This document shows, piece after piece, positions 1 to 59,840 of a stretch of DNA of 59,840 bases; the first letter of the stretch is position 1, and each line of letters opens with the position of its first letter. The DNA comes from Gammaproteobacteria bacterium (lineage in GTDB: Bacteria; Pseudomonadota; Gammaproteobacteria; Thiohalospirales; Thiohalospiraceae). The notes beneath the pieces are model-generated. The model was not told the DNA's origin and made no database searches. It worked only from the letters and a program-made list of their open reading frames with translations. The stretch is taken from NCBI GenBank assembly GCA_015491735.1, contig WFVH01000001.1, positions 1 to 59,840 on the forward strand, in the 5' to 3' direction. Both the position numbers and the translations under genes were made by a program.

Positions 1-149
1 CAATTTGATTTTAGAGGACAGGCCGTCGTGTGCCGGTCTGCTGGCTGTGTTGGCAAAACTTGTTGGAGGGTGGCTCCAGCGGCGTTTTGCCGCCTTGCAG
101 CAGACCGGCACACGACGGCTGAATGCGACATATAGTGTTGCTGGGTTAA
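1..149. repeat. Palindromic repeat, TTAACCCGG family (copy a, left end outside window)
   Basis: A long imperfect hairpin. A 22-base arm at 22-43 is exactly complementary to 98-119, with an inner GCAAAAC/GTTTTGC pair (53-59/84-90) and a GGAG/CTCC tip. It is followed by GGCTGAATGCGACATATAG and an end that reads TTAACCCAGCAACA on the reverse strand. Copies at 9451-9706 and 41112-41212 share the GGCTGAA...GGGTTAA right end. No coding potential is seen. The left terminus is probably before base 1. Confidence 0.65.
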
Positions 150-181
150 TAGTGAATATCAACAGTTAAAGGGAGGTTGCC

Positions 182-970
182 ATGCCCGCCGTAAAACAAC
201 TTTTTGCTGTTATTTTTCTAGGGATACTGCTCTCCGCCTGCGCCACCGTCCCCGACACCGGCCGCAAACAGTTGCTGCTAATCAGCCCGCCCCAGGAGAT
301 GAAGCTGGGACTCGAAGCCTTCGAAAAGATCAAGGAAGAGACTCCAATCAGCAAGGATCCCAAGATCAACGCCATGGTGCAACGGGTTGGCAAACGCATC
401 GCTGCCGTCGCTCCTCTGCCCAATGCCCAGTGGGAGTTCGTGGTTTTTGACGCCCCCAAAACCGCCAACGCCTTCTGCCTGCCGGGCGGCAAGGTCGGTA
501 TCTATACCGGCATTCTGCCAATCACCAAAGATGAAGCGGGTTTGGCCACGGTGATCGGCCATGAGGTGGCCCACGCGGTTGCCCGTCACGGGGCGGAACG
601 GATGTCCCAGGGTCTGCTGGCCCAGCTCGGCGGACAGATAATCAACATCGCCACCGCCAGCAAATCTCCCCAGACAAGGGCACTGATCAACACCGCCTAC
701 GGTGTGGGAACCACGGTAGGGGTGATGCTCCCCTACTCCCGGGCCAACGAGCTGGAAGCCGACCGGCTCGGTCAGCTCTATATGGCACGCGCGGGTTATG
801 ATCCCAAAAGCTCCATCGACTTCTGGAAACGGTTTGCCGCCTGGGGAGCCAAGCAGGGCAAACGTCCGCCCGAATTTCTGAGCACCCACCCCGTGGGTAA
901 AACCCGCATCCGGCAGCTGGAAAAATTCCTGCCCGAAGCAGAAGCGGAATACCGACGCGCCAAACGATAG
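182..970 (+). CDS. M48-family metalloprotease lipoprotein
   Basis: A 262-residue zinc metallopeptidase of family M48, probably anchored to a periplasm-facing membrane and acting in envelope protein quality control (BepA/LoiP-like). The N-terminus is a lipoprotein signal with lipobox LSAC, lipidated Cys at residue 20. The catalytic HEVAH (HExxH) is at about residues 127-131, and the third zinc ligand is expected in NELEADRLG near residue 190. It lacks the TPR domain of BepA, so it is closer to the short YcaL/LoiP form. A GGGAGG ribosome site precedes the ATG at 182. Its leader is largely the repeat at 1-149. The family call is firm; the substrate is unknown. Confidence 0.9.
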   Translation: MPAVKQLFAVIFLGILLSACATVPDTGRKQLLLISPPQEMKLGLEAFEKIKEETPISKDPKINAMVQRVGKRIAAVAPLPNAQWEFVVFDAPKTANAFCLPGGKVGIYTGILPITKDEAGLATVIGHEVAHAVARHGAERMSQGLLAQLGGQIINIATASKSPQTRALINTAYGVGTTVGVMLPYSRANELEADRLGQLYMARAGYDPKSSIDFWKRFAAWGAKQGKRPPEFLSTHPVGKTRIRQLEKFLPEAEAEYRRAKR

Positions 971-1007
971 ACGAAAACCTTCAACAAAGGTATGCTATGC
1001 GCTCTCC

Positions 1008-1084
<77 letters not shown>

Positions 1085-1225
1085 TATAGACATATAGACC
1101 AGATGACACCGGTGCCGCGGGAAGCAGCCCTGTTCCGGCAGCGACAGTACCCGCTACCACGAGAGACCGGTCTTGTTGCTACCCCTGAAACGGTTGTACA
1201 TAACACCTTCAGACCCGCCAATACC

Positions 1226-3235
1226 ATGCGAAAAATTCTTGTTACCAGCGCGCTACCTTATGCTAACGGGCCGATTCATCTCGGCCATCTGGTCGAGCAT
1301 ATCCAAACCGATATCTGGGTCCGCTTCCAGAAGCTGCGGGGACACGAATGTATCTACGTCTGCGCCGACGATGCTCACGGGACCCCCATCATGCTCAAGG
1401 CGCAGCAGGAGGGAACCACCCCCGAGGCGCTGATCTGCCGCATCGGACGGGAACATCGGGAGGATTTTTCCGGGTTCCTGATCGGCTTCGACAACTACTA
1501 CAGCACCCATTCGGAAGAGAACCGGCACTACGCCAATCTGATCTACCAGCGGCTGAAAGAGGCCGGCCATATTGCCCGGCGCACCATCACCCAGGCCTAT
1601 GATCCGGAAGCGGGAATGTTTCTTCCGGATCGCTTCATCAAGGGGGAGTGCCCCCGCTGCGGGGCGGCTGATCAATACGGTGACTCCTGCGAGGTGTGCG
1701 GCGCCACCTATGCGCCGACCGAATTGAAGCATGCCGTGTCTGTTATCTCCGGTGCGAAACCGGTGGAACGGGAGACGGAGCACTACTTTTTCAAACTGGG
1801 AAACTTCAGCAAGATGCTGAAAAAATGGGTGCATGGCGGACATCTGCAACCCGAGATCAGAAACAAGCTGGACGAGTGGTTCCAGGCCGGGCTGCAAGAC
1901 TGGGATATTTCACGGGATGCACCCTACTGGGGCTTTGAGATCCCCGATGCGCCTGGCAAGTATTTCTACGTCTGGCTGGATGCGCCGGTTGGCTACATGG
2001 CCAGTTTCAAAAACTACTGTGATCGTACCGGCATCCGGTTTGATGACTACTGGGGCGAAGGATCCACCACCGAACTGTATCACTTCATCGGCAAGGATAT
2101 CGCCTACTTTCATACCCTGTTCTGGCCGGCAATGCTGGAAGGGGCCGGTTTCCGCAAGCCCTCGGCAGTCTGGTGTCACGGTTTTTTGACCGTCAACGGC
2201 CAGAAAATGTCCAAATCACGTAACACCTTTATCCGTGCACGCACTTACCTGGATCATCTCAATCCGGAGTATCTGCGCTACTACTTCGCCGCCAAGCTGG
2301 GTTCGGGGGTGGATGATATCGACCTCAGCCTGACGGACTTCATGGCGCGGGTCAACAGTGACCTGGTGGGAAAACTGGTCAACATCGCCTCACGCTGCGC
2401 CGGTTTCATCGGCAAACGGTTCAAGGGGCGGCTGGCGGACAGATTGCCCGATGAGGATCTCTATGCCAGTTTCGTCCGCTCCGGCGAGGAGATCGCATCC
2501 CTGTACGAAAAGCGGGAGTATGGGCACGCCATGCGCGAGATCATGGCGCTTGCCGATGTCGCCAACCAGTATATAGACGAACGGAAACCCTGGGTGGCAA
2601 TCAAAAACCCGGAGCGCCTGGACCAGGTCCAGGAGGTCTGCACCCAGGGGCTCAACCTGTTCCGCGTGCTCGTCACCTATATCAAGCCGGTGCTGCCACG
2701 GCTGGCTTTGGAGGCGGAACAGTTCCTCGATGACGGGGAGTGGAGCTGGGAGAGCATCCGCAACCCGCTGACAGGACGGAAAATCAACCCCTTCAAGCCG
2801 CTGTTGACACGGGTGGAGCAGAGCGCCATCGATGCCATTCTCGAAGATGCCGGACAGAACATCAGCAAAAAAGCCTCCCCGGTCACGGTCGGCGGTGAGT
2901 CCATCGCCGATACGATCCCGTTCGACGACTTCGCCAAACTGGATCTGCGCATCGCCCGAATCGTCAAGGCGGAACAGGTGGCGGGCGCCGACAAGCTGCT
3001 GCGGCTCACCCTGGATCTGGGAGGTGAAAGCCGTAACGTGTTCGCCGGGATCAAGTCCGCCTATACGCCGGAGCAGCTGGAGGGGCGTCTTACGGTAATG
3101 GTCTCCAATCTGGCACCGCGCAAGATGCGCTTCGGAGTATCGGAGGGAATGGTGCTGGCCGCCGGACAGGGGGGCAAGGAGCTGTTTCTGCTCTCTCCCG
3201 ATGAGGGGGCCGAGCCGGGAATGCGGGTCAAGTAA
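1226..3235 (+). CDS. metG: Methionyl-tRNA synthetase
   Basis: Charges tRNA-Met in the cytoplasm; class I synthetase of 669 residues. The HIGH-type motif (PIHLGHL) is near residue 15. A zinc knuckle CPRCG...CEVCG follows, then the KMSKS loop ([11 protein letters not shown]). The C-terminus is an EMAP/Trbp111 tRNA-binding domain ([16 protein letters not shown]). The length is usual for the long MetG form. I start at ATG 1226 because the protein then begins [15 protein letters not shown] as in other MetG. The open frame continues upstream to 1103, but that stretch is unlike MetG. It lies upstream of the rnf operon, with a 148-bp gap. Confidence 0.97.
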
Positions 3236-3383
3236 ATCCCTCGCCGCTGTTTTGGTTCTTCCAGATGTATCAGCGGCAAATCCGTGACAAACCGCAACCG
3301 GTTTGACAAAAAACCGGAATCGGGTGGTGTTGCTGCGCCATCAGACGGATACCTGACAAAAACAATCTGGTATCATTCGAGCT

Positions 3384-3965
3384 ATGACAGAGTACGCGCT
3401 AATTCTCATCAGTACCATTCTGGTCAACAACTTCGTCCTGGTGAAGTTTCTTGGTCTGTGCCCGTTTCTGGGAGTTTCCAAAAAGCTGGAGACCGCCATC
3501 GGCATGGGGCTGGCGACAACCTTTGTGCTAACGCTCTCCTCCGTCTGCAGCTATCTTGTCAATGAGTACTTACTATCACCTCTAGGCATTGAATATCTGC
3601 GTACCATCGCTTTTATCCTGGTGATCGCCGTGGTAGTGCAGTTCACCGAGATGGTGGTTCACAAAACCAGCCCGCTGCTCTACCGCGTACTGGGAATCTT
3701 CCTGCCACTGATCACGACCAACTGTGCCGTGCTTGGGGTCGCCCTGCTCAATGTGCAGGCGCAACATGATTTTGTGCAGTCAGCCCTGTACGGTTTCGGG
3801 GCAGCCGCCGGCTTTTCGCTGGTGCTGGTGATGTTTGCCGCCATGCGCGAACGCATAGAGGTGGCGGATGTTCCCGCCGCCTTCCGCGGCCCGGCCATCG
3901 CCCTGGTTACCGCTGGCCTGATGTCGCTGGCCTTTATCGGCTTTTCCGGACTGGTAAAGGGTTGA
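3384..3965 (+). CDS. rnfA: Rnf electron transport complex subunit A
   Basis: A six-helix inner-membrane subunit of the Rnf (Rsx) ferredoxin:NAD+ oxidoreductase, 193 residues. It is paired with RnfE, a structural relative inserted with opposite topology. It begins [20 protein letters not shown] and contains the conserved ITTNCAVLG stretch. First gene of rnfABCDGE-nth, with the same order as E. coli rsx. The stop overlaps the rnfB start (TGATG). Confidence 0.97.
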
Positions 3966-4516
3966 TGCTAAGTGCGGCCCTGGCCCTTACCCTGCTGGCG
4001 CTCGTTTTCGGGCTACTGCTGGGCTACTCTTCCATCCGCTTCAAGGTGGAGGGGGATCCGGTAGCCGACAAGATTGATGCCCTGCTACCACAAACCCAGT
4101 GCGGCCAGTGCGGCTATCCCGGCTGCCGCCCCTATGCCGAAGCCATTGCCGCCGGCGAGGCGGATATCAACCGCTGTCCGCCGGGAGGTGAACAGGTCAT
4201 CCATGCGCTGGCCGACCTGCTGGGCCGGGAGCCGGTACCGCTCGACCCGGAGCGCGGCGAGGAAAAACCGCCGATGGTGGCCTTTATCGATGAGTCCGAC
4301 TGCATTGGCTGCACCCTGTGCATCAAGGCTTGCCCGGTGGATGCCATTCTCGGCGCGCCCAAACAGATGCATACCGTTATTGCCGAGGAGTGCACCGGAT
4401 GCGAGCTGTGTGTCGAACCCTGTCCGGTGGATGTGATCAGCATGATACCGGTGAAAGAGGATATAGACCATTGGAAGTGGCCGCTGCCCGAACAGGAAAA
4501 CGGAGAGCTGTCATGA
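3965..4516 (+). CDS. rnfB: Rnf electron transport complex subunit B
   Basis: An iron-sulfur subunit of 183 residues, thought to receive electrons from ferredoxin. An N-terminal membrane helix (residues about 3-22) is followed by a Fe-S domain with CGQCGYPGC and a later Cys in RCPPGGE. Two [4Fe-4S] ferredoxin motifs follow: [12 protein letters not shown] and [15 protein letters not shown] 3965 overlaps the rnfA stop; a TTG one codon upstream is possible but less likely. The end overlaps rnfC (ATGA). Confidence 0.97.
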
Positions 4517-6030
4517 AACGCTGGCCTTTTCATGGCGGTGTGAAACTGCCCGGACACAAAGAGGAATCCACCACCCGGCCGGTTGAACCCGCACCGCTGC
4601 CGAAACGGCTGATCCTGCCGCTGTCTCAACATATCGGCGCCCCGGCAGAGCCGGTAGTGGCTGTGGGTGACAAGGTGCTGAAAGGGGAGGTAATCGCCAA
4701 AGCCGGCGGCTTTGTCAGCGCCCCTGTGCACGCCAGCAGTTCCGGTACCGTAACAGCCATTGGCGAACATCCGGTTCCTCACCCCTCCGGCCTGTCAGCT
4801 CCCTGCATTACTATCGAGACCGACGGCAAGGATCGCTGTCTGAAACACAAACAGCAGACCGATTTCCGGCAGTTGGATCCCGCCACAATCCGGGAGCAGA
4901 TCCGGGAGGCCGGGATCGTTGGCCTGGGTGGGGCCGGGTTTCCCGCCTTCATCAAGCTCAACCCCGGAAAACCAGTCAACACACTGATCCTGAACGGCGC
5001 AGAGTGCGAGCCTTATATCACCTGCGATGACATGTTGATGCGGGAGCGGGCCGGTGAAGTGCTACGGGGGTTGCTGATTATCCAGCACGCGGTTCAGGCC
5101 CAGCGCTGCATCATCGCCATCGAGGATAACAAACCCCAGGCCGCACATGCCATGCAGCACGCCCTGCAGCGGCTCGCCGCTGACCCGATCGATATAGTCA
5201 CGGTTCCGGCCTGCTATCCGGCAGGAGGCGAAAAACAGCTTATCAAGATAGTGACCGGGCAGGAGGTACCCAGCGGGGGTCTGCCGATTCAGATTGGAGT
5301 GGTATGCCACAATGTCGCCACGGCGGCGGCTGTCTGCCGCGCGGTGGAACATGGCGAGCCGTTGCTGTCCCGCTACGTTACCGTAACCGGAAGCGCCGTG
5401 GCCGAGCCACGCAATCTGGATGTTCTGATCGGCACTCCGGTGCTGGAGCTGCTGAACCACTGCGGAACCGATTTCAACAACCTCGAGGAGGTGATCATGG
5501 GCGGCCCGATGATGGGGATCGCCCTGGCGGATCACGGGGTGCCACTGGTCAAGACCGGAAACTGCCTGTTGGCCGTAAGCCGGGGTGAAATCGAGCAACG
5601 CCCCAGCGTGATGCCCTGTATCCGCTGTGGCAACTGTGCCGACGCCTGTCCGGTCAGCCTGCTGCCGCAACAGCTCTACTGGCACGCCCGATCAAAGGAT
5701 TTCGACAAGATTCAGGAGTATGATCTGTTCGACTGTATCGAGTGCGGCTGCTGTGCCTATGTCTGCCCCAGCAACATCCCCCTGGTGCACTACTACCGGT
5801 TTGCCAAGAGTGAAATCAGGAGCCTGCAGGAGCAGAAGCGCCGAGCCGATATCGCCCGGGAGCGTCATGAACATCGGGAACGGCGGCTGGCGAGAGAGAA
5901 GGCTGAGCGCGCCGCCCGGCATGCCCGCAAGAAACCGGGTACCGATGACAAAGCCAAGAAAGCCGCCATCCAGGCTGCGCTGGAGCGGGCCAGGGCCAGC
6001 AAACAGGGAGCACCGCCCGACGATGTTTAA
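4513..6030 (+). CDS. rnfC: Rnf electron transport complex subunit C
   Basis: A peripheral subunit of 505 residues expected to carry the NAD(H)/flavin site and two [4Fe-4S] clusters. A glycine-rich segment ([13 protein letters not shown]) precedes a Rossmann-like region. The clusters are at [12 protein letters not shown] and [12 protein letters not shown]. After the clusters is a charged Arg/Lys/Glu/Ala-rich tail of about 75 residues, much shorter than the long Ala/Lys-rich tail of E. coli RsxC. The start ATG overlaps the rnfB stop by 4 bp; the open frame continues upstream inside rnfB but does not resemble RnfC. Confidence 0.97.
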
Positions 6031-7069
6031 AAAGTCACTCAGCTCACCCCACATTCATCATCCCGGCTATTCCACACAGGGAATGATGTTCAGGGTCATT
6101 CTGGCCCTGCTGCCGGCCGCCGCTGCCTATGCCTGGTTATTCGGCTGGGGGGTGGTTATCAATATCCTGCTTGCAGTCACCGTGGCCCTGGCCTGCGAAG
6201 CAGCCATGCTGACCGTGCGCGGCCGGCCACTGCGCCCAGCAATCACAGATGGCAGCGCCATCCTTACCGCCCTGCTGCTGGTGTTCGCCCTGCCGCCACT
6301 GGCTCCCTGGTGGCTGACCACCATCGGGGTGGCCTTCGCCATTGTCGTGGCCAAACATCTGTATGGCGGACTGGGTTTCAACCCGTTCAATCCGGCCATG
6401 ATTGGCTATGTGGTTCTACTGGTCTCCTTTCCGCGCGAATTGACCCTCTGGTCACTGCCTGCCGGACTCGCCGCGCACACCCTGGATTTCGGCGCAACGC
6501 TGAGTTACATCTTTTCCGGCGCGCTGCCCGCCAACCTCAGCATCGATGCCCTCACCTCGGCCACCCCGCTGGACGTGATGAGAACCCAGCTAGGCCTCGG
6601 CCAGACCACCGGCGAAATCATGACGGCCCAACCCGTGTTCGGCTTTGTTGGCGGCAAAGGGTGGATATGGATCAATCTGCTGCTGCTTGCCGGTGGTGTG
6701 TGGCTGATCTACCGGCGGCTGATCAACTGGCATATTCCGGTCGCCTTGCTCGGCTCGCTATTTGTCATCTCCCTGCTTTTTTATCTGCTGGATCCCAAAC
6801 AAAGCCCGTCGCCCCTGTTTCATCTGTTTAGCGGCGCGGCCATTCTGGGGGCATTTTTCATTGCCACCGATCCGGTAACGGCGGCGACCTCCAACATTGG
6901 CAGGCTCTGGTACGGAGCAGGCATAGGAGTCCTGATCTACGTCATTCGCAGCTGGGGTGGGTTCCCCGACGGTGTCGCCTTTGCCGTGCTGCTGATGAAC
7001 ATGGCGGCTCCCACCATCGATTACTACACCAAACCACGCGTGTTTGGTCATGGGAAAAAAGATGCTTAA
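6023..7069 (+). CDS. rnfD: Rnf electron transport complex subunit D
   Basis: An integral membrane subunit of 348 residues related to NqrB. It carries a covalently bound FMN; the likely flavinylated Thr is in TSATPLDVM (about residues 183-191), matching the S(G/A)ATPL motif of NqrB/RnfD. Many hydrophobic helices are visible. ATG 6023 gives [13 protein letters not shown], a usual RnfD N-terminus, and overlaps rnfC by 8 bp. Translational coupling is likely throughout the operon. Confidence 0.96.
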   Translation: MFKKSLSSPHIHHPGYSTQGMMFRVILALLPAAAAYAWLFGWGVVINILLAVTVALACEAAMLTVRGRPLRPAITDGSAILTALLLVFALPPLAPWWLTTIGVAFAIVVAKHLYGGLGFNPFNPAMIGYVVLLVSFPRELTLWSLPAGLAAHTLDFGATLSYIFSGALPANLSIDALTSATPLDVMRTQLGLGQTTGEIMTAQPVFGFVGGKGWIWINLLLLAGGVWLIYRRLINWHIPVALLGSLFVISLLFYLLDPKQSPSPLFHLFSGAAILGAFFIATDPVTAATSNIGRLWYGAGIGVLIYVIRSWGGFPDGVAFAVLLMNMAAPTIDYYTKPRVFGHGKKDA

Positions 7070-7703
7070 CAGGATCCTGACCAGCGCCACCCTGCTTGCC
7101 CTGTTCGGCCTGGTCGGCGCTACCCTGGTCGCCGTTACCTACGAAGCGACCGCAGAACGAATCACCGCCAATCACCGGGAGGCGTTGCTCAAACGCCTCG
7201 ATACCCTGGTTCCCCCGGGGAGATACGACAACGACATGGTCAACGATACCGTTCAGATCTCCGATCCTGCCCTGGCCGACCGCAAGCGGCCAGTCACTGT
7301 CTATCGGGCGCGCCGCTCGGGCCGGCCGGAGGCCGCTGTGTTTTCAGTGGTTGCACCGGACGGTTACAATGGTTCCATTTTCCTGCTGGTGGCCATCCAA
7401 TATGACGGCACCCTGCTTGGGGTCAGAGTGGTATCCCACCGGGAAACACCGGGTTTGGGGGACGCCATTGAGGAGCGGAAGTCCCGCTGGATCCGGGGGT
7501 TCGACGGCCGCAGCCTGACCAATCCGGATGAACATGGCTGGCGTGTGAAACGCGATGGGGGTGTTTTCGACCAGTTTACCGGCGCCACCGTCACTCCCCG
7601 CGCGGTGGTCAAGGCTGTTTACAGGACATTGAAATATTTTTCCCGGCACCGGGACGAGATCTTTGCCCTTGCGGTAACCCCTGTGGAGATCAAGCATGAG
7701 TAA
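7062..7703 (+). CDS. rnfG: Rnf electron transport complex subunit G
   Basis: A flavoprotein subunit of 213 residues: one N-terminal membrane anchor ([20 protein letters not shown]) and a periplasmic FMN-binding domain. The flavinylation motif is [12 protein letters not shown] near residues 173-184, with Thr in TGAT as acceptor. I use ATG 7062, overlapping the rnfD end by 8 bp with a GGGA upstream. An in-frame ATG at 7050 would add four residues. Overlaps rnfE by 8 bp. Confidence 0.95.
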
Positions 7704-8391
7704 TCGACAATACACTGACATCACCCGTAACGGACTCTGGTCCAACAATGTTGCTCTGGTGCAGATCCTCGGTCTCTGTCCGCTGCTGGCCGTCACCAAT
7801 ACCGTTACCAACGGGCTTGGGCTGGGGCTGGCAACCACGCTGGTACTGGTGACCTCCAGCCTGATTGTCTCCCTTATCAGAAATATCGTCCGACCGGAGA
7901 TCCGCCTGCCGGCCTTTGTGATGATTATTGCTTCTCTGGTAACAGCCATCGAGCTGGCGATGAACGCCTGGTTCCATGAACTGTTCAATATCCTGGGGAT
8001 CTTTATCCCGTTGATTGTGACCAACTGCGCCATTCTGGGCAGAGCCGAGGCCTTTGCGGTAAAAAATCCACCGTTGCCCGCAGTTATCGACGCACTGGCA
8101 ATGGGAATCGGCTTTACCGCCGTGCTGGTGGTGCTGGGGGGGATGCGCGAAGCCATCGGCTCGGGAACGCTGTTTGCCAACGCCCATCTCATGTTCGGTG
8201 ACTGGGCCAGCATACTGACCATCACCCTGATAGAGGATTACCGAGGCTTCCTGCTTGCTATTCTGGCCCCCGGCGCCTTTATCGGCCTGGGACTGCTGAT
8301 AGCATTGAAAAACCATTTTGAAGCCCGTGGCAGAGCGGCGGAGAAGAGCCAACCGGCACCGCAATCTGCTGCCGCCTCAAGCCACTCCTGA
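7696..8391 (+). CDS. rnfE: Rnf electron transport complex subunit E
   Basis: A six-helix membrane subunit of 231 residues, partner and homologue of RnfA. It begins [18 protein letters not shown] and contains [20 protein letters not shown] and the conserved [16 protein letters not shown]. The C-terminal tail after residue 210 is polar and Ala/Gln-rich. It closes the Rnf set; the stop codon overlaps the nth start by one base. Confidence 0.96.
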
Positions 8392-9026
8392 TGAACGCGC
8401 GCAAACGGCTGGAGATTTTCGAGAGACTGAAGGCCGAAAATCCCCAACCCGCCACGGAACTGCGCTACGGCACCCCTTTCGAACTGTTGATTGCAGTCAT
8501 TCTCTCCGCGCAAGCCACCGACAAAGGGGTGAACAAGGCAACGGAGAAGCTGTTCAGACGCGCCAACACGCCACAAGCTATCCTCGCATTGGGGGAGCAA
8601 GGCCTGAAGGAGTACATCAAGACCATCGGACTATACAACAGTAAAGCCAGGAACATTATCGCCACCTGCCGGATTCTGATCGAAAAACACGGTGGCAGGG
8701 TACCGGAGGATCGGCAAGCACTGGAGGCACTCCCCGGTGTGGGGCGCAAAACAGCCAACGTGGTTCTCAACACCGCCTTCGGACACCCTACCATCGCCGT
8801 CGATACCCATATATTCCGGGTTGCCAACCGCACAGGTATCGCACCCGGGAAAAACGTGCGTGAAGTGGAAAAGCGGCTGTTGAGGCTTGTCCCGGAGCAG
8901 TTCAGGCAAGATGCACACCACTGGCTTATTCTGCATGGCCGTTATATCTGCACTGCGCGAAAACCGCGCTGTGGTGCCTGTATTATTGAGGATCTGTGTG
9001 AATACAAACAGAAGCGTACTGATTGA
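8391..9026 (+). CDS. nth: Endonuclease III
   Basis: A bifunctional DNA glycosylase/AP lyase of base excision repair, acting on oxidised pyrimidines; 211 residues. The helix-hairpin-helix (LPGVGRKTANVV) contains the catalytic Lys, and VDTHIFRVANR contains the catalytic Asp. The C-terminal [4Fe-4S] loop has the spacing C-x6-C-x2-C-x5-C (CTARKPRCGACIIEDLC). It is translationally coupled to rnfE, as is common in Gammaproteobacteria. Confidence 0.97.
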   Translation: MNARKRLEIFERLKAENPQPATELRYGTPFELLIAVILSAQATDKGVNKATEKLFRRANTPQAILALGEQGLKEYIKTIGLYNSKARNIIATCRILIEKHGGRVPEDRQALEALPGVGRKTANVVLNTAFGHPTIAVDTHIFRVANRTGIAPGKNVREVEKRLLRLVPEQFRQDAHHWLILHGRYICTARKPRCGACIIEDLCEYKQKRTD

Positions 9027-9467
9027 ATGTTATTTACCGACGATCGAAGCCAACTACGCCGTTTCTTTTGCCAGGCATGGCAAAAGTACCGCTGTAAGGA
9101 AACAGCGCAGCCACTGGAAAAGCAGATTGGTGAAATAGTCGCCATTCACCCGGAGTACCAGACGCTACTGGAGAATGAGGCGCTCTCGCTTGAGATGGAT
9201 TGTCTTCCCGAGCTGGGGGAGAGCAACCCTTTTCTGCACCTGTCGATGCACCTGGCCATCCGAGAACAACTAAACAGCGGACAGCCCGCCGGAATTGTCA
9301 AAATTTACCGGACTCTCCTGGCCACACTGGGTGATCCGCACGAGGTGGAACACCGGATGATGGAGTGTCTGGCCAAATCACTGTGGCAGGCACAGCACGA
9401 GGGAACCGCTCCGGATGAGTCTGGCTATATGAGATGCCTAAAAACCATTGTTAACCCGGCCACTTAG
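9027..9467 (+). CDS. DUF1841 family protein
   Basis: A soluble protein of 146 residues recognised as DUF1841 from the pattern DRSQLRRFFCQAWQKY, then IHPEYQTLLEN, NPFLHLSMHLAIREQ and EHRMMECLAKSLWQAQ. The biochemical role is unknown. It begins on the base after the nth stop, so it is likely cotranscribed with nth. The last codons (VNPAT, stop) are read from the left end of the palindromic repeat that starts at 9451, so its natural C-terminus seems to have been replaced by repeat sequence. Confidence 0.85.
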   Translation: MLFTDDRSQLRRFFCQAWQKYRCKETAQPLEKQIGEIVAIHPEYQTLLENEALSLEMDCLPELGESNPFLHLSMHLAIREQLNSGQPAGIVKIYRTLLATLGDPHEVEHRMMECLAKSLWQAQHEGTAPDESGYMRCLKTIVNPAT

Positions 9468-9706
9468 TATGTCGTACTCGGAGTCTCAGGCCTCTTCCCT
9501 CTCAAGGCGCGCAACGCCGAGAGGGGATGGGCCTGAGGCTCCTGACTCATTGACTCTAAAGGGCAGGTCGCGCTGTGCGTACCCGCGATCTGCGTTGTCA
9601 AAACTTGCTGCAGGCGTGCTACAGTGGCGTTTCGGCGCCTTACCGCAGACGCGCACAGCACGGCTGAATAATGTTAACCCGGCAACATATATTGTTGCAG
9701 GGTTAA
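9451..9706. repeat. Palindromic repeat cluster, TTAACCCGG family (copy b)
   Basis: Begins with TTAACCCGGCCAC at 9451 and ends with a 33-bp palindrome at 9674-9706 whose two ends read TTAACCC. Inside is a second strong hairpin: 9480-9492 pairs with 9530-9542 at 12 of 13 bases, with an inner CCTCTC/GAGAGG stem. Next comes a segment resembling 44-125 of the window (TCAAAACTTG, TGGCGTTT, GGCTGAAT). It fills the space between convergent DUF1841 and gyrB and may act as a two-way transcription barrier, though no T-run is seen. Confidence 0.7.
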
Positions 9707-9712
9707 CAGCAA

Positions 9713-13287
<3,575 letters not shown>

Positions 13288-13308
13288 GAACGAAAGATGC
13301 AGAAAACA

Positions 13309-14415
13309 TCACAGCCGCACAGGCATTATGACATAGCTGCTTTCAGCCCCTTCCAAAGTAGTGTTAATCAAACAACTGCTGTTCGCATCACCAAGCAACA
13401 TCTTTACCTGTTGATCCGGAACAATCTGCAACACATCGAGCAGATAAGAAACGTTAAACCCGATCTCCTGCTCTTCTCCCCTGTATTCAGCGGGGATCTC
13501 CTCTTCAGCCTCCTCCTGCTCCTGATTGTAGGCGGCTATACGAAGCAGTTCTCTGGACAACCCTAGCCGGACGCTGCGAAGCTTCTCATTAGACAGAATA
13601 GATGTCCTTTTCAGTGCCTGAAAAAACTGAACACGATCAATGACCAGCTCATTCGTGTTATCCACCGGAATGACCCTCTGATATGCCGGGAACTGCCCGT
13701 CGATCAGTTTTGCGGTAAACACCAAAGACGGCAGCATGAACTTGATATGATTGTTCCCAATCCGAACCGATACCGGCTTCTCGGTGTCAACAAGCAGTCG
13801 GGACAGTTCAACAACGGCCTTGCGCGGAATAATCAGTTGTTGCTCCTGCGTAATATTGGCCTGTTCGTGGGGTATTGAACACAGCGCCAAACGATGCCCA
13901 TCGGTGGCGATAGCGCGCAGATGACCGCCGCCGAGTTCGAGGCACACCCCGTTGAGAAAATATCTGACATCCTGCTGGGCCATAGAAAACATCGTGTTAT
14001 CAATAAGTTGTTTCAAACTACGCTGAGAAATGGAAAACTCGGCTGCCGCCGATAACTGATCCAGTTCCGGATACTGTTCGCTGGGCAGTGTAGACAGGGT
14101 AAAACGGCTTCTGCCGCAATGGATGATGGCCCGGTTTTCATCCCCTTTTATCGTTATCTCCGCTTCTGCCGGCAACGATCGGCATATATCAATCATTTTT
14201 CGGGCCGACAGGGTAATCGCCCCCGGTTGACTATTATTGATACTGATATGCGTTATCATTTCTATTTCCAAGTCTGTTCCTGTGATGGACAGCTGCTGTG
14301 AGGAGACGCGCAGCAGAATATTCGACAGGATAGGATTGGCTTGGCGTTTTTCGATGATTCCTCCGATCATCTGTAACGGCCGGACCAGCGCTTCTTGGCG
14401 GATAGTAAATCTCAT
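13309..14415 (-). CDS. dnaN: DNA polymerase III beta subunit (sliding clamp)
   Basis: The ring-shaped processivity clamp, 368 residues, a usual length. The three-fold repeated clamp domain is visible: MRFTIRQEALVRPLQMIGGI at the start, ATDGHRLAL in the middle and the conserved C-terminal YVIMPVRL. Second gene of the dnaA-dnaN-recF-gyrB run. The 222-bp gap before it contains the DnaA boxes, so its transcription may be tied to origin activity. Confidence 0.98.
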   Translation of the reverse strand: MRFTIRQEALVRPLQMIGGIIEKRQANPILSNILLRVSSQQLSITGTDLEIEMITHISINNSQPGAITLSARKMIDICRSLPAEAEITIKGDENRAIIHCGRSRFTLSTLPSEQYPELDQLSAAAEFSISQRSLKQLIDNTMFSMAQQDVRYFLNGVCLELGGGHLRAIATDGHRLALCSIPHEQANITQEQQLIIPRKAVVELSRLLVDTEKPVSVRIGNNHIKFMLPSLVFTAKLIDGQFPAYQRVIPVDNTNELVIDRVQFFQALKRTSILSNEKLRSVRLGLSRELLRIAAYNQEQEEAEEEIPAEYRGEEQEIGFNVSYLLDVLQIVPDQQVKMLLGDANSSCLINTTLEGAESSYVIMPVRL

Positions 14416-14637
14416 GCAGCAATCCTGACTAAATAATAGTTAAGCTTAATAAACAAACTGTAATAATAAGCTACCCGGTTTATTGTGGGTAACCTCCGTT
14501 TTTTGTTTTAAATCAGTTAGTTGTAGTGATATTCCCTGTTGGCAACGAGGGGGGGCAGTGTGCGCAAACGCTGTGGATAATCTGTGGCCTTCCAGGGTTG
14601 ATGTTGATCTGTAAAAGTTATCCACAGAATATCCCGG
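14416..14637. other. Candidate oriC: AT-rich dnaA-dnaN gap with DnaA boxes
   Basis: The 222-bp space between dnaN and dnaA holds two perfect DnaA boxes, TGTGGATAA at 14572-14580 (reverse orientation) and TTATCCACA at 14618-14626, plus a one-mismatch box TGTGGGTAA at 14484-14492. The dnaN-side half (14416-14530) is strongly AT-rich and could be the unwinding element. The dnaA-rpmH gap (15979-16232) is the alternative origin. Box clustering favours this site, but both may contribute. Confidence 0.65.
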
Positions 14638-15978
14638 TTATGTTGTCAATGTTCTCAACAGGTTTTGGTAATCCTCTTCGACCAATGCGTCTGATCTCCG
14701 TAACTCGTTGATCTTGCGGCACGCATGGATAACAGTCGTGTGATCGCGTCCCCCAAAGGCGTCACCAATCTCGGGAAGACTGTGGTTCGACAGCTCTTTG
14801 GCCAGCGTCATGGCAATCTGCCGGGGCCGGGTAATAGAGCGGGTACGGCGTTTGGAGTGCAGGTCGGCAACCCGGATTTTGTAGTAACCAGCCACCGTTT
14901 TCTGGATATTTTCGATGGTTACCTGTTTGGCCTGGAGCGCCAGCAGATCCTTCAGCGCCTCTTTGGCAAGGCCAAGATCGACAGGGTGGCCAACGAATCG
15001 GGCATGTGCAATTACCCGCCGCAACGCACCCTCGAGTTCCCGAACGTTGGAACGGATGCGTTTGGCAATAAAAAAAGCAACCTCGTAGGGGATATCCGCG
15101 CCAAACTGCTCGGCCTTGCTTATCAGTATCGCCACCCTGGTTTCCAGTTCCGGAGGCTCGATAGCGACGGTAAGGCCCCACCCAAAACGGGACTTGAGCC
15201 GCTCCTCCAGACCATCCAGCTCCTTCGGGTAGCGATCGCAGGTGAGGATAATCTGCTGCTGGCCCTCGAAAAGCGCGTTGAATGTGTGGAAAAACTCCTC
15301 CTGAGACCGCTCCTTCCCGGAAAAAAACTGAATGTCATCGATAAGCAGCGCATCCACCGTGCGGTAGATGCGTTTGAATTCGTTTATCCGGTTGTGCTGC
15401 AATGCCTTGATCATCTCGGCAACAAACCCTTCAGAGTGGAGATAGATAACCCTGGAGTCTGGCTTGTGCTCCAGGATAAGATTACCTACCGCGTGCATGA
15501 GATGGGTCTTTCCCAATCCGACACCACCGTATATGAACAGGGGGTTATAGGCGGAGCCGACGTTTTCGGCAACCTGGGCAGCGGCCGCCCTGGCCATCTG
15601 GTTCGATTTGCCGCCAACAAAATTGGCAAAAGTAAAATTTCTGTTAAGGCGACTCTGCCTGAGCGGCGGGAGCTGACCGGCTTGTTCCCTTTTTTCCGCC
15701 GGGCGAATCGCCGTATCTGACGGCTCCCGCTCTCTATGCGCCCCGATTTTTATGGTAACGATGGGGGTCGAGTCCTCTGAAAACTGGTTGAGAAGCGCCT
15801 GGATTTTTTCCAGCAGCTGTTCGTTTACCCAATCCAGAACATATTGGTTGGGGGCGAGTAGTTGCAGAACCCCATTCTCTTCGGCTGCCTGAAGAGGGCG
15901 AATCCAGGTATTGAACTGTTGAGCGCCGAGTTCCGCTTCCAGGTAACATAAGCATTTGTTCCAGATAGGGGTAGACAT
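14638..15978 (-). CDS. dnaA: Chromosomal replication initiator protein DnaA
   Basis: A 446-residue AAA+ initiator. Domain I is the first 80 residues ([20 protein letters not shown]). A short linker with [15 protein letters not shown] follows. The Walker A is [15 protein letters not shown], the Walker B is [12 protein letters not shown], and the DnaA-box-binding helix-turn-helix ends in [16 protein letters not shown]. Divergent from rpmH, with DnaA boxes both downstream (before dnaN) and as weaker matches upstream, consistent with autoregulation. Confidence 0.98.
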
Positions 15979-16232
15979 GGATCGCCGCTTTTTGTCTGGG
16001 AAATTAAGGTAATGGAAGAGTATGAATCTAGATTATACCCCTAATGCATCGGTTATCCAGACCTGTCCCACCCAAAAGGCACCAGAGACAATCGGATAAC
16101 TTTGCAACCTTATGTTTTAACGGAAAATATATTGTTCATGGGTATAAGTGGTTGACATCGGGTATAATGAAACGTTACTTTTCCTTGTTTTTTGGTGCGT
16201 CTGCACTTTGGTGAATTTAAACGGAAACTGTC
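15979..16232. other. dnaA-rpmH divergent intergenic region
   Basis: 254 bp without a gene, AT-rich. It holds near-consensus DnaA boxes TTATCCAGA (16053-16061) and a weaker one around 16093. A TATAAT at 16163-16168 is a candidate -10 for rpmH, but the TTGACA at 16152-16157 is only 5 bp away and cannot be its -35. The divergent dnaA promoter must also lie here; I cannot place it. Confidence 0.55.
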
Positions 16233-16367
16233 ATGAAAAGAACATTCCAGCCCAGCAATATAAAGCGAAAACGTAACCATGGTTTTCGTGCCCGGATGAA
16301 AACCCGTAGCGGTAGGAAGATATTGAACGCGCGCCGGGCCAAGGGGCGAAAGCGCCTGTCCGCCTGA
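16233..16367 (+). CDS. rpmH: 50S ribosomal protein L34
   Basis: A 44-residue, very basic protein: starts [18 protein letters not shown] and ends GRKRLSA, the standard L34 sequence and length. It is the first gene of the rightward rpmH-rnpA-yidD-yidC-mnmE run and lies 6 bp before rnpA. Confidence 0.98.
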
Positions 16368-16373
16368 CGCGTT

Positions 16374-16733
16374 TTGGTTAGCCAAGAGAAGTTTGAGCGC
16401 AGTCTGCGGCTGTTGAGTGCTGCTGAATTCAAACAAGTTTTTTCCAAGGCTCGCAAAAGCATAGATGAAAATTTTACCGTGTTGTTTGCAGAAAACCATC
16501 TGACGCACCCCCGATTGGGGATGGCGATTGCCAAGAAGCAGGTGAAACTGGCCGTTGTGCGCAATCGTGTTAAAAGAGTCATTCGAGAGAGTTTCCGGCG
16601 CCACCAGGTTGTTTTGCCGGCGCTGGATATTGTCGTTTTGGCCCGGCGCGGCATAGCGGACAAGGAGAAGAGCGAGCTTCACCGCTCTTTACGGATGCAC
16701 TGGCGCAGGATTGGCCGGCAATGCGAAAAATAG
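16374..16733 (+). CDS. rnpA: Ribonuclease P protein component
   Basis: Protein cofactor of RNase P, which matures tRNA 5' ends; 119 residues. The conserved RNR signature is seen in VVRNRVKRVIRESFR, preceded by PRLGMAIAKKQVKLA. The start is probably TTG 16374, six bases after rpmH, since no ATG or GTG lies between the rpmH stop and the conserved KFERSLRLLSAAEF. The 3' end overlaps yidD by 13 bp. Confidence 0.96.
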   Translation: MVSQEKFERSLRLLSAAEFKQVFSKARKSIDENFTVLFAENHLTHPRLGMAIAKKQVKLAVVRNRVKRVIRESFRRHQVVLPALDIVVLARRGIADKEKSELHRSLRMHWRRIGRQCEK

Positions 16734-16942
16734 TGGTTCTGTTTATCGATGGTTACCGGTTGGTGATTAGTCCCTGGTTGGGAGACAATTGCCGTTTTTA
16801 CCCCAGTTGCTCTGCCTATGCCCGCACGGCAATAACGCGTTTTGGTGTGTTGAAAGGTGGCTGGATGGCCGTGCGCAGACTGGCGCGTTGCCACCCTTGG
16901 CATGAGGCCGGTATCGACCCCGTTCCGGAGAAAAAGAAGTAG
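16721..16942 (+). CDS. yidD: Membrane protein insertion efficiency factor YidD
   Basis: A 73-residue protein with an amphipathic N-terminus and the family motif DNCRFYPSCSAYARTAI with conserved cysteines, then KGGWMAVRRLARCHPWH. It aids YidC-dependent membrane insertion. The ATG lies inside the 3' end of rnpA and yidC begins 3 bp after its stop, the usual order. Confidence 0.97.
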   Translation: MRKIVVLFIDGYRLVISPWLGDNCRFYPSCSAYARTAITRFGVLKGGWMAVRRLARCHPWHEAGIDPVPEKKK

Positions 16943-16945
16943 CCG

Positions 16946-18613
16946 ATGGAAATGCAAAAAGTAATCCTGTGGGCGGCGTTGGTTTTTGTACTGATGCTGA
17001 TATGGCAGGCCTGGCAACAGGATTATGGTCCCCGGCCTCCTCAGCCGGCAGCGTCAAGCAAGCAGCAAGCGGTGGACGGAGATAAACCCGCTGCGGGGGA
17101 CGAATTGCCGGAGGTTCCCTCTTCAGAAACGCCGGTGGCCCAGGTCCAGGAAGCCCTCGAGTCGGGGCAGAGGATTCGGGTACGCACGGATGTTCTGGAT
17201 CTGGAAATTGACACGTTGGGTGGCGATCTGCGACGTGTCGATCTGCCGGGTTATCCGGTTTCCATCGAGCAACCTGACACTCCGCTGCGGTTGATGGCCG
17301 ATTCCGATGGCCGGCTGTTTGTCTTGCAGAGTGGCTTGTTACCGGCAGACAGTCAGAGCACGGCTGTTGATCATCATGCGTTGTACAGCGCAGAGAAAAG
17401 TGAGTATTTACTTCAAGAAGATCAGGAGGAGCTTCAGGTCCGTCTTGAATGGGGGGGCAGCGAAGGGTTGCAGGTCAGCAAGGTTTTCGTATTTACGCGG
17501 GGCAGTTATGCATTCGACGTCCGGTATGAGGTAACCAACGCTACGGACGGCGAGTGGCGCGGGCATCTGTATCATCAGTTGCAGCGTACCCCCCCGGTGG
17601 AGAGCAAAAATATTTTCATGATGCACACCTATACAGGAGGGGTTATTTCAGGGATCAATCCTGTTACCAACGAGGAGTTGCGTTACGAAAAGATAGGCTT
17701 CGAGGATATGGTGGAGTCACCTGTCAACCGGGATATGCTGGGCGGTTGGGAAGCGATGATTCAACACTATTTTCTGGTGGCGACGATACCGGGACAGGAG
17801 GAAATCAACCATTTCTACAGTAAACGGGTGGCTCAGAATCGTTATGTTCTTGGAATGGTTAGTAAAAACGCACAGGTGGTGCCAGCCGGATCAAGCGGGC
17901 AATTTGGTTTTACGGTGTATGCCGGGCCGAAGCTCAAGGATGAGCTGGAGAGACTGGCTCCGCATCTGGAGTTGACCGTTGACTATGGGTTTTTGACCAT
18001 TCTGGCCAATCCGCTCTTTTGGCTGTTGCAAAAGATACATGCGTTGGTCGGTAACTGGGGTTGGGCCATCATTATCCTGACCATCATCATCAAACTGGCT
18101 TTTTTCCCTCTGTCCGCGGCCAGCTACCGATCCATGGCCAACATGCGTAAACTGACACCGCGGCTGAAAAGCATCAAAGAGCGCTATGCCGATGACAAAG
18201 AGGGTTACCAGCGTGCAATGATGGATCTATACAAGAAGGAGAAGATCAACCCGTTAGGAGGTTGTTTGCCCATCCTGGTCCAGATTCCGGTGTTCATTGC
18301 TCTTTACTGGGTGCTGCTTGAGAGTGTAGAGCTGCGTCAAGCGCCCTGGATTGGCTGGATCAAGGATCTTTCAATAAAGGATCCCTATTACGTGCTGCCC
18401 CTGATCATGGGTGCCAGCATGTTTGCTCAGTATAAACTGAATCCCCAGCCGCCGGATCCATTGCAGGCAAAGATCATGATGTACATGCCGATCGTGTTTA
18501 CGGTGTTCTTCCTCTTTTTTCCGGCCGGACTGGTGCTTTACTGGGTGGTGAACAACGTTCTCTCTATCGCGCAGCAGTGGTACATAACCCATCAGATGGA
18601 GAAAACGGGCTGA
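16946..18613 (+). CDS. yidC: Membrane protein insertase YidC
   Basis: An inner-membrane insertase of 555 residues acting alone or with SecYEG. An N-terminal helix ([18 protein letters not shown]) is followed by a large periplasmic P1 domain with a Pro/Ala/Gln-rich linker. The conserved membrane core starts near residue 350 ([18 protein letters not shown]) and includes [19 protein letters not shown] and [16 protein letters not shown]. The length is normal for Gram-negative YidC. Its end overlaps the likely start of mnmE. Confidence 0.98.
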
Positions 18614-19974
18614 CGCGCGGACAACCGGGTTACCCCGATACTATCGCCGCGCTGGCGACGCCGCCGGGAATTGGTGGTGTGGGCATTGTCCGGGTGTCCG
18701 GGCCGGCGGTCCGGGAGATCTGTCAGGTGGTGCTTGGTAGACCACTGACTCCCCGGCAGGCCTGTTATCTGCCATTCCTGGATAGTGACGGCAGCGTCAT
18801 GGACAGGGGTATCGCCCTCTATTTTCCCCGGCCGAACTCCTATACCGGGGAGGATGTCCTTGAACTGCAGGGTCATGGCGGACCGGTAATCATGGATCTG
18901 GTATTGCGGCGGGTGCTTGCCGCCGGCGCCCGGCCCGCGCGAGCCGGGGAGTTCTCGGAACGGGCTTTTCTGAATGGCAAACTGGATTTGGCGCAGGCTG
19001 AAGCAGTGGCTGATCTCATTGCCAGCAGTACCGAGAGCGCTGCCCGTTCTGCCCTGCAGTCCTTGCAGGGAGAGTTTTCCAAAAGGATTCATGAGTTGGT
19101 CGATCAGGTTGTTCATCTGCGCACCTATGTTGAGGCGGCTATTGACTTTCCCGAAGAGGAGATCGATTTTCTCGCCGATGAACAGGTAGATAGCAGTTTA
19201 AATGCCCTGAGCGGGCGGTTGCAGCGGCTACTGGAAAATGCCCGTCAGGGTTGTTTGCTACGCGAAGGGATGCAGGTTGTCATTGTAGGCAAGCCAAATG
19301 CCGGAAAGTCCAGCCTGCTCAACGCACTTGCGCGCAAGGAGAGCGCCATCGTTACCGACATCCCTGGTACGACGCGGGATATCCTGCGGGAACAGATCCA
19401 TATTGACGGAATGCCCGTTCATATCGTTGATACCGCCGGTTTGCGTGAAGGGGTCGATCCCGTGGAGAGAGAGGGTATACGCCGCGCCTGGCAGGAGATT
19501 GAAAAGGCAGATCAACTGCTGCTGATGGTCGATGATCGGACTGAAATTGCCGGGCTGCGAGAAGAGATAGGGGGAGTGCTGCCGGAAACCACGCCTGTCA
19601 CAATCATAAGAAATAAAATCGATCTGACAGGCAGTCCGCCGGCAATAAAAAATGGCCGGTTCGGAACGGAGGTCTTTCTTTCCGCAAAGAGCGGGTTGGG
19701 AATTGAACTGTTGCAAGAGCATCTGAAACAGGTGGCAGGTTTTAAAACAGTCAGTGAAGGAACATTCGTGGCCCGGCGCCGCCATCTGGATGCTCTGAAC
19801 AGGGCAGCCCGCTGTTTGGCCAGTGGTCAACATCAACTGAATCACCATCGATCGGGTGAGTTGCTGGCGGAAGATCTGCGCCAGGTTCAGCAAATACTTG
19901 GGGAGATAACCGGGGAGTTTTGCAGTGACGATCTGTTGGGAAAGATCTTCTCTGATTTTTGTATCGGAAAGTAA
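18577..19974 (+). CDS. mnmE: tRNA modification GTPase MnmE
   Basis: With MnmG installs the cmnm5 group on wobble U34 of several tRNAs. The N-terminal folate-binding domain starts [22 protein letters not shown]. The G domain has GKPNAGKSS (G1), DTAG (G3) and NKID (G4), and the C-terminus is the essential CIGK. There is no ATG start in frame. GTG 18577 overlaps yidC by 37 bp and has no clear ribosome site. CTG 18610 has ATGGAG about 10 bases upstream and gives a more typical N-terminus. The usual followers mnmG, rsmG and parAB are absent. Confidence 0.95.
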
Positions 19975-19992
19975 GTTTCGCCGAGCTGTAAA

Positions 19993-20895
19993 TCAGAAAC
20001 TCAACGCCAGCTCCAACCCGACGCTACGGGCTTTATCTGCGTAGAACTGCCCGTAAGGGAGATGCCCGTCGTAGATGCCCAGCAGCACCCTCAGGTTCCG
20101 CCCTTCAAGTTCCCGATCCCCCAATTCCAGACCGGCCTTGAAACTGGTGTCCACGCTCCAGCCCAATTCCTGGCGGCTGGCCAGATCCAGCCCGCCAATG
20201 AAACGCATCCGTTTGTTCATCAAGTCGGAGCCCCGGAACTCTAGTCCAAAACGCACCATCGGTGGATCAATCCGGGTACTTTCAGCCTGACGAAGAATAT
20301 ACTCTCCCCCCCCATAGAGCCGCCAGCGCCCATACTGCCAGGCCAGTAGCGCCTCCAGAGATTCAAAATTGATATCCATCCATTCCAGTTTTGGCAGGGA
20401 GTTATTGAGTAACAGCTCGTCACCCAGATGAGAGCTCTGATGGTAGATTCGAAAACGGCTGGAAAAGGATCCCCGCCGATGGGTGAGGGTAAAACCAAAG
20501 GTATAATCGGCATTTACCAGATCGTCAGAAGGCTTGTCGAGATTGAACTGCGCAAACAGGGCAGCGGTAAAACTGATTTGCCACCCCTGACCGACTTTTG
20601 ATTCGGAAAACCGATAGAGGCCATAGTGTCCCCCGTAAGCCACCAACGCCACGTTGCTTGCGTCGGGAAACTCTGAATCCATCTTGTACTGGCTAATGAA
20701 TGTTCGCGCCTCCTTGGGCGCCGCAAGCAACGGATAGAACAAGTTACCGGAGGGAAAAATTGCACTGCTCCGGCAGCCGGTATCCTGGTTATCCGCAGCC
20801 GCCTTTCCACTCAGAAAAAACAGCATCAATGGTAAAAAAAGCAGATGTTTGTTACCTCGAAGCGGGCAAGTAGCGGCACGACGACAACGATACAT
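19993..20895 (-). CDS. DUF1207 family outer-membrane protein
   Basis: A 300-residue secreted protein. A signal peptide (hydrophobic core LLFLPLMLFFLSG, cleavage after AAA near residue 34) is followed by the DUF1207 hallmark FPSGNLFYPLLAAPKEARTF. The rest is rich in alternating aromatic/polar strands with Gly-Tyr turns, ending in an aromatic Phe (ALSF), as expected for an outer-membrane beta-barrel. Function unknown. Convergent with mnmE (18-bp gap) and divergent from hsp20. Confidence 0.75.
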   Translation of the reverse strand: MYRCRRAATCPLRGNKHLLFLPLMLFFLSGKAAADNQDTGCRSSAIFPSGNLFYPLLAAPKEARTFISQYKMDSEFPDASNVALVAYGGHYGLYRFSESKVGQGWQISFTAALFAQFNLDKPSDDLVNADYTFGFTLTHRRGSFSSRFRIYHQSSHLGDELLLNNSLPKLEWMDINFESLEALLAWQYGRWRLYGGGEYILRQAESTRIDPPMVRFGLEFRGSDLMNKRMRFIGGLDLASRQELGWSVDTSFKAGLELGDRELEGRNLRVLLGIYDGHLPYGQFYADKARSVGLELALSF

Positions 20896-20912
20896 GGGTC
20901 AGTAATATCTCC

Positions 20913-20941
20913 CTTGATTAGTAACCGGCTTGCCCCCATAT
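20913..20941 (+). promoter_or_regulatory. Heat-shock (sigma-32) promoter for hsp20
   Basis: CTTGATT (20913-20919), 14 bp, then CCCCATAT (20934-20941). The -10 part fits the RpoH consensus CCCCATnT exactly and the -35 part fits CTTGAAA in five of seven positions, with spacing in the allowed range. It lies 50 bp before the ATG of the small heat-shock gene. Confidence 0.8.
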
Positions 20942-20990
20942 ATTGTCATCATGTAGACAAATGTCAATGATAGAGAAGGAGGAACGAGCC

Positions 20991-21506
20991 ATGACAGATA
21001 AACAGACGCAACAGGTGTCAACGCCCGCAAAAGAGGGTTCGATTCAACGGCCCATGCCGAGCCGGGTACTATCACCGTTTGAAGAGATGGAACGGATGAT
21101 AGAAGCATTCGTGCCGCGGGGATGGTTGCGGCGGGGAAGGTGGGAATGGCCGGAATGGAGTGATCTGCCTACGCCTTTCGAAGGCCGGACTCCAAAGGTA
21201 GACGTCATCGAACGTGATGAAGATATTCTGGTAAAAGCGGAGTTGCCCGGTATCGACAAAAACGATATCGACATCTCCGTAACCGATAACACGCTTTCGA
21301 TAAAAGCTTCAGAAAAAAGGGAAGCCGAAAAAGAAGAGGGAGAATTCTATCGGAAAGAGATCGTTGAAGGAGCCTTCTCCCGCTCAATTCTGCTTCCGGC
21401 TGAAGTGGATGGCGACAAGGCCAAGGCGACCTTCAAGGACGGTCTGCTAGAAGTTTCCATTCCAAAAATACGGAAGGCCAAGCGACGTAAAATTGAAGTA
21501 TCGTGA
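20991..21506 (+). CDS. Hsp20/alpha-crystallin small heat-shock protein
   Basis: An ATP-independent holdase of 171 residues. A divergent N-terminal arm with Pro/Trp-rich RGWLRRGRWEWPEWSDLPTP precedes the alpha-crystallin domain (about residues 65-160), which contains VDVIERDEDILVKAELPGI, then FSRSILLPAEVD and ATFKDGLLEVSIPK. The C-terminal IxI-like motif is replaced by a basic RKAKRRKIEVS tail. GAAGGAGG lies just before ATG 20991; an earlier in-frame start at 20943 lacks that and falls too close to the promoter. Confidence 0.95.
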   Translation: MTDKQTQQVSTPAKEGSIQRPMPSRVLSPFEEMERMIEAFVPRGWLRRGRWEWPEWSDLPTPFEGRTPKVDVIERDEDILVKAELPGIDKNDIDISVTDNTLSIKASEKREAEKEEGEFYRKEIVEGAFSRSILLPAEVDGDKAKATFKDGLLEVSIPKIRKAKRRKIEVS

Positions 21507-21524
21507 TTGAGTAGTAGCGGATCA

Positions 21525-21555
21525 GTGGCAGTGGCACATTTCATACCACTGTCAC
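21525..21555 (+). terminator. Stem-loop after hsp20
   Basis: GTGGCAGTGG (21525-21534) pairs with CCACTGTCAC (21546-21555): ten pairs, one of them G-U, around an 11-nt loop. No T-run follows, so it may be an RNA-stabilising or Rho-linked end rather than an intrinsic terminator. Confidence 0.45.
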
Positions 21556-22190
21556 ACAATGGAAAGGCTACGGAGCGGTGATTTGCCGGTTGACCCACCC
21601 GATGGGGCAAAAATCCGCTCTGTTCCTTGAGTTAACAACGATTGTCTGCTCATTGCGCCGTGATCCCGGAATAGAGAGAGGGATGAGATCAACAGCACGG
21701 CCGATCTGGTGTACTCCGTATTTTCCATCGGTTTATGTACCAACGGCACATCAAAAGGAAGTGTTTCAAAACAACACGGCGGCGGGAAAATCCTTTCCAA
21801 ATAGGGTAGAATAACCCGTTTCCCTGGCTGTGTTTTTCATGAAGTCATGCGATGCCGGTCTAAAGAGAGGTTTTTAATGTTAAGGCTTATATACTAAGCC
21901 CTTCCTGTTATTTCGGTAGTCAGGGTTTTCTACGTTGGTAATACTACCCCGGTAACCCGGAGTGCCGGTAGGTTTTCTGACGAAAAACGACTGCCTATGA
22001 GCAACTGATTGAACAGTACTAGTCTAGAAAGCACCCTATGAATTGTGAGTGCAAACCTGACAATCACATTCAGCAGACCTGCAAAGCCATGTGCTTTTTT
22101 GCAGTCGCTATCACTCCGTTTTTTCACAAAAAAGGTTCCATTTTGCGGTCTACTGATGTTGGTTGTCGGATATCTTGAAAGTGACAGTTC
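21556..22190. other. Long intergenic region, no convincing gene
   Basis: 635 bp between the hsp20 hairpin and the AAA ATPase gene. Base composition shifts towards AT to the right. A small hairpin GGCTTA-tatac-TAAGCC lies near 21882-21900. Short open frames on both strands have no recognisable motif or clear ribosome site, so I annotate none. It may be remnant DNA at the edge of an acquired segment. Confidence 0.5.
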
Positions 22191-22943
22191 ATGAATAAGA
22201 TAATGAATACTGGTGCTCCATTTCTTCGTAGAATTACTAGCCTTGAAGATAAGTTCGACAGGTCAAGGTTTCCGTTTAATATCCCGGTGTTTTATGGTGG
22301 AATAGATATTGAGCTGGAAACTCGCGTTACGTTTCTGGTAGGTGAAAATGGAAGTGGGAAGTCGACACTTCTTGAAGCTCTTGCAGAATGTTGTGGATTT
22401 AACCCCGAAGGAGGTAATCGAGATCATTGTCGAGAAAATTTCGAGGAACGATCCGCTTTAGCCAGGGCAACACGGTTATCTTGGTTTCCGAAAACTACGG
22501 AAGGATTCTTTATGAGAGCAGAGAGTTTCTATAATTTTGCCAGTTATATAGAAACAGTTTCAGATCTACGGGCTTATGGTGGAAAGTCACTTCACCAACA
22601 ATCCCATGGAGAGTCTTTTCTTTCTCTGTTCGAAAACAGATTTGAACATGGCCTATACATCATTGATGAGCCCGAAGCAGCACTTTCCCCGCAAAGACAA
22701 TTGACATTCATGCGTATTATCCATAATTTGGAATCGGATGGGCATGCACAATTCATAATTGCAACGCATTCACCCATTTTACTGAGCTATCCGGGTGCCA
22801 AGCTAATCAGCTTTGATGAAAACCATCTTCAGGAAATCGAATATAAAGACACTGAGCATTATCAACTCACCAGAGATTTTTTGAACAATCCCCGGAGATA
22901 TTTTCGATATCTTTTTGCCGATGAAACCGAAGACGATATCTAA
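22191..22943 (+). CDS. AAA family ATPase (COG3910-like)
   Basis: A soluble ABC/SMC-type ATPase of 250 residues. The Walker A is LVGENGSGKSTLLEAL (about residues 49-64). SHGESFLSLF occupies the ABC-signature place, the Walker B is GLYIIDEPEAALSP and the switch His is in IIATHSPILL. It matches the short predicted ATPases of COG3910, whose role is not settled. It stands alone in an AT-rich region with codon use unlike its neighbours, suggesting horizontal gain. There is no adjacent nuclease or TOPRIM partner, so I do not call it a defence system. ATG 22203 is an alternative start. Confidence 0.8.
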   Translation: MNKIMNTGAPFLRRITSLEDKFDRSRFPFNIPVFYGGIDIELETRVTFLVGENGSGKSTLLEALAECCGFNPEGGNRDHCRENFEERSALARATRLSWFPKTTEGFFMRAESFYNFASYIETVSDLRAYGGKSLHQQSHGESFLSLFENRFEHGLYIIDEPEAALSPQRQLTFMRIIHNLESDGHAQFIIATHSPILLSYPGAKLISFDENHLQEIEYKDTEHYQLTRDFLNNPRRYFRYLFADETEDDI

Positions 22944-23234
22944 CCAGTGCATGCAGCTGACCGCCGAAAGCGTCACATCTTTTGAAAAAAGCCGTGCCGC
23001 CTCTGTCAGCATCTTATACAGGCGTTGTGCCGACAGGTATTAATCGATGCATAAACGGTCACAGGCTATTTAATCCAGCGGTGTTTGTCTGAAAATAAAG
23101 GGAATAGATACTATCATTATCAAAAACTCAACCAAGCCTGTCTGAATACAAAGGCAAGATATAAACCAAAAGAGAGAAAACATCATCTTATTCTTTGATT
23201 ACTTATGGAAGGTTAGCATACCCTGGGGGTATTA
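22944..23234. other. AT-rich intergenic region
   Basis: 291 bp without a credible gene. Only the ribosome site of the next gene (CTGGGGG, around 23223-23229) is clear. No terminator with a T-run is seen after the ATPase gene. Confidence 0.45.
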
Positions 23235-24827
23235 ATGAGCAATATGTTAAACAAACTGAAACAACACTATGGAGTTCTGTTGTTGCCTTTGTTGACAGTC
23301 ATCATTTCAATATTGATTAATCTGGAAAAGTATAGTGATTCTTATATAAATGCGACATTTAATGTGCTGTTGCAGTCCACGATAATTTATGGATTGCTGG
23401 CTGTTTTTAGAAAATGGTTGCTGATACGGATCGTGATCGCTTTTTTTATTGTCACAGCTCTTTTTGTACAGCTGACTTATGACGCCCCTCTTTCCGTTGG
23501 AGTGGTAATGAGTATACTCAACTCCTCGACCCACGAGTCACTTTCATTTATCCAGTTTAACTTTGCTGTTTTTATTCTGTCTTTTCTATTTTTTTTCGGG
23601 ATGTCTTTTTTTTATATTCCACCCAAAAAAAATCTGCACAGGTTGCTTCTGGTTGTAGGGGTTGTCTATCTGGTGACGCCAACGCTGGCATCCAGTAATC
23701 AGCTACTTGCATCGTCAGAATATAAATTCTACATAAAAACGGGTATGGCGAGGGGGCACTCAGAGCTGTTTACGACTATCGAGTATCTTGTACAGGACAT
23801 GTCTTACCGGTTCCCCCTGTTAGCCAGTATCAGGGGAGTAACCGACACAATCAGCCTGATGTCAAAAAAGACAGAGCTGTCTTCGACCTGGTCTGAGGTC
23901 TATTCAGATGGATCAGCGGGGCTTTTGGTTATCGGTATCGGTGAATCGTTGAGAGCCGGCAATCTTGGCGTGTATGGTTACGGCAGAAACACGACGCCCC
24001 GGTTATCCGAACTGTCAAACGATCTTGCTATTTATAAACATGCGTACTCGGCCGGTGTCAATACCTGGGGATCGGTTCCCACCGCATTGACCCTGGCTGG
24101 TATGAGAGCGGACTTGTCGAAATCGATAATCAATCTGGCAAAAGATGCCGGCTTTGAGACCTACTGGTTTTCCAATCAGGCCAGGTTTTCGCAGTGGGAT
24201 TTTTCCGTATCATCCATTGCCGAGCAGGCTGATCATGTTTATTTTTCGTCCGACGAAGAAGCGGGCGCCGATCTGGACTCCATTTTAATAGAAAAACTTT
24301 CCAATGCGCTCAAAGCATCCTCGCAGTCGAAAAAAAGATTGATTGTATTGCACTTCTATGGCTCCCATACAAGTTTTTCAGATCGTTACCCGCCAGAGTA
24401 TGAGTATTTCAATGGGAAAAACAAACTGCTTGATGAGTATGATAACAGCGTTCTTTATACAGATTTCGTCCAAAGCCGGATAATAAACATTGTCGCCGAA
24501 CATGGGGGGAAATATCTGTTTTTTGCCGATCATGGTCTTGGCGATCCGGAAGGGGATGTTCCATTGAAACATGACGTGAGAAGAACGCCGGATATTGACT
24601 CCCTGAAGGTTCCATTAATTGTCTATCCAAAGGAAGAAACGAGCGTAGACACTGAAGAGATCGTGTCGCTATATTATTTTGAGTGCTTTTTTTCGGAGTG
24701 GTCGGGAATTTCGGCTGCCGAGCTGAGAAACGGCTATTGCGATGCTGTTTTCGATGGAAAAAAGGTTGATTTCGTTGATTCAAATCTTGTCCTGCACACG
24801 ACGACCGTACTTGATGGCCCCCATTGA
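23235..24827 (+). CDS. Phosphoethanolamine transferase-like sulfatase-family protein
   Basis: A 530-residue inner-membrane enzyme with four or five N-terminal helices (to about residue 160) and a periplasmic alkaline-phosphatase/sulfatase fold. GESLRAGNLGVYGYGRNTTP (about 237-256) holds the nucleophile region, with Ser where EptA has Thr (GET). VNTWGSVPTALT, LHFYGSHTSFSDRYPPEY and FADHGLGDP follow, the last with metal-binding Asp-His. EptA/CptA-type enzymes move phosphoethanolamine onto lipid A or core sugar. The acceptor here is unknown. The nucleophile change could mean an altered donor or a catalytic Ser. The gene is AT-rich and unlinked to LPS core genes. Confidence 0.8.
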   Translation: MSNMLNKLKQHYGVLLLPLLTVIISILINLEKYSDSYINATFNVLLQSTIIYGLLAVFRKWLLIRIVIAFFIVTALFVQLTYDAPLSVGVVMSILNSSTHESLSFIQFNFAVFILSFLFFFGMSFFYIPPKKNLHRLLLVVGVVYLVTPTLASSNQLLASSEYKFYIKTGMARGHSELFTTIEYLVQDMSYRFPLLASIRGVTDTISLMSKKTELSSTWSEVYSDGSAGLLVIGIGESLRAGNLGVYGYGRNTTPRLSELSNDLAIYKHAYSAGVNTWGSVPTALTLAGMRADLSKSIINLAKDAGFETYWFSNQARFSQWDFSVSSIAEQADHVYFSSDEEAGADLDSILIEKLSNALKASSQSKKRLIVLHFYGSHTSFSDRYPPEYEYFNGKNKLLDEYDNSVLYTDFVQSRIINIVAEHGGKYLFFADHGLGDPEGDVPLKHDVRRTPDIDSLKVPLIVYPKEETSVDTEEIVSLYYFECFFSEWSGISAAELRNGYCDAVFDGKKVDFVDSNLVLHTTTVLDGPH

Positions 24828-25141
24828 GGAGAGTATTATTGTCAACCATGTGCTGCCTCTGTGTTGCAGCGCTTGCCAAAGGAGCAACCATTCCCTGTGC
24901 GCTGTGCCTCGACCCGACAGATGCCTGAAGCGCCGAACATCATCTAACGGGTTTCCGGGTTGACAAGTCCGGCGACCAGTCGTTTCAGGCGGCACGTTAC
25001 CTCTGGATCGTGAAAGAACAGATTGTTTCTCCCGTTTTTACACCATCCCCCGCAAGGAGGACCAAACACTTTTTTTCGGTTGAAGAGAGCGTGGCAACGT
25101 TCAACCTGTGTAGTTGCGGGCGCACGGGGTACAGGTAGCGG
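24828..25141. other. Intergenic region before lptF
   Basis: 314 bp. A TTGACA at about 24960 has no good -10 at 17 bp. I see no gene, no RNA structure I recognise and no repeat copy. The pepA gene that often faces lptF is absent. Confidence 0.4.
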
Positions 25142-26245
25142 ATGATTATCGATCGTTATATTTTCCGGGAAATTACCGGTGTCTGGCTGGCCATTACGCT
25201 GGTGCTGCTGCTGATTTTTGTCGGCAATCAACTGGTATCACTGTTTGACGCTGTTGTTGCAGGCGATCTGAACGGAAATCAGGTTCTGGTCATGCTTGGT
25301 CTCACTGTGGTCAAAAACCTGGCGCGGTTGCTACCCTTTGCTTTTTTTATCGCTATTCTCGTTGCCTTGGGAAGAATGCATAAGGATAGCGAAATGATTG
25401 CCCTCGCGGCATGCGGTGTGGGGATTGGCCGCCTAATGAAAACCATAGCCGTGCTGGCGATTCTGGTTATGGTGTTAACCGCAAGCCTGTCGTTATTGCT
25501 ATCACCGTGGGCTGAGTACAAAACGCAGCGGTTGAAAGATGAGGCGAAATCGGTCACCGAAATCGGTGGTATTCCTGTCGGGATGTTCCGCAGTTTCGAT
25601 ACCTCATGGGGAGAGGGGGTGTTTTATGTAGAGGAGATGGATCCGGAGCGGGGCAGGCTCAAGGAGGTTTTCGTGCAGATGCCGGGAGAGCATCGATGGC
25701 AGCAAAATGTCATTGCCGCCGAAGAAGGGTACCAACGTATCGATAAGGATACGGGCCAGCGATATCTTGTGTTGGTCAACGGGGTTCGTTACGAAGGGAT
25801 TCCCGGGGATGCGGCGTTTCGCATTATACAGTTTCAGCAACATGCGGTGCGTATCGACGCCCGATACAGCTATCGGGACATCCGATTGCGGGCGCAGCCC
25901 ACAATAGAGCTGCTGGATTCCGGCGATCTGGAGGAGATAGCGGAACTACAGTGGCGGCTGGCCGTTCCTTTCTCCGTGATGCCCCTGGCTCTGCTGGCTG
26001 TACCGCTCAGCCGGACTTCACCGCGCCAAGGCCGTTATTCAAGGCTGTTCAGCGCTGTTCTCATCTATATCATCTATGCCAACATGCTCGGTGTAGCCCG
26101 TACCTGGCTCGAGCGGGGGGAGACGCCACAGATGCTCGGGTTGTGGTGGGTGCATGGACTGATGCTGCTTTACGTTGCTTTCGAAGTTGGCCGGCAAAGC
26201 GGCATTCAATGGCGCTTTCAGTTCTGGAGGCAAAAGGCGGCATGA
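25142..26245 (+). CDS. lptF: LPS export ABC transporter permease LptF
   Basis: One of two membrane subunits of LptB2FG, which extracts LPS from the inner membrane; 367 residues. MIIDRYIFREITGVWLAITLVL opens the N-terminal three-helix bundle with GRMHKDSEMIALAACGVG. A periplasmic beta-jellyroll (about residues 130-265) follows, then three more helices. The stop overlaps the lptG start (ATGA). Confidence 0.96.
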   Translation: MIIDRYIFREITGVWLAITLVLLLIFVGNQLVSLFDAVVAGDLNGNQVLVMLGLTVVKNLARLLPFAFFIAILVALGRMHKDSEMIALAACGVGIGRLMKTIAVLAILVMVLTASLSLLLSPWAEYKTQRLKDEAKSVTEIGGIPVGMFRSFDTSWGEGVFYVEEMDPERGRLKEVFVQMPGEHRWQQNVIAAEEGYQRIDKDTGQRYLVLVNGVRYEGIPGDAAFRIIQFQQHAVRIDARYSYRDIRLRAQPTIELLDSGDLEEIAELQWRLAVPFSVMPLALLAVPLSRTSPRQGRYSRLFSAVLIYIIYANMLGVARTWLERGETPQMLGLWWVHGLMLLYVAFEVGRQSGIQWRFQFWRQKAA

Positions 26246-27312
26246 GAATCCTGGACCGTTACATCGGCCGCACGGTAATCTCCGGCACATTGACCGCATT
26301 GATGGTGCTGATGGCCTTGTATATTTTCATGACCTACGTTGGAGAGTTGCAGAAGGTCGGTCAAGCGCGCTACACACCGCTGGTTGCACTGCAGTTTACC
26401 CTGTTGACCCTGCCGCGCTGGGCTGGCGATCTGTTCCCGATGGCGGCTCTTGTTGGAAGTCTGATGGGGCTTGGCGCAATGGCCAGCAACAGTGAACTGG
26501 TGGTGATGCGTGCTGCCGGTGTGTCGGTGATGCGCATTGCCTGGGCAGTGATGAAGATAGCCCTTGCAATGATGGTTGTTGTGGTTATCATCAGCGAAGG
26601 AGTGGTGTCCCATACAGAGCAGTATGCATTCAAACTGCGCGCCACCGCGCTGGAGAAGCCGGTATCGGTTAATACCGGCTCCGGTCTGTGGATCCGGGAG
26701 GGAAGCCGCTACATCAACGCACGTACCGTTTACGCCAATGATCACTTGGGTGGCGTCTATATCTACGAGTTCAATCCGGACAAACAGCCGGTCAAACTGA
26801 TCCGCGCTGCGGAGGCCCGTTATCGACAAGATGGCCGCTGGTTATTGAGGGAGGTAAGCCAGACCCAGTTTGGCAAACAACAGGTTTTCGCCAGACAGGA
26901 GGCGGAACACCGTTGGCGGGGTATTCTCGATCCTGATTTGATCGATGTGGTGGCTGTCGATCCCTACGGACTCTCTTCCCGTGAACTGCTGCGCTATATT
27001 GCCTATCTGGACAGCAATGGCCTGAATGCGGATCAATACCGGGTCGCCTTCTGGAGCAAACTTGCCTCGCCTTTTGCAACCGGCGCCATGATGCTCCTGG
27101 CAATTCCCTTCATTTTTGGGTCGATGCGTTCGGTGAGCATGGGTAGCCGGCTACTCGCCGGCACCTTGATTGGTATCGGTTTCTACTTGTTCAACCATAG
27201 TTTGGGGCAGTTGGGGATTGTCTATTCCATCCCTCCGGTTCTCAGTGCCACATTGCCAACTATTTGCGCCGTAGTGATTACTTACTATATGCTTCGGAGA
27301 GTAAGAGTCTAG
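26242..27312 (+). CDS. lptG: LPS export ABC transporter permease LptG
   Basis: Partner of LptF in the LPS export ABC transporter, 356 residues with the same layout: helices, periplasmic jellyroll (about 135-265), helices. It begins MRILDRYIGRTVISGTL and contains NSELVVMRAAGVSVMRI, the coupling-helix region that meets LptB. ATG 26242 overlaps the lptF stop by 4 bp; a longer in-frame reading lies inside lptF and is not LptG-like. lptB is not in the window. Confidence 0.96.
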   Translation: MRILDRYIGRTVISGTLTALMVLMALYIFMTYVGELQKVGQARYTPLVALQFTLLTLPRWAGDLFPMAALVGSLMGLGAMASNSELVVMRAAGVSVMRIAWAVMKIALAMMVVVVIISEGVVSHTEQYAFKLRATALEKPVSVNTGSGLWIREGSRYINARTVYANDHLGGVYIYEFNPDKQPVKLIRAAEARYRQDGRWLLREVSQTQFGKQQVFARQEAEHRWRGILDPDLIDVVAVDPYGLSSRELLRYIAYLDSNGLNADQYRVAFWSKLASPFATGAMMLLAIPFIFGSMRSVSMGSRLLAGTLIGIGFYLFNHSLGQLGIVYSIPPVLSATLPTICAVVITYYMLRRVRV

Positions 27313-27337
27313 TAATGGTTGTCGAGTATTCAATACC

Positions 27338-29146
27338 ATGCAGCATTTAACCGGCGTTATATCTCCCCGGAAGGCCGGAACGTTGGCAGGGTTGTTCCGG
27401 GAACGCGTGCAGCGTTCGCCGGAGGCGACTGCCTATCGTCACTTCGATTCCCGTTCCCGGCAGTGGCTGGATACCGACTGGCAGACCATGGCGTCGCTGG
27501 TGGCGAGATGGCAAAGAGCGTTTCAGCAAGAGCAGCTAAAACCGGGTGATCGTGTTGCCATTATGCTGGGGAACTGCCGGGAGTGGGTGCTGTTCGATCA
27601 GGCCGCGCTGGGGCTTGGGTTGGTCGTCGTGCCACTGTTCGTTAACGACTGCCCGGAGAATCTGTCCTATGTTCTCAAGGACTCGGGAGCCAAACTGCTG
27701 CTGATTCAGGGGGAACGCCAGTGGCAACAGTTCATGCAGGTTGCCGAAAGATTGGAAGGCCTGCAACGGGTCATTACCCTGGAAGCCATCGAGGATCGGC
27801 AAACCGATGCCCGCTTGCTGTGGATTGAAGCGTGGTTACCCACCGGACCGGTGGGAGCGCTTGTCGCCCGGGAAAGTAAACCGGAGGCGCTGGCAACCAT
27901 TGTCTATACTTCGGGGACATCCGGACGGCCGAAAGGGGTTATGCTCAGTCACAGCAACATTATTTCGGATGCCCACGCCGGCCTGCAGTGTATCAACGTC
28001 TATACCGACGATCTGTTTCTCTCCTTCCTGCCGCTTTCCCATACGCTGGAACGCACGATAGGTTACTACCTGCCGGTAATGGCCGGGGCCTGTGTCGCGT
28101 TTGCCCGCTCCATCCAGCAGCTGAACGAAGATTTCAAGACCATCAGGCCTACAATTTTCGTTTCGGTACCCCGTATTTTCGAGCGGGTGCATTTGCGTAT
28201 CGAAGAGCAGCTTCAAGCCAAATCACCCTTTGCCCGCAAGTTGTTCGAGCGGACAGTCTCAACCGGGTGGCACCGTCACGAGTACAGCCAGGGGAGAGCC
28301 TCGTGGCACCCGGATCTTCTGCTGTGGCCGCTGCTCGATCGGTTGGTTGCCCGCAAAATCCGGGAAAGTTTGGGTGGCCGCGTGCGTCTGACCGTATGCG
28401 GTGGAGCGCCGCTCTCTCCAGCCATCGCACGTATTTTCATCGGCCTGGATATCTGGGTGCTGCAGGGCTACGGCCTCACGGAGGCAAGCCCGGTAATCAG
28501 CGTCAACTCATTGCAGGATAATATTCCCGCCAGCATTGGCAAAGCGCTTCCCGGTATCGAAGTCCGTCTCGGGGAGAGGGATGAGTTATTGGCGAAGGGT
28601 CCGAATATCATGCTTGGCTACTGGAACAACGAAGAGGCCACGGCGGAAGCCATCGACAGAGATGGCTGGCTGCACACAGGTGACAAGGCGCGTATCGATG
28701 AACAGGGGCACATCTTTCTTACCGGCCGCTTGAAAGAGATTCTGGTGCTGGCCAACGGGGAGAAAATTCCGCCTGCGGAGATGGAGATGTCCATCATTGC
28801 CGACAGTCTGTTTGAACAGGTCATGGTGATTGGTGAGCAACGTCCATTTCTGGCCGTTCTGGCCGTGCTCAACAAAGAGCGCTGGGATCTGCTGGTTCAG
28901 GAGTACAAATGGCGCTCTGTTCAGGACGAGTTGCTGCGGGACCGCTCCGTCGAATCGGTAATACTCAAGCGAATTGCCCTGCGGACGGCCACCTTCCCCG
29001 GTTACGCGCAGATCCGTCGAATAGCGCTGACCCTGACACCCTGGACTATCGAAAACGGGTTGATAACCCCAACGATGAAACTGCGCCGTAACCGGATACT
29101 TGAACACCATTCAGCGGATATTGAACGCCTTTACGCGGGGCACTGA
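27338..29146 (+). CDS. AMP-dependent acyl-CoA synthetase (FAA1-like)
   Basis: A 602-residue adenylate-forming enzyme that activates a long-chain fatty acid with ATP and CoA. The P-loop motif A3 is IVYTSGTSGRPKGVMLSH, A5 is QGYGLTEASPVISVN, and A7/A8 are HTGDKARIDEQG and LTGRLKEILVLANGEKI; the C-terminal part has the conserved Lys region. The length and motif set match COG1022 long-chain synthetases. It follows lptG after 25 bp and may be cotranscribed. The chain length used cannot be read from the sequence. Confidence 0.9.
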   Translation: MQHLTGVISPRKAGTLAGLFRERVQRSPEATAYRHFDSRSRQWLDTDWQTMASLVARWQRAFQQEQLKPGDRVAIMLGNCREWVLFDQAALGLGLVVVPLFVNDCPENLSYVLKDSGAKLLLIQGERQWQQFMQVAERLEGLQRVITLEAIEDRQTDARLLWIEAWLPTGPVGALVARESKPEALATIVYTSGTSGRPKGVMLSHSNIISDAHAGLQCINVYTDDLFLSFLPLSHTLERTIGYYLPVMAGACVAFARSIQQLNEDFKTIRPTIFVSVPRIFERVHLRIEEQLQAKSPFARKLFERTVSTGWHRHEYSQGRASWHPDLLLWPLLDRLVARKIRESLGGRVRLTVCGGAPLSPAIARIFIGLDIWVLQGYGLTEASPVISVNSLQDNIPASIGKALPGIEVRLGERDELLAKGPNIMLGYWNNEEATAEAIDRDGWLHTGDKARIDEQGHIFLTGRLKEILVLANGEKIPPAEMEMSIIADSLFEQVMVIGEQRPFLAVLAVLNKERWDLLVQEYKWRSVQDELLRDRSVESVILKRIALRTATFPGYAQIRRIALTLTPWTIENGLITPTMKLRRNRILEHHSADIERLYAGH

Positions 29147-29204
29147 TTTTTGCCAGCGAGTTGCGCAGCCGTGTTACAGCGGGTAAATTGAATATAATAA
29201 AATA

Positions 29205-29356
29205 GTAACTATTCAGCTCACCCCTGAAATCCGCCATTTCTGCGTTGAAAAATGGTCATTTACACGCGTAAACTCCCATTTTTCGCCTTGAACTGACGGA
29301 TTTCAGGGGCAATCTGAACAGTTACCGGCTTGTTTCATACGATGCTGAATAGTTGC
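29205..29356. mobile_element. MITE, GTAACTATTCAGC family (copy 1, complete)
   Basis: A 152-bp non-coding element with terminal inverted repeats: GTAACTATTCAGC at the left and GCTGAATAGTTGC at the right (12 of 13). It is bordered by an exact 8-bp direct repeat ATAAAATA (29197-29204 and 29357-29364). An inner inverted pair CCCCTGAAATCCG/CGGATTTCAGGGG and a central AAAAATGG/CCATTTTT pair let the whole element fold. The copy at 59690 differs at only about four of 150 bases. The GTAA ends and 8-bp duplication are like IS66-family insertion; no transposase gene is nearby. Confidence 0.85.
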
Positions 29357-29574
29357 ATAAAATATTGATTTGTCGGCTTATGCGAACCTCTCCGGGAACA
29401 GTGCGCCTGTGCGGCTGTCCCGTGGGAGAAAAAATGCGGTAGGGGAGATTGAAAAACGAACTTCCTGTCCGATAATCCGATTGTCATGCAAAGGGTTTAG
29501 CGGTTGCTGCCGCCGACATCTCATTGTAGAAAGCTGGCCTGGCCGGCAATACGGGTTTTATAAGGAGAAATCGA

Positions 29575-30411
29575 ATGACAATGCAAGTTGAACCACCCTT
29601 GATGGAGCGTCTGTTGAATATGGCGCCGGTTGGAATCGTATTGCTGGATGCCTCAGGCAAGATATCTTCCGTAAACACGACCTTGCTCGATTTTCTGGGC
29701 GTTACTGCCCCCGCACTGCAGGGGAAAAGCAAAGAGGAGCTTTCCGAGCCTCAGCTGCAACTGCTCTTCGAGCAGCAACAAACCATCTTTGTTCCAGCAA
29801 ACGGCAACCAGGCCGAGCGCTGGCTAAAGTGTGATTGCCACCGGCTGGATAGTAACTGGGAGATTCACTACTATACCGATGTCACCCGCCAGCACCGGCT
29901 GGAGGGCGAACAACGCCGGATGGAGGAGGCGTTGCGTGAGCACTCTTCTACCGATCCCGCCACCGGGCTGTTCAACCGTCGGGGTTTGCTGAGCCGTCTG
30001 GAACCCCAGGTGTCCCGCTGCCGTCGCTACAATACCCGCATGTCCGTGATTATGATTAAACTGCTGCGCACCCGGGGAAAACAGCCGCTCGAAGAGAGTG
30101 ATCTTCCCTCCGTTGCCCGGCTTATCAAGGATCAGGCGCGCTGGGCTGATACGGTTGCGCGGATGGGCGACGACGAGTTGATCATGGTTCTCCCGGAGAC
30201 CTCCAGCCAAGGGGCGTGCGAGTTGGCCGAGCGGCTGGTGAAGCAGATTCAGGAGCTGCCCGTCATCAATAGAGGGGATAAAGAGTTTTGTGCCGCTTTT
30301 GGGGTAACCGCCTGGCGCACGGGGGATGATACCAATACCATGCTCACCCGGGCTACAGACGCAATGGAAAAAGCGCGGGCCGCAGGTGGAAACTACATCG
30401 CAATGGCTTGA
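29575..30411 (+). CDS. PAS-GGDEF domain protein with degenerate signature
   Basis: A 278-residue cytoplasmic protein. The N-terminal PAS domain (about 8-110) starts LLNMAPVGIVLLDASGKISS; a short helical linker leads to a GGDEF-type domain beginning STDPATGLFNRRGLLSRL. The signature loop reads ARMGDDELIMVLP, that is GDDEL in place of GG(D/E)EF, so cyclase activity is doubtful. It may bind GTP or act as a sensor without making c-di-GMP. AAGGAG precedes ATG 29575. About 220 bp separate it from the MITE upstream; that stretch holds only a CGGGAACAG/CTGTCCCG imperfect hairpin. Confidence 0.85.
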   Translation: MTMQVEPPLMERLLNMAPVGIVLLDASGKISSVNTTLLDFLGVTAPALQGKSKEELSEPQLQLLFEQQQTIFVPANGNQAERWLKCDCHRLDSNWEIHYYTDVTRQHRLEGEQRRMEEALREHSSTDPATGLFNRRGLLSRLEPQVSRCRRYNTRMSVIMIKLLRTRGKQPLEESDLPSVARLIKDQARWADTVARMGDDELIMVLPETSSQGACELAERLVKQIQELPVINRGDKEFCAAFGVTAWRTGDDTNTMLTRATDAMEKARAAGGNYIAMA

Positions 30412-30425
30412 AATAGAGAGGAGAA

Positions 30426-30501
30426 TGGTGGCCAGGGACAGAATCGAACTGCCGACACGAGGATTTTCAGTCCACTGCTCTACCGACTGAGCTACCTGGC
30501 C
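30426..30501 (-). tRNA. tRNA-Phe (anticodon GAA)
   Basis: A 76-nt cloverleaf with encoded CCA. The acceptor is GGCCAGG/CCTGGCC with discriminator A. The anticodon loop is CTGAAAA (anticodon GAA) and the T loop TTCGATT. The second pair of the anticodon stem is T-T (GTGGA with TCCTC), a mismatch where other tRNA-Phe genes have a Watson-Crick pair. Confidence 0.95.
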
Positions 30502-30725
30502 AAAGTCGAGCTATTAAAGCGGGAGAACAGGGATGTGTCAAGTGGCGGTTACCGTGTGCCGCGCTGCCAAGAGCAGCGAAGGGTTCGTTATTGCTGCGCT
30601 GTAACCGCTCCCGGCAATCATCCCGTCTGCTGCCTCGGGGGCAGCCAGTGGCTCCGGATTTCTCCTCACCTGGCGTGAACCCCGGCTCAAATTCCACAGC
30701 GTGCCGTGTAGGTGAGCCTGGTGAT

Positions 30726-32045
30726 TCAGGTTGCTGATGTTTTCGTTTTGGGGCGCGCCTGCCTCGCGCGTATCCGTTTTTGGCGCCGGGGGCCGCGCTG
30801 ATTTTTTTCTCTCCCCGCTGTTCCGGAGCGGGACGATCGGGAACGGTGTTTCATCTTTGCAGGCTTTTCCGGTGCAATCAGGAGTGCAGAATCAATTTCC
30901 ATCGCCGGGATTTTGCAGCCGATGTAGGTTTCGATCTCGATTAAGGACAGAGCATATTTTTCGCAGGCGAAACTGATGGCCTCGCCACTGGCGCCGGCCC
31001 GCGCTGTTCGGCCGATGCGGTGCACATAGTCCTGTGGATCCTGCGGCAGGTCATAATTGAAAACATGAGTTACCCCCTCGACATGCAAACCCCGTGCCGC
31101 GACATCGGTCGCTACCATGATGGACAGGTCACCCGCTTGAAACTGTTTTAACAGCGCGATACGTTTCTTTTGAGGAACATCGCCTGATAGCGCGGCCGCC
31201 CGAAAACCATTGCCTTTCAGGTAGCAACAGACTTGTTCGGCTACATGCCTGGTGTTGACGAACACAATTGCGCGCCGGGGTTCCCGTTTGTTGAACAACC
31301 CCAGTAACAGCGGAATTTTTTCCGCGTTGGCGGGATAGTAGACGGATTGGGAAACATGCGTGGCGGTAATCTGTTCGGTGCCAACGCGAATCAATGCAGG
31401 GTTGTTCATGTATTCATAGGCAAGTTCTGTGACCCGCAGGGAGAGTGTTGCAGAGAACAACAGACTTTGGCGCTTTTCGGGTGGTGGCATACGGCGCAGT
31501 AAAAAACGGATATCCTTGATAAAGCCAAGATCGAACATGCGATCGGCTTCATCCAGCACCAGCACCTCGATATTTTTCAGGTTGAATACACGTTGTTTGA
31601 AGTAGTCGATCAGGCGGCCAGGGGTTCCTATCAGAATATCCACGCCTTCGGAGAGCTGTTGTCGTTGACTGTTATAGCCGCTTCCTCCGTAGGCAAGGCC
31701 AAGACGGAGTTCTGTATGTTTCCCCAGATGTTGGGCATCGTTGTAAATCTGGATAGCCAACTCTCGGGTTGGGGCCAGAATCAATGCACGGGGTTGGCTT
31801 GAAGACCGGTTACTGCGGGAAGGGGATCGAAGCAGTCGCGTCATTACCGCCAGCAGGAAGGCGGCGGTTTTCCCGGTTCCGGTTTGTGCCTGCCCTGCTA
31901 CATCCTGACCGGCAAGGGCCAGCGGGAGTGTTTCCGCCTGAATGGGGGTGCAGACAGAAAAGCCGGCTTCTGTTACACCCTGAAGGAGAGATGGCAGCAG
32001 TTGCAGCGAGGAAAAGTCAGAATTTGCTCTGTTTAATTCGTTCAT
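30726..32045 (-). CDS. rhlB: ATP-dependent RNA helicase RhlB
   Basis: A DEAD-box helicase of 439 residues, in E. coli part of the RNA degradosome. The Q motif is [16 protein letters not shown], motif [11 protein letters not shown], Ia [29 protein letters not shown] and [12 protein letters not shown]. The RhlB hallmark [17 protein letters not shown] is present near residue 370. The basic Arg/Lys-rich tail of about 55 residues is an RNA-binding type extension. It is divergent from trxA, the same neighbourhood (rhlB/trxA/rho) as in enterobacteria, which supports RhlB over RhlE. Confidence 0.95.
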
Positions 32046-32180
32046 TTAGGATAAGAATATCAAAAATCCCCCCTTTGGTCTTGAAATCATCACCAGATTG
32101 GGCTGAAATTAGGGTTTGAACGTGAATGAAGGCGTGAATCCGGCAGGAATAACCGGCCATGCCGAAATGGAGGCAATAAA

Positions 32181-32507
32181 TTGAGTGACAATATCGTCTA
32201 TGTTACGGACAGTACATTTGAAGAAGAGGTGATCAATTCGGATCAGCCGGTGTTGGTCGATTATTGGGCTGATTGGTGTGGGCCGTGCAAGATGATTGCC
32301 CCCATTCTGGACGAGATTTCGGGGGATTATGCCGGCAAGCTGAAGGTCGCCAAGCTGAATATCGATGAAAACCCTGTAACTCCACCAAAATTCGGTATTC
32401 GCGGCATTCCTACCTTGATGCTGTTTAAGGATGGTCATGTCGAGGCAACCAAGGTCGGCGCCATGTCGAAATCTCAGTTGACAGCCTTTATCGACAGCAA
32501 TCTGTAG
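32181..32507 (+). CDS. trxA: Thioredoxin 1
   Basis: A cytoplasmic disulfide reductase of 108 residues with active site WCGPC (Cys33 and Cys36) and cis-proline region [12 protein letters not shown]. The start is TTG 32181 with TGGAGG eight bases upstream; no ATG fits. It sits between rhlB and rho, the typical order. The conserved Tyr-Gly before the Ile-Pro is FGIRGIP, normal for TrxA. Confidence 0.97.
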
Positions 32508-32518
32508 AACGATACAAC

Positions 32519-32556
32519 AACCCCTGTGGCCCGCTTGAGGCTGGACGCAGGGGGTT
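32519..32556 (+). terminator. Stem-loop after trxA
   Basis: AACCCCTG (32519-32526) pairs with CAGGGGGTT (32548-32556) with a one-base bulge, followed by ATTG rather than a T-run. A weak terminator or 3'-end hairpin. Confidence 0.45.
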
Positions 32557-32599
32557 ATTGATGTTAGCATTAGGTTTCACGCTGAAGGAAAGAAGCCGG

Positions 32600-32753
32600 G
32601 TAGCTACACAGATAGCCTTTGGAATGCGCCATTTCTGCGTTGAAAAATGGTCAGTTACCGTTGCAAACTCACATTTTTCGCCTTGAAGCGGTGAACCTCA
32701 GGGGATATCTGGGCTGGTTGCTTCCAAAATATTACAATTCGCTAAGTAGTTAC
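32600..32753. mobile_element. MITE, GTAACTATTCAGC family (copy 3, degenerate), before rho
   Basis: Aligns end to end with copies 1 and 2: the left end is GTAGCTACACAGATAGCC, the central part CGCCATTTCTGCGTTGAAAA is nearly unchanged, and the right end is GCTAAGTAGTTAC. Length 154 bp, many substitutions, so an old insertion. It fills part of the 414-bp trxA-rho gap; the rest (32754-32921) holds the rho leader, with an imperfect GGCTGT/ACAGGCC hairpin followed by a short T-run near 32838-32874. Confidence 0.75.
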
Positions 32754-32921
32754 GAGGTTGGTTAAGAGATATTCATCCTCCGCTGTTTGCAGCAGGGGGA
32801 AGGGGCTTCAGGTTCCCGCTTTTTGGCATAAAATTTATAAGGCTGTTTACAGGCCACCGTTTCTACTTTTTTAACTCTATCCCCGCGATATATCAAACGC
32901 ATTTAAATCTGATTGACAATC

Positions 32922-34181
32922 ATGAATCTGACAGAACTGAAGAGGCGGAAAGCCTCAGAGCTTGTTGATCTGGCTCAGTCTCTGGGTATTGAGGGAAATA
33001 CCCGGGCGCGCAAGCAGGATATCATCTTCTCCATATTGAAAGCGCATGCAAAGAGTGGCGAGGATATTTTTGGTGGGGGTGTGCTGGAGATTCTGCAGGA
33101 TGGTTTCGGTTTTTTGCGCTCGGCTGACAGCTCCTATCTGGCTGGTCCGGACGATATCTATGTTTCACCCAGTCAGATTCGCCGCTTTAATCTGCGCACG
33201 GGAGATAGTGTCGAAGGCAAGATTCGTCCTCCCAAGGAGGGGGAGCGCTATTTCGCCCTGTTGAAAGTAGACAGGATCAATTTCGAAGCGCCGGAAAATG
33301 CCAAGTTCAAGGTGTTGTTTGAAAACCTTACCCCACTGCATGCCGAAGCGCGTATGGTGATGGAGATGGGTAACGGCAGTACGGAGGATCTTACGGCCCG
33401 CATCATCGATCTCGTTTCACCTATCGGCAAGGGGCAGCGTGGCCTGATTGTATCGCCGCCAAAGGCGGGAAAAACCATGATGCTGCAGCAGCTTGCCCAT
33501 TCCATAGCCTCCAGGCATCCCGAATGTTATTTGATAGTCCTGCTTATCGATGAGCGGCCCGAAGAGGTTACGGAAATGGAGCGCTCCGTACGCGGAGAGG
33601 TCGTTTCCAGCACTTTCGATGAGCCTGCTACCCGGCATGTTCAGGTGGCCGAGATGGTTATTGAAAAGGCCAAACGACTGGTGGAGCACAAGAAAGATGT
33701 CGTTATCCTGCTTGACTCGATTACTCGCCTGGCCCGTGCCTACAACACCGTCATTCCCTCCTCCGGCAAGGTCCTTACCGGCGGCGTGGATGCCAATGCC
33801 CTGCATCGCCCCAAGCGTTTCTTTGGCGCTGCGCGTAATATCGAAGAAGGGGGATCCCTTACCATCATTGCCACTGCCCTGGTGGATACCGGGTCGCGCA
33901 TGGATGATGTTATCTATGAAGAGTTCAAGGGTACGGGAAATATGGAGCTGCATCTGGACAGGAAGATTGCTGAAAAACGAATCTATCCGGCCATCAATAT
34001 CAATCGCTCCGGTACTCGACGGGAAGAAAAACTTATTTCGGTTGATGAGTTGCAGAAAATCTGGATTCTGCGCAAACTGCTTCACCCAATGGACGAGTTG
34101 GCAGCGATGGAGTTTTTACAGGACAAGCTCAAAGTAACCAAAACAAATGCGGAATTTTTCGACTCCATGAGGCGTCAGTAG
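32922..34181 (+). CDS. rho: Transcription termination factor Rho
   Basis: A hexameric RNA helicase of 419 residues, the E. coli length. The N-terminal RNA-binding domain starts [19 protein letters not shown] with the RNP motif DGFGFLRS. The Walker A is [10 protein letters not shown], the Walker [17 protein letters not shown] and the Q/R-loop region [24 protein letters not shown] 32922 gives the standard N-terminus; a TTG three codons earlier is possible. The long leader may serve autoregulation, known for rho in E. coli. Confidence 0.98.
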
Positions 34182-34197
34182 CCCAGGGGAGAATCTG

Positions 34198-34222
34198 CCA
34201 GGAATTCTGGGTGTTTTTTGTT
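34198..34222 (+). terminator. Rho-gene intrinsic terminator
   Basis: A CCAG/CTGG stem around GAATT is followed by GTGTTTTTTG just after the rho stop. The stem is short, but the T-run and position fit an intrinsic terminator. Confidence 0.55.
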
Positions 34223-34291
34223 ACCGGCAATCTGTCACTCACTCTGTATTGAGCCGGGTTAATCAATCATGAACGTTCGTCTGAACGTCCC

Positions 34292-35629
34292 TTAATCCAG
34301 CCCCAGTTTTTTCAGCCGGTAACGCAGGGAGCGAAAACTCATCCCTAACAGCTCGGCAGCGGCGGTTTTATTATTTCTGGTTTCCATTAACGCCGTCTGG
34401 ATTGCCTCTTTTTCGATGTTTGCCAGATAGGTCTCCAGCGGCAACTCTCCTTTTTTTTGTACGATATTTTTATTTTGGAGTTCTCCCGACGGGGTGATAC
34501 CCAGATCCTGATGTTCGACAATGCCGTTTTCGCAGAGTGCGAAAGCCCGCTCCAGAATATTTTCCAGCTCTCTGACATTACCGGGGAAGTGATACTGTTG
34601 TAGCTGTGAGATGGCATCACTCGACAGCCTGGGAGCGGGCTGCCGGTTCTGTTTTGCCAGCCTGCCCATGATGTGGTCAATCAGTACCGGAAGATCTTCC
34701 AAACGATCGCGCAGGGCGGGAACCGGTATCTCGATAACATTGATGCGGTAGTAGAGATCCTGCCGAAAGTTGCCCTGCTCTACCAGACTGCCAAGATCTT
34801 TATGTGTCGCGCTCAGAATCCGCACGTCCACAGACGTTTCCCGAGAGGCGCCGATCGGACGGACTTTTTTTTCCTGAATGGCTCGTAACAGCTTTACCTG
34901 CATATTCAGCGGCAGATCAGCCACCTCATCGAGAAACAGAGTGCCACCATCGGCGGCCTTGAACAGGCCCTCCTTGTCGGCCGTTGCGCCGGTGAAGCTA
35001 CCTTTTTTGTGGCCGAAAAACTCGCTCTCTACCAACTCGGTGGGAATGGCGCCGCAGTTGACAGGAACAAAGGCGTTGTCGCTGCGCGGTCCCTGCCTGT
35101 GAATCATATGGGCGACCAGCTCTTTTCCTGTGCCGGATTCGCCACGAATAAGGACAGGGGCCTGGCTACGGGATACCTTTTCCACCGCACCACGCAGAGA
35201 GCACATGGCGCTGGAGTCCCCCAAAAGAATATGGCGGGTGCGCCGTTCCCGGGGTTGGCGTGGGGAGATACGCAGCGCGCTGCGGACCTGGTTGCGCAGT
35301 ATCTGCAAATCGACCGGTTTGGAAAGAAAGTCAAATGCTCCCGCCTTGAGCGCTTCGATCGCCAGCTCCATATTGCCATGAGCAGTGATGACAGCCACCG
35401 GCAGAGCGGGGTGTTTGTCCCTGATCTGTTTGAGCAGATCCAGTCCGTTTCCATCCGGAAGCCTCATATCGGTCAGGCAGATATCGAAATCATATCGTTG
35501 TAACAGAGTATGTGCCTCGGCCAGTGTTTGAGCGATCTGGGTATCTATCTCCATGGCGGAGAGAGTGAGTTCCAGCAGCTCACAAATGTCGGGTTCGTCG
35601 TCGATGATCAAGGCGAGTGGTCGGGACAT
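34292..35629 (-). CDS. pilR: Sigma-54-dependent response regulator PilR
   Basis: An NtrC-type regulator of 445 residues that with PilS controls pilA in type IV pilus bacteria. The receiver domain has phospho-acceptor Asp in DICLTDMRLPDGNG. The AAA+ domain has Walker A GESGTGKE, the sigma-54 loop as GSFTGA (usual GAFTGA) and Walker B GGTLFLDEVADLP. The C-terminal Fis-type helix-turn-helix is KTAAAELLGMSFRSLRYRLKKLGL. I start at 35629 (MSRPLALIIDDEPD); the reading frame extends 34 codons upstream without homology. About 180 bp separates it from pilS. No pilin gene is in the window. Confidence 0.93.
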   Translation of the reverse strand: MSRPLALIIDDEPDICELLELTLSAMEIDTQIAQTLAEAHTLLQRYDFDICLTDMRLPDGNGLDLLKQIRDKHPALPVAVITAHGNMELAIEALKAGAFDFLSKPVDLQILRNQVRSALRISPRQPRERRTRHILLGDSSAMCSLRGAVEKVSRSQAPVLIRGESGTGKELVAHMIHRQGPRSDNAFVPVNCGAIPTELVESEFFGHKKGSFTGATADKEGLFKAADGGTLFLDEVADLPLNMQVKLLRAIQEKKVRPIGASRETSVDVRILSATHKDLGSLVEQGNFRQDLYYRINVIEIPVPALRDRLEDLPVLIDHIMGRLAKQNRQPAPRLSSDAISQLQQYHFPGNVRELENILERAFALCENGIVEHQDLGITPSGELQNKNIVQKKGELPLETYLANIEKEAIQTALMETRNNKTAAAELLGMSFRSLRYRLKKLGLD

Positions 35630-35811
35630 CTTTCTATCTGTTTTGTTGCCGATAAGGCAAGCTTGACTGTCGGGCTTCAGGGTGTCTGTGGTGGTCTTGG
35701 AACTGAATGCCGCCTTCACCTGCGGATACACAAACAGCTTGGCTGCTCCCGCCCCTTTTGCAAGAGAAAAAAGCCCCCTGAAACCCTGAAATGGCGAGTG
35801 ATCCAGAGTAG

Positions 35812-37455
35812 CTAACCAGCACCGGAGTATTCACGCGGGATGTTGGAAGAGCCGGGAGGAAGTGCGCCAAACTCAATATGAAAACAGGCCCCGTTTTCAG
35901 AACTGCGCCGGTAGTGGATGCGGGCTTGGTTTGCGCTGCAAAGTTCCCGCACGATATAGAGTCCCAGGCCGGTTCCCTTGGCGTCGGTAGTAAAAAACGG
36001 CTCGAAGATCTGCTGCTCCAGCTCTGGAGCGATACCGGAACCGTTGTCACACACTTCCATAAAGGGGGCGTTGTTGTCCGCAGAGATGGCGCCATACAGC
36101 ACAATCTTTGGTGCAGCTTCTTTCTCACAAGCGCGCACGGCATTCTGATACAAATTCCACACGACCTGATGGAGCTGATCGGGATCGAAGCTGACTTCCA
36201 TATGCGGGTGAACGATTTTGGTATCGATGGCAATGTTTTTTCTATCGGCCATTTCCCGAAATTCTGAAATGGCTGTTTCCAGCCAGGATTTCAAGTGGAT
36301 AGTTTGGCTATTCGCTGGTTTGCCCCGCCCCAGTTGAAGAATATTCTCGATAATGGTGTTCACTCGTCCGGCATGGGTTCGAATGATCTCTCCCAGGCGT
36401 TGGTCGGCATCGTTCAGCCGCGGTGATTCCGCCAACAGCTGTCCGGCGTGGCTGATAGCGCCAATTGGATTGCGTATTTCATGGGCAATACTGGCTGTGA
36501 GGCGCCCCAGAGAGGCCAGTTTCATCTGTTGGGCTTGTTGAGCCAGAGCAGCGCAGTCCTCGAGGTAGACAATGATACAGTCATCCCTCCCGCTTCCCAG
36601 CGGTGTCAGGCGGGCAAGAAGTTGCCGGGAGTGGATCTGTACGGGGTTGGAAGGGTTCTGTCGCTGTTGCCAATCCTTAATCTGCCTGGCCAGTTCGGGG
36701 GTGATTGCCGAGAGCGTTCGCGGAGCCGCTTCAGCGGAAATCTGCAACATCGCCATGGCGGCCTGGTTCATCTGGTGAATGCGGCCATGGGCATCTACGA
36801 CGATGATCCCGGACTGCATCTGTTGAATAATATGTTCATTGAGTTGGGTGAGGTCGGCCAGTTCGCTACTCTGCCGCCGGATGTGCTGTTCGCTCTCCCG
36901 CAGACGCTGCGCCAGCAGCGAGGCAAGCAGGGCTGTAGCGAAAAACACGGCGCCGGACAGGCCCGCCTGGAAGTAGTTTGCTGTAAAAGCGTTGCGGGCA
37001 TGGGCGTAAAGCTCTTCGCCCAGCAGGGACAACGCGGCAATGGCGGCGAACATGGCGGCAATGCGTGCCGGTAAAATGACGCCTGTGAGCGCGAGCGGGA
37101 GAATCAACAGCATACCAAGACCACTGGAAACACCGCCACTGGCATGAATAAGCAGGGTGATAGCGGTGATATCGACGGCTATCTGCAGATAGAGCCAACG
37201 GTTCAGTGAGGTATTGCGGGGCAGAACAAAAGGGGCAAAACCAAACAGGAGCCAGGCGGTACAGGCGTAGCGCGCCAACTCCGGGTTATGATGGCCATAG
37301 GGGATGTACCTGTTTCCAAAGGCGAGTAGCAGAAGCAGCAGCAAGGCGATGGCCAAGCGGTAGCGATTGAGCAGGCGCAACAGGCGCCAGTTCCGGGTTT
37401 CGCTTCGGCGGGGCATGGTGCTTTTTGTGGAGTCAATCGTGATGTTCGGGGTCAT
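35812..37455 (-). CDS. pilS: Sensor histidine kinase PilS
   Basis: Partner of PilR, about 547 residues: a hydrophobic N-terminal region with several helices ([18 protein letters not shown] onward), a PAS-like domain ([20 protein letters not shown]), the H-box [20 protein letters not shown], the N-box [13 protein letters not shown] and the G-boxes [11 protein letters not shown] and [10 protein letters not shown]. The start is uncertain. ATG 37455 overlaps yacG by 23 bp; GTG 37503 has a good GGGGAG site but lies deeper in yacG; ATG 37416 avoids overlap. PilS enzymes sense pilin levels in the membrane. Confidence 0.92.
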
Positions 37456-37639
37456 CGCTGTTTCGGGAAATTGCGGATTGACCTGGAATGCGGCGCGACT
37501 CACCGGCCCACTCCCCCAGATCGATCAGTCTGCAGCGCTCACTGCAGAACGGGCGCCAGCGCTCGTCCTTGCACCAAAAGATCTCCTTGTTACAGGTAGG
37601 GCATTTAACCTTCTGGTTGATTACACAATCGTTTTTCAT
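37433..37639 (-). CDS. yacG: DNA gyrase inhibitor / zinc-binding protein YacG
   Basis: A 68-residue zinc protein with four cysteines in [11 protein letters not shown] and [15 protein letters not shown], a hallmark of YacG, which binds GyrB in E. coli. It follows coaE as in other gammaproteobacteria. I use ATG 37639 (MKNDCVINQ); a TTG seven codons upstream is possible. The C-terminus after RRIPG is polar and poorly conserved. Confidence 0.93.
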
Positions 37640-37666
37640 GAAATTCCAACTCTTTTCCAATCGGAT

Positions 37667-38314
37667 TCAGCCGGGTTTTTGATACGCTTTCAGATACATC
37701 CGGTGCAACTGTTCAACCTTTTTTTCAAGCAGTGCCCGATCACCTTCGTTGGTTACCACATCATCGGCAGCAGCCAGCCGCTCGCTGCGTTCCACCTGTG
37801 TGGCAACTATCTGCTCTACTCGCCTCCTGTCGATACCGCCACGCGCCAGGGTTCGCTCGATTTGCAGCGACTCGGGGAGATCGACCACCAGGATTCGGTT
37901 CACCTCGTCACGCCAGTCGCACTCCAGCAGCAACGGGATTTCAAGAATACAGTAGGGAGCCTCAATATACCGGCGTTGCCGCCGTAGTTCGTCGCGAATA
38001 AGCGGATGCAAGATTTGTTCCAGATTGCTCCGATCGTTGGGGTTTTCAAACACTATCTTCCGCAACCGAGTCCGATCCAGGCTGCCGTTGGCGTGAAGAA
38101 CCTGTTTGCCAAAGCACGCAACGATCCGTTTGAGGCCGGGCTGGCCCGGCTTGACAAGCTCACGGGCGATCGCATCGGTATCGATAACCGGTACACCGAG
38201 TGCCGAGAACAGGTTGCCCACGGTGCTTTTCCCGCTGCCGATCCCGCCGGTAAGCCCAACGGCCGGTGTGTTGTTGGCGCCTGTTTTTTTTGCCGGGTTA
38301 TCGCTGATTGTCAT
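37667..38314 (-). CDS. coaE: Dephospho-CoA kinase
   Basis: Last step of coenzyme A synthesis, phosphorylating the 3'-hydroxyl of dephospho-CoA; 215 residues. The P-loop is GLTGGIGSGKSTVG, followed by VPVIDTDAIARELV and the lid region NPNDRSNLEQILHPLIR. It is the first gene of coaE-yacG-pilS-pilR. pilB, pilC and pilD, which often lie just before coaE, are not present; a long intergenic region and the cytochrome genes lie there instead. Confidence 0.97.
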   Translation of the reverse strand: MTISDNPAKKTGANNTPAVGLTGGIGSGKSTVGNLFSALGVPVIDTDAIARELVKPGQPGLKRIVACFGKQVLHANGSLDRTRLRKIVFENPNDRSNLEQILHPLIRDELRRQRRYIEAPYCILEIPLLLECDWRDEVNRILVVDLPESLQIERTLARGGIDRRRVEQIVATQVERSERLAAADDVVTNEGDRALLEKKVEQLHRMYLKAYQKPG

Positions 38315-38842
38315 GGTTTACGCGCTGGGGTGGTCTCGTAATCATCTTTACTGGGCGGCGAAAGCAGGTCGCTGACGGGCCGCCCGCCCGTTTACAGTAC
38401 GCCAGCGGGTGGGAAGAAGCAATGTTGCCAACGAATGGCCATTTCCCTCTGTTTGCCTGCAAAAAGCCTGATATTTCGTAGGACAAAAATCCAGTCTATT
38501 TGGGCGGGTGTTTGCCTGGCGATACGGATGTGTGGCGATTTTTTTCTATTGTTGTACAAGAGGTTGAGCGTTTTTTGACAAATCAGGACGTATAATGATT
38601 AACGTGGGCAAAAAAATAATTCGGAAAACCTTTCTATCTCGCAAAAAATGGACTATCTTAATATCTGTTGACGGACTATGAGCTTCGAACAAGGAAACGG
38701 GGATAAGCGAAAAGATGAATCCGGTTCGTGTGATAACAAGTGTTTTCCAGGAATTGATGAAACCACCATCAAGAGTGGCCTACCGCTGTACATACGTACA
38801 ACAAGTAAAGAGAAGTAACATACCAACACAAGGGGTATTACT
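38315..38842. other. Regulatory intergenic region between coaE and cytochrome gene 1
   Basis: 528 bp between divergent genes. A hairpin GGGCGGC...GCCGCCC lies at about 38354-38390 in the leader of coaE. A TATAAT at 38591-38596 is a candidate -10 for the cytochrome gene, but the nearby TTGACA (38575-38580) is only 10 bp away, too close to be its -35. This leaves a leader of about 250 nt before ATG 38843, preceded by AAGGGG. No gene is seen. Confidence 0.5.
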
Positions 38843-40741
38843 ATGTTCAGGAAACTGTTAAAAGGAGTCCTGGTCACGGCAGCCATGGTTATGGCTGGCG
38901 CGGCATGGGCTAAATTACCACCCCCACCGGTGAACCAGAATCTCGGGATACCGGACGGGGCCTTTTCAACCATGACAGCCGAAACCTGTCTCGGTTGTCA
39001 CGGAGACCCGGCCAATGCGCCTGCTCCGGTCAAAATCGGCTATCTGCCGGATCGGCACCACCTGCGGGTTGGTACGCCTATCGATCCCGATTACTCCGCG
39101 TCTCCCTATCCAAACCCGGAGTTGACTCACACCTGCTTCACGTGCCACGAAGTCGATGTGGTTGATGATCCAAACTCACCGGATGGGCAAAAGAAGGTTG
39201 TCAATATCGGGAAAGAGAAAAGCGATCCCAATTTCCGTAACTGCATGAGGTGTCATGAACAGAAAACCAATGCAGCAGGGATACTGGAGGCTACGGTTCA
39301 TCATCTGACCGACAAGGCGCAGCGCAAGCAGTGTCATGCCTGCCATGGTAGCCTGATAAACGATCCCACCGACGACCATCGCATCCCCGATCCGGATAAC
39401 AGCGAAAATGCAGCCCGGCATTGCGGCTCCGTTCCCGCTGATGGCGACCGTAATTTTTATGATATTTCCATCATAACGCCGTGGCCGGGTGACTATTATG
39501 ACAATCCAAGTTTCGACTGGAAGAAGCTGCTGAACACGCTCTATGCGGATTGCCCGGACTACGCCAAGCGGTACTACGATCCAGAGGTGCTGGGTGGCCA
39601 GTTCAATATCAATCCGCCGAAGTACAAGTACGAAGTGGATGCTGCTGGCAATATTCAGGCCATAGAGGTGCCGGATGGAGAGCCGGGTGGACGCCGGACG
39701 GGTAATTGCGCGCACTGTCACGACGCAGGCGAGAACCCGGGCGATGCGGTTCAGCCCAATACCGGACTGGCCAAGGCGGATGTCGGCTCGAACAAGAACA
39801 ACCACCATGCAACGGGTGTCGGTCGCGTGGATAGAGGATCGGTGCATTCGTGCACTCTCTGTCACGGCCCTGGCTTCCCGGGAGGAGGAGATCCTGACGG
39901 AAAGCTCAACTTTGACAGTACATCACTTTACAGCATTCGCGGTTGTGAAGTCTGCCACGGTGTTAGCACCTTGCACCTGATCGAGTTTGATGGCGAAGGT
40001 GATGGCATCGATCCGGGGATGGAAAAGCCCTTTATGGGGCATATCGGAAACACCATCAACTGTAACGGTTGTCACCTGAATTTCAGGACGGGGCAGGTCT
40101 ATCAGGCCAGCACGGGTTTGATGGATGGTAACTGGGAATTCGGTGGTGCTCCGGCCACTGTTTCTGAAATCAGCACAGTTGGCGCTATCGCGGGTACCGC
40201 AACCGAGATCTCGATTAAGGGAACGAGTCTGCAAGGCCCCACGACACGTCTGGAGCTGGTTGGAACCGATGGTAACATCATTGAAGTGCCGATGGAGGAA
40301 AACGATAACACCTCCGCAAAAGCCATCCTGCCGGCAGACGTTCCTGCTGACAACTATGAGCTCTATGTGACCAGAGGTACGGGAGACAAGGCGTTACGCA
40401 GTCTTGCCATCGCATTCCTGGTGGCTCCCCAGGTTAGCATAGATAACGTCAGTTGCAGCAACGGAACGGTGACGATCACCGGTAGCGGCTTCGGTAGCGA
40501 CTACGCTGTCGGATCGGATGCGCTTGGTGTCACCGGTGACGGCAGCAGCTGCTCCGTTGACTCCTGGTCCGACACCCAGATCGTCGCTAACTGCGGTGCG
40601 GGAACCGGTAGCGTTACCGTGGGCGGGTTGTTCGGTGAAGCCTCATCCGACGCTGCCTGCGGTGGCACGGATGCTGCTGGCCGGCCGAAATGGTGGTCCA
40701 TCTGGAGCTGGTGGTCCTCCTGGAGCTGGTCGCAGCGGTAG
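38843..40741 (+). CDS. Secreted octahaem c-type cytochrome with TIG-like domain and Trp-rich tail (1)
   Basis: A 632-residue electron-transfer protein. A Sec signal peptide ends AWA near residue 23; the mature protein starts KLPPPPVNQNLGIPD. Eight CxxCH sites begin at Cys 49, 98, 134, 164, 289, 337, 368 and 407. Extra His in DRHHL, VHHLTD, NHHATG and GHIGN could give bis-His ligation. Residues about 435-610 look like immunoglobulin/TIG-type sheets (TVTITGSGFG) with four cysteines shared with the paralogue. The last 16 residues, WWSIWSWWSSWSWSQR, hold seven Trp. The haem part recalls outer-surface cytochromes of Geobacter-like bacteria, from memory only. Role in extracellular electron transfer is inferred. 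Confidence 0.88.
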   Translation: MFRKLLKGVLVTAAMVMAGAAWAKLPPPPVNQNLGIPDGAFSTMTAETCLGCHGDPANAPAPVKIGYLPDRHHLRVGTPIDPDYSASPYPNPELTHTCFTCHEVDVVDDPNSPDGQKKVVNIGKEKSDPNFRNCMRCHEQKTNAAGILEATVHHLTDKAQRKQCHACHGSLINDPTDDHRIPDPDNSENAARHCGSVPADGDRNFYDISIITPWPGDYYDNPSFDWKKLLNTLYADCPDYAKRYYDPEVLGGQFNINPPKYKYEVDAAGNIQAIEVPDGEPGGRRTGNCAHCHDAGENPGDAVQPNTGLAKADVGSNKNNHHATGVGRVDRGSVHSCTLCHGPGFPGGGDPDGKLNFDSTSLYSIRGCEVCHGVSTLHLIEFDGEGDGIDPGMEKPFMGHIGNTINCNGCHLNFRTGQVYQASTGLMDGNWEFGGAPATVSEISTVGAIAGTATEISIKGTSLQGPTTRLELVGTDGNIIEVPMEENDNTSAKAILPADVPADNYELYVTRGTGDKALRSLAIAFLVAPQVSIDNVSCSNGTVTITGSGFGSDYAVGSDALGVTGDGSSCSVDSWSDTQIVANCGAGTGSVTVGGLFGEASSDAACGGTDAAGRPKWWSIWSWWSSWSWSQR

Positions 40742-40804
40742 TAGTATCGCCAGGTTTCGGGATAATTGGTATTGCTGTTATCCCGGAGCATGGAGAGAAG
40801 TGAT

Positions 40805-40838
40805 GGGAGTCCCCTTTTTTGGGGACTCCTTTTTTTTG
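40805..40838 (+). terminator. Strong intrinsic terminator after cytochrome gene 1
   Basis: GGGAGTCCCC (40805-40814), a T-rich loop, GGGGACTCC, then nine T. It separates the two cytochrome genes into different transcripts. Confidence 0.93.
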
Positions 40839-40880
40839 GTCTGTAGTGTATAAAAAAGCCGACCTTTGGTTATTGAAAAC

Positions 40881-40921
40881 GAACAGTTACCGGCTTGTTT
40901 TGTACTATGCTGAATAGTTAC
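40881..40921. repeat. MITE fragment (right end only)
   Basis: GAACAGTTACCGGCTTGTTT to GCTGAATAGTTAC matches the last 41 bp of the GTAACTATTCAGC MITE almost exactly and keeps the full 13-bp end; the left part is missing. It is one of two repeat pieces in the 529-bp gap between the cytochrome genes (40742-41270), which otherwise holds the terminator and no gene. Confidence 0.75.
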
Positions 40922-41111
40922 AACGAACAGAGTATAATCATCGCTGCAGTTCAACAAGATAGCTGGCGAGGCCGGTGTACTGATGTGCTGCACGAAAAAA
41001 ACAGAGCACTTCAGATGTTAACTTTTTGTTTAATCGTTGTTTTTCTGGCTAACGGGCGGCTTGGGACAGCCGGACTCCCCCAAGGCCATGACCACGGCTA
41101 TCAAAACAGTA

Positions 41112-41212
41112 TTAATCCGGCCACAATATAGATCGTATTCAGGACTTCCTGCGTTCTTCCGATCAAGGCGTCACTTGCCGGCTGAACGCGATCTGTATTG
41201 TGGCCGGGTTAA
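41112..41212. repeat. Palindromic repeat, TTAACCCGG family (copy c, complete, 101 bp)
   Basis: Left end TTAATCCGGCCACAATATAG and right end (reverse strand) TTAACCCGGCCACAATACAG; the inverted match extends over about 31 bases with four differences. The short core contains TTGCCGGCTGAACG, the part shared with copies a and b. It ends 58 bp before the start of cytochrome gene 2 and may carry or block its promoter. Confidence 0.75.
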
Positions 41213-41270
41213 CAGGGTAGGGCGCATCGACATGATTTTTTCCAGGTTGTCTGGATATTGGGGGGTAGCC

Positions 41271-43067
41271 ATGGCTGGGGGTACCGTGCGATTTCTCATG
41301 TTGGTTTTTTCTGCCCTGTATGTGGACTCTGCTGCTTGGGCCGGTACTCCTCCACCGCCAGTCAATCAATACCTTGGTATTCCTGATACAACGTTCAACG
41401 AGATGACAACCGATATCTGCCTCGGTTGTCACGGAAGTCCGGCTGAAGCGGTTGCTCCGGTCAGGGCGGGCTACCTGCCGGATCGCCATCATCTGCGTCT
41501 TGGCACGCCTATTGGCGAATTTTCCGCCTCTCCCTTTCCTGAAAAGTCGGCCGATGGCAAACACAACTGTCTTACCTGCCATCTGCTGGAGTGGGTATCT
41601 GATGCGTCTGAACCAAACGGGGGTGTTTTCCGCTACGCCAACAACCGTGACTGCATGAGTTGTCATATTCAGAAAGTAAACCAGCGAGGTGAGCTGATTG
41701 CAACGGTTCACCACCTGACTGACTGGGCGCAGAACGCAAACTGTCACTACTGTCACGGGAGCCTGATTGATGATCCCAATGGCGACCACCGGATACCCGA
41801 TCCCGCCCGTTATCCAGATGATAAAGAGAATCACTACGATATTTCGTTGACGACTCCCTGGCCTGGTAGCGGATTTTATGAGAGCCGGGTTCAGCTGCGC
41901 CGGGCGCTCGAGGCGAGTTTCTCCTACAAGCTGGATATCCCCCATGCACCCACAGATGAGCAGGCCAGAGGAAAAGAGAGCGCGTTAGCTCAAATCAATT
42001 ATATAATGGACAATTTCGACCCGCCGATCGGAGAGACCGGCCGGCCTATGGGCAACTGCGCCTATTGCCATTTTTCCGGTATCGATGATGTTGGCGGACG
42101 GGTTATCGATGTCAACTACGCTACTCACCATGGAACCGGGGTGGGGCAGCCTGGCAGTGGCTCTGTTCACAGTTGTGACCTTTGCCATCGGCCCCATGCG
42201 CCTCCCGGATTTACAATTCGGGGTTGTGAACGGTGTCACGGTATGGGTTCATTGCACCGCATTGAGTATGATGCTGATGGTGATGGCATTGTCGTTGGGG
42301 GAGAGGCGCCCTACTTTGGTCATATTGGCAATCAAAAAAATTGTGATGGCTGCCACAGGAACTCGCCGCAAGAGACAATCTTGATAAGCGACGACGTTCC
42401 TTTTTCCGGTACCGCCATTGTTCCCGACATTCAGAAAACAAGTGATACGGGCATGGTTGCCGGCACCGATAGCCGGCTGTTCCTGAGTGGTTCCGGGTTC
42501 ACCAGCAAGGCGGCCACCTTAAACAGTGCTGTGGAGGAAAGCCTCTCTACCACCTTGCGGCTGGTAAATATGAACGGGAAAACCGTTGAGCTTCTCCCGG
42601 ATTTTCTGTCCGATACCTATCTGGAGGTAACCCTGCCGGCGGATCTGCCCGTTGGTAGTTACAGGCTGGCGGTGGCCAGGCAAGGGGCTTTGTCCGACAA
42701 AATTCTGGTCAGTCGGCCAATCAGCTTTTTGGTAAAGCCAAAAGTGGCCATTCAATCGGTCGATTGTAAAGACGGCATTGTCACTGTTTCAGGCTCCGGT
42801 TTTGGCAACTACCTTGATTCAGGAGGGAGTGGAACAGCGGTTACCAGCGGGGACGGGATGGCGGTATGCACCGTCGATTCCTGGACCGATGACAGAATTA
42901 CAGCACACTGCTCCTCGGGTGTCGGGGATTCGATTCGGGTAAGTAGTGTGTTTGGCGCAACGACAGCTGGCGTGGAGTGCAAAACCGCCGCTTCGTCCCG
43001 GGGGAAACAGGGCAGATGGTGGTCGATCTGGGGTTGGTGGTCCTCCTGGAGCTGGTCTCTCCGTTGA
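41271..43067 (+). CDS. Secreted octahaem c-type cytochrome with TIG-like domain and Trp-rich tail (2)
   Basis: Paralogue of the gene at 38843, 598 residues from ATG 41271 (GGGGGG upstream); ATG 41232 would add 13 residues. The signal peptide ends AAWA, then GTPPPPVNQYLGIPD. Eight CxxCH sites: CLGCH, CLTCH, CMSCH, CHYCH, CAYCH, CDLCH, CERCH and CDGCH. Shared blocks include YLPDRHHLR, TVHHLTDWAQ, DDPNGDHRIPDP and GHIGN. The TIG-like C-terminal half has KVAIQSVDCKDGIVTVSGSG and four matched cysteines. The tail WWSIWGWWSSWSWSLR is 14 of 16 identical to that of paralogue 1. Likely a partner or alternative form for the same surface electron path. Confidence 0.88.
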   Translation: MAGGTVRFLMLVFSALYVDSAAWAGTPPPPVNQYLGIPDTTFNEMTTDICLGCHGSPAEAVAPVRAGYLPDRHHLRLGTPIGEFSASPFPEKSADGKHNCLTCHLLEWVSDASEPNGGVFRYANNRDCMSCHIQKVNQRGELIATVHHLTDWAQNANCHYCHGSLIDDPNGDHRIPDPARYPDDKENHYDISLTTPWPGSGFYESRVQLRRALEASFSYKLDIPHAPTDEQARGKESALAQINYIMDNFDPPIGETGRPMGNCAYCHFSGIDDVGGRVIDVNYATHHGTGVGQPGSGSVHSCDLCHRPHAPPGFTIRGCERCHGMGSLHRIEYDADGDGIVVGGEAPYFGHIGNQKNCDGCHRNSPQETILISDDVPFSGTAIVPDIQKTSDTGMVAGTDSRLFLSGSGFTSKAATLNSAVEESLSTTLRLVNMNGKTVELLPDFLSDTYLEVTLPADLPVGSYRLAVARQGALSDKILVSRPISFLVKPKVAIQSVDCKDGIVTVSGSGFGNYLDSGGSGTAVTSGDGMAVCTVDSWTDDRITAHCSSGVGDSIRVSSVFGATTAGVECKTAASSRGKQGRWWSIWGWWSSWSWSLR

Positions 43068-43204
43068 CCGGTGGCAGCTGTCCGGTTTGCCCTGCCGGTC
43101 TGGCAAGGCCGGAAGAGGTACTGCAACTACCCTTGATGAGGTACTTTCTTTCCATTTGAGATTATTGGTGTAGTATTGAGTTGTCTGGATATGATGGAGA
43201 ACTC

Positions 43205-44200
43205 ATGCAAAGCCTGATTGATTCCTTTGGCCGCCGTATCGATTACCTGCGGGTTTCGGTTACTGATCGTTGCAACTATCGCTGTTTCTACTGCATTCCT
43301 CCGGAGGGCGTGGCAATGGCGGCCCGCGCCGATTTTCTGCGTTATGAGGAGTTGGCGCGCCTGATAGGATTGTTTGCTGATTTGGGCGTCAGCAAGGTCA
43401 GGTTCACTGGCGGAGAGCCGTTGGTGCGCCGCGACATGGTGGCGCTGGTTCGTCAGGTTGCCGCTCTGCCGGGTATTGATGACCTCTCTCTCTCGACCAA
43501 TGCCCATTTACTGGAGCGGCATGCTTCGCTGCTGCGTGAAGCGGGTGTGAGCCGCGTCAATATCTCCCTGGATACCCTGAACCCTGTCACTTTTGCCAAA
43601 ATAACCGGAGGGGGCGAGCTAGCCGCGGTGCTGCGCGGGATCGATGCTGCCTTGACCGCGGGAATGCGGCCGGTAAAACTCAACATGGTTGTCATGAAGG
43701 GGGTCAACGAGCATGAAATAGAAACCATGCTGGATTTTGCCGTAGAGCGTGGTGCTGATTTACGGTTTATCGAAACCATGCCGATCGGGGTGGCTGGTGA
43801 AAAAGGTGTTTCCCGTTACTATCCGGCGGCAAAGATGTTGTCGCGCGTACGAAGGAAATATGGAGAGGAGCTCATTGCCGTCAAAGGGGCGAAAGGGGCA
43901 GGTCCGGCCAGCTATTATCAGATTGGCGGGGGGCCGGTACGGGTTGGGGTAATCAGCGCCATGTCACGCCATTTTTGCGAGGGTTGTAATCGTGTGCGTC
44001 TTACGGCCAAGGGTGAGTTGGTACTGTGTCTTGGCCAGGAGGATACCATTCCCTTGGGGAGTGGTTTACGCCAGGGCTGCTCGGATGCAGAGCTGACTCA
44101 GGTGATTCTGGATGCGATTGCGAGAAAGCCGGAACGCCACGAGTTCGGTAAGGAAGAAAATATTGTGCGCTTCCGGAGTATGTCTGCTATAGGTGGGTAG
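43205..44200 (+). CDS. moaA: GTP 3',8-cyclase (molybdenum cofactor biosynthesis)
   Basis: A radical-SAM enzyme of 331 residues starting the molybdopterin pathway. The SAM cluster is CNYRCFYC near residue 18; the second cluster is FCEGCNRVRLTAKGELVLCLG. The C-terminal Gly-Gly (SAIGG) needed for catalysis is present. ATG 43205 has GGAG upstream; an earlier TTG at 43181 is less likely. No other moa genes are close. I see no Moco riboswitch-like fold in the 137-bp leader. Confidence 0.96.
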   Translation: MQSLIDSFGRRIDYLRVSVTDRCNYRCFYCIPPEGVAMAARADFLRYEELARLIGLFADLGVSKVRFTGGEPLVRRDMVALVRQVAALPGIDDLSLSTNAHLLERHASLLREAGVSRVNISLDTLNPVTFAKITGGGELAAVLRGIDAALTAGMRPVKLNMVVMKGVNEHEIETMLDFAVERGADLRFIETMPIGVAGEKGVSRYYPAAKMLSRVRRKYGEELIAVKGAKGAGPASYYQIGGGPVRVGVISAMSRHFCEGCNRVRLTAKGELVLCLGQEDTIPLGSGLRQGCSDAELTQVILDAIARKPERHEFGKEENIVRFRSMSAIGG

Positions 44201-44219
44201 CCGAAGAGAGTTTTATCTC

Positions 44220-44960
44220 TCATTGGGCCATGAAGGTCTTGCCCGTTTCCCCCTTGCTGTCGTTTCCCATCAGGTAAAGGTACATGTTCAATATCTCTTC
44301 CGGGGCGGGGTTGATGGCCGGATCCTCCCCGGGATAGGCCCGGGCGCGCATGCGGGTGCGGACGGCTCCGGGGTCAATACTGTTGACCCTGATTGACGTG
44401 TTCTCTTCCAGTTCATCAGCGAAAATCTGCATCATGTTTTCTGCCGCCGCTTTGGATATCCCGTACGCGCCCCAATAGGCGCGGCCTTTGCGCCCCACCG
44501 CCGATGAGGTAAACAGGACAGAGGCATCATCCGATTTTTGCAATAATGGCAGGCAGGCCCGTGTCAACAGGTAGGGGGCGTTCAGGTTGACCTGCATTAC
44601 CTTGGTCCACAGCTCCAGACTGTACATCCCCAGGGGGGTCAGTGTTCCCAAAATGGCGGCATTGTGCAAAAGGCCATCCAGACGTCCGAATTCCCGATCC
44701 ACCGTTTCGGCCAGGTCGGAGTAATCCTTGGGGCTGGCGCCTTCCAGGTTCATTGGATAGATAGCGGGCTGGGGAGCGCCGGACTGTTCGATGGCATCGT
44801 AAACCGCTTCGAGTTTGCGAATGGTGCGCCCCAGCAGAATGACAGTTGCGCCATGGCGGGCAAATGATTTTGCAGCGGCGGCGCCGATGCCGTCACCGGC
44901 CCCGGTAATGAGTATTATGCGCTGTTCTAGCAGGTTGGGAGCCGGAGTGTAATCATGCAT
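44220..44960 (-). CDS. yciK: YciK-family short-chain dehydrogenase/reductase
   Basis: An NAD(P)-dependent oxidoreductase of 246 residues. The dinucleotide motif is TGAGDGIGAAAAK, then NAAILG, the catalytic Ser in LFTSSAVGRKG and the YxxxK in YGISKAAAENM. The start MHDYTPAPNLLEQRIILITGA and end DSKGETGKTFMAQ match E. coli YciK closely. The substrate is unknown. I use ATG 44960; the frame is open for 52 more codons without homology. Convergent with moaA and divergent from gspC. Confidence 0.9.
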   Translation of the reverse strand: MHDYTPAPNLLEQRIILITGAGDGIGAAAAKSFARHGATVILLGRTIRKLEAVYDAIEQSGAPQPAIYPMNLEGASPKDYSDLAETVDREFGRLDGLLHNAAILGTLTPLGMYSLELWTKVMQVNLNAPYLLTRACLPLLQKSDDASVLFTSSAVGRKGRAYWGAYGISKAAAENMMQIFADELEENTSIRVNSIDPGAVRTRMRARAYPGEDPAINPAPEEILNMYLYLMGNDSKGETGKTFMAQ

Positions 44961-45103
44961 GGTGTTAAATCCTGGGCTGAGAGGCCGTATTGTAACCTGA
45001 AAACGGTTTCTGTGACTGATTTTGATCCACTGATTGGAGAAATGTAATACCATATAACGTTCGCCATAGAAGGCGCGTTCCCGGTGTTGATTAAACGGCG
45101 AGC

Positions 45104-46024
45104 ATGACGAAGACATATCTGGACAGAGCGGTTATGCTGTTTTTTCAGCAACAACAGGCGCGGTTTACCGCCTGGATGATGGTGCTGCTCGTATTGGTGC
45201 TTGCTTACAGCGTGGCCCAGCTTACCTGGTTGTTGGTTCCCGCCCCGGATGCGGGAGAGGATGACGCGCCGCGGCAGCCACAGATTTTGCCTCAATCAGA
45301 CAGTATGAAAAAATTGCCGGCAGCTCCCGATCTGGCGGGTTTGCATCTGTTTGGAATGGCCACTGCAAATGAGAAGGCTTCATCCGCTGTTATAGAGGAC
45401 GCGCCGGACACCCGTTTGCGATTGATACTGCGTGGTGTCTTCGCCACGCGTGACAAGACGATGGCCAGAGCAATCATTTCCGAGCCGGGGGGCGAAGAGA
45501 AATATTATGCCGTTGATGATGAACTGCCGGGTGGTGCGGTTCTCAAGGAGATTGCGGCTGATCGCGTGATTCTGCAGAGCCGGGCCGGCCGGATGGAGAC
45601 CCTGCGCCTGCCGAAAGAGTTTGGTGGCAGTGGGCGGCCGGCAAGGAATACCGCGTCGGCGCGGGTGGAGAGGAGGCCGGCTGACAGAAACAGGATCGTC
45701 CCGCGTGTTTCTGCCGGGGAGCTGCGGGACTACCGCGACAAGATGCTTACCAATCCGCAGGAGCTGGTGGGTTTGATTCGTACCCGCCCGGTCAAGGAGG
45801 GTGGCCAGATTAAGGGGTACAAACTATTCCCGGGCAAGGACCGGGCGCTGTTCAACCGGCTGGGGCTGCGCTCTGGCGATGTTATAGTCAGTATCAACGG
45901 AATGGAGCTGGGCGATCCCGCAACCGGATTGGCCCTGCTTGGACAGCTCTCCAGTGCTACCGAAATGAACGTGGTGGTGGACCGCCGCGGTCAGCGGCAG
46001 ACCGTTACGCTGTCGCTTCAGTGA
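45104..46024 (+). CDS. gspC: Type II secretion protein GspC
   Basis: An inner-membrane subunit of 306 residues linking the platform to the secretin. A short cytoplasmic start and one membrane helix (WMMVLLVLVLAYSVAQLTWLL) are followed by the homology region (HLFGMA... LRLILRGVFA) that binds GspD N0, and a C-terminal PDZ domain (FNRLGLRSGDVIVSINGMEL) used in substrate choice. First gene of the gspC-N operon. ATG 45134 is an alternative start. Confidence 0.93.
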   Translation: MTKTYLDRAVMLFFQQQQARFTAWMMVLLVLVLAYSVAQLTWLLVPAPDAGEDDAPRQPQILPQSDSMKKLPAAPDLAGLHLFGMATANEKASSAVIEDAPDTRLRLILRGVFATRDKTMARAIISEPGGEEKYYAVDDELPGGAVLKEIAADRVILQSRAGRMETLRLPKEFGGSGRPARNTASARVERRPADRNRIVPRVSAGELRDYRDKMLTNPQELVGLIRTRPVKEGGQIKGYKLFPGKDRALFNRLGLRSGDVIVSINGMELGDPATGLALLGQLSSATEMNVVVDRRGQRQTVTLSLQ

Positions 46025-46121
46025 GTACGAGTAACCGATGAATCAACCACTAATCACAGGGTTTCACCACATGCCTTTGTTATCGAACCAGCGACTTGCC
46101 GAGAAGAAAGAGGGTGGGTTC

Positions 46122-48257
46122 ATGGGTGCCATGCCATCGCTACTGGCATTGTGCCGCTTTTTTGTTTGCGCGGCTGTTTTCTCCTTGCTGGTCAATTCTC
46201 CGCTGCAGGCCGAGGATGAAGAGGTAACGCTCAATTTCAAGGATGCCGATCTGAACGTTGTTATTCAGACCGTCGCAGATATTACCGGCAGGAATTTTGT
46301 TATCGATCCCCGCGTCAAGGGAAAGGTTACCGTCGTATCTTCCCGTCCCATGCAGGCCGATGAGCTTTATCAGGTGTTTTTGTCCGTGCTCGAAGTGCAT
46401 GGGTTTGCCGCTATTCCCGATGGGGATACGACACGGATCGTACCGGCCGCCAATGCCAAACAGGCAGGATTGCCCGTGGTTACCGGCTCACGTGCGGGTG
46501 TGCCGAGCAATGATATGGTCACGCAGGTTGTGCAGGTTGAGCATGTTTCCGCTGCGCAACTGGTTCCGGTTCTCAGGCCGCTGGTGCCTCCACAGGGGCA
46601 CATGGCAGCCTATCAGGCGACCAATACGCTGATTATTTCAGATCGGGCGGCCAATGTTGTCCGGTTGCGCAAGATCATCCGCAATATTGACCGGCCGGGC
46701 AGCAGCGAGATAGAGGTCATTCGCCTGCTGCACGCTTCTGCCGCCGAGGTGGTGCGTATTCTCTCCTCTCTGCAACAAAAAGGGGGAAAGGGCAAAGCTC
46801 CGGGTGGAGCGCAGGGGGCCATGTTTGTTGCCGATGAGCGTACCAACAGCATTTTGCTGGGAGGCGATCCGGCAGAGCGGATGCGTATGCGCAGAATCAT
46901 TGCCGAACTGGATACGCCGATGGAGGTTGGCGGGGGCAATACCCAGGTGGTCTATCTGCGTTACGCAAAGGCGGTTGATTTGACAAAGGTGCTGATGGGA
47001 ATCAGCGAAGCGGAAAAGAAGGCGGCCCAGCAACAGCCGGGTGGCGCGGCAGGTGGCAACGTTAAAAAAGCGGCGCAGCGCGCGGCTTCCCCCACCGCTG
47101 GAGGTGGCCGCGCGGTGATGGAAAATGTCAGCATCCAGGCGGACGAGGGAACCAATGCGCTGATTATCACGGCTCCACCCGACCAGTTTCGCTCACTGCA
47201 GGCGGTTATTTCCAAACTGGACATCCCCAGAGCCCAGGTGCTGGTGGAAACCATTATCGCCGAGGTGTCGATGGACAGAAAACGGGAGTTGGGGATAGAG
47301 TGGGTTGTCGACGGCACCGCAGGTGGAACCCGTTCCAGCACCGCCCCCATTGGAACGATCGATTTTGGCGGCATCAGCGGTCTGGCCAAAAATGTCGCCA
47401 GCGCCCAGGCCAAAGCCGGTACAGGCCTGGATCTTAGCAGCGGTCTGTCGATGGTGATAGGGCGGGTTGGCGGGGGAGGTACCGATTTTGGCATGCTGTT
47501 GAGGGCGTTGACATCGGATGGCAGCACGAATGTGTTGTCGACACCAAATATCGTAACCATGGACAACGAAGAGGCCGAGATCGTCGTTGGCGAAAACCGC
47601 CCCTTCGTTACCGGATCGTTTACCAATACCGGCAGTGGCTCGACCCCTACCAACCCGTTTCAGACTATCAAACGCGAGGATGTGGGTCTGAAGCTCAAGG
47701 TGCGGCCCCAAATAAACGAAGGCAGTGCCGTCAAGCTGGAGATCGAGCAGGAGATATCCAGTGTCAGTCAGGACTCGGAGCTTGGCCCCTTCACCAACAA
47801 ACGCTCCATTAAAACCAGCGTCCTGGTGGACAATGGCAGGATTCTTGTGCTGGGCGGGTTGATCGACGACACCATGGATGTAGTCGAGCAGCGTGTGCCA
47901 TTGCTGGGAGACATACCGGTACTGGGCTGGCTGTTTCGCTACAACAAGACCGTCAAGAAAAAGCGGAACTTGATGGTGTTCATGCGGCCGGTCATTTTAC
48001 GGGACAATGCGACCATGCACCGGCTAACGAGCGAAAAATACAACTATATCCGCGGAGAGCAACTGGAGATTCGCAACAGCCTCTCTTCACTGATGAGCGC
48101 GGAGGATACGCCGTTGATGAAAAAGATGTCCGATCTCCCAACATTGCCACCGCCATTCGAAGAGACCGCGCTGGGCAGGCAGACAAAGTTTCTGCAAAGA
48201 GCCCCCCGGAGTGAAGCGCTCTCGCCACTTCCCGGCGACCTGAATCGCATGCGCTGA
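46122..48257 (+). CDS. gspD: Type II secretion secretin GspD
   Basis: The outer-membrane channel. Signal peptide FFVCAAVFSLLVNSPLQA precedes N0 (VTLNFKDADLNVVIQTVADI), N1-N3 repeats with a Gly/Ala/Lys-rich insert near 47030-47110, and the secretin core ending in VPLLGDIPVLGWLFR and LMVFMRPVILRD. A C-terminal S-domain-like segment could bind a pilotin; none is encoded here. I start at ATG 46122, which gives a normal signal-peptide length; ATG 46038 would add 28 polar residues. The stop overlaps gspE by one base. Confidence 0.95.
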   Translation: MGAMPSLLALCRFFVCAAVFSLLVNSPLQAEDEEVTLNFKDADLNVVIQTVADITGRNFVIDPRVKGKVTVVSSRPMQADELYQVFLSVLEVHGFAAIPDGDTTRIVPAANAKQAGLPVVTGSRAGVPSNDMVTQVVQVEHVSAAQLVPVLRPLVPPQGHMAAYQATNTLIISDRAANVVRLRKIIRNIDRPGSSEIEVIRLLHASAAEVVRILSSLQQKGGKGKAPGGAQGAMFVADERTNSILLGGDPAERMRMRRIIAELDTPMEVGGGNTQVVYLRYAKAVDLTKVLMGISEAEKKAAQQQPGGAAGGNVKKAAQRAASPTAGGGRAVMENVSIQADEGTNALIITAPPDQFRSLQAVISKLDIPRAQVLVETIIAEVSMDRKRELGIEWVVDGTAGGTRSSTAPIGTIDFGGISGLAKNVASAQAKAGTGLDLSSGLSMVIGRVGGGGTDFGMLLRALTSDGSTNVLSTPNIVTMDNEEAEIVVGENRPFVTGSFTNTGSGSTPTNPFQTIKREDVGLKLKVRPQINEGSAVKLEIEQEISSVSQDSELGPFTNKRSIKTSVLVDNGRILVLGGLIDDTMDVVEQRVPLLGDIPVLGWLFRYNKTVKKKRNLMVFMRPVILRDNATMHRLTSEKYNYIRGEQLEIRNSLSSLMSAEDTPLMKKMSDLPTLPPPFEETALGRQTKFLQRAPRSEALSPLPGDLNRMR

Positions 48258-49798
48258 TGACAGAGTTGGTTGCCCAGGCTGAGTATGAGATGGAGGCCGT
48301 TTCCGGCGGCAGGGAGGATGTTGCGCAACAGGTAATGCAGTTGCCGTTTCCGTTTGCGCGCCGGCATGGCGTGTTGATTACCGGTGTTGGCGAGCATGGT
48401 GCGAACGTGTTGTGTAAAAGAGGCGCCTCTCCCCTGATTTTAAGCGAAGTGCGCCGGTTTGCCGGCATGCCGCTGCAATTGGAGCGGGTCGATGATGAAC
48501 AGTTCGAACAGGTGCTGCAGCAACTCTATGAAAGTGGCAGTGGCGAGGCCATGCTGCAGATGGGGGGGCTGGATGAGGAGATGGATCTGGCCAGTGTTGC
48601 CCAGCAACTGTCCGAGCCGGAGGATCTTCTGGAGAGTGAAGATGACGCTCCGATTATCCGGTTGATCAATGCACTGTTTACCGAAGCGGTCAAGGTTGAT
48701 GCATCGGATATCCATATTGAACCCTTTGAGCGCCGTTTGCGGGTGCGGTTCCGCGTTGATGGTGTGCTCCGGGATGTACTGCAGCCGAACCGCGCATTGG
48801 CTCCGCTTCTGGTATCCCGCATCAAGGTCATGGCCAAACTGGATATCGCCGAGAAGCGGATTCCACAGGATGGCCGCATTTCGCTGCGTATTGCCGGCCG
48901 GGCCGTGGATGTGCGTGTCTCCACCCTGCCGGGCGGGAATGGAGAGCGAGTGGTGATGCGTCTGCTTGACAAGCAGGCGGGCCGGCTGGATCTGGAGCAT
49001 TTGGGGATGCCGGCGGCTACCCGGGAGGCGATCGATCATCTTATTCATCGTCCCCACGGCGTTATTCTGGTTACCGGTCCCACCGGTTCCGGCAAGACCA
49101 CAACGCTCTATGCGGCGGTAACCCGGCTGAACAGCTCCAGCCGTAACATCCTTACCGTGGAAGACCCCATTGAATACTATCTGGACGGTATCGGGCAGAC
49201 CCAGGTGAACACCAAGGTGGATATGACTTTTGCACGCGGTTTGCGGGCCATTCTGCGCCAGGATCCGGATGTGGTCATGGTCGGCGAGATCCGGGATCTG
49301 GAAACAGCGGAGATCGCTGTTCAGGCCAGCCTGACCGGCCACCTGGTGCTCTCAACCTTGCATACCAACACCGCGGTTGGGGCGGTAACCCGTTTGCGTG
49401 ATATGGGGGTCGAATCCTTTCTGCTGGCTTCCAGTGTGGTTGGCGTGCTTGCACAGCGCTTGGTGCGCGGGCTGTGCCCCCACTGCAAGCAGGCCCATGC
49501 TGCCAGTGAAGCGGAGTGCGGGCAACTTGGCGTGCCCCCAGACCGCGCACCCGTCATCTATCGTCCCAAAGGTTGCAAACAGTGCAACCAGCAAGGTTAT
49601 GTTGGCCGCCGGGGGCTTTATGAGCTGGTTGTGTTCGACGAAAGCATGCGTACGCTGATCCATGAAAACGCCAATGAACAGGAACTGGAAGCCCATGCCC
49701 GCAGCCACTCCCGAAGTTTACGGGAAGAGGGGATGCTGGCGGTGCTGGAAGGCCATACCAGTCTGGAAGAGGTGTTACGGGTAGCTGAGGAGGTCTGA
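48257..49798 (+). CDS. gspE: Type II secretion ATPase GspE
   Basis: A cytoplasmic hexameric ATPase of 513 residues. The Walker A is GPTGSGKTTTLYAA near residue 273, with the Asp box VEDPIEYYLDGIGQTQV and Walker B VVMVGEIRDLETAEIA. A zinc tetracysteine element CPHC...CKQC (about 406-442) is characteristic of GspE/PilB. Its N-terminal domain would contact GspL. Next to gspD; a 180-bp gap separates it from gspF. Confidence 0.97.
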   Translation: MTELVAQAEYEMEAVSGGREDVAQQVMQLPFPFARRHGVLITGVGEHGANVLCKRGASPLILSEVRRFAGMPLQLERVDDEQFEQVLQQLYESGSGEAMLQMGGLDEEMDLASVAQQLSEPEDLLESEDDAPIIRLINALFTEAVKVDASDIHIEPFERRLRVRFRVDGVLRDVLQPNRALAPLLVSRIKVMAKLDIAEKRIPQDGRISLRIAGRAVDVRVSTLPGGNGERVVMRLLDKQAGRLDLEHLGMPAATREAIDHLIHRPHGVILVTGPTGSGKTTTLYAAVTRLNSSSRNILTVEDPIEYYLDGIGQTQVNTKVDMTFARGLRAILRQDPDVVMVGEIRDLETAEIAVQASLTGHLVLSTLHTNTAVGAVTRLRDMGVESFLLASSVVGVLAQRLVRGLCPHCKQAHAASEAECGQLGVPPDRAPVIYRPKGCKQCNQQGYVGRRGLYELVVFDESMRTLIHENANEQELEAHARSHSRSLREEGMLAVLEGHTSLEEVLRVAEEV

Positions 49799-49978
49799 AA
49801 CATGATTCTGCAGCACCCGCCCGGGCGGGCAGAAGTGATACGCTGGTAGTCCGATGTCTCCCCTCCCGGTATTGCCAACCTGGCAACCCTGCATGCCGTA
49901 CCCGGATCCCCTGGTATCCGCCGGATCGGCGGGCGGTAGTCAGGCAATGGTCGTTTGTCATTCGCGAGGAAGTCGCTG
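49799..49978. other. Unusual gap inside the gsp operon
   Basis: 180 bp between gspE and gspF, whereas nearly all later gsp genes overlap. It holds the palindrome CCGCCCGGGCGG near 49817 and a TTGCCAACCTGGCAA hairpin near 49874. No open frame with a ribosome site is longer than 15 codons. It could be an mRNA processing or attenuation site. Confidence 0.45.
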
Positions 49979-51193
49979 ATGGGTGCGTTCGAGTATCAGG
50001 TGCTGGATGGCAGCGGGCGGGAGCGCAAAGGGGTCATGGAGGGTGATACAGCCCGCCAGATTCGTCAGCAGTTGCGTGACAAGGGGTGGACCCCCCTTTC
50101 GGTCGAGGCAGTGGAGCAGCGGGAGGCGCGGCGCAAAGGCGGGTTTTCCCTGCGGCGGGGGATCAGCGCCACCGAACTGGCGCTGGTTACCCGCCAGCTC
50201 GCCACCTTGGTACAGTCTGGCATGCCGGTAGAGAGCGCACTGGCTACCGCGGCCGAGCAGTCGGAAAAGATGCGCCTGAAAAAGATCATTCTTGCGGTGC
50301 GCGCCAGGGTGCTGGAGGGGCATACCCTTGCCGATGCACTGAAAGAGTTTCCCCATGTGTTTCCCGATCTCTACCGTTCCACCGTCGCGGCCGGCGAGCA
50401 CTCCGGCCATCTGGAGGCGGTGCTGGGGCGGCTTGCAGATTACACGGAAAGCCGGCAGGCCCTGTCGCAAAAGATGGGGCTGGCGATGATCTATCCGGCT
50501 TTGATGATCATTGTGGCCATTTTGGTGGTCGTGGTGCTGCTGGCCTATGTCGTTCCGCAGGTGGTGGGTGTATTCGATAACATCGGCCAGGAACTGCCGC
50601 TGCTTACTCGCGGTTTGATCGCTGTCAGTGACTTTCTCACCGCCTGGGGCGTAGCTCTTTTGGGGTTGATCGTCGTGTCCGTTACCCTGTTCAACCTGCT
50701 GTTGCGCAAAGAGCGGTTTCGCAGTGTCTACCATCGATGGCTGTTACGGGTGCCCCTGGTGGGGCGGCTGGTGAGAGGGCTGAATACCGCACGTTTTGCC
50801 CGCACTTTCAGTATTCTCAGCGCCAGTGGCGTCCCCGTACTGGAGGGAATGCGCATTGCGGCCGAAGTAGTAACCAATTTGCCCATGCGCAGGGCGGTGG
50901 ATGAGGCGGCGCGCCGGGTCAGGGAGGGATCCAGTATCAACCGGGCGTTACACAAAAGCGGTTTTTTCCCGCCAATGGTCGTTCACCTGATCGCCAGCGG
51001 TGAGGCGAGCGGAAATCTGGATGAAATGCTGGAGCGGGCCGCCACCAGCCAGGAGCGGGAGCTGGAGACGGCGGTTTCTGCACTGATGGGGGTGCTGGAA
51101 CCCGCGTTGATTCTGGTGATGGGGGTTGTTGTTCTGGTGATTGTTCTGGCGATTTTGCTGCCAATATTCGATATGAACCAATTGGTGCACTGA
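49979..51193 (+). CDS. gspF: Type II secretion platform protein GspF
   Basis: The inner-membrane platform protein, 404 residues, with two repeated cytoplasmic helical domains and three membrane helices (LMIIVAILVVVVLLAYVVPQ; WGVALLGLIVVSVTLFNLL; LEPALILVMGVVVLVIVLAI). Conserved PMRRAVDEAARRVREGSSI and SGEASGNLDEMLERAA. AGGA lies before ATG 49979 (MGAFEYQVLDGSGRERKG); eight codons of extra frame upstream are ignored. Confidence 0.96.
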   Translation: MGAFEYQVLDGSGRERKGVMEGDTARQIRQQLRDKGWTPLSVEAVEQREARRKGGFSLRRGISATELALVTRQLATLVQSGMPVESALATAAEQSEKMRLKKIILAVRARVLEGHTLADALKEFPHVFPDLYRSTVAAGEHSGHLEAVLGRLADYTESRQALSQKMGLAMIYPALMIIVAILVVVVLLAYVVPQVVGVFDNIGQELPLLTRGLIAVSDFLTAWGVALLGLIVVSVTLFNLLLRKERFRSVYHRWLLRVPLVGRLVRGLNTARFARTFSILSASGVPVLEGMRIAAEVVTNLPMRRAVDEAARRVREGSSINRALHKSGFFPPMVVHLIASGEASGNLDEMLERAATSQERELETAVSALMGVLEPALILVMGVVVLVIVLAILLPIFDMNQLVH

Positions 51194-51229
51194 ACGGCCC
51201 AAGGGACATTCTTTGTAAAATATTGTGAG

Positions 51230-51688
51230 ATGACTGAGATGAAAAACAAGATGATCAAGCCCCGTCGTGGCGCACAGGGGTTTACTTTGATTGAGGTTAT
51301 GGTGGTTGTCGTGATTTTGGGAATCCTTGCCGCGGTGGTGGTGCCGCGGATCATGGACAGGCCGGATACGGCGCGTGTAACCAAAGCCCAGCAGGATATC
51401 CGGGTGCTGGAAGGGGCGTTGAATCTGTACAAACTGGATAACCATTTCTATCCTAGTACCGAACAGGGGCTGGACGCCCTGGTGAAAGAGCCCAGTGGCG
51501 ACCCCGAACCGCGCAACTGGAAGCAGGGTGGCTATATCGATCGGCTGCCGCTCGATCCTTGGGGCAACCCTTATCAATACCTTAACCCGGGTGCCCATGG
51601 ACCTGTCGACATCTACTCCCTTGGCGCCGATGGCCAGTTGGGGGGTGATGGTGTCGCCGCCGACATCGGGAACTGGAATCTGGAGTGA
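51230..51688 (+). CDS. gspG: Type II secretion major pseudopilin GspG
   Basis: A 152-residue prepilin; cleavage between Gly17 and Phe18 in AQGFTLIEVMVVVVILGIL, with Glu at +5. The globular part has the calcium-loop type ending GQLGGDGVAADIGNWNLE. Main subunit of the pseudopilus. It needs a prepilin peptidase (GspO/PilD), which is not in the window. Overlaps gspH by 4 bp. Confidence 0.97.
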   Translation: MTEMKNKMIKPRRGAQGFTLIEVMVVVVILGILAAVVVPRIMDRPDTARVTKAQQDIRVLEGALNLYKLDNHFYPSTEQGLDALVKEPSGDPEPRNWKQGGYIDRLPLDPWGNPYQYLNPGAHGPVDIYSLGADGQLGGDGVAADIGNWNLE

Positions 51689-52284
51689 GCTCAAACCGGC
51701 TCAAAAGCCGCCGGCGCCGGCGTGGGGCAAGGTTTGCCGCGTACGGATTTACCCTGATAGAGCTTCTGGTGGTGCTGGTTATTATCGGTATCATCCTTGG
51801 CTTTGCTTCGCTTTCCGTCGACAGTGGCGGCCTGGATCGCCGGGCAGAAGAGGAGGCGCGGCGGTTCACGGCCCTGATCAAACTGTTCCGGCAGGAGGGC
51901 ATTCTGAAAAACCGGCAGTTGGCGTTGCGGATATATCCGGACCGGTACGAATTTCTGCAGCTGATGGGCGACGAATGGCAGCCGGTTGAGGGGGATGAGA
52001 CCTTCCGTACCCGCAAGTTACCGGCAGAGTTGCGTTTCGAGCTGGAGGAGATGGCAGCCGGACAAGCCCTTGCAGACAGTGAAAACCAGGACGGCAGTGA
52101 AGATGAGAGGGATGCTGTCATGCTGTTTTTTCTCTCCAGCGGCGAGAGCACCCCTTTCGAGATGCGCATCAAAGGTGGAGAAGATACGGATTATGTGGTG
52201 ATTGGCGACACCTTGGGGGAACTGGATATCCGAAACAGCAAAGACAAGGATTTTGCGGAGTGGTTGGCGGGCAGTGAGTATTGA
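51685..52284 (+). CDS. gspH: Type II secretion minor pseudopilin GspH
   Basis: A 199-residue minor pseudopilin with GTG start (GTGA overlap with gspG). A very basic leader (SRRRRRGARF) and Gly21 come before FTLIELLVVLVIIGII with Glu +5. The C-terminal part is acidic and somewhat longer than usual because of a Gln/Asp/Glu-rich loop around residues 130-145. Confidence 0.9.
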   Translation: MSSNRLKSRRRRRGARFAAYGFTLIELLVVLVIIGIILGFASLSVDSGGLDRRAEEEARRFTALIKLFRQEGILKNRQLALRIYPDRYEFLQLMGDEWQPVEGDETFRTRKLPAELRFELEEMAAGQALADSENQDGSEDERDAVMLFFLSSGESTPFEMRIKGGEDTDYVVIGDTLGELDIRNSKDKDFAEWLAGSEY

Positions 52285-52678
52285 AGCCGGAAAGAGTTCT
52301 TCCGTTGTAATTGGCGGAGTACGGGGATTTACACTACTGGAGGTGATGGTCGCTCTGGCCGTGCTGGCCATTTCACTTGGAGCCCTGAGCAAGGGGGTTA
52401 GCAATTATCTTGGCAATGCCTCTTATCTGCAGGATCGGACGTTGGCCACCTGGGTGGCCGAGAACCATGTTACCGAGTTGCAGATTATGCAGTCCTGGCC
52501 AAAAGTGGATACAACCAAAGGTTCCGTGCAGATGGCAGGGCGGGAATGGTACTGGGTGCAGCGGGTAACGGCGATCGATGGACGCCCGGAGATCCGCCAG
52601 GTGCAGGTACAGATTTTTGCCCAACCGGACGCCAGGCGCCCATTGGCAACGTTGATCTCCCTGCTTGGACAGCCATGA
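52274..52678 (+). CDS. gspI: Type II secretion minor pseudopilin GspI
   Basis: A 134-residue tip pseudopilin. Cleavage after Gly18 in VRGFTLLEVMVALAVLAIS. Later TWVAENHVTELQI and GREWYWVQRV are typical GspI features. I start at GTG 52274, overlapping gspH by 11 bp; the frame upstream has no leader-like sequence. Overlaps gspJ (ATGA). Confidence 0.92.
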   Translation: MSIEAGKSSSVVIGGVRGFTLLEVMVALAVLAISLGALSKGVSNYLGNASYLQDRTLATWVAENHVTELQIMQSWPKVDTTKGSVQMAGREWYWVQRVTAIDGRPEIRQVQVQIFAQPDARRPLATLISLLGQP

Positions 52679-53313
52679 AAGCGAGGGACACATCGGCTTC
52701 TGTGGCCGGTTTTACGCTGCTGGAGTTACTGATTGCCCTGGCCATTTTTGCCATTCTTTCCAGTTTGGCTTACGGTAGCTTGCGTTCGGCGCTGTTTAAC
52801 AGGGAACAGAGCCAGCTGCGTACTGAACAGTTGACCCAGCTGCAGATGGCGCTTTTGTTCATCAGCCGGGATCTGGAGCAGGTGGTCAACCGCCCCGTCC
52901 GTAACACATACGGTGATACTCAGCGGCCGCTGCTTACACCGCAACAGACTTATCGTCTGGAGTTTACCCGCGGTGGCTGGAACAATCCGGGGCAAAGAGG
53001 GCGCAGCACCCTGCAGCGGGTTGCCTATGCTGTCGAAGAGGGCGCATTGATTCGTTACAGCTGGCGGATGCTGGATCGCACAGATGAAAAACCGGCACTG
53101 AGGCAGCTGCTGCTGGACGGGGTGACCGAGTTCGAACTGCGTTTTCTCGACGAGAGAAAAGAGTGGCGCAAGGAGTGGCCGGCGCTGAATGCTGAAGATA
53201 CAGCGCAACGGCCGTTGCCGGTTGCCATTGAGCTGACGCTGGAGCTGCAGGAGTGGGGTCGTATTCGCCGCCTGTACCGGTTACCGGCCGTGCAGCCGCA
53301 AGGAGCGGATTGA
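52675..53313 (+). CDS. gspJ: Type II secretion minor pseudopilin GspJ
   Basis: A 212-residue minor pseudopilin. Cleavage after Gly12 in VAGFTLLELLIALAIFAIL. The family stretch FISRDLEQVVNRPVRN is present. It forms the pseudopilus tip with GspI and GspK. The start overlaps gspI by 4 bp; the end overlaps gspK by one base (TGATG). Confidence 0.94.
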   Translation: MKARDTSASVAGFTLLELLIALAIFAILSSLAYGSLRSALFNREQSQLRTEQLTQLQMALLFISRDLEQVVNRPVRNTYGDTQRPLLTPQQTYRLEFTRGGWNNPGQRGRSTLQRVAYAVEEGALIRYSWRMLDRTDEKPALRQLLLDGVTEFELRFLDERKEWRKEWPALNAEDTAQRPLPVAIELTLELQEWGRIRRLYRLPAVQPQGAD

Positions 53314-54314
53314 TGGGTGCTGCCGGCCAGCGGGGGATAGCATTGATCACGGCCGTACTGATCACAGCGCTGATTGCGATTATTGCCGTGACCATGATTT
53401 CCGAACAGCAGCTGGATATTCGCCGCACCGGTAATATTCTGGATCGCACCCAGGCATTACAGTTTGCGCTGGGCATGGAGACCATCGCCTTGCTGGGGCT
53501 GCGCAAGGACCTGGACAACAACCAGACAGATCACAGAATGGAGGACTGGAACAAGCCGGTTCAATTTCCAGCACCGGATGGCGCCGAGGGCGACATGATC
53601 AGCGGACAGATTGAGGACTTGCAGGGACGATTCAACCTCAACAACCTGGTTGATCGGGACGGGAAAATCGACCCGGAACAACTAGAGCAGTTCAAACGGC
53701 TGTTGACGCAGCTTGAGCTGTCGCCCGGTTTGGCGGCAAGGGTAGCGGACTGGATCGACAGGGACAGCACGCCCCACGGGATGGATGGAGCCGAGGATGA
53801 TGAGTACACCCGGCTGGATCCCGCCTATCGCACGGGTAATACCCTTTTGGTGAGTCCCAGCGAACTGTTGCTTGTCATGCCGGCGGAAGCGTACCGGAAG
53901 CTGGAGAAATATGTAGCAGCCCTGCCGGGGCCGGAGCAGACCAAAATCAACCTCAATACCGCGTCGCGGGAGGTGCTGGCTTCGCTCGAATACGTGACGC
54001 TGGAAGATGTCGATGAGCTTCTGGCGCAGCGGGAGCAGTTGGAAAAGCAAAGCAACAGAGGGTTTGCTAGTATTGACGATGTTTTTGAACTGCCAGGGTT
54101 CCGGGCGTTGCGGGGAAGGCAGGGCGCGTTTGAGCAATACATGAACGATTGCTGTACGGTAGAGAGCAATTTTTTTCTGGCCAACATCTTCGCCCAGTTC
54201 GATAAAGGAGAAGTGACACTGCGCTCCGTTATTCAGCGCAAAGCCGCCTCTTCCACCGCAGCCAGCCAGACACAGAGCGTGTTTACTGTATTGCGAACCC
54301 AAGGAGACTATTGA
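53313..54314 (+). CDS. gspK: Type II secretion minor pseudopilin GspK
   Basis: A 333-residue tip protein that caps the pseudopilus. Leader QRG then IALITAVLITALIAIIAV without Glu at +5, as is normal for GspK. The large alpha domain follows: DLQGRFNLNNLVDRDGK and INLNTASREVLASL are typical, with two metal-site regions in known structures. Confidence 0.95.
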   Translation: MGAAGQRGIALITAVLITALIAIIAVTMISEQQLDIRRTGNILDRTQALQFALGMETIALLGLRKDLDNNQTDHRMEDWNKPVQFPAPDGAEGDMISGQIEDLQGRFNLNNLVDRDGKIDPEQLEQFKRLLTQLELSPGLAARVADWIDRDSTPHGMDGAEDDEYTRLDPAYRTGNTLLVSPSELLLVMPAEAYRKLEKYVAALPGPEQTKINLNTASREVLASLEYVTLEDVDELLAQREQLEKQSNRGFASIDDVFELPGFRALRGRQGAFEQYMNDCCTVESNFFLANIFAQFDKGEVTLRSVIQRKAASSTAASQTQSVFTVLRTQGDY

Positions 54315-54317
54315 TTG

Positions 54318-55535
54318 ATGGATAAACTGCTTATCCACTTGACCGACGCCGAGCAGGTCGAATGTTTGCTGGTTTCGGAGCATCCGCCTTCCGCTCAGCA
54401 GATGAAGATATCCCTGGCCGACGCGGCAGGTCACGGGCAAGGCCGGCAGGTGATCGTGCTGGTTCCCTCCGAACAGGTAATTCTGACAGAGGTTGCCGTG
54501 CCTACCGCCAACCGGCAGCGTCAGCGGCTGGCGGTTCCCTACCTGCTTGAAGATCTGCTGGTGGCCGATGTGGATCAGCTCCATTTTGCCCTGGGGAGCT
54601 ACGAGGATGGGAAAGTCGCCGTCGCCGTGGTAGCGCACGAGCAGATGCGGCACTGGATGGAGCAGTTGGCCAAGGCCGGCATCCAGCCCAAGTTCATGGC
54701 GCCGGACGTGCTTGCCCTGCCGCTCCGTGAGGAGGCGTGGAGCGTCGCGTTGACCGGAGACATGGCAACGATCCGCACCGGGCTGCAAAGCGGGTTCAGT
54801 TGTGATGCTGACAATCTTCCCCTGCTTTTGGATCAGGCGTTGCAACTGGCGGAGAACGGCCGGCCTGCCTGCCTGCAGGTGGTTGATTGCCGTGAGCAGA
54901 AGGATGTTTCGCTGGAATCACTGCTTCCGCCGGTGATGGAGTATCGTCCTGAAGCGTGTGACAACGGTTTTTTGCAGCTGTTGGCGGCCTGTTTCAATGA
55001 AGAGTTCCGGCCCCCGATCAATCTGTTGCAGGGGCAGTACAGCCAGCGTGAGCGGTTGAGCAAGTTGTGGCGTCCCTGGCGTCCGGTGGCGGCTCTGCTG
55101 GTTGCATTGCTGATAGTGCAGGGGGTGAAGGCGGGTGTGGAGTACCGGCGGTTGAGCGCGGAGAATGAGCAACTGGTCAAGCAGGTCGGGGAGGCATTCC
55201 GTCAGGGGTTTCCGGATATTAAACGCATCGTCAATCCCAGATTGCAAGCCGAACGCCGCTTGGAGTCTTTGCGGGGTGAAGGAGGGGGGGCGGATTTCCT
55301 CTCTCTGCTCGCGCGGGTTGGGGCGGTATTGCAGCGGGTGTCCGATGCCCGGTTGCAAGGCATCAACTACAAGGCGGGCCAGTTGATTTTGGGTATGCGG
55401 TTGAAAAACCTGCAGCAACTGGACAAGCTGGAGCAGCAGTTGAAGCAGGAACCGGCCCTGGTGGTGGAGGTGTTGTCAGCATCTTCCCAAAACAAGCATG
55501 TCGAGGCGCGCATCAAAATAGGGGCTGGACAATGA
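54318..55535 (+). CDS. gspL: Type II secretion protein GspL
   Basis: A 405-residue bitopic protein that ties GspE to the membrane. An actin-like cytoplasmic domain (residues 1-240) has VPTANRQRQRLAVPYLLEDLL. One membrane helix (RPVAALLVALLIVQGVKAG) follows, then a periplasmic ferredoxin-like domain. ATG 54318 is preferred over TTG 54315. Overlaps gspM by 4 bp. Confidence 0.93.
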   Translation: MDKLLIHLTDAEQVECLLVSEHPPSAQQMKISLADAAGHGQGRQVIVLVPSEQVILTEVAVPTANRQRQRLAVPYLLEDLLVADVDQLHFALGSYEDGKVAVAVVAHEQMRHWMEQLAKAGIQPKFMAPDVLALPLREEAWSVALTGDMATIRTGLQSGFSCDADNLPLLLDQALQLAENGRPACLQVVDCREQKDVSLESLLPPVMEYRPEACDNGFLQLLAACFNEEFRPPINLLQGQYSQRERLSKLWRPWRPVAALLVALLIVQGVKAGVEYRRLSAENEQLVKQVGEAFRQGFPDIKRIVNPRLQAERRLESLRGEGGGADFLSLLARVGAVLQRVSDARLQGINYKAGQLILGMRLKNLQQLDKLEQQLKQEPALVVEVLSASSQNKHVEARIKIGAGQ

Positions 55536-56038
55536 AGGGGGCAGAGCAGATTGCGGCGTACTGGCAGGGGCTGCAACCGCGTGAAAGGGTTGTGCTGGCC
55601 GTTGGGGGCGTGGTGGTGCTTTTGCTATTCAGCTATTTTTTGGTTTGGCAGCCGATTGTAAACGCCAGGGCGGAGATGCAACAGGAGGTTCAGCAGCAGC
55701 GCGCCCTGCTGGAGTGGATGAAAAGCGCGGCCGCTGAAGCGAAGTCGCTGCGTGGAGTGGACGGACAGCGCGTGAAAGGGCTGGGCGGCCAGTCTCTGTT
55801 GTCACTCGTCGACCAGTCGGCCAAGGAGCAGGGGCTGGGTAGCGCCATGAAGCGGGTTGAGCCAGATGGTAAACAGGTGCGGATCTGGTTTGAGGCGGCC
55901 AGTTTTGATCAGTTGATCGGCTGGCTGGAAAAACTGGCCCTGAAAAATGGCGTCAGAGTGGTCAATGTAACCATCGACCGCACTGATAAACCGGGGCGGG
56001 TTGATGCCAGGCTCCGTGTCGCGGAGGGTGGCGGGTGA
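55532..56038 (+). CDS. gspM: Type II secretion protein GspM
   Basis: A 168-residue inner-membrane subunit that dimerises with GspL. A short cytoplasmic start (YWQGLQPRERVVLA), one helix (VVVLLLFSYFLVWQPIV), then a coiled region and small periplasmic fold ending in VNVTIDRTDKPGRVDARL. Overlaps gspN by 4 bp. Confidence 0.93.
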   Translation: MKGAEQIAAYWQGLQPRERVVLAVGGVVVLLLFSYFLVWQPIVNARAEMQQEVQQQRALLEWMKSAAAEAKSLRGVDGQRVKGLGGQSLLSLVDQSAKEQGLGSAMKRVEPDGKQVRIWFEAASFDQLIGWLEKLALKNGVRVVNVTIDRTDKPGRVDARLRVAEGGG

Positions 56039-56799
56039 AAAAATGGATACGCTATTTGCTATTGGGCGTGGTGGCTTATGGCGCCTTTCTTGCGCTCACT
56101 TTCCCGGCAGCTTACGCCTACCGGCTGATTCATGAGCAGTTGAATGGAGTTCAGATGGGCGGCATCGAAGGTACCGTCTGGTCCGGTTCAGCCAGGACTC
56201 TGGGAATAAACGGGTTCTATCTGCAAAACGTAGGCTGGGAAATGCGCTTTCTGCCGCTGTTGCTGGGCCGCCTGGAATTAAAACTGGATAGTACCGACAA
56301 AGAGTTCAGGTTCAGCACCTATGCTGGCCGGACGCTGGGCGGGAAGGTCTATCTTCGCGGTTTTCAGGGGCAGTTCCCGGTTGCCTCACTGCAGGCGTTG
56401 ACACCGTTTTCTGTGCCTGCAGTGGGGGGAGAGCTGGTTTTCGACGCGCTGGATGTTGGTCTGGCCGACGGGAAATACCTTGAAGGCGCGGGTAATATCT
56501 TCTGGAAAGAAGCTTCGGTAACCGTCGGCTCGCCTCTTGAGCTTGGTGGATTTGCCGTCGAGTTGAAAACAGAAGAAAAAGAGATTACCGGCATACTGAA
56601 GGACACCGGTGGGCCGCTTCGGGCAGAAGGCGTGTTGAAACTCTCTCCGGAAGGGAGTTACCACTTCAGCGGGCGATTTACTCCTCGCAATGGAGAAGAG
56701 GGGGAACTTGCCCGGAATTTACGCATGTTAGGCCCCCCCGATCCGGCGGGCAGCTATGTGCTTGAATACACGGGGCAGCTGCCGGCGCCGGTGTTGTAG
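56035..56799 (+). CDS. gspN: Type II secretion protein GspN
   Basis: A 254-residue protein with GTG start and an N-terminal helix (YLLLGVVAYGAFLALTFPA). The AsmA-like GspN hallmark QLNGVQMGGIEGTVWSGSA is followed by a beta-rich periplasmic part ending QLPAPVL. GspN is found in only some T2SS and its role is unclear. It closes the operon. Confidence 0.9.
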   Translation: MKKWIRYLLLGVVAYGAFLALTFPAAYAYRLIHEQLNGVQMGGIEGTVWSGSARTLGINGFYLQNVGWEMRFLPLLLGRLELKLDSTDKEFRFSTYAGRTLGGKVYLRGFQGQFPVASLQALTPFSVPAVGGELVFDALDVGLADGKYLEGAGNIFWKEASVTVGSPLELGGFAVELKTEEKEITGILKDTGGPLRAEGVLKLSPEGSYHFSGRFTPRNGEEGELARNLRMLGPPDPAGSYVLEYTGQLPAPVL

Positions 56800-56822
56800 T
56801 TTTGTGTCGGGTTAATACAGTT

Positions 56823-56881
56823 GTAAATCCGCATTTTTCGCCTTGAACTGGCGCGGTTTTCAGGGACAACCTGATCAATTA
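56823..56881. repeat. MITE fragment (internal part), after gspN
   Basis: GTAAATCCGCATTTTTCGCC and the following TTGAACTGGCG...CAGGG match the central-right part of the 152-bp MITE with several changes; neither terminus is intact. It lies in the 250-bp gspN-channel gap. I see no clear terminator for the long gsp operon there. Confidence 0.6.
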
Positions 56882-57049
56882 CACCTGCCGGGTAAACAAT
56901 AGTATTAGACCTCATCTTCAGGTGCGTATAGAATCCCCCCGGAATCCAGGCATGCTTTCCGTCTTGTCGATGTTCGCTTTATTATATGGATAACAATTTT
57001 CCCTGTTCAGGGGAGATTATCACCCACTGTGTGTTATGGAGTTTCTGAG

Positions 57050-57919
57050 ATGAGTTTTCCATCTGCGGAGTTACGGGAATACTTTGTTGCGATACGTAGC
57101 AACAAGACATTTGAGATGACAGTGATTGCCATCATTATCCTGTCGGCAATGCTGATAGGGGCAACCACCTACGATATCAGCCCCTTTTGGCTTGACGTGC
57201 TCGGGGTCTTCGATATTGCCGTTACGCTGTTTTTTCTTGCAGAAGTGCTTATCCGGATAGCTGCGGAGGAGAAGGCGCGTAACTTTTTCAAAAACGGCTG
57301 GAACGTTTTCGATTTTACCATTGTAACCGCCAGCCTGATTCCTGTCGATGAGAGTCAGATGGTGCTGCTGGCGCGGTTATTGCGCATTTTTCGTGTATTG
57401 CGTCTGATCTCCATCATTCCCGAGTTGCGTGTTTTGATGAATGCCCTGGTCAAGGCGATTCCCCGCATTGGCTATGTGGCTCTGCTCATGTTTATCCTTT
57501 TCTATGTCTACGGGGCATTTGGCAGTTTCTTTTTCGAAGAGATCAATCCCGTATTGTGGGGCGATATCACGATTGCCATGTTGACCCTGTTTCGCATTGC
57601 TACGTTTGAGGATTGGACCGATGTGATGTATGAAACGATGGAATTCTACCCCCTTAGCTGGATGTTCTATATCAGTTTTATTTTTCTGACAGCCTTTGTG
57701 TTTCTGAACATGATGATTGGTGTCGTGATCGATGTGATGCAAAAAGAGCATGAAAAGTTCGATCGGGAGCATGGCGAAGGGGAGGCGGGTGAAGTGCACT
57801 GGATTCGGGAGCACACCGAAATAATGGAGCAACGAATGGAGAGGATGGAAAATCTGCTCGAAGAGATAGCAGAGACAAAAGCCGGAAGACAGGTTCCTGA
57901 AAAGGGCTTTCGTCAATGA
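57050..57919 (+). CDS. Single-domain voltage-gated cation channel (NaChBac/BacNav-like)
   Basis: A 289-residue channel subunit, expected to form tetramers. Helices S1-S6 are visible. S4 has Arg 109, 112, 115 and 118 spaced by three (RLLRIFRVLR). The pore loop reads TLFRIATFEDWTDVM with filter TFEDWTD at residues 185-191, where NavAb has TLESWSM. The acidic pattern resembles the calcium-selective engineered CavAb (TLDDWSD). A C-terminal acidic stalk and heptad coiled coil (MEQRMERMENLLEEIAE) match BacNav. ATG 57050 has GGAG upstream. Ion choice is inferred only from the filter. Confidence 0.9.
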   Translation: MSFPSAELREYFVAIRSNKTFEMTVIAIIILSAMLIGATTYDISPFWLDVLGVFDIAVTLFFLAEVLIRIAAEEKARNFFKNGWNVFDFTIVTASLIPVDESQMVLLARLLRIFRVLRLISIIPELRVLMNALVKAIPRIGYVALLMFILFYVYGAFGSFFFEEINPVLWGDITIAMLTLFRIATFEDWTDVMYETMEFYPLSWMFYISFIFLTAFVFLNMMIGVVIDVMQKEHEKFDREHGEGEAGEVHWIREHTEIMEQRMERMENLLEEIAETKAGRQVPEKGFRQ

Positions 57920-57920
57920 A

Positions 57921-58013
57921 TGGCGGAGAGAGAGGGATTCGAACCCTCGATGGAGCTTTTAACCCCATACTCCCTTAGCAGGGGAGCGCCTTCAGCCTCT
58001 CGGCCATCTCTCC
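57921..58013 (-). tRNA. tRNA-Ser (anticodon GCT)
   Basis: A 93-nt class II tRNA with encoded CCA. The acceptor is GGAGAGA/TCTCTCC with discriminator G. The anticodon stem-loop CTCCC-CTGCTAA-GGGAG gives GCT for AGC/AGU serine codons. A long variable arm and GTTCGAATC T loop are seen. Its 5' 22 bases are also the last codons of the PHP gene upstream. Confidence 0.96.
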
Positions 58014-58897
58014 GAACCGGACTGCAAAGGATAACCTTCCTGAGCGCTGTCGTAAAGTCTCCAGCGGGGACTTTTCCAGATCGGGGTGCAACCTGTTGGA
58101 AAGGGAGGAATTTTGCCAAGTTCAGCCCAGGGATTCCCTGGCCCGTGGTAGTCGGAGCCGCAGGAGGCCAGGAGTGCCGAGCGCCGGGCATGCATCGCCA
58201 TGGCGACACACTCCTTGCGGCTGTGACTGCTTGAAACCACCTCCAGCCCTTCGCCTCCGCACTCATTGAACTCGCCAATCAAGCGGCGTAAGCGCGTTGC
58301 ATTTAACCGGTAACGTGCCGGATGGGCAATTACCGCCTGTCCCCCTGCTCCGTGGATCCATGCGAGTGCTTGTTCCAGGCTGGCCCACTTTCCGGAAACA
58401 TGCCCTGGTTTGCCCTTGGCCAGGAAACGCTTGAATACGGCCGGGACGTTTGCCGCATGTCCTTGCGCTACCAAAAAGCGGGCAAAATGTACCCGTCCGA
58501 TACTCGATGCCCCACCGGCATGTTCCCTGGCGGCGCTGTAAGATCCGGCAATACCGGCCTTTTCCAGCCGGCGGCCGATCTCTTTTGCCCGCCAGTTGCG
58601 AAAGGTGCGCAGAGCGGCCAACCCCTGTTGCAACTGCCTGTTTTTATGGTCAACGTTCAAGCCCAGTATATGAATCGTGCAGCTACTCCAGGTAACGGAT
58701 ATCTCGACGCCAGGGACGATCGTTATTTGCCTGTTCCGTGCGGCAAGACTGGCCTCGGCCACACCCTCCGTCGTATCATGATCGGTGAGAGCCAGTATGT
58801 CTATCTGCTGTTTGACGGCATACTCAACCAGTTTTGCAGGTGATAACGCGCCATCTGACATGGTTGAATGGGTGTGCAGATCGTAGCGTAGAGGCAT
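57992..58897 (-). CDS. rnm: PHP-domain phosphoesterase (RNase AM / YciV-like)
   Basis: A 301-residue member of the YciV/TrpH family, 5'-3' exonuclease or 3',5'-nucleotide phosphatase in studied members. Metal motifs: DLHTHSTMSDG, LTDHDT, PGVEIS, HILGLN, AHPARYR and GSDYH. I start at 58897 (MPLRYDLHTHS); upstream frame (to 58957) is not family-like. The frame runs about 25 codons past the usual end (after CTPIW) and stops inside tRNA-Ser, reading WPRG from the tRNA. A lost stop codon is likely. Confidence 0.88.
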   Translation of the reverse strand: MPLRYDLHTHSTMSDGALSPAKLVEYAVKQQIDILALTDHDTTEGVAEASLAARNRQITIVPGVEISVTWSSCTIHILGLNVDHKNRQLQQGLAALRTFRNWRAKEIGRRLEKAGIAGSYSAAREHAGGASSIGRVHFARFLVAQGHAANVPAVFKRFLAKGKPGHVSGKWASLEQALAWIHGAGGQAVIAHPARYRLNATRLRRLIGEFNECGGEGLEVVSSSHSRKECVAMAMHARRSALLASCGSDYHGPGNPWAELGKIPPFPTGCTPIWKSPRWRLYDSAQEGYPLQSGSERWPRG

Positions 58898-58973
58898 TCG
58901 TTGGTTCCTTGTCTTAATCCGGCCTGTCTCCATGGCGGGAACAGGCCGCTTCAACAACAGGAGGGTCGGCGCG

Positions 58974-59276
58974 ATGTTGTACGCGATTGTCGCCAGGCAC
59001 CGTGAAGGCAGCGCTCTCCGGCGCGCAGAAGTCCGCCCCGCTCATCTTGAGCGTTTGCAACAGCTGCAGGATGAGGGGCGTCTGGTATTGGCTGGTCCTT
59101 TCCCTGCTATCGACAGCGAGGAGCCGGGAGCGGCAGGCTTTGACGGCAGTCTGATTGTAGCTGAATTCGATTCTCTGCAGGAGGCGGAAAACTGGGTTGG
59201 AGACGATCCCTATTCGACAGCGAATATCTATCACAGCATCGTTATCAAGCCGTTTTGCAAGGTATTTCCCCGCTGA
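58974..59276 (+). CDS. YciI family protein
   Basis: A 100-residue ferredoxin-like fold protein: MLYAIVARHREGS, HLERLQQLQDEGRLVLAGPFPAID, SLIVAEFDSLQEAENWVGDDPY and the C-terminal beta strand HSIVIKPF. The His and Asp in HLERL and DDPY are the usual conserved residues of the YciI active-site pocket. Function unproven in the family. AGGAGGG precedes ATG 58974. Divergent from the PHP gene, a frequent pairing of yciI with yciV-type genes. Confidence 0.9.
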   Translation: MLYAIVARHREGSALRRAEVRPAHLERLQQLQDEGRLVLAGPFPAIDSEEPGAAGFDGSLIVAEFDSLQEAENWVGDDPYSTANIYHSIVIKPFCKVFPR

Positions 59277-59374
59277 ATCAGGCAGCATGCGGTTCGGGTG
59301 TTCGCGGAACCTGAAGAGAACCTGTTACGCCGACTTGAAGCAATCCGGTGTCCGGCTGGATATCGCCGCCGGAT

Positions 59375-59578
59375 TCAGTCATCAAGAATGAAGGTGACCT
59401 TCATGTTTACTCGATACTCCGATATATCACCCTTTTCGACTTTGACGGTTTGTTCCTGAATCCAGGCTGATTTTATGTTGCGGAGGGTTTTGTTTGCTCT
59501 GCTGATGCCCTGTTGAACGGCATCTTCAAAACTGACGGTGGATGAGGATGTGATTTCGGTAACGCGTGCGATCGCCAT
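59375..59578 (-). CDS. Dodecin family flavin-binding protein
   Basis: A 67-residue protein forming hollow dodecamers that bind flavin or CoA. MAIARVTEITSSSTVSFEDAVQQGI, then the flavin-stacking Trp in IKSAWIQEQTVKVEKG and the last strand YRVNMKVTFILDD. The size and motifs match dodecins. AAGGAG lies upstream of the start. Convergent with the YciI gene. Confidence 0.95.
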   Translation of the reverse strand: MAIARVTEITSSSTVSFEDAVQQGISRANKTLRNIKSAWIQEQTVKVEKGDISEYRVNMKVTFILDD

Positions 59579-59615
59579 GTTGTTGGCTCCTTTATTTTTA
59601 AAATGATCAAAGCTG

Positions 59616-59648
59616 TTAGCCCGGCAGCAAACTCTGCCGCCGGGTTAA
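59616..59648. repeat. Short palindrome of the TTAACCCGG family (copy d)
   Basis: A 33-bp imperfect palindrome reading TTAGCCCGGC at one end and TTAACCCGGC from the other strand. It has the same length and layout as the palindrome at 9674-9706, with a different centre. Just upstream of the dodecin gene. Confidence 0.6.
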
Positions 59649-59689
59649 CATTTTCGTCTTTGCTGGCCAGATTAACAACATTTACATTC

Positions 59690-59840
59690 GTAACTATTCA
59701 GCTCACCCCTGAAATCCGCCATTTCTGCGTTGAAAAATGGTCATTTACACGCGTAAACTCCCATTTTTCGCCTTGAACTGACGAATTTCAGGGGCAATCT
59801 GAACAGTTACCGGCTTGTTTTATACTATGCTGAATAGTTA
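59690..59840. mobile_element. MITE, GTAACTATTCAGC family (copy 2, reaches window end)
   Basis: A near-identical copy of the element at 29205-29356, with about four differences in 150 bp. Left end GTAACTATTCAGC; right end GCTGAATAGTTA stops at the last base of the window, so the final C is not seen. The inner pair is CCCCTGAAATCCG with CGAATTTCAGGGG (12 of 13). High identity suggests recent spread. Confidence 0.85.

Follow-up and report, generated by a model that had tools for sequence, protein, structure and literature searches.

A tryptophan-rich C-terminal tail shared by OmcZ-like cytochromes and unrelated exported proteins in two lineages of Gammaproteobacteria

Introduction

The described systems closest to the tail considered here are the C-terminal sorting tails of exported proteins, and the described protein closest to most of its carriers is the Geobacter cytochrome OmcZ. 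In the GlyGly-CTERM/rhombosortase/type II secretion (T2SS) system, the tail (TIGR03501) is a C-terminal suffix on unrelated exported proteins, with a short Gly-containing motif, a hydrophobic stretch of ~14 residues and a basic end. GlyGly-CTERM proteins are known rhombosortase substrates (PMC3237569, PMC6219818), and the founding paper also includes three genomes that have a rhombosortase without a recognised target, for which divergent targets were suggested (PMC3237569). GspN reportedly serves lipid-bearing T2SS cargo (PMC12802150). The PEP-CTERM/exosortase and MYXO-CTERM/myxosortase systems likewise have tails built from a motif, a hydrophobic part and basic residues at the end. The OmcZ precursor carries tandem Ig domains at its C-terminus, a region that is removed before filaments form and is absent from the filament (PMC9473688), and the genes reported to go with OmcZ nanowires include those for a subtilase (OzpA) and a prolyl isomerase (PMC9473688, PMC11208441).

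Two tailed octahaem cytochromes and their neighbourhood

The window, the whole stretch of 59,840 nucleotides that was analysed (contig WFVH01000001.1), contains two OmcZ-like octahaem c-type cytochrome genes on the forward strand, and the parts of the cytochrome genes and the secretion operon given below lie on that strand. Cytochrome 1 (38843..40741; 632 aa) begins with a putative Sec signal peptide, MFRKLLKGVLVTAAMVMAGAAWA (38843..38911), recognised by eye in the translation, and contains eight CxxCH motifs and a C-terminal Ig/TIG region, within which residues 537-592 (40451..40618) match the IPT/TIG domain (PF01833, E=1.2e-6). A GRPK lead motif (40679..40690) and the 16-residue Trp-rich tail WWSIWSWWSSWSWSQR (40691..40738) follow, so that the C-terminus reads ...GRPKWWSIWSWWSSWSWSQR, with the stop codon at 40739-40741. 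Cytochrome 2 (about 41271..43067, the start being taken as the Met before a signal-peptide-like stretch) also has eight CxxCH motifs, and ends in a diverged lead motif, KQGR (43005..43016), which aligns with GRPx, and the tail WWSIWGWWSSWSWSLR (43017..43064), directly before the stop codon. Both tails are in frame with the haem motifs. As the initial annotation had it, the two proteins share the C-terminal end WWSIWxWWSSWSWSxR, with 14 of 16 residues identical, seven Trp in each and a final Arg.

The two cytochromes have the full-length similarity, the eight haems and the C-terminal Ig/TIG region of the OmcZ type. A phmmer comparison aligned residues 3-188 and 288-601 of cytochrome 1 with the OmcZ precursor (8d9m) at E=3.3e-30, and the likeness lies in the octahaem domain and the Ig-like C-terminal region. 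The match ends at residue 461 of the 473 in OmcZ, however, and no W-tail follows there. OmcZ also has a CX14CH haem motif, whereas cytochrome 1 has an ordinary CxxCH (CFTCH) near that place, and all eight haem motifs counted are CxxCH. No subtilase or PPIC-type isomerase gene was found beside the cytochromes in the window, but in three other genomes of the genus (G005, G006 and G002) tailed cytochromes adjoin genes for a subtilase of family S8 and a prolyl isomerase of the PPIC type.

Downstream of the cytochromes lies a complete-looking type II secretion operon, gspC-gspN (45104..56799), in which GspC, D, E, F, G, H, J, K and L score over NCBIfam cut-offs and GspN matches PF01203; it is a candidate export route. 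The gene order cytochromes-moaA-SDR-gspC is also kept in a second species (G005), and the linkage of a T2SS to tailed genes is seen in these two genomes only. An Ion_trans family channel gene directly follows the operon (57029-57919).

Distribution of the tail

The tail is not limited to the two genes in which it was initially described. When WWxxWxWW was searched as DNA in the host genome, it was found at eight places, whereas the reversed pattern, used as a control, gave none. Six of these places represent the tail or a decayed copy of it, namely the ends of four octahaem cytochromes and of an amidase-like protein, and a single decayed fragment. The fragment (G000:C37:58924-58974; L006 / L256) repeats the C-terminal end of the amidase, tail included, in decayed form, and lies outside any long gene.

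A search of 369 genomes of the class with a profile of the tail detected a second lineage, namely two genomes from a single genus outside the host's order, each with five tails of the form GRPDWWSLWSWFASWGWSGR. The total is 40 distinct tailed proteins in 10 genomes: all eight genomes of the host's genus, with three to five tails each, and both genomes of the second genus. The tail was not found in four genomes from the two other genera of the host's family, a sample of 398 genomes from the phylum added nothing convincing, and viral contigs gave no match to the two-lineage tail pattern. A scan of public genomes using only the W codons returned, among the matches listed, TGG repeats in other frames and one true tail, L071, in Chromatiales bacterium isolate 354-166. 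The tail has thus been found in two lineages, both of the same class, its absence elsewhere being sampled and not proven.

Conservation and selection

The first Trp lies exactly 16 residues before the stop in 40 of 40 proteins, in a count for which a match at positions 1 to 8, W[WF]xxWxW[WF], was sufficient. Columns were counted with a stricter pattern fixing five Trp and the final Arg, which again gave a set of 40, so that none was lost, and in this set the terminal Arg is present in 40/40 and a penultimate Arg in 25/40. Internal in none of the real genes and not freely variable between close species, the tail has a mean pairwise identity of 77%, compared with 65% for GRPx and 15% for the linker residues -32 to -21. 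The lead-in had been taken as unconserved, which is correct for this linker and incorrect for GRPx, where Pro is found in 38/40, Arg in 35/40 and Gly in 33/40 proteins; cytochrome 2 of the window is among the few exceptions. The motif therefore starts at GRPx, giving a 20-residue unit, GRPx + WWxIWxWWSSWSWSxR-COOH. The fixed Trp register and the invariant terminal Arg suggest sequence-specific reading.

Since Trp is encoded by TGG alone, and repeats of this triplet are found in many genomes, a low-complexity artefact, or the inherited C-terminus of a single gene family, might be proposed. The chance of either is negligible, given the zero control matches in the host genome, the reading frame shared with eight haem motifs, the unrelated carriers and the scrambled synonymous codons; on these four grounds the low-complexity explanation was rejected. 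When amidase tails are set against cytochrome tails from their own lineage, synonymous differences affect 72-77% of the non-Trp codons that encode the same residue, which indicates selection on the peptide and not the DNA, and rules out recent DNA copying of the tail. Comparisons of the non-cytochrome tails with the cytochrome tails of their own lineage gave values of 0.80-0.85, against 0.57-0.66 with those of the other lineage. This agreement within lineages is as expected of a shared, lineage-specific reader, and local duplication or gene conversion could be an alternative source of it.

Carriers of the tail

Most carriers are OmcZ-like cytochromes, and in the sample of 369 genomes from the class no genome without the tail has an OmcZ-like protein. 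These two observations would fit a tail specific to cytochrome nanowires, acting as a subunit-docking or filament-stacking element or as an electron-hopping Trp wire. The same tail is found, however, on an Amidase_3 protein, an M23 peptidase and a polysaccharide lyase, which are non-homologous exported proteins, and the OmcZ filament lacks the C-terminal Ig domains, that region having been removed before filaments form (PMC9473688). The stacking of subunits into filaments, put forward in the initial annotation, is accordingly disfavoured, and a nanowire-specific role of either kind appears improbable. The Amidase_3 carrier occurs in two species, its Pfam score being weak and just below the cut-off for the one scanned. 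The tailed lyase adjoins a tandem paralogue, 38% identical, that has no tail, which is the classic suffix behaviour of sorting signals.

The W-tail is thus a suffix common to unrelated exported proteins and missing from some of their homologues, as CTERM-type tails are, and the earlier view of it as a module of its own, placed as sorting tails are, is borne out by its C-terminal position in 40 of 40 proteins, its non-homologous carriers and its absence from the tandem paralogue. Judged from these sequence comparisons, it is a genuine C-terminal module, selected and transferable, found on exported proteins of both lineages.

Several related proteins were noted near the carriers. The S8 subtilases adjoining tailed cytochromes (L278:17836-19314, L282:8870-10384 and L254:4729-6153) have the cytochromes' OmcZ-type C-terminal region and decaying W-tails (KWWVIENWWSSKR, KWWLIESWWSSWH and KWWLMENWWSSWRWFHR). 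Some shortened OmcZ-like proteins have no more than three CxxCH motifs but keep a whole or partial tail (L280:11719-12885, L284:8607-9965 and L029). In both lineages, a cytochrome-like protein of ~200 aa, whose Gly-rich end has a Cys as its last residue or beside it, is encoded upstream of tailed cytochromes (L270:11649-12257, L278:15057-15698, L282:12594-13214 and L286:8652-9212).

Comparison with described tails

No W-tail was among the TIGR03501 matches in 15 genomes at E<=10, and six W-tails searched alone against this model gave no match, while in that search a canonical GlyGly tail from G000 reached 17.8 bits. The tails alone matched no model in the NCBIfam and Pfam libraries, PEP-CTERM models included, and a search of open papers for Trp-rich CTERM sequences returned nothing relevant. 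The statement that no named tail resembles this one holds within those sources, and the W-tail appears to be a member of no described tail family in NCBIfam, Pfam and the open papers searched that could be tested.

The GlyGly-CTERM tail is the nearest in layout, and the W-tail shares its basic C-terminal residues. In place of the GG/SGGS of GlyGly-CTERM the W-tail has GRPx, without the Gly-rich signature, and in place of a Leu-rich transmembrane helix it has a Trp/Ser core; it differs further in its fixed length and Trp register, in matching neither the model nor the profile, and in having other cargo within the same genomes.

It could also be imagined that the tail is a PEP-CTERM variant processed by exosortase, which is present in seven of the ten tail genomes. 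Exosortase was not found in three genomes with the tail (G001, G003 and G007), although these are metagenome-assembled genomes, 85-91% complete, so that the absence weighs little. The W-tail also matches no model of either the PEP-CTERM or the MYXO-CTERM type and has neither the PEP motif of the one nor the invariant Cys of the other, and processing by exosortase is very improbable. One PEP-CTERM-like protein was seen in G005 (L282:13892-14497; VPIPPAALLFGSALVGLAALRRKK), and exosortase, rhombosortase and W-tail coexist in that genus.

Chemistry and predicted structure

The following sums use values of published scales. For the 14-residue Trp core, the summed water-to-interface energy is about -12 kcal/mol, compared with -6 for GlyGly-CTERM cores from the same genomes, whereas the octanol sums are similar (-12.0 and -10.7, respectively) and the flat Hessa sum is +6.4 for the tail core and -0.2 for the GlyGly cores. 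By the Hessa sum the Trp/Ser core would make a poor transmembrane segment, which argues against a bilayer-spanning helix; the core should seek the membrane interface. An AlphaFold model of cytochrome 1, built from a 12-sequence alignment, has a mean pLDDT of 46, and only the Ig region, a predicted beta-sandwich around the IPT/TIG domain with the best pLDDT of the model, is confident. For the tail, which follows an unstructured linker, the model has a helix of very low confidence.

Such chemistry raises the question of whether the tail needs a partner at all. Trp-rich membrane-active peptides, such as indolicidin, are free, interface-seeking peptides dense in Trp and Arg. The W-tail resembles them in its dense Trp and Arg, but belongs, as a conserved suffix, to large exported proteins. 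It might act in a similar manner as a plain anchor, with seven Trp in the interface of the outer leaflet and Arg on a phosphate and no enzyme or receptor involved, and the strong interfacial partition energy and the low-confidence helix behind a flexible linker are consistent with this. A generic anchor would not need the exact length, the invariant Trp spacing, the conserved Ser and Gly positions or a terminal Arg in all 40 proteins, nor would it need lineage-wide co-variation of tails; a plain anchor is therefore rather unlikely, and the excess of constraint points to a protein that reads the tail.

Candidate machinery

Rhombosortase (TIGR03902) scores over the cut-off in 10 of 10 tail genomes, and in none of the four tailless members of the family, where G008, G009 and G011 have scores of ordinary rhomboids and G010 has none. 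Some 0.3 kb separates the rhombosortase gene of G003 from a tailed gene, but no other tail genome has the two side by side. It is possible, then, that the tail is a divergent rhombosortase substrate, cut near GRP and with lipid added to the new C-terminus, as in GlyGly-CTERM proteins such as VesB of Vibrio cholerae. The same layout (a short Gly/Pro motif, a hydrophobic stretch of ~14 residues and a terminal Arg), the same class of cargo (exported hydrolases), the presence of a T2SS and the divergent targets proposed in the founding paper (PMC3237569) are all compatible with this.

Canonical GlyGly-CTERM proteins are present in the tail genomes, however, and already account for the enzyme, so that its co-occurrence does not tie it to the W-tail. 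The carriers of the two tails do not overlap, and no convincing homology was found between them. Rhombosortase also scores over the cut-off in G315, from a tailless sister genus. An hhalign comparison of the W-tail profile with GlyGly tails of the same genomes gave no similarity (probability 0.1), and the absence of a TIGR03501 match and of a GG cleavage motif, together with a core that is poor as a transmembrane segment, also weighs against processing by rhombosortase, which is regarded as a doubtful though still substantial alternative.

Proposed role of the tail

The 20-residue tail is probably a modular C-terminal sorting signal for Sec-exported proteins, read by a partner in the envelope, with its carriers held at the surface, most likely after type II secretion. 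A signal peptide would carry the precursor across the inner membrane, and the flexible linker would leave the tail free to sink its Trp side chains into the membrane interface, while the Arg at its end would contact lipid phosphates or fit a pocket of the partner. A lineage-specific partner, whether rhombosortase or another factor, would then bind or cut at the tail, and the T2SS would move the folded protein out. An OmcZ-like precursor may be tethered by its tail until an OzpA-type subtilase removes the Ig/tail region, freeing the haem domain to polymerise. As to what happens to the tail, retention uncut as a receptor-bound or interfacial anchor is somewhat favoured; cutting by an intramembrane protease, with a lipid anchor replacing the tail, is less probable but deserves serious consideration. 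The earlier suggestion of an export mark or outer-membrane anchor stands as a possibility, in that the chemistry fits and this kind of role is supported, with partner and cleavage both putative.

A more specific version, held only tentatively, is that a dedicated reader, neither rhombosortase nor exosortase, recognises the seven Trp in their fixed arrangement together with the final Arg, and would gather matrix enzymes, hydrolases of the cell wall and nanowire precursors at a single site in the envelope, in which case the tail would define the site of nanowire assembly or export.

Significance

C-terminal sorting tails are one bacterial way of holding exported proteins at the surface, and the known families have led to new enzymes. 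The tail described here most likely represents an undescribed address label for surface-held exported proteins, which would work as CTERM tags do. What is new is its Trp/Ser chemistry, which departs from the usual Leu-rich transmembrane helix of such tails. Its main carriers are OmcZ-type nanowire cytochromes, for which the retention of the precursor, its release and the assembly of filaments are poorly understood, and a tail that is short, nearly invariant and transferable offers a direct experimental handle on them.
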